Positions 1-27,564 of a DNA stretch of 27,564 nt are shown in pieces. Both the position numbers and the translations under genes were made by a program. The DNA lies in IMG/VR virus record IMGVR_UViG_3300035070_002178, positions 1 through 27,564 of that record; one strand, given 5' to 3'. Below the pieces are notes generated by a model that was given only the letters and a program-made list of their open reading frames with translations, was not told where the DNA came from and did not search any database. This DNA comes from a virus. The first letter of the stretch is position 1, and every line of letters starts with the position of its first letter.

Positions 1-1427
1 AAATCAAAATGAATCATATAGAAGATACTGCAAATGCATTTGTTTTGAATGATGACAACATAGTAAGTGGTATAAAATTACAAAATACCAGTTTGTTCGA
101 TCAATTTAATCAAATACAAGTAGAATTTGCAGACACTAACAGGCGTGATCAAAGTAATACTGTATTCATAGAAACAGCCGCAGGCAATAGAACAGCAAAT
201 GAGCCAGACAACAAACTTGATTACAGAATAGACATGATCAATAACAACATACAAGCAAAAACATTAGCAAACATTGATCTAAGTCAAACCAGAAACAATC
301 AAATATTAAGTTTAGGTGGAGATCACAGCACATTGCAAATAGATGTAGGCGATGTGGTAAAAGTAACAAATGATACATATGGTTTAAGTGATAATGAATA
401 TCGTGTTATGCGTATCAAAGAAAAAGAAGATGAATCAAGTGTGTTAACCACTGAAATGACAATGATACAGTATAACAATAACATATATGGTAATGTAACT
501 GTCACAGAAACAGATTACAATGATGCCGGCAATGCCAACATACAAATACCTAATGATGATCCATTAGAAATAAGGCGTACTACAAGAGTTGGTAATTTAC
601 TTAAAAATGTAGTACAAACAAGTACATCAGGTTCAGGTAGTGGTGCAGAATTCACAGTCTTTATTCATCCTACCACTAGAGATTACGAGGCTGTTTATGT
701 ACAACCAGGATACAATGGTACAGGTTATGCAAATGCTGACACAGTTTTTGTCACAGGTGATACATTATTTGGTAGTTCACCAGAAAATGATTTATCTTTC
801 CAAGTAGCAGGTGTAGACCCAAATGGTAATTTAAGTTACCTAGTAAACAGTACGCAAAATGTTACAGGTACTAGTTTTTTAAGTAATGGTGCTACCAGAG
901 GTAAAACAATTACTCAGGTTGATATGGGCGATAAAGCCTCAGGCGGACAAGTTGATAAAAATCCTGCCGCCAATGTAAGTCAGTCTGCCAATTCAGCAGT
1001 ACTTAGACAAATTTTACCCACAGAAACAATTGATTTAACTGTAACAGAAAATGGTGCATATGGTTTGATGTTTGACTGTTTACCAGTAGGACAAGTACCT
1101 GCAGGAGGATTTGATATTGGATTACAAATGCAAGTAGATGTGGATTTTGCAAATAACCAAACCATATTCGATTATGTAAATGAAGGTGTAGTATGGCAAA
1201 ATCTAGTAGATCCATTAGATAGTGCAAGAGTAAATACAAACTTCACTGTTACAGACAGAATGATTGCGGCTGATATAAGAGTATTAGGATATAATACCAT
1301 GGCAAATATAGGTGGATCACCTAATACAGTTGGTTTTACAAATATGGAATTAACAATGCTGAGATTAAATAAAGGCCAATTAGATGACTTTAGTTTTAAT
1401 TTTGATAAGAATGAACAGAGAAGATAA
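1..1427 (+). CDS. Tail tip / baseplate hub-type protein, 3' part
   Basis: The reading frame is open to the left edge, so only the C-terminal part (at least 472 residues) is present; the ATG at 9 is probably internal. Near residue 110 the segment DVVKVTNDTYGLSDNEYRV is followed at about 145 by EMTMIQYNNNIYG. This arrangement (entry into a 'GDVVxVT ... xYRVxxI' strand, then a strand ending in 'YxxxIY') is typical of the putative phage tail proteins related to lambda gpJ. A Gly/Ser-rich linker near residue 210 leads into a beta-rich tail. The role would be host-proximal tip assembly and adsorption. The next gene is a tail assembly chaperone, a usual partner. Family assignment is from motif memory only. 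Confidence 0.68.
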   Translation, partial: IKMNHIEDTANAFVLNDDNIVSGIKLQNTSLFDQFNQIQVEFADTNRRDQSNTVFIETAAGNRTANEPDNKLDYRIDMINNNIQAKTLANIDLSQTRNNQILSLGGDHSTLQIDVGDVVKVTNDTYGLSDNEYRVMRIKEKEDESSVLTTEMTMIQYNNNIYGNVTVTETDYNDAGNANIQIPNDDPLEIRRTTRVGNLLKNVVQTSTSGSGSGAEFTVFIHPTTRDYEAVYVQPGYNGTGYANADTVFVTGDTLFGSSPENDLSFQVAGVDPNGNLSYLVNSTQNVTGTSFLSNGATRGKTITQVDMGDKASGGQVDKNPAANVSQSANSAVLRQILPTETIDLTVTENGAYGLMFDCLPVGQVPAGGFDIGLQMQVDVDFANNQTIFDYVNEGVVWQNLVDPLDSARVNTNFTVTDRMIAADIRVLGYNTMANIGGSPNTVGFTNMELTMLRLNKGQLDDFSFNFDKNEQRR

Positions 1428-1435
1428 GGATTAGT

Positions 1436-1840
1436 ATGGATGTAAAAAATTGGATAATATATTATGAAAATGATGGTAGAATAGCATATCATGATTTTGG
1501 TGGTAAAGAAACACAGGTACAAAATTTAATCAAAAACAATCCTGGTCTAGTATACATGGAAGGCAGATGTAGTAGTAAAGGTTGCAAAGTAAATGTCAGT
1601 GTAACACCACATGTTGTAGAACACAATGTTGTAGGCATTGTACCTCCAATGCATTATATTAGAGAAAAAAGAAATATATTTTTAAAACAATGTGACTGGA
1701 CAATAGGCCCTGATTCACCATTAAGTGACAGCAAAAAAGCAGAGTGGCAAACATATAGACAAGCATTAAGAGATATACCAGCAAACAATCCAGATGCAAC
1801 GGATAAAAATAATATAGTTTGGCCCACTCCTCCAGCCTAA
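1436..1840 (+). CDS. Tail assembly chaperone (Phage_tail_APC-like)
   Basis: This 134-residue protein has a C-terminal segment with LKQCDWTIGPDSPLSDSKK and then WQTYRQALRDIP (about residues 80-116). The pattern 'R/KxxDWTxxPDSPLSxxKKxxWxxYRQxLRDIP' is the hallmark of the short tail-fibre/tail assembly chaperone family seen after tail-tip and fibre genes. It is expected to act transiently in tail-tip or fibre folding rather than remain in the virion. The N-terminal 75 residues are unrelated to that motif and have a Cys-containing patch (RCSSKGCK). AAGGA lies 7 bases before the ATG, and only 8 bases separate it from the tail-tip stop, so the two are co-transcribed. Confidence 0.75.
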   Translation: MDVKNWIIYYENDGRIAYHDFGGKETQVQNLIKNNPGLVYMEGRCSSKGCKVNVSVTPHVVEHNVVGIVPPMHYIREKRNIFLKQCDWTIGPDSPLSDSKKAEWQTYRQALRDIPANNPDATDKNNIVWPTPPA

Positions 1841-1843
1841 TAC

Positions 1844-1851
1844 GATAAATA
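1844..1851 (+). promoter_or_regulatory. Late-promoter-like GATAAATA box
   Basis: GATAAATA sits four bases after the chaperone stop codon and 65 bases before the next start. It matches the T4-type late -10 element of cyanophages (NATAAATA). The same octamer recurs before several other transcription units in this window. Function is inferred. Confidence 0.5.
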
Positions 1852-1868
1852 TACAAGTAACAAAAATG

Positions 1869-1892
1869 CCTATAGTGCCTCAGTGCTATAGG
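1869..1892 (+). promoter_or_regulatory. Leader hairpin
   Basis: CCTATAGTGC (1869-1878) pairs with GTGCTATAGG (1883-1892) around a CTCA loop, giving 10 pairs including two G-U wobbles. No U-run follows, so it is not a standard intrinsic terminator. It lies between the GATAAATA box and the ribosome-binding site of the next gene and may stabilise the 5' end of the mRNA or attenuate read-through. Confidence 0.5.
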
Positions 1893-1916
1893 AATACCCT
1901 TCAGGAGTAGAATATT

Positions 1917-2423
1917 ATGAGTGGAAGACTTTTAAGTTTTGCAAAATATATAGGTGGTGCGGATAATGTCCAAGTATTGGAAGTATTCAAAGATTCAGCC
2001 TCAACATTTGCATACAATTTTGGCACAAATATAACAAATTACAATTTTGAACTAAGTGCCCAAACCCTTGTCGTAGATTCAATGACATACGACAGAACAA
2101 CTGGAAATCCCAGTTTCAGTACATCAACAGTAACAGGTTATTTTGCCAACACAGAAATAGGTGCAAGTAATGTAAATGTAATTAGTGCCTCAACAGGTGA
2201 AGTAAACATTACATTACCAGGAAACATCTATCAAGGCAATGTGTTACCAGATAGTCGAGGAGAAACACCGATTACAATAATTGGCGTAAGATGGACTGAC
2301 ACAGGCGTAACACCAAATACAGTTGATGAACACAGATGGGCCCTTATTCATAGATATTCACCAGATGTAAGTTTAGGAAAACCTAGTACCTCAGCAGGAT
2401 TCACAACACTGACAACAACATAG
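1917..2423 (+). CDS. Unknown virion-type protein between tail tip and fibre
   Basis: The 168-residue product has no motif I can name. It begins MSGRLLSFAKYIGG and is dominated by Thr, Ser, Asn, Val and Gly in a beta-strand-like pattern. There is no signal peptide or membrane segment. CAGGAG lies about 10 bases before the ATG. It sits behind a GATAAATA box with a leader hairpin and is followed nine bases later by the giant fibre. Position and composition suggest a structural protein of the tail tip or fibre base; this is inference. Confidence 0.6.
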   Translation: MSGRLLSFAKYIGGADNVQVLEVFKDSASTFAYNFGTNITNYNFELSAQTLVVDSMTYDRTTGNPSFSTSTVTGYFANTEIGASNVNVISASTGEVNITLPGNIYQGNVLPDSRGETPITIIGVRWTDTGVTPNTVDEHRWALIHRYSPDVSLGKPSTSAGFTTLTTT

Positions 2424-2432
2424 GAGACCTAA

Positions 2433-5400
2433 ATGGCAAATATAACAGTTTCAGCAAATACATCTACAATAAGTGTTAATTCTACTCTTAATACAGTAAC
2501 AGTAAGTTCTACTCCAAGTACAATTAATGTAGGAACAGCAACAGGTGTATCAAATGTCGCAGTAAGATCTGCATTAAGTGTAACAGACACTGGTGGTGAT
2601 GGTTCATTAACATATAATAATATTACAGGTGTATTCACATACACAGGGCCAAACCAAGCAGAAGCAAACAGCCGTATTGAAAATTATTTAAGTGTAAGTG
2701 ACGCAGGTGGTGATGGCAGTTTAAGTTATTCAGGTGGTGTATTCACATACACAGGACCAAGTGCCGCAGAAGTAAGAGCACATTTTAGTTCTGCAGACGC
2801 AGGTGGTGATGGTAGTTTCATATATGACAGTGGAACCGGTATAATGACATACACTGGTCCAAGTGCCGCAGAAGTAAGAGCACACCTTTCAGCAACAGGC
2901 AATATAAACTATGATGCAAACACAGGTGTTATATCAGAAAGTTTAACCACAACAGATATCACAGAAGGCGACAATCAATACTTTACAACAGCAAGGGCAA
3001 GAGGATCAATTAGTGCAACATCGCCATTAAGTTATGACAGTGGTACAGGTGTAATCAGTATATCAGAAATAGGTGATATAGAAAGTGTTACAGCAGGTAC
3101 AGGTTTAACAGGTGGTGGCAATTCAGGTAATGTTACACTAAATGTAGGATCAGGATATGGTATTACGGTAAATGCTGATAACATAGAATTAACAAACAGC
3201 ATTGTACAAGCACAGGCAAACATTGCAATAGGCAACAACACAACTGATAACCTATCTGAAGGATCAACAAATCTTTATTTTACTAACGCAAGAGCCAATA
3301 CAGTTATTGGCACAAATACAACAGATAATCTAACAGAAGGCTCAACAAATTTATATTATACCACAGGCAGAGCAAATAGTGCCATTGTAGATTACATTGG
3401 TACGGCAAGTAATGCACCTTTTGCCTTTGGTGGTAACATCACAGTAAGTGGTGATGTAATAGTTTCAGGTAATTTAGATTACGAAAATGTAACTGATTTA
3501 TATGTACAAGATCAAAAAATCACACTAAATGCCAATGCGGCAACAGATGCCACAGTAGAAATCATAGCAAATAGACCTGTAGCAGGTTCAAACACACTGA
3601 TCAGATGGAATGAAAGCACAGACAAATGGCAATTTACCAATGATGGTAGCACATTCTACAATATACCAGCAAGTACCAGTGATTTAGCAGAAGGTACTAA
3701 TTTATATTACACAGATGCAAGAAGTAGAGCCGCATTAAGTGTTACAGACACTGGCGGTGATGGCTCACTAGCATACAATAATACTAGTGGTGTATTTACT
3801 TTTACAGGTCCTAATCAAGCAGAAGCAAATGCTCGTATTGATGCGGCACCAAGTAATGTTAGAGCACATATTTCAGCAACTGGTAATATAAATTACAATA
3901 GTTCTACAGGTGTTATATCAGAAAGTTTAACAACCACAGATATCACTGAAGGTAATAATCTATATTATACGCAGGCTAGGTTTGATACAGCATTTGGTAA
4001 CAAATCAACAAGTGATCTTTCAGAAGGTACAAATTTATACTATACCACAGCAAGAGCAAATACGGCTATAGATAATTACACAGGCAGTTTTGCCAATGCT
4101 GTAATTAATACTACACAAGATATCACTACAACAGGTAACATCACAGGTGGTTATATCTCAGCAGGTAATGATGGTGCTGGAGATGGTATCTTTATAGGTG
4201 ATATAAATGGTGCTGTTCAACAGGAAGTAAAAAACAGCACAGGTGCACAATTAGACAGAGGTAAAGCAGTATATCTAACAGGAACAGCAACAGGTAGCAC
4301 ACCACATGTGGCACTAGCAGATAATTCAAATGCAAGTCTGATGCCTGTGATTGGTATAGTTAAAAACAACATACCAGATACAGAAACAGGTGAAATAGTA
4401 ACTAGTGGTGAAGTAAACATTGGCGCACACGGTTTTGCACAAGGTTCAGATTTATTTGTCAATGGCACAGGTGATTTACAAGTAACAGCACCTACAGGTG
4501 AAGCAAACCTTATACAAAAGATTGGTAAAGTAGTAAGTAGCACTCATATCATAGTGCAAGGCGCATTTAGAACAAATGCCACACCTAACTTGAATCAAGG
4601 TAACATATTCTTAGGTGACACTAATAATCGACAGAGAACTGTAACACCAGACAGTAACTTTACAAGTACAGGTAACGCATTTAGTTTAAGCAATACATTA
4701 ACAGATGTAAATGCTATAACCAGTGAAAACAATCAAAACATAAAATTAAGTAACAAAGGTGCTTCAACTACATTAGGTGGTTCAACATTCACAGAATTAA
4801 ACAAAGAAATAGATAGTGTAAACACCGTTGGATTACAAGCAGATCCACAAGGTTTTGCCATAAAAAGTATATATCCATGGCAAGGTTTAACAGCCAGTAA
4901 TGATATACCAGCAACAGATGATGTGACTGGTTTGGTTATAACTGGTAGTGCTGTATTCACTGCAGGCAGTAATGTGGTGCAATTAACAGGTTTATATACA
5001 GAAAGTGCATTTAGTGGTGGTGGTGCAACTAGAGACTTAGCAGATTATTATGCTAACGGCATGGTATTGGTTAACACAGGTATTAGTAGTGCAGATACTA
5101 GTGGTAATAGAAATAGACCTATAACATATCCATTAAGTGAAAGTGCAAGAACTATAGCATTACAAAGTAGTACTGCTGGTGGTGTAGCAAATGTTATAAT
5201 GAATGAAGTATCACCTATAACCACTACATGGGTAGGAAATTTCAATTGGGATAGAACTATATCGCATACCATAACAGACACTAATACAAATAAGTCAATG
5301 TATTTAACAACTGCTTTATCAGCCAACTCTAGAGTAGTTTCAACAGTAGTACCAGTCAGCAGAAATGATTATTTCATTAATGATACAGGGACAATGACAC

Positions 5401-6914
5401 TAAGTGAATTTGATTCAGGTAGTGTAACCAATTTTACAGGTGCTAATATAAGTACTACTGGTTTCAATACGGCTTTTGGAGCATCTGCCCATAGAAGATA
5501 TAAAAAGACAAAACTTAGATCTGTCAAAGGTTCAACCAGTTTTGCCAATGTAGTATTAATTGGTAATGATGCTGGATATGATGACAGTGGATTTGGATAT
5601 AACTATTGGCCAACATTTGGTATGACCACATTATGGAATGGTACTGATTCACCAGGTAATGACACAGGTACCGCACAAAATCCAAGTATAACACCAGGAT
5701 TGAGATTTATTCAATTCACAGATAAAACAATTCAAGATTCTGCTAGTGCTAACCCACAAGAACTGAGTACTGGTGGACCAAGAATACTGTTAAACAGTAG
5801 CCAAGGTAATATAAGTTTAAATCCTACAGAATACTATCCTAGAGTCAACCAAGGCTTAGGTGTATTTGGTGTGTATGGTAGTACACAAACAAATCCATTC
5901 CCAAGAACAAGAAGTTCATTGCCAGGCGGTATATATTTTACAGCCAGTGAAGACTGGACTGCAAACACAGGTACTGATGCATACTTCGTAAGCACACCAA
6001 AACAGAAAGTAGGTACTGATAACGATGCCAACGCCGCACACATGTTTATGGCAAGTAACAATGGTGAAACTACAATAATGGCTACAAGTGGCAAAAAGGT
6101 CAGTTTCTTTGCATCAGGTAATGCTTATGCGGCTGGTAACATTGTAGGTGGTTATAATGCAATTAAGGCTGGCGTAGAATGGGCAAACATTACTACAAGT
6201 GGTATACAAACTAGTGGTAACATAACTAGTGGTTATTACTTTGGTAATGCAAGTACTTTAACCAGTAGATTACACGGTTTAAGCACAACAGATTTAGCAG
6301 AAGGTACAAATTTATATTATACTCAAGCACGGTTTGACACAGCATTTGGTAATAAAACAACTAGTGATTTAACAGAAGGTACTAATTTATATTATACTGT
6401 AGCAAGAGCCAATACAGCAATAGATAATAGATTCACTGATAAATCTACCACAGATTTAGCAGAAGGTACAAATTTATATTATACCACAGGTAGAGCAAAT
6501 CTAGCCATAGCAGATTATGATGGTGCTATAACAAATTTAACAGGTAATGTTGAAACCACTGCAAGTATAAAAGGTGATAATACAGTACTCAAGAAGTTTA
6601 ATGAAACAGCAGTTGATTTAGGTAACCAAAGTGGTGATATTAGTAGTTTATTAAATGCCACAAATGGTAGTATATATGAAGTAACTGCAACAGGTGGTAT
6701 TACTATAAACAGTATAGCAAATGCAGTACCTGGTACAAGTATGACAATAATCATAACACAAGATGGTACAGGGTCACACGCATTAACAAGTAGTATGATA
6801 TTTAGTGGTGCAGGTAGCAAAACACTTAGTACACTAGGTAATAGCATTGACATTATAAGTGTAATTTATGATGGCACTACATACTATGCAACATTAACTA
6901 AGGATTATCAATAA
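2433..6914 (+). CDS. Giant repetitive tail fibre protein
   Basis: At 1,493 residues this is the largest gene in the window, with AGGAG before its ATG. Two repeat families are visible. Type A, 'D(T/A)GGDGSxxY...GxxTYTGPxxAE', occurs three times near residues 52-145 and once near 438. Type B, 'TTDLTEGTNLYYTTARANTAI', occurs about nine times, near residues 172, 269, 293, 412, 502, 525, 1285, 1308 and 1338. A different segment near 588-700 contains LDRGKAVYLTGTATG and resembles modules found in other phage fibres. The central and C-terminal parts are unique and probably carry receptor specificity. Such Gly/Thr/Asn-rich repeats form trimeric beta-structured shafts. It ends in the TAATG that starts the next gene. 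Confidence 0.82.
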   Translation: MANITVSANTSTISVNSTLNTVTVSSTPSTINVGTATGVSNVAVRSALSVTDTGGDGSLTYNNITGVFTYTGPNQAEANSRIENYLSVSDAGGDGSLSYSGGVFTYTGPSAAEVRAHFSSADAGGDGSFIYDSGTGIMTYTGPSAAEVRAHLSATGNINYDANTGVISESLTTTDITEGDNQYFTTARARGSISATSPLSYDSGTGVISISEIGDIESVTAGTGLTGGGNSGNVTLNVGSGYGITVNADNIELTNSIVQAQANIAIGNNTTDNLSEGSTNLYFTNARANTVIGTNTTDNLTEGSTNLYYTTGRANSAIVDYIGTASNAPFAFGGNITVSGDVIVSGNLDYENVTDLYVQDQKITLNANAATDATVEIIANRPVAGSNTLIRWNESTDKWQFTNDGSTFYNIPASTSDLAEGTNLYYTDARSRAALSVTDTGGDGSLAYNNTSGVFTFTGPNQAEANARIDAAPSNVRAHISATGNINYNSSTGVISESLTTTDITEGNNLYYTQARFDTAFGNKSTSDLSEGTNLYYTTARANTAIDNYTGSFANAVINTTQDITTTGNITGGYISAGNDGAGDGIFIGDINGAVQQEVKNSTGAQLDRGKAVYLTGTATGSTPHVALADNSNASLMPVIGIVKNNIPDTETGEIVTSGEVNIGAHGFAQGSDLFVNGTGDLQVTAPTGEANLIQKIGKVVSSTHIIVQGAFRTNATPNLNQGNIFLGDTNNRQRTVTPDSNFTSTGNAFSLSNTLTDVNAITSENNQNIKLSNKGASTTLGGSTFTELNKEIDSVNTVGLQADPQGFAIKSIYPWQGLTASNDIPATDDVTGLVITGSAVFTAGSNVVQLTGLYTESAFSGGGATRDLADYYANGMVLVNTGISSADTSGNRNRPITYPLSESARTIALQSSTAGGVANVIMNEVSPITTTWVGNFNWDRTISHTITDTNTNKSMYLTTALSANSRVVSTVVPVSRNDYFINDTGTMTLSEFDSGSVTNFTGANISTTGFNTAFGASAHRRYKKTKLRSVKGSTSFANVVLIGNDAGYDDSGFGYNYWPTFGMTTLWNGTDSPGNDTGTAQNPSITPGLRFIQFTDKTIQDSASANPQELSTGGPRILLNSSQGNISLNPTEYYPRVNQGLGVFGVYGSTQTNPFPRTRSSLPGGIYFTASEDWTANTGTDAYFVSTPKQKVGTDNDANAAHMFMASNNGETTIMATSGKKVSFFASGNAYAAGNIVGGYNAIKAGVEWANITTSGIQTSGNITSGYYFGNASTLTSRLHGLSTTDLAEGTNLYYTQARFDTAFGNKTTSDLTEGTNLYYTVARANTAIDNRFTDKSTTDLAEGTNLYYTTGRANLAIADYDGAITNLTGNVETTASIKGDNTVLKKFNETAVDLGNQSGDISSLLNATNGSIYEVTATGGITINSIANAVPGTSMTIIITQDGTGSHALTSSMIFSGAGSKTLSTLGNSIDIISVIYDGTTYYATLTKDYQ

Positions 6915-7060
6915 TGACAACAGAAGAATTAGTACAATATTTAATTGACGCAGGGATACCTGAATTGAGAGCAAATGGCATAGTAAAAACTATTGGTCAT
7001 GTAACTGACAAAGAAAGTGCAGATCAATATATTGCAGAAATGAATTCCATAGGAGCATAA
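6914..7060 (+). CDS. Small acidic protein, 48 residues, unknown
   Basis: The ATG at 6914 overlaps the fibre stop codon (ATAATGA), indicating translational coupling. The product begins MTTEELVQYLIDAGIP and continues as two predicted helices with no Cys and no membrane segment. Its stop codon directly abuts the ATG of the following gene, and the Shine-Dalgarno of that gene (TAGGAG) lies inside its last codons. The tight packing argues that it is real. It could be a fibre or propeller assembly helper; no family was recognised. Confidence 0.65.
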   Translation: MTTEELVQYLIDAGIPELRANGIVKTIGHVTDKESADQYIAEMNSIGA

Positions 7061-8482
7061 ATGCCTTTCAGTGCTAGACAAGGATTTATAAGTTCAAGTA
7101 ATGTTACCATTGATGGTGCATTTCCTGACTTTCCCACTCTGCCTAACAGATTACAGTATATTAATTATTTGGCAAATTTAAGTGCCAATGCGGCAACAGT
7201 AGTAGAAGGTAATGTATCTGGCACGACAGAACCATATGGCCAGTATGGTGGTTGTGTTTTTACAATGCCAAATGGTAATATTGCAATGTTACCAGGTTTG
7301 CATGGAAGTGTAAATCAATCAACTAATCAAACTATTGGTCTAGACATAGCCACATATGGTATCCTAGACCCTTCAACAAACACATATATATTTCAAGAAC
7401 TTGCCAGGGCTGGTGCATCTGGTGGGAACGGAGTAGTATCAGGAGCAGGTTGGGTTCAAGGTATCACAGGATATCAATTTTATAGATTAGGTGGCAGTAA
7501 TGTAAACAAAGTAGATTTTGCAAATGCAAATTATAGTGCAGGAAACATAGAAGGTGTTAGCCAATATCCTACTACACCATATTTTACATACCCAGATCCA
7601 CCTGGAGTTCCAACTATTACAGTAGACGGCACAGCCGCAACTAGAATTGTGTCTGACACAAAAGAGAATGGATTGCAATTACCTAATGGTGGTTTTCTTT
7701 GGATACCTAAAGATGCAAGTTCTAAATTAGAAAAATGGATTGAAGGTGCATCAACAACTACACATGCAGGTACATATACAACATCACAAAGTCAAGAATT
7801 AGAAGGTGGTTGTTTAGCACCTAATGGCAAAGTGTATTGTGCACCAAAAAGAGGTAGAGACATTGTAGTTTACGATTATGCTTCTAACACCACTAGTACT
7901 ATAGCAATTACAGGACCAGATAGTGATAGTTATGCAAACAATAGTGTACAATTATTCATGAGTGCCGCAATAGACAACACAGGTAATGTTTTACTTGGAC
8001 CTCATGATGTAGATTATTTTGGTCATATAGATACTAGAACAGATACTTTTAGTTTGAGATATTATGGTAATGTCATTGCATCATCATATGTACCATTTGT
8101 AAAGCATGGTATTCTAGGCCCTAATGGAAACACATATTTCTTACCTGGTGATGCTGGTGGTGGTGGCTTACCAGGTGGCAATGGTCGTAAATTATATGAA
8201 ATAAGTGGAAGTAGTAATACTGCAACAGTAATAGTAGATATGGATACATTTGTAAATGTTGCAACAGGAAATCCTGCATTTGTCAGCATGACAGGTGCGT
8301 CATATACAGATAATAGTAACATTTATATACCATATGGGCGATTTGGATCATATGCAGGTGATGCCTTCGGTAAAACATTAATATTAAATACAAATGCAAA
8401 TACCAGTATAGTTAGTGGTAACACACATTTTACATACAAAATGTCTCCATTAGGCAGAGGGACAAATAAAGGAACAAATTAA
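7061..8482 (+). CDS. Beta-propeller-like tail-associated protein
   Basis: The 473-residue product contains repeated units of the form 'L(A)PNGxxYxxPxxxxxIxxYDxxTNT' (for example APNGKVYCAPKRGRDIVVYD near residue 250, with further units near 85, 205, 295 and 345). These alternate 'PNG(N/K)' turns with strands as in NHL, Kelch or YVTN-type propellers. No signal peptide or transmembrane segment is present. Its place directly after the fibre suggests a virion surface or adhesion protein, perhaps carbohydrate binding. The fold is inferred from repeat spacing; the ligand is unknown. Confidence 0.6.
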   Translation: MPFSARQGFISSSNVTIDGAFPDFPTLPNRLQYINYLANLSANAATVVEGNVSGTTEPYGQYGGCVFTMPNGNIAMLPGLHGSVNQSTNQTIGLDIATYGILDPSTNTYIFQELARAGASGGNGVVSGAGWVQGITGYQFYRLGGSNVNKVDFANANYSAGNIEGVSQYPTTPYFTYPDPPGVPTITVDGTAATRIVSDTKENGLQLPNGGFLWIPKDASSKLEKWIEGASTTTHAGTYTTSQSQELEGGCLAPNGKVYCAPKRGRDIVVYDYASNTTSTIAITGPDSDSYANNSVQLFMSAAIDNTGNVLLGPHDVDYFGHIDTRTDTFSLRYYGNVIASSYVPFVKHGILGPNGNTYFLPGDAGGGGLPGGNGRKLYEISGSSNTATVIVDMDTFVNVATGNPAFVSMTGASYTDNSNIYIPYGRFGSYAGDAFGKTLILNTNANTSIVSGNTHFTYKMSPLGRGTNKGTN

Positions 8483-8494
8483 AGGAGAAAAAAT

Positions 8495-8581
8495 ATGCCA
8501 AAATCACAAAGAGGCGGAATGAAAAAGAAAAAGAAGGGACAAAGAGGTGGACCTAAAAGGAAAGGTAGCAAAAGAGGATAG
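8495..8581 (+). CDS. Very basic 28-residue protein
   Basis: A strong ribosome-binding site (AAAGGAG) precedes this ATG. The product is nearly all Lys, Arg and Gly: MPKSQRGGMKKKKKGQ, then GGPKRKGSKRG. Such composition suits nucleic-acid or polyanion binding, but no family can be assigned. Its end overlaps the next gene by 35 bases in another frame. It is too short for most gene callers, yet the ribosome-binding site and the absence of any other gene in the gap support it. Confidence 0.55.
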   Translation: MPKSQRGGMKKKKKGQRGGPKRKGSKRG

Positions 8582-8936
8582 TGACTGGGTCAAATATTTT
8601 GCGAGAATACGCAATGTATGTCCTTGGAGTTATAGACTAATGGATTCAATATTGGTTTGGGAAAATGATGAGAAGTGTTTAAATACTATAGCATGTACAT
8701 TCCCGGCAACCAAGTTTGAAGCATTTGTTTTTGTTTACAAGGATAAAACAGCAAAACAATTAGAACAGTTAGCAGACAAAATGAACAAAAAGTATACACA
8801 CAGTGAATTTTTATGGAGTCATCCACTAGAAGGCGGAGACAGCACACATGTACCATGTCTTATACAACAAGACCGGGACAAATTAACAACATTAAGGGAG
8901 AACCTAGGTTATGTGGAAGAAATTGAAAAAATATAG
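8547..8936 (+). CDS. Unknown conserved-type phage protein, 129 residues
   Basis: The frame opens with GTG at 8547; the next in-frame ATG is near 8640, and I keep the upstream GTG because the segment DWVKYFARIRNVCPWSYRLMD looks like a folded N-terminal motif. The protein has four Cys spread along its length and a central alpha/beta portion, with no membrane segment. I do not recognise the family. It overlaps the 28-residue gene upstream and the 22-residue gene downstream, so all are likely one transcript. The start codon is the least certain part. Confidence 0.6.
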   Translation: MDLKGKVAKEDSDWVKYFARIRNVCPWSYRLMDSILVWENDEKCLNTIACTFPATKFEAFVFVYKDKTAKQLEQLADKMNKKYTHSEFLWSHPLEGGDSTHVPCLIQQDRDKLTTLRENLGYVEEIEKI

Positions 8937-8979
8937 TCATACAGTATGGCAAAAGATCAAAGACATATTAGGAATGTAA
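8911..8979 (+). CDS. 22-residue cationic amphipathic peptide
   Basis: The ORF starts MWKKLKKYSHTVW and ends QKIKDILGM. It has six Lys, one His and one Asp, and its Trp, Leu, Ile and Val residues recur every three to four positions as on one face of a helix. AGGGAG lies 10 bases before the ATG. The stop (TAA) is one base before the ATG of the coiled-coil membrane gene, consistent with coupling. The form resembles membrane-active peptides such as phage disruptins, an inference. A chance out-of-frame ORF is possible because the first 26 bases overlap the preceding gene. Confidence 0.45.
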   Translation: MWKKLKKYSHTVWQKIKDILGM

Positions 8980-8980
8980 T

Positions 8981-9214
8981 ATGGCTAAAAGAATTACCAC
9001 CCAAGAATTACATAGTGAAATTGAGCAGATCAAAAACAATCATCTTGCCCACATGGCTGAGGACATAGATGAACTTAAAGATGCTGTTAAGGATAACAGA
9101 GAGTTCTTTCAAGACAGGTTAGATCGCCTAGACAATAGAATATTTTGGATTCTTGGGATGGTACTCAGTACATTAGTCACACTAGTAGCAACACTTGTAG
9201 GAGGTATGATATAA
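8981..9214 (+). CDS. Coiled-coil membrane protein, holin/XhlA-like candidate
   Basis: The 77-residue product has a charged heptad-like coiled coil at about residues 8-52 (EDIDELKDAVKDNREFFQDR) and one strongly hydrophobic C-terminal segment at 54-76 (FWILGMVLSTLVTLVATLVG). This matches the architecture of haemolysin XhlA-like and some holin or antiholin proteins: cytoplasmic coil with a single tail anchor. It sits between a cationic peptide gene and a further small gene. Role in lysis is inferred from architecture; an unrelated membrane scaffold is possible. Its stop overlaps the next start. Confidence 0.55.
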   Translation: MAKRITTQELHSEIEQIKNNHLAHMAEDIDELKDAVKDNREFFQDRLDRLDNRIFWILGMVLSTLVTLVATLVGGMI

Positions 9215-9531
9215 TGCCAGTACCACCTAAATCAGCACAAAACATAGCCAAAAAGGCACTGGAAATTCGCAAAGAATTACCAAAAAGCAAAAGAGCAGGA
9301 ACACCTGTAGGTGTAGCACGAGCAGGGCAACTTGCAAATGCAGACAACCTATCACTAGACACATTAAAAAGAATAAAAAGTTTCATAGCAAGACATGAAC
9401 CTAACTATAGACGAGCAGTAGCACAAGGCAAAAGCATGGCAGATGGCGGAGTTATACTAGCAATGGCGTTGTGGGGATATCCTGGAATTAAAAGTTGGGT
9501 AGATGAACAAATTAACAAATTATCAAAATAA
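9214..9531 (+). CDS. Small protein with 'LxxxTLKRIKSFIARHE ... ALWGYPGIKSW' domain
   Basis: I place the start at the ATG at 9214, overlapping the preceding stop, because AGGAGG lies about ten bases upstream; this gives 105 residues. The core reads GVARAGQLANADNLSLDTLKR, then SFIARHEPNYRRA, then GGVILAMALWGYPGIKSW. That order ('R...LAN...LSxxTxxRxxSFxARHE...ALWGxxxGxxW') is familiar from many short phage and plasmid proteins of unknown function, sometimes fused to head or protease domains. Basic and soluble, with no catalytic residues I can identify. The neighbourhood is small tail-distal genes, so no function is assigned. Confidence 0.65.
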   Translation: MPVPPKSAQNIAKKALEIRKELPKSKRAGTPVGVARAGQLANADNLSLDTLKRIKSFIARHEPNYRRAVAQGKSMADGGVILAMALWGYPGIKSWVDEQINKLSK

Positions 9532-9838
9532 ATTAATCAAACAAGCAAGTAATATCTTAGACACTTTGACAGTGAAGAACCATCTTGTATACCAGGTTAG
9601 GACGCACATAGACCGTCTGTGTGCAACGGGAGAAGGCAAAGAGGTACTAGAGCACTTTGTTCATACATATACCACTAAAAAGCCTAAATATCTGCGTGAC
9701 AGGTACTTGAAAAAATTGTATTATTACGAAAATAAGATAATTGATGCAAACATGATCAATTACGAATATTACAGCAGATGTAATAGGCACAAAGAATGGA
9801 ACAAAGTTCTAACTGTGCGATTCAATGACAAAAAGTAA
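9503..9838 (+). CDS. Unknown basic helical protein, 111 residues
   Basis: The ATG at 9503 overlaps the end of the preceding gene by 29 bases and has no clear Shine-Dalgarno, so coupling is likely. The product is Lys-, Tyr- and Asn-rich and probably all helical, with repeated aromatic patches (YLRDRYLKKLYYYENK near residue 75). No membrane segment, Cys cluster or known motif is visible. It is the last gene of the rightward tail-side transcript and ends directly against the stop codon of a leftward gene. Confidence 0.55.
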   Translation: MNKLTNYQNKLIKQASNILDTLTVKNHLVYQVRTHIDRLCATGEGKEVLEHFVHTYTTKKPKYLRDRYLKKLYYYENKIIDANMINYEYYSRCNRHKEWNKVLTVRFNDKK

Positions 9839-10255
9839 CTAAATTTCTACAAATTCAATATCAGGTGCATATATGGTTTCTGGCCATTTGTTTGCAACCA
9901 AAACACCGTTGATTTTGTCAAAAGCACCTAATAAATTTTCAATGTTTTTGATTTGATATATAGTAAAGTCTTTGTCTTTGGTCTTCTTGTGTTGTTTCAG
10001 CATACCGCATAAGATAGCATTTATACCTAAGTATTGTGCTTTTTTGTTGTATTGCCCTTTGCCAAAACACTTGAATTGCTTGGTTACAAAGGTATCTATT
10101 TCAGTGAATTCGTGTTGTGCTTCACCTATAACATATAGTGCATCTTGCAGTAAGTTAATCAACAACTGTTTGTCACCTCTGCTCATCTTACAGAATATGG
10201 TATTTATTTCAGCATTTCTTGTGCCTGATAGTTTAGAATATTTTATTTGATACAT
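9839..10255 (-). CDS. Unknown protein, lone leftward gene, 138 residues
   Basis: The protein begins MYQIKYSKLSGTRNAEINTIF and is mixed alpha/beta with no recognised motif. It is read from AAAAGGA just before its ATG, behind a minus-strand GATAAATA box 30 bases upstream. The stop codon abuts the stop of the rightward neighbour with no gap, so the two transcripts converge with no terminator between them. An orphan gene with its own promoter-like box is often a regulator or moron-like accessory gene; that is a guess. Confidence 0.6.
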   Translation of the reverse strand: MYQIKYSKLSGTRNAEINTIFCKMSRGDKQLLINLLQDALYVIGEAQHEFTEIDTFVTKQFKCFGKGQYNKKAQYLGINAILCGMLKQHKKTKDKDFTIYQIKNIENLLGAFDKINGVLVANKWPETIYAPDIEFVEI

Positions 10256-10284
10256 GTTTTTTCCTTTTAAATGTCGTACTATAG

Positions 10285-10292
10285 TATTTATC
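10285..10292 (-). promoter_or_regulatory. Late-promoter-like GATAAATA box (leftward)
   Basis: The plus strand reads TATTTATC, giving GATAAATA on the minus strand, 30 bases before the ATG of the 138-residue gene. Just upstream on the minus strand is an inverted repeat, CCCAG/CTGGG around six bases (plus 10300-10315 or so). Assigned by similarity to the other boxes in the window. Confidence 0.45.
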
Positions 10293-10401
10293 AGAATACC
10301 CCAGTATTACCTGGGATATTTTGATTACTTTACATCTAAAGTAGGCGTTAGGACAAGCCAATACTATTTAATCATGAATGCTCCTAGAAATTTATCTTTT
10401 T

Positions 10402-10409
10402 GATAAATA
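10402..10409 (+). promoter_or_regulatory. GATAAATA box inside an inverted repeat
   Basis: GATAAATA here forms the right arm of ATTTATC (10390-10396) / GATAAAT (10402-10408) around a T5 spacer. No gene starts within the next 700 bases on this strand. A strong terminator lies about 160-200 bases downstream, so the box could drive a short non-coding transcript. Confidence 0.4.
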
Positions 10410-10607
10410 ATTATTGGATAAGGAAACAAGTAGCCTTAATGTTGCCAAACATCAATTACTAATCCTTGTCTACAGTACAACTTGATTCCTTTCAAATGGT
10501 GCTGTTAAAATTAAATTCGTGGATCCGTTCAGGATCGTAATGTTTTAATTTTTCCTAAATATCGTATCAGTCCCCCTTATTACTCATCTTTTAAGGGGGA
10601 TTTTTTT
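10410..10607 (+). ncRNA. Candidate structured late ncRNA, about 190 nt
   Basis: The stretch runs from a GATAAATA box to a strong intrinsic terminator and has no ORF longer than about 14 codons. It contains a nested hairpin: AAAATTAAA (10507-10515) pairs with TTTAATTTT (10544-10552), and inside it GATCC (10522-10526) pairs with GGATC (10532-10536) around GTTCA. Promoter-like box, internal structure and terminator together suggest a small RNA. Alternatives are a 5' leader whose gene is lost or a read-through terminator for the rightward tail transcript. Confidence 0.4.
10571..10607 (+). terminator. Strong intrinsic terminator
   Basis: TCCCCCTTA (10571-10579) pairs with TAAGGGGGA (10592-10600) around a 12-base loop and is followed by seven T (10601-10607). 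This is a textbook rho-independent terminator reading rightward. On the opposite strand no T-run follows the stem. Confidence 0.88.
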
Positions 10608-10644
10608 GGTCAGATGGTAAATAAAAGTGATAAGAAAATTTAGG

Positions 10645-10677
10645 CTAATACAAAACTAATACAAAACTAATACAGAA
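10645..10677 (+). repeat. Three 11-bp direct repeats (iteron-like)
   Basis: CTAATACAAAA occurs at 10645-10655 and 10656-10666, with a third copy, CTAATACAGAA, at 10667-10677. The 11-bp period places the copies on nearly the same face of the helix. Such iterons can be replication-initiator, packaging or repressor sites; the position about 730 bases before the small terminase gene fits any of these. No function is shown. Confidence 0.7.
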
Positions 10678-10687
10678 CCCTAAAAAA

Positions 10688-10902
10688 GCACTGAGATGAC
10701 TTGACCTAAAAGGCGGTGCGGTCGAAGATAGTAACATAGCCTGAACATTGTGTTACTTAGATTGGTTAGAGGGCAGTTTCCGTACACACGGTTTGCAGTT
10801 ATACATAGTCAACCTTCTGCAATAAAACTGGTGTTCAGTAGGCATGGTATAATGTGCAGACTTCAAAAGTAGTGAGCCACAAAAGCATTTTGCTTTTTTT
10901 AT
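10688..10902 (+). ncRNA. Candidate structured RNA with weak terminator
   Basis: No convincing ORF covers this stretch. Many short helices are visible: AGTAACA (10730-10736)/TGTTACT (10751-10757); CCGT-ACAC-ACGG (10780-10791); TCTGCA (10816-10821)/TGCAGA (10855-10860) enclosing ACTG/CAGT (10827-10839); ACTT-CAA-AAGT (10860-10870). The end is AAAAGC/GCTTTT with a T-run. No clear promoter was found at the 5' end. An extended -10 (TGGTATAAT) at 10845-10853 could start a shorter RNA. The density of helices is suggestive but not proof, since short stems are common by chance. Confidence 0.3.
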
Positions 10903-11069
10903 TTGGCAGAAACTACATTTGAGGTCTCATGGTTATAACATCAAGGGGGCCAGAGACGAAGTAAAAGAATAACGAAAAAGATGAAATTAACGAAGTTAAT
11001 GATATCTTTGAAGTTATTAGGTCTTTAGACCTTTATAATACCACTGTAAGGTATAAAGGTTCAAATTAA
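10853..11069 (+). other. Possible frameshifted gene remnant with MerR-like motif
   Basis: Two overlapping open frames lack a start codon. The first (10853-10972) ends FFIWQKLHLRSHGYNIKGAR, then DEVKE and a stop. The second, shifted by +1 (10965-11069), reads NEKDEINEVNDIFEVIRS and continues to YKGSN. 'GYxIKGAR' resembles the end of the DNA-binding domain of MerR-type regulators near alphaproteobacterial ihfA genes. This could be a decayed gene or captured host DNA; it could equally be chance. The first frame also overlaps the weak terminator, which argues against a functional gene. The rest of 10903-11082 also contains palindromes (ATTAAC-GAA-GTTAAT at 10984-10998 or so; AGGTC-TTTA-GACCT near 11019-11032). 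Confidence 0.2.
10881..10900 (+). terminator. Weak intrinsic terminator
   Basis: AAAAGC (10881-10886) pairs with GCTTTT (10892-10897) around ATTTT, and the T-run extends to 10900. The stem has only two G-C pairs, so it would be inefficient alone. Confidence 0.4.
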
Positions 11070-11082
11070 GGACAACTATGAC

Positions 11083-11111
11083 TTGACTATCTGCTAGAGG
11101 TATAGTATAAT
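11083..11111 (+). promoter_or_regulatory. Sigma70-type promoter before the Cys-rich gene
   Basis: TTGACT at 11083-11088 and TATAAT at 11106-11111 are separated by exactly 17 bases. A start about seven bases after the -10 falls on or next to the ATG at 11118, so the mRNA would be leaderless. No ribosome-binding site is visible in between. Confidence 0.75.
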
Positions 11112-11117
11112 AAGCAC

Positions 11118-11345
11118 ATGAAAAAAAGCATAATCAACAAACATGACAACTGTCAACCTCTTATCAATTGGGGTAGAACTAATTCATCAGGACAACCTGC
11201 ATTGTGTTGTAGTAAATGTAGAGATCGCAAAGGCAGATTAGCATGGATTGACTGGATCAGCAAGGATCAATTACCCATATTGCAAGAGATTCCACTAGCA
11301 GAAATCACCACAGAGATGGCAGAAATCATAGATAAACCTCTATAA
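11118..11345 (+). CDS. Cys-rich small protein, possible zinc-binding
   Basis: The 75-residue product carries Cys at positions 12, 30, 31 and 34 (C-x17-CC-x2-C), followed by a basic, Trp-containing segment (RDRKGRLAWIDW). This could fold around one zinc ion, but it is not a classical finger and the family is not recognised. The C-terminal half is acidic and helical. The start codon sits only seven bases after a TATAAT box with no Shine-Dalgarno, implying leaderless expression from host-type polymerase. It precedes the terminase genes but would be expressed earlier than they are. Confidence 0.6.
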   Translation: MKKSIINKHDNCQPLINWGRTNSSGQPALCCSKCRDRKGRLAWIDWISKDQLPILQEIPLAEITTEMAEIIDKPL

Positions 11346-11348
11346 AGA

Positions 11349-11356
11349 GATAAATA
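11349..11356 (+). promoter_or_regulatory. Late-promoter-like GATAAATA box before small terminase
   Basis: GATAAATA begins four bases after the stop of the Cys-rich gene and lies 49 bases before the small terminase ATG. The leader contains a modest hairpin, CAGTG (11370-11374)/CACTG (11384-11388), then ACAGGAG as ribosome-binding site. Confidence 0.55.
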
Positions 11357-11405
11357 CTTTCTACGCACACAGTGGCGATATAACACTGAATTACAGGAGA
11401 CGCAA

Positions 11406-11867
11406 ATGTCTAATGAGTATGAAGATTTCTCAGATAGCAAACCACTAAGTGAACAAACACAAAGTGAAGGTTCAAAAACACAAGAGAAGTACACAAAAAG
11501 ATACCAAGTAAAGAACATCAAATACGGCGAAAAAACAGTTGTAGGTAGAGTTGTGGGTCGTAACAAAACAGTTATACCAGAAGAAGAGTTCTACAAGTTA
11601 GCCGCATTACACAGTAGTTGGAAAGAATTATCAGACTGGTTTAGTGTACCAGTAGGCACATTACGAGACAATTTCGCAGATTTATACGAAAAAGCCACAA
11701 CTGAGACGAAACAGAAGTTAAGACGAGCACAATTAGACCTTGCAATGAAGGGTGATCGTGTTATGCTGATATGGCTAGGTAAGAACATACTGGGTCAAGC
11801 AGAGTCACCTGTAAGCAAAGACAGTAATCAAGTTCTACCATGGACAGAAGATGAAGAAGATAAATAA
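11406..11867 (+). CDS. terS: Terminase small subunit
   Basis: The protein (153 residues) recognises phage DNA and hands it to the large subunit. An acidic, disordered N-terminus (to about residue 40) is followed by a helix-turn-helix region near 62-85 (KLAALHSSWKELSDWFSVPV, then GTLRDNF). The end carries AQLDLAMKGDRVMLIWLGKN and ILGQ, which matches the 'A..GD..M.IWLGKxxLGQ' motif common in small terminase and packaging-initiation proteins. Length is typical. GGAG lies nine bases upstream of the ATG. The last codons overlap another GATAAATA box. The assignment is strengthened by the large subunit immediately downstream. Confidence 0.82.
   Translation: MSNEYEDFSDSKPLSEQTQSEGSKTQEKYTKRYQVKNIKYGEKTVVGRVVGRNKTVIPEEEFYKLAALHSSWKELSDWFSVPVGTLRDNFADLYEKATTETKQKLRRAQLDLAMKGDRVMLIWLGKNILGQAESPVSKDSNQVLPWTEDEEDK
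11859..11866 (+). promoter_or_regulatory. GATAAATA box at the end of terS
   Basis: The octamer overlaps the terS stop codon. It would start a transcript with a roughly 185-base leader to the large terminase. Because Asp-Lys-stop codons can make this sequence by chance, it is less secure than the intergenic boxes. Confidence 0.35.
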
Positions 11868-12056
11868 TAATGCTGGGTTAGGAATAATGTATCTCCAGAG
11901 TTCCGGTTAAACTCATGGTAGTAGCACCTATTATTATTAACAATTTTATCTTAAAGGAGGAAACTGTTATTTGTGTGTTCATGTGTACTACTACCGATTC
12001 ACATAATGTAATTTAGTTATAACACTAATGCCACCTAACTCAGCACTTAATTCGAT
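11868..12056 (+). promoter_or_regulatory. Structured leader of the large terminase gene
   Basis: This 189-base gap contains GAGTT (11898-11902)/AACTC (11910-11914) with flanking CCA/TGG, and a competing long-range helix GGTAGTAG (11917-11924)/CTACTACC (11988-11995). Between its arms lies a perfect AAAGGAGG (11953-11960) with no long gene after it. From TTG at 11971 an 11-codon ORF reads MCVHVYYYRFT, its three Tyr codons lying in the right arm of the helix. The terminase start itself lacks a Shine-Dalgarno. The layout resembles an attenuator or translational switch; this is inference. Confidence 0.35.
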
Positions 12057-12060
12057 ATGA
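12028..12060 (+). CDS. Ten-codon ORF overlapping the terL start
   Basis: The ORF reads MPPNSALNSI and ends in TGA that overlaps the terL ATG as ATGA. It has no ribosome-binding site of its own. It may couple translation into terL, or it may be the original N-terminus of the terminase cut off by a one-base frameshift. It may also be chance. Confidence 0.25.
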   Translation: MPPNSALNSI

Positions 12061-13295
12061 TATTAACAGATCCACAAAAGACCATAAGTCAAGATTCTGC
12101 ACGATTCCGTGTGGTTGTTGCAGGTAGACGATTTGGCAAAACATATCTAGCAATCAATGAACTGGCCAAATTCGCCAGATATCCCAATAGACGAGTGTTG
12201 TACATAGCAACCACATATCGTCAAGCAAAGAATGTTATACTCAATGATCTCATACAATTCCTAGCAGAAAAGAACTGGATAAAGAAGATTAATCATTCAG
12301 ATCTAGAGATTACTTTGGTTAATAATAGTGTTATAGCATTACGCAGTAGTGATAATAGAGAAGCATTGCGTGGTACTAAATGGAACTTCATAGTGTTTGA
12401 TGAGTTTGCTTCAATGGATCCAGAAACATATTATAGTGTGTTAAGACCCACATTATCCGACACTGGTGGACATGCACTCTTTATAGGCACACCATATGGT
12501 AGGAATCACTTCTGGGAGATATACAACAATGCAGGTGCACTAGATGATTGGAGCAGTCACACATACACTACACTTAATGGTGGGCAAGTACCTCCAGAAG
12601 AAATAGAAGCCGCCAAAAGAGACTTAGACGAAAGAACATTTAATCAAGAGTACAATGCCACATTTGAAGATGCTAGAGGTATTATTGCTTATGCATTCGA
12701 CAAAGAGAACATAAAGTCTGCACCAGAACTCAGCCAGAGTAATGCACTACACATAGGAATGGACTTCAACACAGACAATTTTTCTGCATGTATAATGTTA
12801 CAGAATAGAGATCATTTGCATGTTATAGATGAAATCATGCTGATGGGTGCAAGTACCAATGACATGTGCAAAGAAATACAGAGTAGATATGGACTAGGTC
12901 GCCAGATATTTGTTTATCCAGATGCAAGTGGTAATCAACGCAAGACCAGTGCAGGAGGCTTAACAGATCACCTTATACTACACAATGCCGGCTTTAAAGT
13001 ACGCACACCAAAGACTAATCCACCTGTTAAGGATGCTATTGCGGCAGTGAACAGTAGATTACGCAGTACAACAGGCGAAATAAAACTACACATAGACCCT
13101 AAATGCAGACACACTCTAGACAGCATGAACAAGTTCAGTTACAAAGAAGGCAGTCGTGTGCCAGATAAGAGTAGTGGATATGATCACATGTTTGATGCAC
13201 TTAAATATTGTGTGTGGCAACTGTTCCCACTACAACAACAAAGATTTGATGTCAAATTGCCTACAAGAAGGCAGTCAGGCTTTATGCCGAGATAA
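12057..13295 (+). CDS. terL: Terminase large subunit (packaging ATPase-nuclease)
   Basis: This motor protein (412 residues) pumps DNA into proheads and cuts it. Walker A is VVVAGRRFGKTYLA (residues 19-32, Lys28). Walker B is FIVFDEF (111-117) with catalytic Glu116. A coupling motif FIGTP follows at about 142. The RNase H-like nuclease shows acidic residues at Asp236 (GMDFN), Asp289 (YPDAS) and Asp377/Asp380 (GYDHMFDALKY). All core elements are intact and length is normal though on the short side. An upstream in-frame stop (TAA at 12048-12050) forces the start at this ATG, which has no Shine-Dalgarno. Confidence 0.95.
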   Translation: MILTDPQKTISQDSARFRVVVAGRRFGKTYLAINELAKFARYPNRRVLYIATTYRQAKNVILNDLIQFLAEKNWIKKINHSDLEITLVNNSVIALRSSDNREALRGTKWNFIVFDEFASMDPETYYSVLRPTLSDTGGHALFIGTPYGRNHFWEIYNNAGALDDWSSHTYTTLNGGQVPPEEIEAAKRDLDERTFNQEYNATFEDARGIIAYAFDKENIKSAPELSQSNALHIGMDFNTDNFSACIMLQNRDHLHVIDEIMLMGASTNDMCKEIQSRYGLGRQIFVYPDASGNQRKTSAGGLTDHLILHNAGFKVRTPKTNPPVKDAIAAVNSRLRSTTGEIKLHIDPKCRHTLDSMNKFSYKEGSRVPDKSSGYDHMFDALKYCVWQLFPLQQQRFDVKLPTRRQSGFMPR

Positions 13296-13298
13296 ATA
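13291..13298 (+). promoter_or_regulatory. GATAAATA box at the end of terL
   Basis: The octamer overlaps the terL stop and ends seven bases before the next ATG. If used as a T4-type late promoter, the transcript would start at or next to that ATG and be leaderless, which fits the absence of a ribosome-binding site there. Confidence 0.4.
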
Positions 13299-13305
13299 AT
13301 AGCAT

Positions 13306-13524
13306 ATGGCATTTACAGGAAAAACCCCAGAAAAAGGCTCAGCACAATGGAAGAAGAATGAAAAGATCATTGCCAAGAATCCATTCTTAAGAGGTGAACG
13401 AGACAAAAGTGAAGGCTTCAAACCCACTAGTGGTATTGTGAGTGCAGACAACAGTCAAGAATACAAAGATGGTTGGGATAGAATATGGGGCAACAAAAAC
13501 AAAGACAAAGATGAATCAAAATAA
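13306..13524 (+). CDS. Unknown hydrophilic protein, 72 residues
   Basis: The product starts MAFTGKTPEKGSAQWKKNEK and is rich in Lys, Asn, Asp and Gly, probably largely disordered. It contains PFLRGERDKSEGFKPTSG near the middle and a charged tail. There is no Shine-Dalgarno; a GATAAATA box lies seven bases upstream. The end overlaps the next gene by 14 bases. No family recognised. Genes in this spot after terL are usually minor head or packaging accessories, but nothing here proves that. Confidence 0.55.
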   Translation: MAFTGKTPEKGSAQWKKNEKIIAKNPFLRGERDKSEGFKPTSGIVSADNSQEYKDGWDRIWGNKNKDKDESK

Positions 13525-13750
13525 ATTAGCAAAGAAAAGACACAACAAAAAACTTAAAAGAAAACACAAGAAGTATACAGGACCAAAGTATTCTAATCTA
13601 GAACAGTTGCTTATGTGGGCAACATTTATGGATAGAGCAGGCATACAGTTGCTTGGAGAACCAGAAGACAGTATCGAATTGCCACAAAGAGGCTTAACCA
13701 CAGTAGTACATAGAGATGGAACACAAAGCACCACAAGTTTCAGCCAATAA
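13511..13750 (+). CDS. Unknown protein with basic N-terminus, 79 residues
   Basis: I choose the ATG at 13511 rather than an earlier one because it gives a compact overlap with the preceding gene and starts directly with a strongly basic stretch (LAKKRHNKKLKRKHKKY). The second half (SNLEQLLMWATFMDRAGIQL) is a predicted helix, followed by a short acidic and Thr/Ser-rich tail. Nucleic-acid binding is plausible from charge alone. No Shine-Dalgarno stands out, so coupling to the upstream gene is likely. Confidence 0.5.
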   Translation: MNQNKLAKKRHNKKLKRKHKKYTGPKYSNLEQLLMWATFMDRAGIQLLGEPEDSIELPQRGLTTVVHRDGTQSTTSFSQ

Positions 13751-13928
13751 AGTACTCCAGTGTGTGTACAGGATAACCTATAGGTGTGCTAGGCCTAATA
13801 TGGACAACACATTTACCAAGGACTTCCAGTACACTGGCACAGAGCCAGACATACTGTTAGCAGTAAAAAGAGAATTAGGTCATTACGGTGGCCTAAAAGC
13901 AGAAAGAATCAAAGAGGAGAAGATATGA
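13716..13928 (+). CDS. Unknown basic protein, 70 residues
   Basis: It overlaps the end of the preceding gene by 35 bases and the start of the next by four (ATGA). The sequence begins MEHKAPQVSANKVLQCVYRI and contains TGTEPDILLAVKRELGHYGG near residues 40-60, likely helical. AGAG just upstream of the ATG is a weak ribosome-binding site. No motif or family is recognised. The compact overlaps support it as a real member of this small-gene string. Confidence 0.5.
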   Translation: MEHKAPQVSANKVLQCVYRITYRCARPNMDNTFTKDFQYTGTEPDILLAVKRELGHYGGLKAERIKEEKI

Positions 13929-14101
13929 AGATTACACCAGAAAAACCAAATATGTTACCATTTAACACATTCTCATTAACAGGCATCAGCATGTTATGGG
14001 GTCATATGTTAGAAATGATACACCCATGGTTTATACCATTAACTGTATTGTGTATATTGATTGGGTATGGCAGTGAAATTAATTCTAGAAAGGTACTTTA
14101 G
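13925..14101 (+). CDS. Small membrane protein, 58 residues
   Basis: AGAGGAG precedes the ATG, which overlaps the previous stop as ATGA. The product has one clear hydrophobic segment at about residues 31-48 (MIHPWFIPLTVLCILIGYG) and a moderately hydrophobic stretch around 12-26. A one- or two-span inner-membrane protein, conceivably a holin, is possible, but position after terL is not diagnostic. The last 17 bases overlap a convergent minus-strand gene, with no terminator in between. Confidence 0.55.
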   Translation: MKITPEKPNMLPFNTFSLTGISMLWGHMLEMIHPWFIPLTVLCILIGYGSEINSRKVL

Positions 14102-14327
14102 GATTATGTCTAAACTGTACATGTAGGCCCACTGGCTTTACATTACGCCACTTAAACATAGCATTAAACCACAACAGCAATTCAGGATCTAGTTGTATAC
14201 TTTGACTCACTATTGTGGCTAACTTGGCCTGCTTCTTATCTGTGGGATCAGCCAAATAATTTTCAACTATCTGAACAAAATGTCTCTTAAACTCTATGTT
14301 AAGATCAGGAGAATCCTTATGTTTCAT
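14085..14327 (-). CDS. Unknown protein, 80 residues, end of leftward operon
   Basis: The product starts MKHKDSPDLNIEFKRHFVQIV and is mostly helical, with a Trp/Phe-rich centre (LLLWFNAMFKWRN). No family recognised. Its ATG overlaps the end of the 52-residue gene by 11 bases, and AAGATG-type purines precede it. It is the last gene of the glycosylation operon and its 3' end overlaps the convergent membrane gene by 17 bases. Confidence 0.55.
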   Translation of the reverse strand: MKHKDSPDLNIEFKRHFVQIVENYLADPTDKKQAKLATIVSQSIQLDPELLLWFNAMFKWRNVKPVGLHVQFRHNPKVPF

Positions 14328-14475
14328 CTTTGGGTTTGATTGTGTTACGCAGTTTAGAGTGTGTGCTACGCACAGGTAATGTGGCTTCTAAGAACTTTTC
14401 ATAACCTTTAGTTAGAGGCTTAGGCACCACATTGTTGTTTATAATTGCATACTTCCTAGGCTTTTTTGTTCTCAT
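14317..14475 (-). CDS. Small basic protein, 52 residues
   Basis: The gene fills the gap after the epimerase and was identified by hand: AAGGA lies before the ATG, which starts within the last codons of the epimerase frame. The product reads MRTKKPRKYAIINNNVVPKP and ends in KLRNTIKPKDET. It is strongly basic at both ends, without Cys or membrane segment. Overlaps of 20 bases upstream and 11 bases downstream fit a coupled operon. Function unknown. Confidence 0.55.
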   Translation of the reverse strand: MRTKKPRKYAIINNNVVPKPLTKGYEKFLEATLPVRSTHSKLRNTIKPKDET

Positions 14476-15370
14476 TTAACAGTTCCTTGAACCAGTCTAT
14501 GGTTATTTGCATGCCTTTGTCTACTGGCATAAGGCTGGCTTCTGTCATGTCGACATGTTTAAGTGTATTTATATCAGCACTCACTGTTGCTCCTGGTATT
14601 TCACCTGGACGCATAGGTAAGTTTACAACTTTACTACTACTGCCTGTTAAATGTATGATCAAATGTGCTACTTCTTGTACTGTTTTATTGTGTTTAGGGC
14701 CTACTTCTACTGCTTCTGGGAAAACTATGTCTTGTGCGGCTTTTTCTGTGGCAACTACTAGTGCATGTGCTACATCACCTACCCAACACATATCAGATAT
14801 CTGTTTACCATCACCGTATACTTCTATGTCCATGTTCTCTAATGCTCTACACACAAAACTAGGTGTAATCTTACGCACTTTACTATCACCCCATGGTGGT
14901 ACTGGCCTTTGTCTAGGACCATATGCATTCATGGCTCTCACTATGTTTACCCGTGTGCCATGTTCTCGATTATACATGTCTACAAATCTTTCTATCATTG
15001 TTTTGGTAATACTGTAAGGATTGTTCATCCAATGGTTACCTACACCAATGTATGTGCCTGGCAAGTTGTATTGTTTTGCGGCGGCTAACATGTTAAGTCC
15101 ACCCATCAAGTTAGAATGTGCGGCAGGTCTTGGGTTATCAATTGTTTCTTGTGTGCCTAATACTGCGGCTAAGTGTATCCAAGCATCAGCATGTGCCATT
15201 GCTTCTGTGACTGCTACTTCATCACGCACATCGCCTAGTATAACAGGGCAAGGGTATTCTTCTTGTCTGTTATAATGGTCAAATATGATTGGTGAGTGTC
15301 CTCTTTTTATACATTCTTCTACTACATAGGAGCCTATAAAACCTGCTCCACCTGTTATTAATATCTTCAT
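14456..15370 (-). CDS. NAD-dependent epimerase/dehydratase (extended SDR)
   Basis: The chosen start (MKILITGGAGFIG) follows AGGAG and begins directly with the Rossmann glycine motif GGAGFIG (residues 7-13); an earlier ATG at 15406 would add a nonsense extension. Asp31 at the end of strand two favours NAD. The catalytic YxxxK is present as Tyr119-Lys123 (NPYSITK). Length (304) fits sugar-nucleotide 4-epimerases or dehydratases. The normal Ser/Thr-rich 'SSxxVYG' strand before the Tyr is replaced by YIGVGNHWMNN, so the usual third catalytic residue is not evident. It probably supplies a nucleotide sugar to the adjacent glycosyltransferases. Confidence 0.82.
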   Translation of the reverse strand: MKILITGGAGFIGSYVVEECIKRGHSPIIFDHYNRQEEYPCPVILGDVRDEVAVTEAMAHADAWIHLAAVLGTQETIDNPRPAAHSNLMGGLNMLAAAKQYNLPGTYIGVGNHWMNNPYSITKTMIERFVDMYNREHGTRVNIVRAMNAYGPRQRPVPPWGDSKVRKITPSFVCRALENMDIEVYGDGKQISDMCWVGDVAHALVVATEKAAQDIVFPEAVEVGPKHNKTVQEVAHLIIHLTGSSSKVVNLPMRPGEIPGATVSADINTLKHVDMTEASLMPVDKGMQITIDWFKELLNENKKA

Positions 15371-15381
15371 TTTTTCTCCTA

Positions 15382-16227
15382 TTACATTTGTTTGCGTCTG
15401 TCCCATGGATTATCACTACTGCGTTCTTGCGGCAATGCCATGGTTAGTTTATTAATTTTGTCTATATCTTTGTCATAATATGCATACCATAAATCTTTGT
15501 AGTTTACATGATTTCTATCGAATGCATGTTCTGGTATAGGCCATGGTTTAGGTCCTGCAAAATGAGCAATGATATCTCTTGTGGTTAGTTCACCATAGTA
15601 TGTTAAGTTTTGATACTCTGGTGGCAAGTATTGAAAATGTCCTGCATGTGCATAACTCATAACACTTTCTACATTCACATTAAACTTTTGCGGTATTTTG
15701 CCTGCTTCATAGTCACGCATAATTTGAAATATTTCTTCTGTGGTGTTATTGTATCTCCACTTGTCACAATCTACCATAAATGTGCCTGAAGCCATATCAT
15801 CATGCATGTGTCCACCAACCCAACCTATGTGTGGTCTATACACACATGCTGTTCTGTGATTGTCCATGCTGGCTTCAAATAACTGACTGAAGTCTTGTAA
15901 TACCAAGCAGTCTACATCTACATAAAATGCTCTACCTGTAAAGTATCTAGGTATAAGCAATCTAGCATACATATCCGGGCCTAGTTTTAAATTGTGGCGG
16001 AAAGACTTTCCTGAATCTACTATAACACCTTCCATGGGTGCTTCTTTGATATAGTCTATACCTTCTGGCAATTTAAAATCATCATCTTTGCCTTGTCCAT
16101 ACCAAAAGCAAGTTAGTTTAGCACTAGGAAAGTTTATATCTAGACTGTGTTTTAGTGCAACTAAGCCTGGTAAGTATTGTGGTGTACAACTGGTTACAAT
16201 GTTGTATTCCAATGAGTTTTCATCCAT
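15382..16227 (-). CDS. Glycosyltransferase, GT8-like
   Basis: The 281-residue protein shows a GT-A fold signature: an N-terminal beta strand (YNIVTSC), a DxD metal/nucleotide site at Asp104-Asp106 (FYVDVDCLV), and a late HFAGPKPW (222-229) corresponding to the glycogenin-type 'HFxGxxKPW' motif. AAGGAG precedes its ATG. It would transfer a sugar from a nucleotide donor to an unknown acceptor, perhaps a virion protein, host glycan or phage DNA. It overlaps the upstream glycosyltransferase by 34 bases and lies 11 bases before the epimerase. Confidence 0.85.
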   Translation of the reverse strand: MDENSLEYNIVTSCTPQYLPGLVALKHSLDINFPSAKLTCFWYGQGKDDDFKLPEGIDYIKEAPMEGVIVDSGKSFRHNLKLGPDMYARLLIPRYFTGRAFYVDVDCLVLQDFSQLFEASMDNHRTACVYRPHIGWVGGHMHDDMASGTFMVDCDKWRYNNTTEEIFQIMRDYEAGKIPQKFNVNVESVMSYAHAGHFQYLPPEYQNLTYYGELTTRDIIAHFAGPKPWPIPEHAFDRNHVNYKDLWYAYYDKDIDKINKLTMALPQERSSDNPWDRRKQM

Positions 16228-16904
16228 TTTGTCTCCTTAACTTCATGTGGCATTGGCTTTCCATGAAAGAATACCATTTTTATATTATTATCTAATTGCT
16301 CTATTGTGTGCAATTTATTTACTTTATAACTAACGCAAGAGCCTGGAAATTCTGTTTGCAGTCTTACCACAGGAGGTGCGTCTTTGATTTGAGGCACAGG
16401 GTTTTGGTTTATTCTAACCACACCCATACACTCTTCTAAAAATTGATTAGTACCACCCCATTGTGTGTAATCACAATCTAAGTTAGGGTAGTCTGAGGGT
16501 TGATACTTGGTTGTGAAGTATTCCCATACATTATCTCTTGTTTGCTTATCCCACATAATCCATGCTGTTTGCAATCCTGCAGGCCAACCAAAGTCCGATA
16601 TAGTGGCAAATGGTACATCTTGATTGAGTATATCATCTATATTGCCAGTTATTATTGTGTCTAAATCCATATACACTACTCGATCATTGTGTTCATGTTG
16701 TGGATTAGTAAGTCCTATTATGTACCACCACACAGGTAAGTCTACAAGAAAAGGTCTTGTTTCACATTCTATGCCTTGTGGTCTGTCTGTGTAACATATG
16801 AATCTGTGTTCAACAGTGGTATTTCTTTTTACACTATGGTATAAATTGTTTACATATTCAGGATCAAACTTAGGACCCCAACTAAAGCATACTATGTCTA
16901 TCAC
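16194..16904 (-). CDS. Glycosyltransferase with DxD motif
   Basis: The start is GTG, overlapping the preceding TGA stop as GTGA, with AAAGGAG nine bases upstream. The protein (236 residues) opens with strand DIVCFSWG, has a donor-site DxD at Asp80-Asp82 (VVYMDLDTIITG), and a C-terminal VFFHGKPMPHE that plays the role of the GT8 'HFxGxxKPW' segment. It seems a diverged relative of the neighbouring GT8-like enzyme, so the two may act in sequence on one glycan. Acceptor unknown. Confidence 0.78.
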   Translation of the reverse strand: MIDIVCFSWGPKFDPEYVNNLYHSVKRNTTVEHRFICYTDRPQGIECETRPFLVDLPVWWYIIGLTNPQHEHNDRVVYMDLDTIITGNIDDILNQDVPFATISDFGWPAGLQTAWIMWDKQTRDNVWEYFTTKYQPSDYPNLDCDYTQWGGTNQFLEECMGVVRINQNPVPQIKDAPPVVRLQTEFPGSCVSYKVNKLHTIEQLDNNIKMVFFHGKPMPHEVKETKWMKTHWNTTL

Positions 16905-17545
16905 TGAAAGAAACTCCTTTGATATCTATATCTACTGGCATTGCACAAATGATTCATCACAATGTTTTGATCATCTCTACTGCGATTCTTTATTTCACAC
17001 CATATCTTCCACAGCAGTTCGTGTTTGCTCACAACACTATCTAGTCTATTCATCATGTTGTATATCATATCGCCTGTGGGTATATCTGCTGTGATCATGC
17101 CACCCCATGTTTGAACTTTTATTTCATTGGCCAGTTTATTGCCATCTAATCTACCATCTACTACATTTACCAGTATTGTGCTGTCTAGATTGCATCTGTT
17201 TATGCATTGCACTATGTTCATTGCAACAGCACCTGTGATGGGGTCACCTATGTCCACTAAGGTGTCACAGATGCTGAGCAACCAACGAATATCATAGTGT
17301 TCTAAAAAAACATCTAGATACTTGTCTAATAAATTTGTAAATAGTTTTTGTTGTTCTGTGTCTTTGGGTTTTCTGCGTAATCTAACTATGTGTGATGCCA
17401 GTGTGTGACATACTTCTGGTTTGCCTATAAATTCATTTCTTATAGCAGATATGTTTTCTTCTTGATCTTCTAGTCTATTGAGATTACGGGCAATTTGTTC
17501 TGCGTCGCCTGATATAATGTTTAATTTAGGATCCGTCAATGTCAT
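16901..17545 (-). CDS. Unknown helical protein of the glycosylation operon
   Basis: I choose the ATG at 17545 (MTLTDPKLNIISGD), giving 214 residues, because the longer frame runs through the upstream gene. The protein is rich in helices with conserved-looking phrases VQTWGGMITADIPTGDMIYN (about 155-175) and SICDTLVDIGDP near 112. No DxD, Rossmann or membrane feature is visible. It overlaps the HTH gene upstream by 20 bases and shares the stop/start GTGA junction with the glycosyltransferase. I do not recognise a family. Confidence 0.6.
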   Translation of the reverse strand: MTLTDPKLNIISGDAEQIARNLNRLEDQEENISAIRNEFIGKPEVCHTLASHIVRLRRKPKDTEQQKLFTNLLDKYLDVFLEHYDIRWLLSICDTLVDIGDPITGAVAMNIVQCINRCNLDSTILVNVVDGRLDGNKLANEIKVQTWGGMITADIPTGDMIYNMMNRLDSVVSKHELLWKIWCEIKNRSRDDQNIVMNHLCNASRYRYQRSFFQ

Positions 17546-17963
17546 CTTTATCCATTTTCCATGGTCTTGCACGCCTATCACCGTAGAATCCACTTTTAGG
17601 ATTCTCACTCCAGTGTTTGCCAGATAAATTAACACCTTTATTCCATGTGTTTTTGATTGTACCATCTTTTCTTTGAGGCGTTACATGATACACATCACTG
17701 TATAAATTTTCTCGCCTTGCAATAGTAACAGGATGTACACCTAGTTCTTCTGCTATTTGCAATATGGTTTTACCGTATTTCTTTTCAAATTTGCTTGGCT
17801 GTTTGGCTCTTTGCCATGGGTTACCAAATCTTTTAACACGCATTCTTATTGCTTCTGGTGTCACACCTTCTGCTTCTGCTATGTCATTACAACGGATACC
17901 CCATTTCTTTGCGAAATCTACAGTAACTAATTTATTGCCTTCAGGTATTTTGTCTTTGCTCAT
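17526..17963 (-). CDS. DNA-binding protein with two helix-turn-helix units
   Basis: The start at 17963 (MSKDKIPEGNKLV) has CGGAG eight bases upstream. Two HTH units are visible: CNDIAEAEGVTPEAIRMRVK (about 27-46) and ILQIAEELGVHPVTIARREN (about 68-87). The C-terminal part contains NLSGKHWSENPKSGFYGDRR and is basic. It could be a transcriptional regulator. The tandem HTH plus basic tail also resembles DNA-binding parts of homing endonucleases, though no HNH or GIY-YIG residues are seen. It is the first gene of the glycosylation operon. Confidence 0.62.
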   Translation of the reverse strand: MSKDKIPEGNKLVTVDFAKKWGIRCNDIAEAEGVTPEAIRMRVKRFGNPWQRAKQPSKFEKKYGKTILQIAEELGVHPVTIARRENLYSDVYHVTPQRKDGTIKNTWNKGVNLSGKHWSENPKSGFYGDRRARPWKMDKDDIDGS

Positions 17964-18132
17964 ATTTCTCCGTGTTAGGTAAATATTTATCACTTCTTCT
18001 TCTAACACCAAAGAAAACATTGGGTAATGCACGGTTTAGACTTTCACAATATGCAGTAGCACAATCATAGTCATTCCAATACTGTTTGGTGATTATCCAT
18101 TCTTTCGTTGGTTCAGTGATTACTTGCCACAT
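17941..18132 (-). CDS. Small basic protein, 63 residues, last of early cluster
   Basis: The start at 18132 (MWQVITEPTKEWII) follows AAAGGAG. The product includes TKQYWNDYDCATAYCESLN and NVFFGVRRRSDKYLPN. The N-terminal strand-helix pattern resembles short ferredoxin-like or 'WxVITxPT' fold proteins of phages, but no function is known. It overlaps the upstream gene by 13 bases, and its 3' end contains the late promoter box and start of the HTH gene. Confidence 0.55.
   Translation of the reverse strand: MWQVITEPTKEWIITKQYWNDYDCATAYCESLNRALPNVFFGVRRRSDKYLPNTEKYEQRQNT
17984..17991 (-). promoter_or_regulatory. Late-promoter-like GATAAATA box of the glycosylation operon
   Basis: The minus strand reads GATAAATA, 20 bases before the HTH gene start. 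The following leader shares TAACACGGAGA with the leader of the portal gene on the other strand, which also follows a GATAAATA box. The box lies inside the 3' end of the preceding short gene. Confidence 0.55.
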
Positions 18133-18470
18133 AATTGCTCCTTTATATCTTCTAGGTACCATTCTGGTATTTTAAAATCATTATAACACGGGTACAAAAA
18201 TGGAAACTCCATATATCGTAAACATTTAAATTCTTCTTCATGATGCGGGTGGTGCCATATGGCATCATCGCCTAAAACATGTAATCTTACTTCAGTACGA
18301 TGGCCTTTGGTTTCATCCCATGGTTCTATGAAAGCCTTTTTGTAAGCATATTTCACAGCACTTCTCAGTTGTTTGAAATCTTTATCATCATGCGTCCAAT
18401 CATTATCATTACCAGTGGGTGGATAATATGCTATCTCTACTCTATATAAAAATTCTTCATTTATTGACAT
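18120..18470 (-). CDS. Unknown protein, 116 residues, early cluster
   Basis: The gene begins MSINEEFLYRVEIAYYPPTG and is aromatic- and His-rich, with GDDAIWHHPHHEEEFKCLRY near residues 67-86, a cluster that could bind metal. No family recognised. The start lies in a GAGGTGGCGTAATG junction that encodes the last residues of the upstream gene and its own ribosome-binding site. Expected to be expressed early with its upstream partners. Confidence 0.6.
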   Translation of the reverse strand: MSINEEFLYRVEIAYYPPTGNDNDWTHDDKDFKQLRSAVKYAYKKAFIEPWDETKGHRTEVRLHVLGDDAIWHHPHHEEEFKCLRYMEFPFLYPCYNDFKIPEWYLEDIKEQLCGK

Positions 18471-18481
18471 TACGCCACCTC
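18468..18481 (-). repeat. Gene-junction repeat GAGGTGGCGTAATG, copy 1
   Basis: On the minus strand it encodes Glu-Val-Ala-stop of the upstream gene, supplies the ribosome-binding site GAGGTGG and starts the next gene (TAATG). Other copies are at 18665-18678 and 19605-19618, with a one-base variant at 20379-20392. Confidence 0.8.
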
Positions 18482-18667
18482 TACTATATTACAACTTTCT
18501 ATTAAAAAACCAGTATGATCACTCAGCATATCTAAAACACAGGACTCAGCATCTTGTGATTCTAAATCTTCTACAGGAACAAACACTTCAAAGTTGTCTG
18601 GATAATGTTCATTACCATTTTGTTCATACTGAATATTGGTAACATTAAATTGTTTCTCTATAACCAT
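18470..18667 (-). CDS. Unknown acidic protein, 65 residues, early cluster
   Basis: The product runs MVIEKQFNVTNIQYEQNGNE to the end ESCNIVEVA. It is acidic with two Cys, alternates beta-like and helical stretches, and has no membrane segment. Such small acidic early proteins in phages often inhibit host enzymes, but nothing in the sequence proves this. Both ends are GAGGTGGCGTAATG junctions, giving one-base stop/start overlaps with its neighbours. Confidence 0.6.
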   Translation of the reverse strand: MVIEKQFNVTNIQYEQNGNEHYPDNFEVFVPVEDLESQDAESCVLDMLSDHTGFLIESCNIVEVA

Positions 18668-18678
18668 TACGCCACCTC
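18665..18678 (-). repeat. Gene-junction repeat GAGGTGGCGTAATG, copy 2
   Basis: Identical to copy 1. It ends the 162-residue gene with Glu-Val-Ala and starts the 65-residue gene. Confidence 0.8.
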
Positions 18679-19155
18679 CAACTCTTCAATTGGGTAAGAT
18701 TTTGACTTACCAGTTTTAGGATCATATATGGTTTCTAAACAAGTTCTGTCACTATAGCCTGATTCAAAGAAATCCCAATACCAAAAACTGTTTTCATCAA
18801 AATGATCTAATATAATAGATGGGTCACAGTTTTCAAAATAAGATAATTCATTTGCTAATTTAGATTTAGATTTGCTTCTGGGATGACACCTGTTTTCAGA
18901 TTCACCTGCCATTGCTTTCACACTCCAACCACACCATGTTAAGATTCTACTATAAGGATAATAACTTATAAACTGGTCTTCACCTAGGTGATCCTTGTTA
19001 ACAATACCATCAGTCTCATCATAAAATCTATTACATATTCTATGTCTATTAGCAACATCTTCACGCATTCCTGGAAATGGTGTAGTCCTGTCTATCCAAT
19101 ATTGGTGCTCTTCTTCTGTTAAGACTCTTTTATTACAATGTAATTCACTAGCCAT
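18667..19155 (-). CDS. Unknown protein, 162 residues, early cluster
   Basis: AAAAGGAG precedes the ATG, and a sigma70-type promoter lies 32 bases upstream. The protein starts MASELHCNKRVLTEEEHQYW and is rich in Tyr, Trp, Asp and Glu, with HPRSKSKSKLANELSYFENC in the middle and a Lys/Ser segment near the end. No enzyme motif, signal peptide or membrane segment is visible. First gene of a four-gene coupled run, probably early. Confidence 0.6.
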   Translation of the reverse strand: MASELHCNKRVLTEEEHQYWIDRTTPFPGMREDVANRHRICNRFYDETDGIVNKDHLGEDQFISYYPYSRILTWCGWSVKAMAGESENRCHPRSKSKSKLANELSYFENCDPSIILDHFDENSFWYWDFFESGYSDRTCLETIYDPKTGKSKSYPIEELEVA

Positions 19156-19186
19156 TTTATATTCTCCTTTTTGTTAATATACACAT

Positions 19187-19215
19187 ATTATACTACATTT
19201 ATCGGACAAGGTCAA
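19187..19215 (-). promoter_or_regulatory. Early sigma70-type promoter P3
   Basis: On the minus strand TTGACC (19210-19215) and TATAAT (19187-19192) are spaced by exactly 17 bases. The start lies 32 bases after the -10, following a T/A-rich leader with AAAAGGAG. The spacer contains GATAAATG. It overlaps the final bases downstream of the preceding gene's stop. Confidence 0.85.
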
Positions 19216-19217
19216 CC

Positions 19218-19607
19218 TCATACCCATTCAATTTCGTCTGTGTTAAATGTGTTGCTACAGCATGGACACTTAATTTTGAATTTAGTTCCGCCTGTGCTTA
19301 TTTGTTGCGGACTGTTGCCCACCATTAATTTAAATTGAACAGCATGACTCTTTTGTTTGAACCAATATTCATATACTTTGTTTACGCCATTATAATCGAC
19401 CATGTAATCTTTGTTACGCAATAATCTACATGCTCTCAACATATAAGTCATGTCTTTGATAGGCCTAACCTTAGTGCTCCATCTTTCTACTACCTTATTT
19501 CCAACCTGAGCAGGAAAAGTATGTCGGTATATGGGTTCTACATTAGGGTCTCTAGGCAAGGTAACAATATGTGTGAACTCATCGCCTGCTTTATTGAATA
19601 TACCCAT
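19218..19607 (-). CDS. Unknown protein with C-terminal zinc-ribbon-like CxCC
   Basis: The 129-residue protein starts MGIFNKAGDEFTHIVTLPRD. Near its end KIKCPCCSNTFNTDEIEWV has three Cys in a tight cluster like half of a zinc ribbon; Cys59 is too distant to judge as a partner. The middle has YMLRACRLLRNKDYMVDY. No known family. It begins at a GAGGTGGCGTAATG junction after the 235-residue gene and ends immediately before promoter P3. Confidence 0.6.
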   Translation of the reverse strand: MGIFNKAGDEFTHIVTLPRDPNVEPIYRHTFPAQVGNKVVERWSTKVRPIKDMTYMLRACRLLRNKDYMVDYNGVNKVYEYWFKQKSHAVQFKLMVGNSPQQISTGGTKFKIKCPCCSNTFNTDEIEWV

Positions 19608-19618
19608 TACGCCACCTC
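19605..19618 (-). repeat. Gene-junction repeat GAGGTGGCGTAATG, copy 3
   Basis: Identical to copies 1 and 2. It joins the 235-residue gene (ending Lys-Glu-Val-Ala) to the 129-residue gene. Confidence 0.8.
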
Positions 19619-20314
19619 CTTTACAGCATTAACTAGATTCATATCTATATACAAATCAATGTATTCAGACTTAAGATAAGATGTTAAAGTCTTATAACAA
19701 GGCAGACCTTGCTCATTGCAAAATTCTCTGCTACTCATCATCTTAAGGGTTCTTCTAGTAACATGAGCACGGTATTGTGCTTCTGTGATAGCACCAGCAT
19801 CATAAAATTCTTCTGCCATACCCATATCTCTGCCTAGGTCAAAAGCACTAAAATAGGGCAGACCATGGATTGATTCAAACACACGCCACCAACCTCTACA
19901 TTCTGTGCCACCATGTTCTGTAACACCTTGATAACCACCTTCTTCATGTTTGCTGGTATCTTTATGGCTATGTTCAATAACTTTCACCATGGCGTCATAA
20001 AAGTTCTGCAATCTATCAGTAAATTCTTGTATCCTCCACTGCCAATTATCATCTTTGTTGCAACCACAAGCAAAAGCATGGGTCAATTCATTGATGTTTT
20101 TAGCAGTATCAGTGAGCCTAATTATAGCAGTAGCATAATCTAGGTCACTAGCAGGTTCATCAGGCCAAAAGCCGTTTTTGGCTAATTTTGTTGCTTCTTT
20201 CTTGATGTTTTCACTAAAAGCATTAGTTGTTTGCTCAAACAACTCTTGTGCTAGTTCAAATGCGTATGCCTGTGCGTGTGTCAAAGCATATTGTTTAATT
20301 GTTTTCTTGTTCAT
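19607..20314 (-). CDS. Unknown helical protein, 235 residues, early cluster
   Basis: This is the largest gene of the early cluster. AAAAGGAG lies before the ATG and promoter P2 33 bases upstream. It opens with a long amphipathic helix (YALTHAQAYAFELAQELFEQ), and contains AFACGCNKDDNWQWR near 83, HEEGGYQGVTEHGGTECRGW near 126 and GLPYFSAFDLGRDMG near 152. His and Cys are frequent in the middle, so metal binding is possible. No family recognised. It ends in a shared gene-junction repeat. Confidence 0.62.
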   Translation of the reverse strand: MNKKTIKQYALTHAQAYAFELAQELFEQTTNAFSENIKKEATKLAKNGFWPDEPASDLDYATAIIRLTDTAKNINELTHAFACGCNKDDNWQWRIQEFTDRLQNFYDAMVKVIEHSHKDTSKHEEGGYQGVTEHGGTECRGWWRVFESIHGLPYFSAFDLGRDMGMAEEFYDAGAITEAQYRAHVTRRTLKMMSSREFCNEQGLPCYKTLTSYLKSEYIDLYIDMNLVNAVKEVA

Positions 20315-20346
20315 ATTAATTACTCCTTTTTGTTTAATATGTATAT

Positions 20347-20375
20347 ATTATACTGCATTTATCGGGTAATGTCAA
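20347..20375 (-). promoter_or_regulatory. Early sigma70-type promoter P2 (perfect consensus)
   Basis: On the minus strand TTGACA (20370-20375), 17 bases, TATAAT (20347-20352): both boxes match the sigma70 consensus exactly. The spacer contains GATAAATG. It starts just after the stop of the 134-residue gene (TAATGAGG leads into TTGACA). Confidence 0.92.
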
Positions 20376-20378
20376 CCT

Positions 20379-20392
20379 CATTACGCCAACTC
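20379..20392 (-). repeat. Gene-junction repeat variant GAGTTGGCGTAATG, copy 4
   Basis: One base differs from copies 1-3. It encodes Glu-Leu-Ala-stop of the 134-residue gene, but here the ATG is not followed by a gene; promoter P2 begins instead. Confidence 0.65.
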
Positions 20393-20785
20393 ATATTCAT
20401 TAGTATCTTTATTAAAGATATATTTTTTTACAAACAATATCATATTGCTATCATATGGTTCAGCAAACCATTTTTCTCTGTTATTGTTTGGATTATTGTA
20501 ATTCCAATATTCAGCAAATACTTGTGTCCAACCAATATCATAATATGAATCCATTTCTGATTTAGGTTCTTTAAATAAACCCTTGCCAACACATTTAATA
20601 CCAATAGCATCTTTGTTTGGTACTTTGACTAATTCTGCTGTATAGCCTTCTTGATTCATCCAACGCACCAAAGATCTTGCGGCAACTTCATTATCAGAAT
20701 ATTGAGGCCCAATAAATTTTGGAAATTGTTTGATTGCTTTTAATAACTCATTGTATTGAGTATCTTGTTCGTCATTGTAAAACAT
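20381..20785 (-). CDS. Unknown protein, 134 residues, first early gene
   Basis: AGGAG lies before the ATG and promoter P1 34 bases upstream. The protein begins MFYNDEQDTQYNELLKAIKQ and is rich in Asn, Tyr, Trp and acidic residues, with SDNEVAARSLVRWMNQEGYT near residues 30-50 and WNYNNPNNNREKWFAEPYDS near 93-112. No membrane segment or catalytic motif is evident. Being first behind a host-type promoter at a divergent junction with the portal gene, it is a good candidate for an immediate-early product. Confidence 0.6.
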   Translation of the reverse strand: MFYNDEQDTQYNELLKAIKQFPKFIGPQYSDNEVAARSLVRWMNQEGYTAELVKVPNKDAIGIKCVGKGLFKEPKSEMDSYYDIGWTQVFAEYWNYNNPNNNREKWFAEPYDSNMILFVKKYIFNKDTNEYELA

Positions 20786-20818
20786 AATTTTTATCTCCTA
20801 AATAAAATATATACAACT

Positions 20819-20847
20819 ATTATACCACTTTTTCTGGCCAAGGTCAA
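20819..20847 (-). promoter_or_regulatory. Early sigma70-type promoter P1
   Basis: On the minus strand TTGACC (20842-20847), 17 bases, TATAAT (20819-20824). Leader length and sequence (TGTATAT then AGGAG) parallel P2 and P3, but its spacer lacks GATAAATG. Confidence 0.85.
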
Positions 20848-20886
20848 CCTTTTTTTACAAGATTTATCAGTTTTTTTGGCTTTTTT

Positions 20887-20894
20887 GATAAATA
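20887..20894 (+). promoter_or_regulatory. Late-promoter-like GATAAATA box of the head operon
   Basis: GATAAATA lies 34 bases before the portal start. It forms the right arm of an 8-bp inverted repeat, ATTTATCA (20862-20869)/TGATAAAT (20886-20893), across a T-rich 16-base spacer. The short intergenic region thus carries P1 leftward and this box rightward. Confidence 0.55.
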
Positions 20895-20928
20895 CTTTGT
20901 TGAATATCTATATTAACACGGAGACATT

Positions 20929-22668
20929 TTGTCAGAATACATCGATTATATAACTGGCACCCATTCATTGTACGACAAGTATTATAATGACTGGCGACTA
21001 GCCATAAATTCCTATCATTCAGGACCCGAGTATAAAGATGCTCATTATCTAAGAGCATATCAAGTAGATTTAAATACTCCTGCAGAAACAATTAACACAT
21101 ATGAAAGAGGCGATGATGGCTCTTATGTGAGCAAAACAAAAGCCAGAGTCGAACATGGCATGACTCAAAATGAAGTAGAGAAAGGCCAAGACATGCTTGG
21201 TGGTAGTTTTTATGCAGAAAAGATAGACAACACACCTGTTTACAATTATGTAAAATTGATTGCTTCAGAATATAATTCAATATTGTTTCGCAATCCTCCA
21301 CAAAGACTCACAGGTGAGCAACCTGAAATGCAAGAGTTTATAGAAGATGTAGACGGAGAAGGTTCGAATTTAGCAGAATTCATGAGCCAAGTAGATATTC
21401 TCACAACGGTATATGGTGTATTACACATAGGATGTTACAAGCCAATTGGCAGTGACATACCAAAATTCAAAATACATACACCAGAAGATGTAACCAATTG
21501 GAGTTACAAGTATGATGTAGATGGCAACCTTAAGTTGCAAGATATGGTTATCAAATTAGAAGAAAGTGACCAACATACAGTATACAGAGTATTAACTCCA
21601 GAATTTATAGATACTATATTTGTAGGTCAAGATGATGACTATATTCCACCCGTAGAAAGTGACAATCTAGAAGCCATCGATGATTACAGTTACAGAATAA
21701 GACAAGACAATGAATTAGGTTACATACCTATTACAACAGTATATCAAAATGTCAAAGTACACAATAACATAGGTAGTACAATTATATTTGATATAGCACA
21801 AATTCAAAGAAGCATATATGGTGATAGTGCAGAAATATATAGTGCAATCACATATGGGGCTCATCCGACTTTAGTAGTAGACGAAAATACAGATGCACTA
21901 AATGATGGGCAAGTAGGAGCCGAACCTGGAGCAGTAATTCGTGTCCAGGGCGGATTAACAGGCGACCAACAGAACTTTGTTTATCAATTTGCATCACCAC
22001 CACTAGATGCTATCTCTGAAATAAGAGATTTGATAGACAGTAAAATAACCAAACTAACGCAAATTGCAATGTTGCGTAGTGAAGATTTAATCAGAAGTGC
22101 TAAAAGTGGTAATCAGATAGAAGTATTTGATGACAAATTAGCCGCACTGATCAGAAAGAAAGCAACCAATTTAGAAAACACAGAAAGCCAATTGTTCGAT
22201 ATGTACTTCGATTGGACTAATCAACAGAAGCCAGAAGACTTCAAGATCAGTTACAACAGACAGTACAACAAAAGAGCACTAGAGCATGAAATATCTGAAA
22301 TGGTACAACTGATCAATGCATATGAAAAATATGAAAGTGTGTTTTTAGAAAGACCCACAAGTATTGCAAGTACTGTTACAGAATTTGTAGCAGAAGAATT
22401 TGCCACATCTGCAGAAGCACAAGCAAGAGCAACAGAATTAGGTGGCAGTGGTTCACATACGCATACATTAGAAGATGGTAGTGTTGTACACATGCCATTT
22501 AAAACACATGCAGAATATGAATTACAATTAGAAAAGAACAACCCAGGTGTTGACTATGAAGAAAGAAACAGCATAGTAGCACCAGGAATAAAAGAAATAA
22601 TGCGTGACAAAGTTCGCAATAGACTGGAAGAACTGCTTAATAGTACAAGCAGTGAGAACGGACTGTAA
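20929..22668 (+). CDS. Portal protein
   Basis: The start is TTG, with CGGAG six bases upstream; no ATG appears until about residue 77. The 579-residue protein fits SPP1 gp6-like portals in length and order: an N-terminal alpha region, the wing/clip core (LIASEYNSILFRNPPQRLTG near 110; LGYIPITTVYQN near 265), then the long crown helices (AISEIRDLIDSKITKLTQIA near 363-382). It forms the dodecameric DNA channel at one capsid vertex and docks the terminase. A late Ala/Glu-rich region with GGSGSHTHTLEDGS is a likely surface loop. Scaffold and capsid genes follow. Confidence 0.82.
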   Translation: MSEYIDYITGTHSLYDKYYNDWRLAINSYHSGPEYKDAHYLRAYQVDLNTPAETINTYERGDDGSYVSKTKARVEHGMTQNEVEKGQDMLGGSFYAEKIDNTPVYNYVKLIASEYNSILFRNPPQRLTGEQPEMQEFIEDVDGEGSNLAEFMSQVDILTTVYGVLHIGCYKPIGSDIPKFKIHTPEDVTNWSYKYDVDGNLKLQDMVIKLEESDQHTVYRVLTPEFIDTIFVGQDDDYIPPVESDNLEAIDDYSYRIRQDNELGYIPITTVYQNVKVHNNIGSTIIFDIAQIQRSIYGDSAEIYSAITYGAHPTLVVDENTDALNDGQVGAEPGAVIRVQGGLTGDQQNFVYQFASPPLDAISEIRDLIDSKITKLTQIAMLRSEDLIRSAKSGNQIEVFDDKLAALIRKKATNLENTESQLFDMYFDWTNQQKPEDFKISYNRQYNKRALEHEISEMVQLINAYEKYESVFLERPTSIASTVTEFVAEEFATSAEAQARATELGGSGSHTHTLEDGSVVHMPFKTHAEYELQLEKNNPGVDYEERNSIVAPGIKEIMRDKVRNRLEELLNSTSSENGL

Positions 22669-22713
22669 TTACTTTGAATATAACCCCACTCAGGGACTAA
22701 AAGGAGAATAACT

Positions 22714-23583
22714 ATGTCAGAAGGACTAGATGTAAATACGCCCGTTGCAGGCGAAACTGTGCAACCAGTAACAGAGACTGAGGTACAAAGAGACCAAAAA
22801 TCTGAAGTAGAAGTAGAAGCACCAAAAGGCCCTTCATTAGAGGCAAAGGAAGGCAAATTCTATGTCGATGGAAAACGAGTTTACACTCGTGAAGAAACTG
22901 ACAGGATTGCCGTAAATGCCAAGAAGGATGTAGAAAGTAGAATACTTCAAGACTTGGAAGTTGATGACTTAGGTCAAGTAAAACAAGTAGTAAACCAACT
23001 GAGAAGTGCATCACCAGAGAATAATTCTCTAGATGTAGAAGCACTTAAAAGTGCTGTTCAAAAAAGAGAGCAAACAGTTGAAGAACTCAAATTAGAGTTA
23101 AGCAAAGTCAAAACAGACTATGCTGTAAGAGAGCATATTAGTACTCTTAAGGAGAATATGCCCACTACTTGGAAACCAGAGCAGAAAGATGCTGTGGTAG
23201 ACTTGATGAAAGCCAGAGACATGTTTCAAGTTGAAGGACAAACATTCGCAATCAAGAATGGAGAGGACTACCTCACTGTAGATGGCGAGAAACCTGATTA
23301 CAAAACTGCTGTTGAAGTAGTTGGTAAGAGTTTAGGTTTACCATTTGCCAAAAAAGGTGTTGATACATATGATGTAGACACAACAAGAGTTGATCAAGGG
23401 AAACAAATAGCAGTCGACGAAACTCGAATGAAAAGGGACCCTGAATATAGATCAGCATTTGTGAATTTACGAACTACTAACAGGTCATTGAGCAGAAATC
23501 AAATTTCTGATCAAATGGTCCGTAAACATATAGATAAAATGAGAGAATCTAGAAATGTTGGAAATTCCAGAACTCTCAAGTAA
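22714..23583 (+). CDS. Capsid scaffolding protein
   Basis: AAAAGGAG precedes the ATG. The 289-residue protein is highly charged, with an acidic, Val/Thr/Glu-rich disordered N-terminus (to about 45), a coiled-coil region around 105-150 (VQKREQTVEELKLELSKVKT), and a basic C-terminal helix (QMVRKHIDKMRESRN) of the kind that binds coat protein in P22- and T7-type scaffolds. Position between portal and coat genes is diagnostic. No protease motif is present, so the scaffold may leave intact or be cut by a protease encoded elsewhere. Confidence 0.8.
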   Translation: MSEGLDVNTPVAGETVQPVTETEVQRDQKSEVEVEAPKGPSLEAKEGKFYVDGKRVYTREETDRIAVNAKKDVESRILQDLEVDDLGQVKQVVNQLRSASPENNSLDVEALKSAVQKREQTVEELKLELSKVKTDYAVREHISTLKENMPTTWKPEQKDAVVDLMKARDMFQVEGQTFAIKNGEDYLTVDGEKPDYKTAVEVVGKSLGLPFAKKGVDTYDVDTTRVDQGKQIAVDETRMKRDPEYRSAFVNLRTTNRSLSRNQISDQMVRKHIDKMRESRNVGNSRTLK

Positions 23584-23608
23584 TTAACAACCATATAGGA
23601 GAAAAATT

Positions 23609-24556
23609 ATGGCAACAACAAGTAACCAAATTAATGAACTGTATGCGGAAATAGTTGCAGACCTCGTGCCTTATTACGATGACGCAGTATTACTTCCAAA
23701 TCCTTCATTAATTACAATGAATTACAATTTGACAGGTGCAATTGGTAATGAAATGAAAATTCCATTAACTAATTCATGGCCAGATGGTAATGTAAACTTA
23801 GGTGAAAACACATCTTTAATTAAGGATGGTTTTAACTTTAACCCTACAAGTGCTACACTTGGAGTAACTAAAAAATCAGCAGGTTCTACTATTTCAGAAG
23901 AAGCATTAGAAGATGGTGGATTAGAAACTGTAAGAAATGCACTAGTAACAAGACTTTCAAGATCAATTGCACAGGCAACTGATGTAGAAGGTTTTAGAGT
24001 GATGGTATCAGGTGGTGCATCAGCACTAACAGACTTAGCAAATATCAACATCAGCAATGATGGTAACATTAATTCAGAATTAACACAGGCAGATTTAGCC
24101 GTTGTATTTTCAAATGAAGCAATGGGATATGCAGTTAAGAGAGACCCATCTGTAAAAATGTTCAACGATATCGAAAATGATAACCACGACTTTGTGGCTA
24201 CATTGAGAAATGGTTTTGCACAAGTTAGAAGTAACTTTATTAGATGTGTTGCAACAGAATCTGGAGTTGGAACTTCAACAGCCAGTTTAGCACAATTTAG
24301 TAAATCAGTAGCAAACTTAAGAGCACAAAATGCCCCAGCAGATGTTGGTGGTTTCTACTATGCAGTTATTACTCCAGCACAAGAATTAAAACTTGCAAGT
24401 GAGTTAAATGGTGTAGGCGGAATAGCCGGCGGAGCAATTGGATCAGTATCACAAGACTTGGCTAACCAAGCATTGTTGGAAGGTCTGATTGGACAAGCAG
24501 TAGGACTCAGATTCGTTAGAAGTAACAACTTAGTATCAGGCATAACTGCTTTATAA
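23609..24556 (+). CDS. Major capsid protein
   Basis: A strong ribosome-binding site (TAGGAG) lies upstream. The 315-residue product has the composition of an HK97-fold coat: N-arm with PYYDDAVLLPNPSLI, an extended-loop-like stretch rich in Thr/Ser/Asn (NPTSATLGVTKKSAGSTISE), a long spine helix (TVRNALVTRLSRSIAQATDV) and a C-terminal A-domain (AGGAIGSVSQDLANQALLEG). It shows clean codon use like its neighbours. Order scaffold-coat-connector supports the call. No N-terminal propeptide is visible. Fold assignment is inferred. Confidence 0.85.
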   Translation: MATTSNQINELYAEIVADLVPYYDDAVLLPNPSLITMNYNLTGAIGNEMKIPLTNSWPDGNVNLGENTSLIKDGFNFNPTSATLGVTKKSAGSTISEEALEDGGLETVRNALVTRLSRSIAQATDVEGFRVMVSGGASALTDLANINISNDGNINSELTQADLAVVFSNEAMGYAVKRDPSVKMFNDIENDNHDFVATLRNGFAQVRSNFIRCVATESGVGTSTASLAQFSKSVANLRAQNAPADVGGFYYAVITPAQELKLASELNGVGGIAGGAIGSVSQDLANQALLEGLIGQAVGLRFVRSNNLVSGITAL

Positions 24557-24571
24557 TCAGGAGTTGAGATA

Positions 24572-25132
24572 ATGGCATTTATAACATCAGGAACAACTGT
24601 AGTAAGTTACGCAGAAGCATTAGATGTAAGAGATAAAGATCAAAGGCTTTTTGAAGCCAATGAAATAGATTTCTCTAATGTTCCTGATGCTCCAGCCACC
24701 CTTAATGAATACATTGAGGACTTGACTGCGAAAGGCACTAACAGGATTAATGAAAAAATCCGTGCTAGTGCAAGATGGAGAGAATACTTAGGGTTTGCAG
24801 GTGCAGGCTATACTGATATAAACAATATACCAGCATTTATACCCGAAAGAATAGTTAACCGTAAAAGTGACTTCACAGATATGTGCTGTTACTATACATT
24901 GAAAGAATACTTGTTGCCTAAAATTGCCGATTTTGGCAATCCCGAGAGTGCTGAAGTACAGAAAATTCAATATTATGAAGGTAAATTCGAAGATTTATTC
25001 AGAGAACTACTAGATATATTTGATTGGTACGATCAGTCAGGCGACGGAAGTGTTGCAGACAATGAAAAAATGGTTAGATTCCGTCAAACTCGCAGGACGA
25101 GAGGCAGAAGCAACATAACTAGAGTTAGGTAA
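24572..25132 (+). CDS. Head-tail connector (adaptor)
   Basis: The 186-residue protein starts MAFITSGTTVVSYAEALDVR. It is largely helical with a core EYIEDLTAKGTNRINEKIRA (46-65) and LLDIFDWYDQSGDGS near 150, and ends in a very basic tail (RFRQTRRTRGRSNITRVR). This architecture and the position directly after the coat gene fit gp6/gp15-type adaptors that bind under the portal; the basic tail could touch DNA. AGGAGTTGAG precedes the ATG. Its stop overlaps the next start (TAATG). Confidence 0.68.
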   Translation: MAFITSGTTVVSYAEALDVRDKDQRLFEANEIDFSNVPDAPATLNEYIEDLTAKGTNRINEKIRASARWREYLGFAGAGYTDINNIPAFIPERIVNRKSDFTDMCCYYTLKEYLLPKIADFGNPESAEVQKIQYYEGKFEDLFRELLDIFDWYDQSGDGSVADNEKMVRFRQTRRTRGRSNITRVR

Positions 25133-25524
25133 TGGCGATTAGAGATACTTTAATCACAGGTTTAACTGCTAATTTGGCATCAAGTAATGTGTCAGTTAGC
25201 AGTGAACTGCCTTTTAACTCAGGTGGTGAACCTTTATATATAAAGAACAAAAAGTTTGTTTATGTAGATCAAGATAACATTGATGTTACAGAACTATACG
25301 GCACACTTGATGGGAATGACATATATGAAACAGAAACCACTGTGACAGCATACCTGACAGTAGATGCAAAAAATCAACCCGCAGATATTGACACCATTGT
25401 CAATACTGTAATAGCAGAAAGGCTTGGAGTAAGTGGACCGCACACGAAAGAATGTGTGGTAGATACCGAGATCACTCTAGATTATATAACATATAATTTC
25501 GATTATCGGTTTATAACTGTATAA
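25132..25524 (+). CDS. Probable tail completion / terminator protein
   Basis: The start overlaps the connector stop. The 130-residue alpha/beta protein (MAIRDTLITGLTANLASSNV; VTAYLTVDAKNQPADIDTIV near 75-94; ending DYITYNFDYRFITV) matches the size and strand-helix order of gpU/gp17-type tail terminators that cap the tail tube and join it to the head. No strong signature motif, so the call rests on synteny: connector upstream, tube protein 16 bases downstream. Confidence 0.6.
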   Translation: MAIRDTLITGLTANLASSNVSVSSELPFNSGGEPLYIKNKKFVYVDQDNIDVTELYGTLDGNDIYETETTVTAYLTVDAKNQPADIDTIVNTVIAERLGVSGPHTKECVVDTEITLDYITYNFDYRFITV

Positions 25525-25539
25525 CAATAGGAGAAACCA

Positions 25540-26019
25540 ATGGCAGTAATGAATGTAACAGCAGGCAATAAAGCAATCCTGACATTAAGTAATGTAGATT
25601 TAGCATCGGCTGACCCCGATTCTTCAACAGGACTTGTAGTACCATTTATGCAGGACATCACAGTTAATGCTTCAACTGGTGTAGTTAGATATAAAACTCT
25701 AGACTCATCAAGTGAAAAAGCATTTACAACACCATCAACTAACCAGATCTCATTGAACTGTTTAGTAGATGAATCGACATTCTTTGGTGTAGCAAACACC
25801 ACGAATTCGGTTATTAATGATGGACTATTTGGCACACAGAATAACAAGACAACAGTCTTTTTCAGTGTGGCATTTGAAGGTAACACATCAGGTTCAACAT
25901 TCCTTCAAGGACAAGGCTTTTTAAGTGGCTTGGCTCCAACTGCCTCTCAGGATGCGGCGGTGTTTATCACCCCTGTAACCATTGAGGTCGATGGTGATCT
26001 AACCAAGAACACAGTCTAG
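25540..26019 (+). CDS. Major tail tube protein
   Basis: AGGAG precedes the ATG. The 159-residue product (MAVMNVTAGNKAILTLSNVD) is beta-rich, with DITVNASTGVVRYKTLDSSS near 40 and a C-terminal strand pair (VFITPVTIEVDGDLTKN). Size, composition and location between tail terminator and G/GT chaperone fit the single-domain tube protein that polymerises around the tape measure. No Ig-like extra domain is attached. A strong hairpin follows in the intergenic gap, as might set expression of tube above assembly proteins. Confidence 0.75.
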   Translation: MAVMNVTAGNKAILTLSNVDLASADPDSSTGLVVPFMQDITVNASTGVVRYKTLDSSSEKAFTTPSTNQISLNCLVDESTFFGVANTTNSVINDGLFGTQNNKTTVFFSVAFEGNTSGSTFLQGQGFLSGLAPTASQDAAVFITPVTIEVDGDLTKNTV

Positions 26020-26020
26020 C

Positions 26021-26028
26021 AATAAATA
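26021..26028 (+). promoter_or_regulatory. AATAAATA box, late-promoter-like
   Basis: AATAAATA fits the wider NATAAATA form of the cyanophage late element and lies five bases before a strong hairpin and 43 bases before the next gene. It follows the tube stop codon by one base. Confidence 0.35.
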
Positions 26029-26033
26029 ATAGT

Positions 26034-26055
26034 ATGCTCCCTTTCGAGGGAGCAT
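26034..26055 (+). terminator. UUCG-capped hairpin between tube and chaperone genes
   Basis: ATGCTCCCT (26034-26042) pairs perfectly with AGGGAGCAT (26047-26055) around a TTCG tetraloop. The following CACTTT is only weakly U-rich, so it may be a partial terminator, an RNA 3'-end stabiliser for the tube mRNA or a 5' stabiliser for the next one. Confidence 0.6.
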
Positions 26056-26071
26056 CACTTTAGGAGTAGAT

Positions 26072-26305
26072 ATGGAACATAAATGGTTAAGAAACTTTGA
26101 TGAACATGGTGTATGGACAAAAGCCACACGAGAAATCAGAGTAGAAATCAATGGTGTAATAACCAGAGTAGATATGGACGAATATGCTAAAGAAAAAGGT
26201 ATTGAATTACCAGATAGCAAATTCTTAAAGAAAAAAGATAAAAAGGTAGAAAAACATGAAGATATGGGAGAAGCACTCGAAGAAGGAGATTCTGAAGAGT
26301 CTTGA
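26072..26305 (+). CDS. Unknown tail-region protein, 77 residues
   Basis: The gene starts MEHKWLRNFDEHGVWTKATR after AGGAG. The N-terminal 45 residues look folded (EIRVEINGVITRVDMDEYAK) and the C-terminal 30 are a Lys then Glu/Asp-rich disordered tail. It lies between tube and G/GT chaperone, so a role in tail assembly is likely but unproven. Its last 50 bases overlap the next small gene in another frame. Confidence 0.6.
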   Translation: MEHKWLRNFDEHGVWTKATREIRVEINGVITRVDMDEYAKEKGIELPDSKFLKKKDKKVEKHEDMGEALEEGDSEES

Positions 26306-26435
26306 AGTAGAAATGGCCAAAGCACAGGCTGAATTAAAATGTGCAAACAGAGATATAGAAAAGGTGCATAGTAGAGTAGGATTTGTCCTAAGTGCTATAC
26401 ACTATTTACAAACTAAAATAGATACAGAGGAGTAA
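26256..26435 (+). CDS. Small coiled-coil protein, 59 residues
   Basis: Found by hand in the gap: ATG at 26256, purine-rich AAGG about ten bases upstream, stop at 26433. The product is almost entirely one helix (KEILKSLEVEMAKAQAELKC, then NRDIEKVHSRVGFVLSAIHY) with a heptad pattern. The first third overlaps the previous gene. A shorter start at 26313 would avoid most of the overlap. Four bases separate it from the ribosome-binding site of the next gene. Function unknown. Confidence 0.5.
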   Translation: MKIWEKHSKKEILKSLEVEMAKAQAELKCANRDIEKVHSRVGFVLSAIHYLQTKIDTEE

Positions 26436-26439
26436 AGAT

Positions 26440-26736
26440 ATGGAGTTAAGTAAATTATCAACAAAACCACAATTAATTAAAATCACAATCAACAAGGCAG
26501 AACTTGTTGAAAAATACGGCGAAGAATTAGAATTCTTCATTTACGACAGACAATCACTAGATACCTTTGCAAAGTTGGCAAATGCTGACAAAGGCAATTT
26601 TGAAGGTATGACCAAATTAATCAAAGAAATGATACTGGACAAAGATGGTAATCCCATCATTGATGAAGAAAGAATCTTGCCGGTTGATTTGATGATGGAG
26701 GCAGTTAGTCTGATCAGTGAAGAACTGGGAAAGTAA
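26440..26736 (+). CDS. Tail assembly chaperone G-like protein
   Basis: The 98-residue protein begins MELSKLSTKPQLIKITINKA and ends DLMMEAVSLISEELGK. It is the unshifted product of a G/GT pair; such chaperones coat and hold the tape-measure protein before tube polymerisation. Its penultimate codons carry the lambda-type slippery heptamer, and the downstream -1 frame is open for a further 87 residues. The location, two genes before the tape measure, is the standard one. Confidence 0.8.
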   Translation: MELSKLSTKPQLIKITINKAELVEKYGEELEFFIYDRQSLDTFAKLANADKGNFEGMTKLIKEMILDKDGNPIIDEERILPVDLMMEAVSLISEELGK

Positions 26737-26996
26737 CAACTCACCCAATAGATCTTAACGGATCGCCAGAAACTAATTTGATTTTGTTGATCGACGCAAT
26801 GGCAGAACGATATGGTGTACTGCCTAGCAAGATTTTAACTGAAGCAGATACATTTGATTTGATGATAATGGATTGTGCTTTAACATACAGACACATCAAA
26901 GAAAAAGAAAATAGAAATGAACCTATAGGTGAAGATTTCTATAATAAACAGCATATAGATAAGTTAAAAGAAGAGTATTATGGCAATAAAGATTAA
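26440..26996 (+). CDS. G-T fusion chaperone made by -1 frameshift
   Basis: A -1 slip on GGGAAAG turns the stop frame into VTTHPIDLNGSPETNLILLI and continues to YYGNKD, giving a predicted 185-residue fusion. The T part has no good start of its own: the first possible one is a TTG at 26778 with no ribosome-binding site, and the frame is open back to the slip site. In lambda the minor fusion gpGT links tape measure to tube subunits. Efficiency cannot be read from sequence. Confidence 0.8.
26727..26733 (+). promoter_or_regulatory. Slippery heptamer GGGAAAG
   Basis: The zero frame reads G GGA AAG followed immediately by TAA, the X XXY YYZ arrangement and the same heptamer used by phage lambda. 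A short GATC/GATC pairing lies about 18 bases downstream, too weak to call a pseudoknot. Confidence 0.82.
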
Positions 26997-27285
26997 CACC
27001 AGTGATGTAGATAAAATGTTTACACAATTAAGTGCAATGCCTAAAACTGTGATGAAAAAAACATATCCAGTACTCAAACAAAATACCCCTATAAGAAGTG
27101 GTAATGCTAGAAGCAAAACTCGAGAACACAATGCTAATCCAAAGAGATTGCAAATCAAAAGTGAGTATCCATATGCTGGTAGATTAGATGAAGGCTGGAG
27201 TAAGCAGGCACCTAAAGGATTCACAGAACCTTCCATAAATAAACTAGAAGATTTTGTAGAACAAGAAATCAGGAAAATTAGATAA
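26980..27285 (+). CDS. HK97 gp10-like tail/neck completion protein
   Basis: The 101-residue protein has MKKTYPVLKQNTPIRSGNAR near residues 25-44 and EYPYAGRLDEGWSKQAPKGF near 62-81. 'TPIxSGNxR' and 'YPYAxxLDEGxSxQAPxGM/F' are characteristic of gp10-like proteins that complete the neck or tail. Its place after the GT chaperone, rather than beside the connector, is unusual. It overlaps the T frame by 17 bases, and its stop overlaps the tape-measure start (TAATG). Confidence 0.7.
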   Translation: MAIKINTSDVDKMFTQLSAMPKTVMKKTYPVLKQNTPIRSGNARSKTREHNANPKRLQIKSEYPYAGRLDEGWSKQAPKGFTEPSINKLEDFVEQEIRKIR

Positions 27286-27564
27286 TGGCAAAAGATATTA
27301 GAGTAACATTAGAACTAGACAGTAAACAATATACCAGTAGTATAAAGTCTAGTACTGCGGCAACAGATCGATTTGCACAAAACAGCAGAGCAAGTTTTAC
27401 CAAAGTAGCAGGTGCTATTGCAGGTGTTGTTGCGGCCGCAAAAGGATTACAAAGTGTAGTTACAGTAGGTGCAAAATTTCAAGATCTACAAGACAGTTTA
27501 AATGCTGTATTTGGTAGTGCAGTAAAAGGTGCTCAGGCATTTGACAGAATCAAAAAGTTTAGTT
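27285..27564 (+). CDS. Tape measure protein, N-terminal part
   Basis: Only the first 93 codons are in the window. The product begins MAKDIRVTLELDSKQYTSSI, then has an Ala/Gly-rich hydrophobic helix (VAGAIAGVVAAAKGLQSVVT, about 46-65) followed by GAKFQDLQDSLNAVFGSAVK. 'F..L...L...FG...GA..AF' is the usual opening of tape-measure and phage tail length proteins. It sets tail length and is expected to be long; the rest lies beyond the window. Confidence 0.85.
   Translation, partial: MAKDIRVTLELDSKQYTSSIKSSTAATDRFAQNSRASFTKVAGAIAGVVAAAKGLQSVVTVGAKFQDLQDSLNAVFGSAVKGAQAFDRIKKFS

Follow-up and report, generated by a model that had tools for sequence, protein, structure and literature searches.

The analyzed DNA, a virus record of 27,564 bases (referred to as the window, i.e. 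the entire stretch), contains between its lysis and packaging genes a non-coding unit that begins at a GATAAATA box, continues through a folded gene-free stretch and ends at an intrinsic terminator. These three elements were confirmed to constitute one unit that stands above chance, and its character as a conserved, structured and non-coding box-to-terminator arrangement is well supported. Computation supports the unit and its fold, its conservation, the compensatory changes in its homologues and its membership of a wider class, and it is very probable that the gene-free RNA unit is real. The box, gene-free bases, nested hairpin and terminator listed in the original prediction are all present, the box (10402-10409, plus strand) just before the start given there.

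The window encodes terminase, portal, major head and tail proteins. Among its closest cultured relatives, judged by the large terminase, are the pelagiphages HTVC111P, HTVC202P, HTVC026P and HTVC112P (41-45% identity), and no near DNA match to the window was found among cultured phages. A search of a genome collection with a TerS alignment gave only two weak matches, in bacterial contigs, and no host was found. On one side of the unit lie a tail/lysis block, with a holin-like gene at 8981 (a weak XhlA-like match), and the divergent gene p9839m (9839-10255, minus strand, taken from the ORF list), the predicted main pairing partner, which has its own GATAAATA box at 10285-10292 on the minus strand according to the motif search. 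On the other side are the terminase genes, at 11406 (assigned by position) and 12057. A minus-strand block between the packaging and portal genes (14456-16904) carries nucleotide-sugar epimerase and glycosyltransferase-like genes, placed by ORF.

No ORF of at least 50 aa occurs on either strand of the region 10256-11117. Very short ATG frames exist there, none of them conserved when the alignment was inspected by eye, and a coding reading of the unit was rejected. Downstream of the box the elements follow on the plus strand in the order P1, P2, P3, linker and terminator. The P1 domain (10416-10471) comprises a 9-bp outer stem (10416-10424 pairing with 10463-10471) and an inner hairpin with a GUUGCCA loop; like the P2 hairpin (10472-10505), it was recognized from the fold. 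P3 (10507-10552), distinguished in both the sequence and the fold, is the nested hairpin of the original prediction, whose picture of the unit was correct in this respect but incomplete, since P1 and P2 precede the hairpin. Its outer arms are AAAATTAAA (10507-10515) and TTTAATTTT (10544-10552), and its inner arms GATCC (10522-10526) and GGATC (10532-10536). A conserved unpaired linker, UUCCUAAAUAUCGUAUCA (10553-10570), which is a possible antisense segment, leads to the terminator (10571-10607), whose sequence includes a conserved ACUCAUC loop and is kept in relatives. The strong terminator that had been claimed consists of a stem at 10571-10600 (arms TCCCCCTT, 10571-10578, and AAGGGGGA, 10593-10600) followed by seven T residues at 10601-10607. 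A consensus terminator scan missed it, because the loop has 14 nt and the scan allows 3-8.

The region 10410-10613 folds at -55.1 kcal/mol, compared with -34.6 ± 3.9 kcal/mol for 200 shuffled sequences (z -5.25), none of which folded as well. Scores for 140 nt of the unit without the terminator and for the P1 domain alone were z -4.75 and z -3.70, respectively. The minus strand folds too (z -4.02), because stems must. Screening of the window against Rfam gave no match of any family at the gathering score and nothing real with a lax E-value. A riboswitch or attenuator was considered and rejected, as no alternative pairing for the terminator was visible by eye.

The unit is followed by a second gene-free block (10616-11117), which is nearly invariant over long stretches in the related loci L016 and L002, and in which neither an ORF nor an Rfam match was found. 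Strongly conserved positions 10640-10935 were considered as a second structured RNA and discarded, since they show no fold signal (z -0.60 and -0.05). A sigma70-like promoter, TTGACT-17-TATAAT, is located at 11083-11111, before a 75-aa ORF. The 5′ leader of the putative small terminase gene (11357-11405) contains a short CAGTG...CACTG hairpin with a GCGATAAA-like loop; in relatives it has other arms that are still paired, as judged by eye. This hairpin could be a protein-binding or translation-control site.

By its motif, the box of the unit is a T4-late-like promoter candidate. GATAAATA occurs eight times in the window against 1.96 expected, a number reached by none of 100 shuffles. Six of these boxes stand about 7-65 nt before an ORF (assigned by position), and the remaining two precede gene-free structured stretches. 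A logo built from 123 different boxes in related loci has T in 70% of them at +12 and G in 51% at +13, counted from the box start; C stands in 54% at each of positions -30 and -29, giving a CC element. The T-G pair places a probable start roughly 6 nt beyond the box, and the putative transcription start of the unit, 6-7 nt after its box, is at 10415-10416 (plus strand), where P1 begins. At 13291-13306, another box ends 7 nt before an ATG, and a message starting 6 nt after this box would be almost leaderless. A tblastn search with T4 gp55 against 224 records, which were mostly fragments and so make this a weak test, gave no match except T4 itself, and no sigma family appeared among the matches listed for 53 other scanned proteins. 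The question arises of how a T4-late-like box is used in phages that show no evident T4 late machinery. For pelagimyophages, attempted prediction of middle and late promoters is described as unsuccessful (PMC7029224).

Units occupy the matching place upstream of the terminase genes in L016, L002 and L004 (that of L003 is the same as that of L002), and, despite changes in sequence, these three loci retain the box, P1, linker and terminator. All nine P1 pairs are standard in the window, L016 and L002, and none is broken; three have changed on both sides and one on one side, whereas slid registers give 0-1 such pairs. The observed value was reached by 26 of 500 shuffles, because only three sequences were compared. 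L004 has a different P1, which is still paired (GAAGAGGCAC/GTGGCTCTTC). In these four loci, including the window, the P1 domains alone give z -3.4 to -4.5, and the fold signal without the terminator persists in all four. The GATCC/GGATC stem of P3 has one compensatory change (10525-10533, C-G to U-A in L016); together with the three P1 pairs, it provides the changes in homologues whose absence the original prediction had named as evidence against it, and there was no refutation on this point. The nested hairpin is present in the window, but it is not the conserved core: P3 is missing from L002, and another hairpin takes its place in L002 and L004. At the position of P2 there is a different hairpin in L016 and none in L002, and in the current alignment of L016 pairing fails at several P2/P3 cells and at three inner P1-loop pairs. 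The linker is conserved in the window, L016 and L002, with small changes in L004, L008, L010 and L018.

More distant units were found upstream of the terminase genes in L005, L008, L010, L043, L045, L047, L049 and L051, and on the minus strand in L018. They keep the box, structure and terminator, and their sequences are very different. A pattern scan of viral contigs for the box plus TTGCC returned five records, one of which (L055) has an unrelated stretch. The L008 contig (G001, 47,908 bases) contains two rounds of portal-to-tail genes, with one complete and one partial portal gene; it is a chimera, a concatemer or the DNA of two related phages.

Membership of a wider class was analyzed with 273 distinct GATAAATA boxes of the window and related loci; 124 of them, located before a Shine-Dalgarno (SD)-led ATG frame, served as controls, leaving 149 others. 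For each box, the strongest duplex that nt 2-26 downstream of it can form with nt 37-190 was compared with 200 dinucleotide shuffles. Duplexes with p ≤ 0.05 were detected for 57 of the 149 boxes versus 5 of the 124 controls, and with p ≤ 0.005 for 27 and 2, respectively. Folding of 140 nt gave a mean z of -2.36 for the 149 boxes (z ≤ -3 in 56) and -0.46 for 60 sampled controls (z ≤ -3 in none). The window's own unit is significant in the fold test but not in the duplex test (p 0.114). In 39 of the 57 significant units, the first nucleotide to pair is the fifth or sixth after the box. Non-Watson-Crick positions in the P1 arms of 42 units are more often G-U (22) than A-C (8), which favors the transcribed strand. 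The window contains a second class member (11859-12045, plus strand), composed of a box at 11859-11866 and a P1-closed stretch at 11871-12045; it has a P1 duplex p of 0.015 and a fold z of -2.25, and leads to the large terminase gene.

Several short motifs recur within the class. They were counted in 47 non-redundant units, kept of 58, a total that takes in units with p as high as 0.06 as well as the unit of the window itself: GTTGCCA is present in 13 (0.3 expected), TCTCC in 21 (5.6 expected), GGTCTCC in 7 (0.1 expected) and TCCTAAA in 11 (0.9 expected). One box each of L047 and L050 was left out of this count, as was that of L059, in a cultured pelagiphage, which is counted among the 57 and stands just before a likely gene. 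A test of matched versus swapped arms is not independent evidence, since the units were picked for strong P1 duplexes, and by its ungapped measure 25 of the 124 control boxes pass too. No shared global fold was seen in the class. A terminator-like hairpin accompanies 26 of the 57 significant boxes under a loose rule that admits some spurious cases. In relatives L038, L040, L066 and L078 an ATG directly follows P1 and no terminator was seen; some class relatives without a terminator thus look like mRNA leaders rather than small RNAs. The original prediction of a small RNA holds as regards a conserved, structured, non-coding unit, but the label misses relatives of this kind.

A more general view, which we regard as rather doubtful, is that these RNAs represent a large unrecorded class, in which uncultivated marine phages whose head and tail genes are not of T4 type would use a T4-late-like box to produce several structured, 5′-locked RNAs per genome with loops complementary to SD and start-codon sequences, together forming an RNA layer that would set late-gene translation, lysis and packaging. 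No box-started, 5′-locked RNA class was described in the literature searched, from which subscription journals were largely absent. Little is known about small RNAs of lytic phages beyond a few models. The set presented here combines a clear box resembling a promoter with conserved pairing, and the boxes in front of ordinary genes serve as its internal negative control; transcripts can therefore be sought directly in marine metatranscriptomes.

Concerning transcription, timing, stability, targets and direction of effect, we infer the following mechanism. RNA polymerase would start 6-7 nt after the GATAAATA box, read P1, P2, P3 and the linker, and stop at the terminator, yielding a stand-alone RNA of about 190 nt. 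With its 5′ end locked in P1 this RNA would be shielded from decay, and its exposed linker UUCCUAAAUAUCGUA and loops GUUGCCA and ACUCAUC could pair in trans over the ribosome-binding sites of phage messages. The first target would be the 5′ end and SD sequence of p9839m, the holin-like gene and the large terminase perhaps being further targets, and the pairing would lower or time their translation in the late phase of infection. We hold this whole explanation, a box-started small RNA with antisense action, with slightly less than even confidence, and the antisense role of the unit more tentatively.

The linker UUCCUAAAUAUCGUA can pair with the p9839m leader (UACGAUA...AGGAG), which is kept even where the gene is located elsewhere (L007, L008, L009, L011, L012 and L013). 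Among SD-led starts ranked by linker pairing, that of p9839m is the best partner in five of six phages, namely the window (1/35), L016 (1/6), L002 (1/21), L004 (1/13) and L018 (1/9), and the third in L008 (3/24), where the gene lies kilobases away; these phages are related and not independent. The large terminase start also pairs with the linker (p 0.002 to 0.023 in five loci; for L004, the start used was that of the gene following the P1-closed stretch), and the strongest pairing in L008 and L010 is to the holin-like gene. The recurrent motifs look like complements of translation-start sequences: UCUCC is complementary to GGAGA, GUUGCCA to UGGCAAC, a sequence present in the ATGGCAAC start of the major head gene, and ACUCAUC to GAUGAGU, which the p9839m start carries in L008 and L011. 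In a comparison of the best pairing to any start with that of shuffled linkers, p was 0.65 for the window, 0.33 for L002, 0.47 for L004, 0.16 for L008, 0.05 for L010 and 0.02 for L018, and only the last two beat the shuffles. Moreover, a single stretch may have given rise by divergence to both the linker and the p9839m leader, and such a shared origin could mimic pairing. Given the weak shuffle p values, the relatedness of the phages and this possible common origin, the antisense role is our best guess and not a result.

The unit might instead be a structured 5′ leader of a downstream message, exerting cis control through a leaky or regulated terminator. The ATG straight after P1 in L038, L040, L066 and L078, where no terminator was seen, and the second member of the window, which runs straight into the large terminase gene, agree with such a leader. 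However, the unit itself is followed by a strong terminator and by about 500 nt without an ORF of 50 aa, a sigma70-like promoter of its own (11083-11111) precedes the next ORF (11118), and inspection by eye revealed no upstream G-rich segment to pair with the CCCCC arm and open the terminator; a leader is thus unlikely here. A structural or packaging RNA, binding a phage protein (e.g. terminase or portal) rather than a message, would suit the preserved place just upstream of the terminase genes, and loop motifs that recur while the stems change are equally compatible with protein binding. We nevertheless consider it quite unlikely, since there is no Rfam match, units are found on the opposite strand too and a locus may contain more than one, and no shared global fold was seen.

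Packaging sites often lie near terminase genes, which are close to the unit, and the minus strand folds too; the inverted repeats might therefore merely resemble RNA stems and belong to a DNA-level site for packaging start, recombination or replication. This is very unlikely in view of the onset of pairing at the fifth or sixth nucleotide beyond the box in 39 of 57 units, the boxes before ordinary genes that have no such pairing, the predominance of G-U over A-C (22 to 8) and the T-run after the last stem on the unit's strand. It is highly improbable that the unit is a mere terminator of the upstream tail/lysis operon accompanied by unrelated repeats, with no functional RNA. It does follow the holin-like and small genes (8981-9838), where a terminator is expected, with the divergent gene in between, but the box, P1 and linker are kept while the rest diverges, and the fold signal outlasts removal of the terminator in all four homologues.

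The packaging RNA of phi29 is a structured phage RNA and is among the Rfam models. The proposed box-started small RNA is also structured and located near terminase genes, but it differs in that several units occur per contig and no global fold common to them was seen, and no match to the phi29-type family was obtained in Rfam at the gathering score or with a lax E-value. In T4, late transcription starts about 6 nt downstream of the box. The start about 6 nt downstream of the box proposed here fits this geometry, whereas the head and tail genes are not of the T4 type. According to a report on cyanophage S-PM2, its late promoter, NATAAATA, is close to that of T4, TATAAATA (PMC2984593). The core octamer pattern of these promoters is common to the box described here, and the CC element at -30/-29 is a difference. 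The report on S-PM2 also describes CfrI, an antisense RNA of about 225 nt that is expressed in infection and is antisense in cis to a homing endonuclease gene and to psbA (PMC2984593). CfrI and the RNA proposed here are both non-coding, from marine phages and of similar size, whereas the unit overlaps no gene. Trans-acting small RNAs of phages and prophages also exist, the examples quoted in the accessible part of a review being mostly from enterobacterial prophages (PMC12197685). With these the proposed RNA shares its short length, a terminator and supposed short pairing near ribosome-binding sites, but in contrast to those reviewed there it comes from uncultivated marine phages, a stem encloses its extreme 5′ end, and a locus holds several such units.
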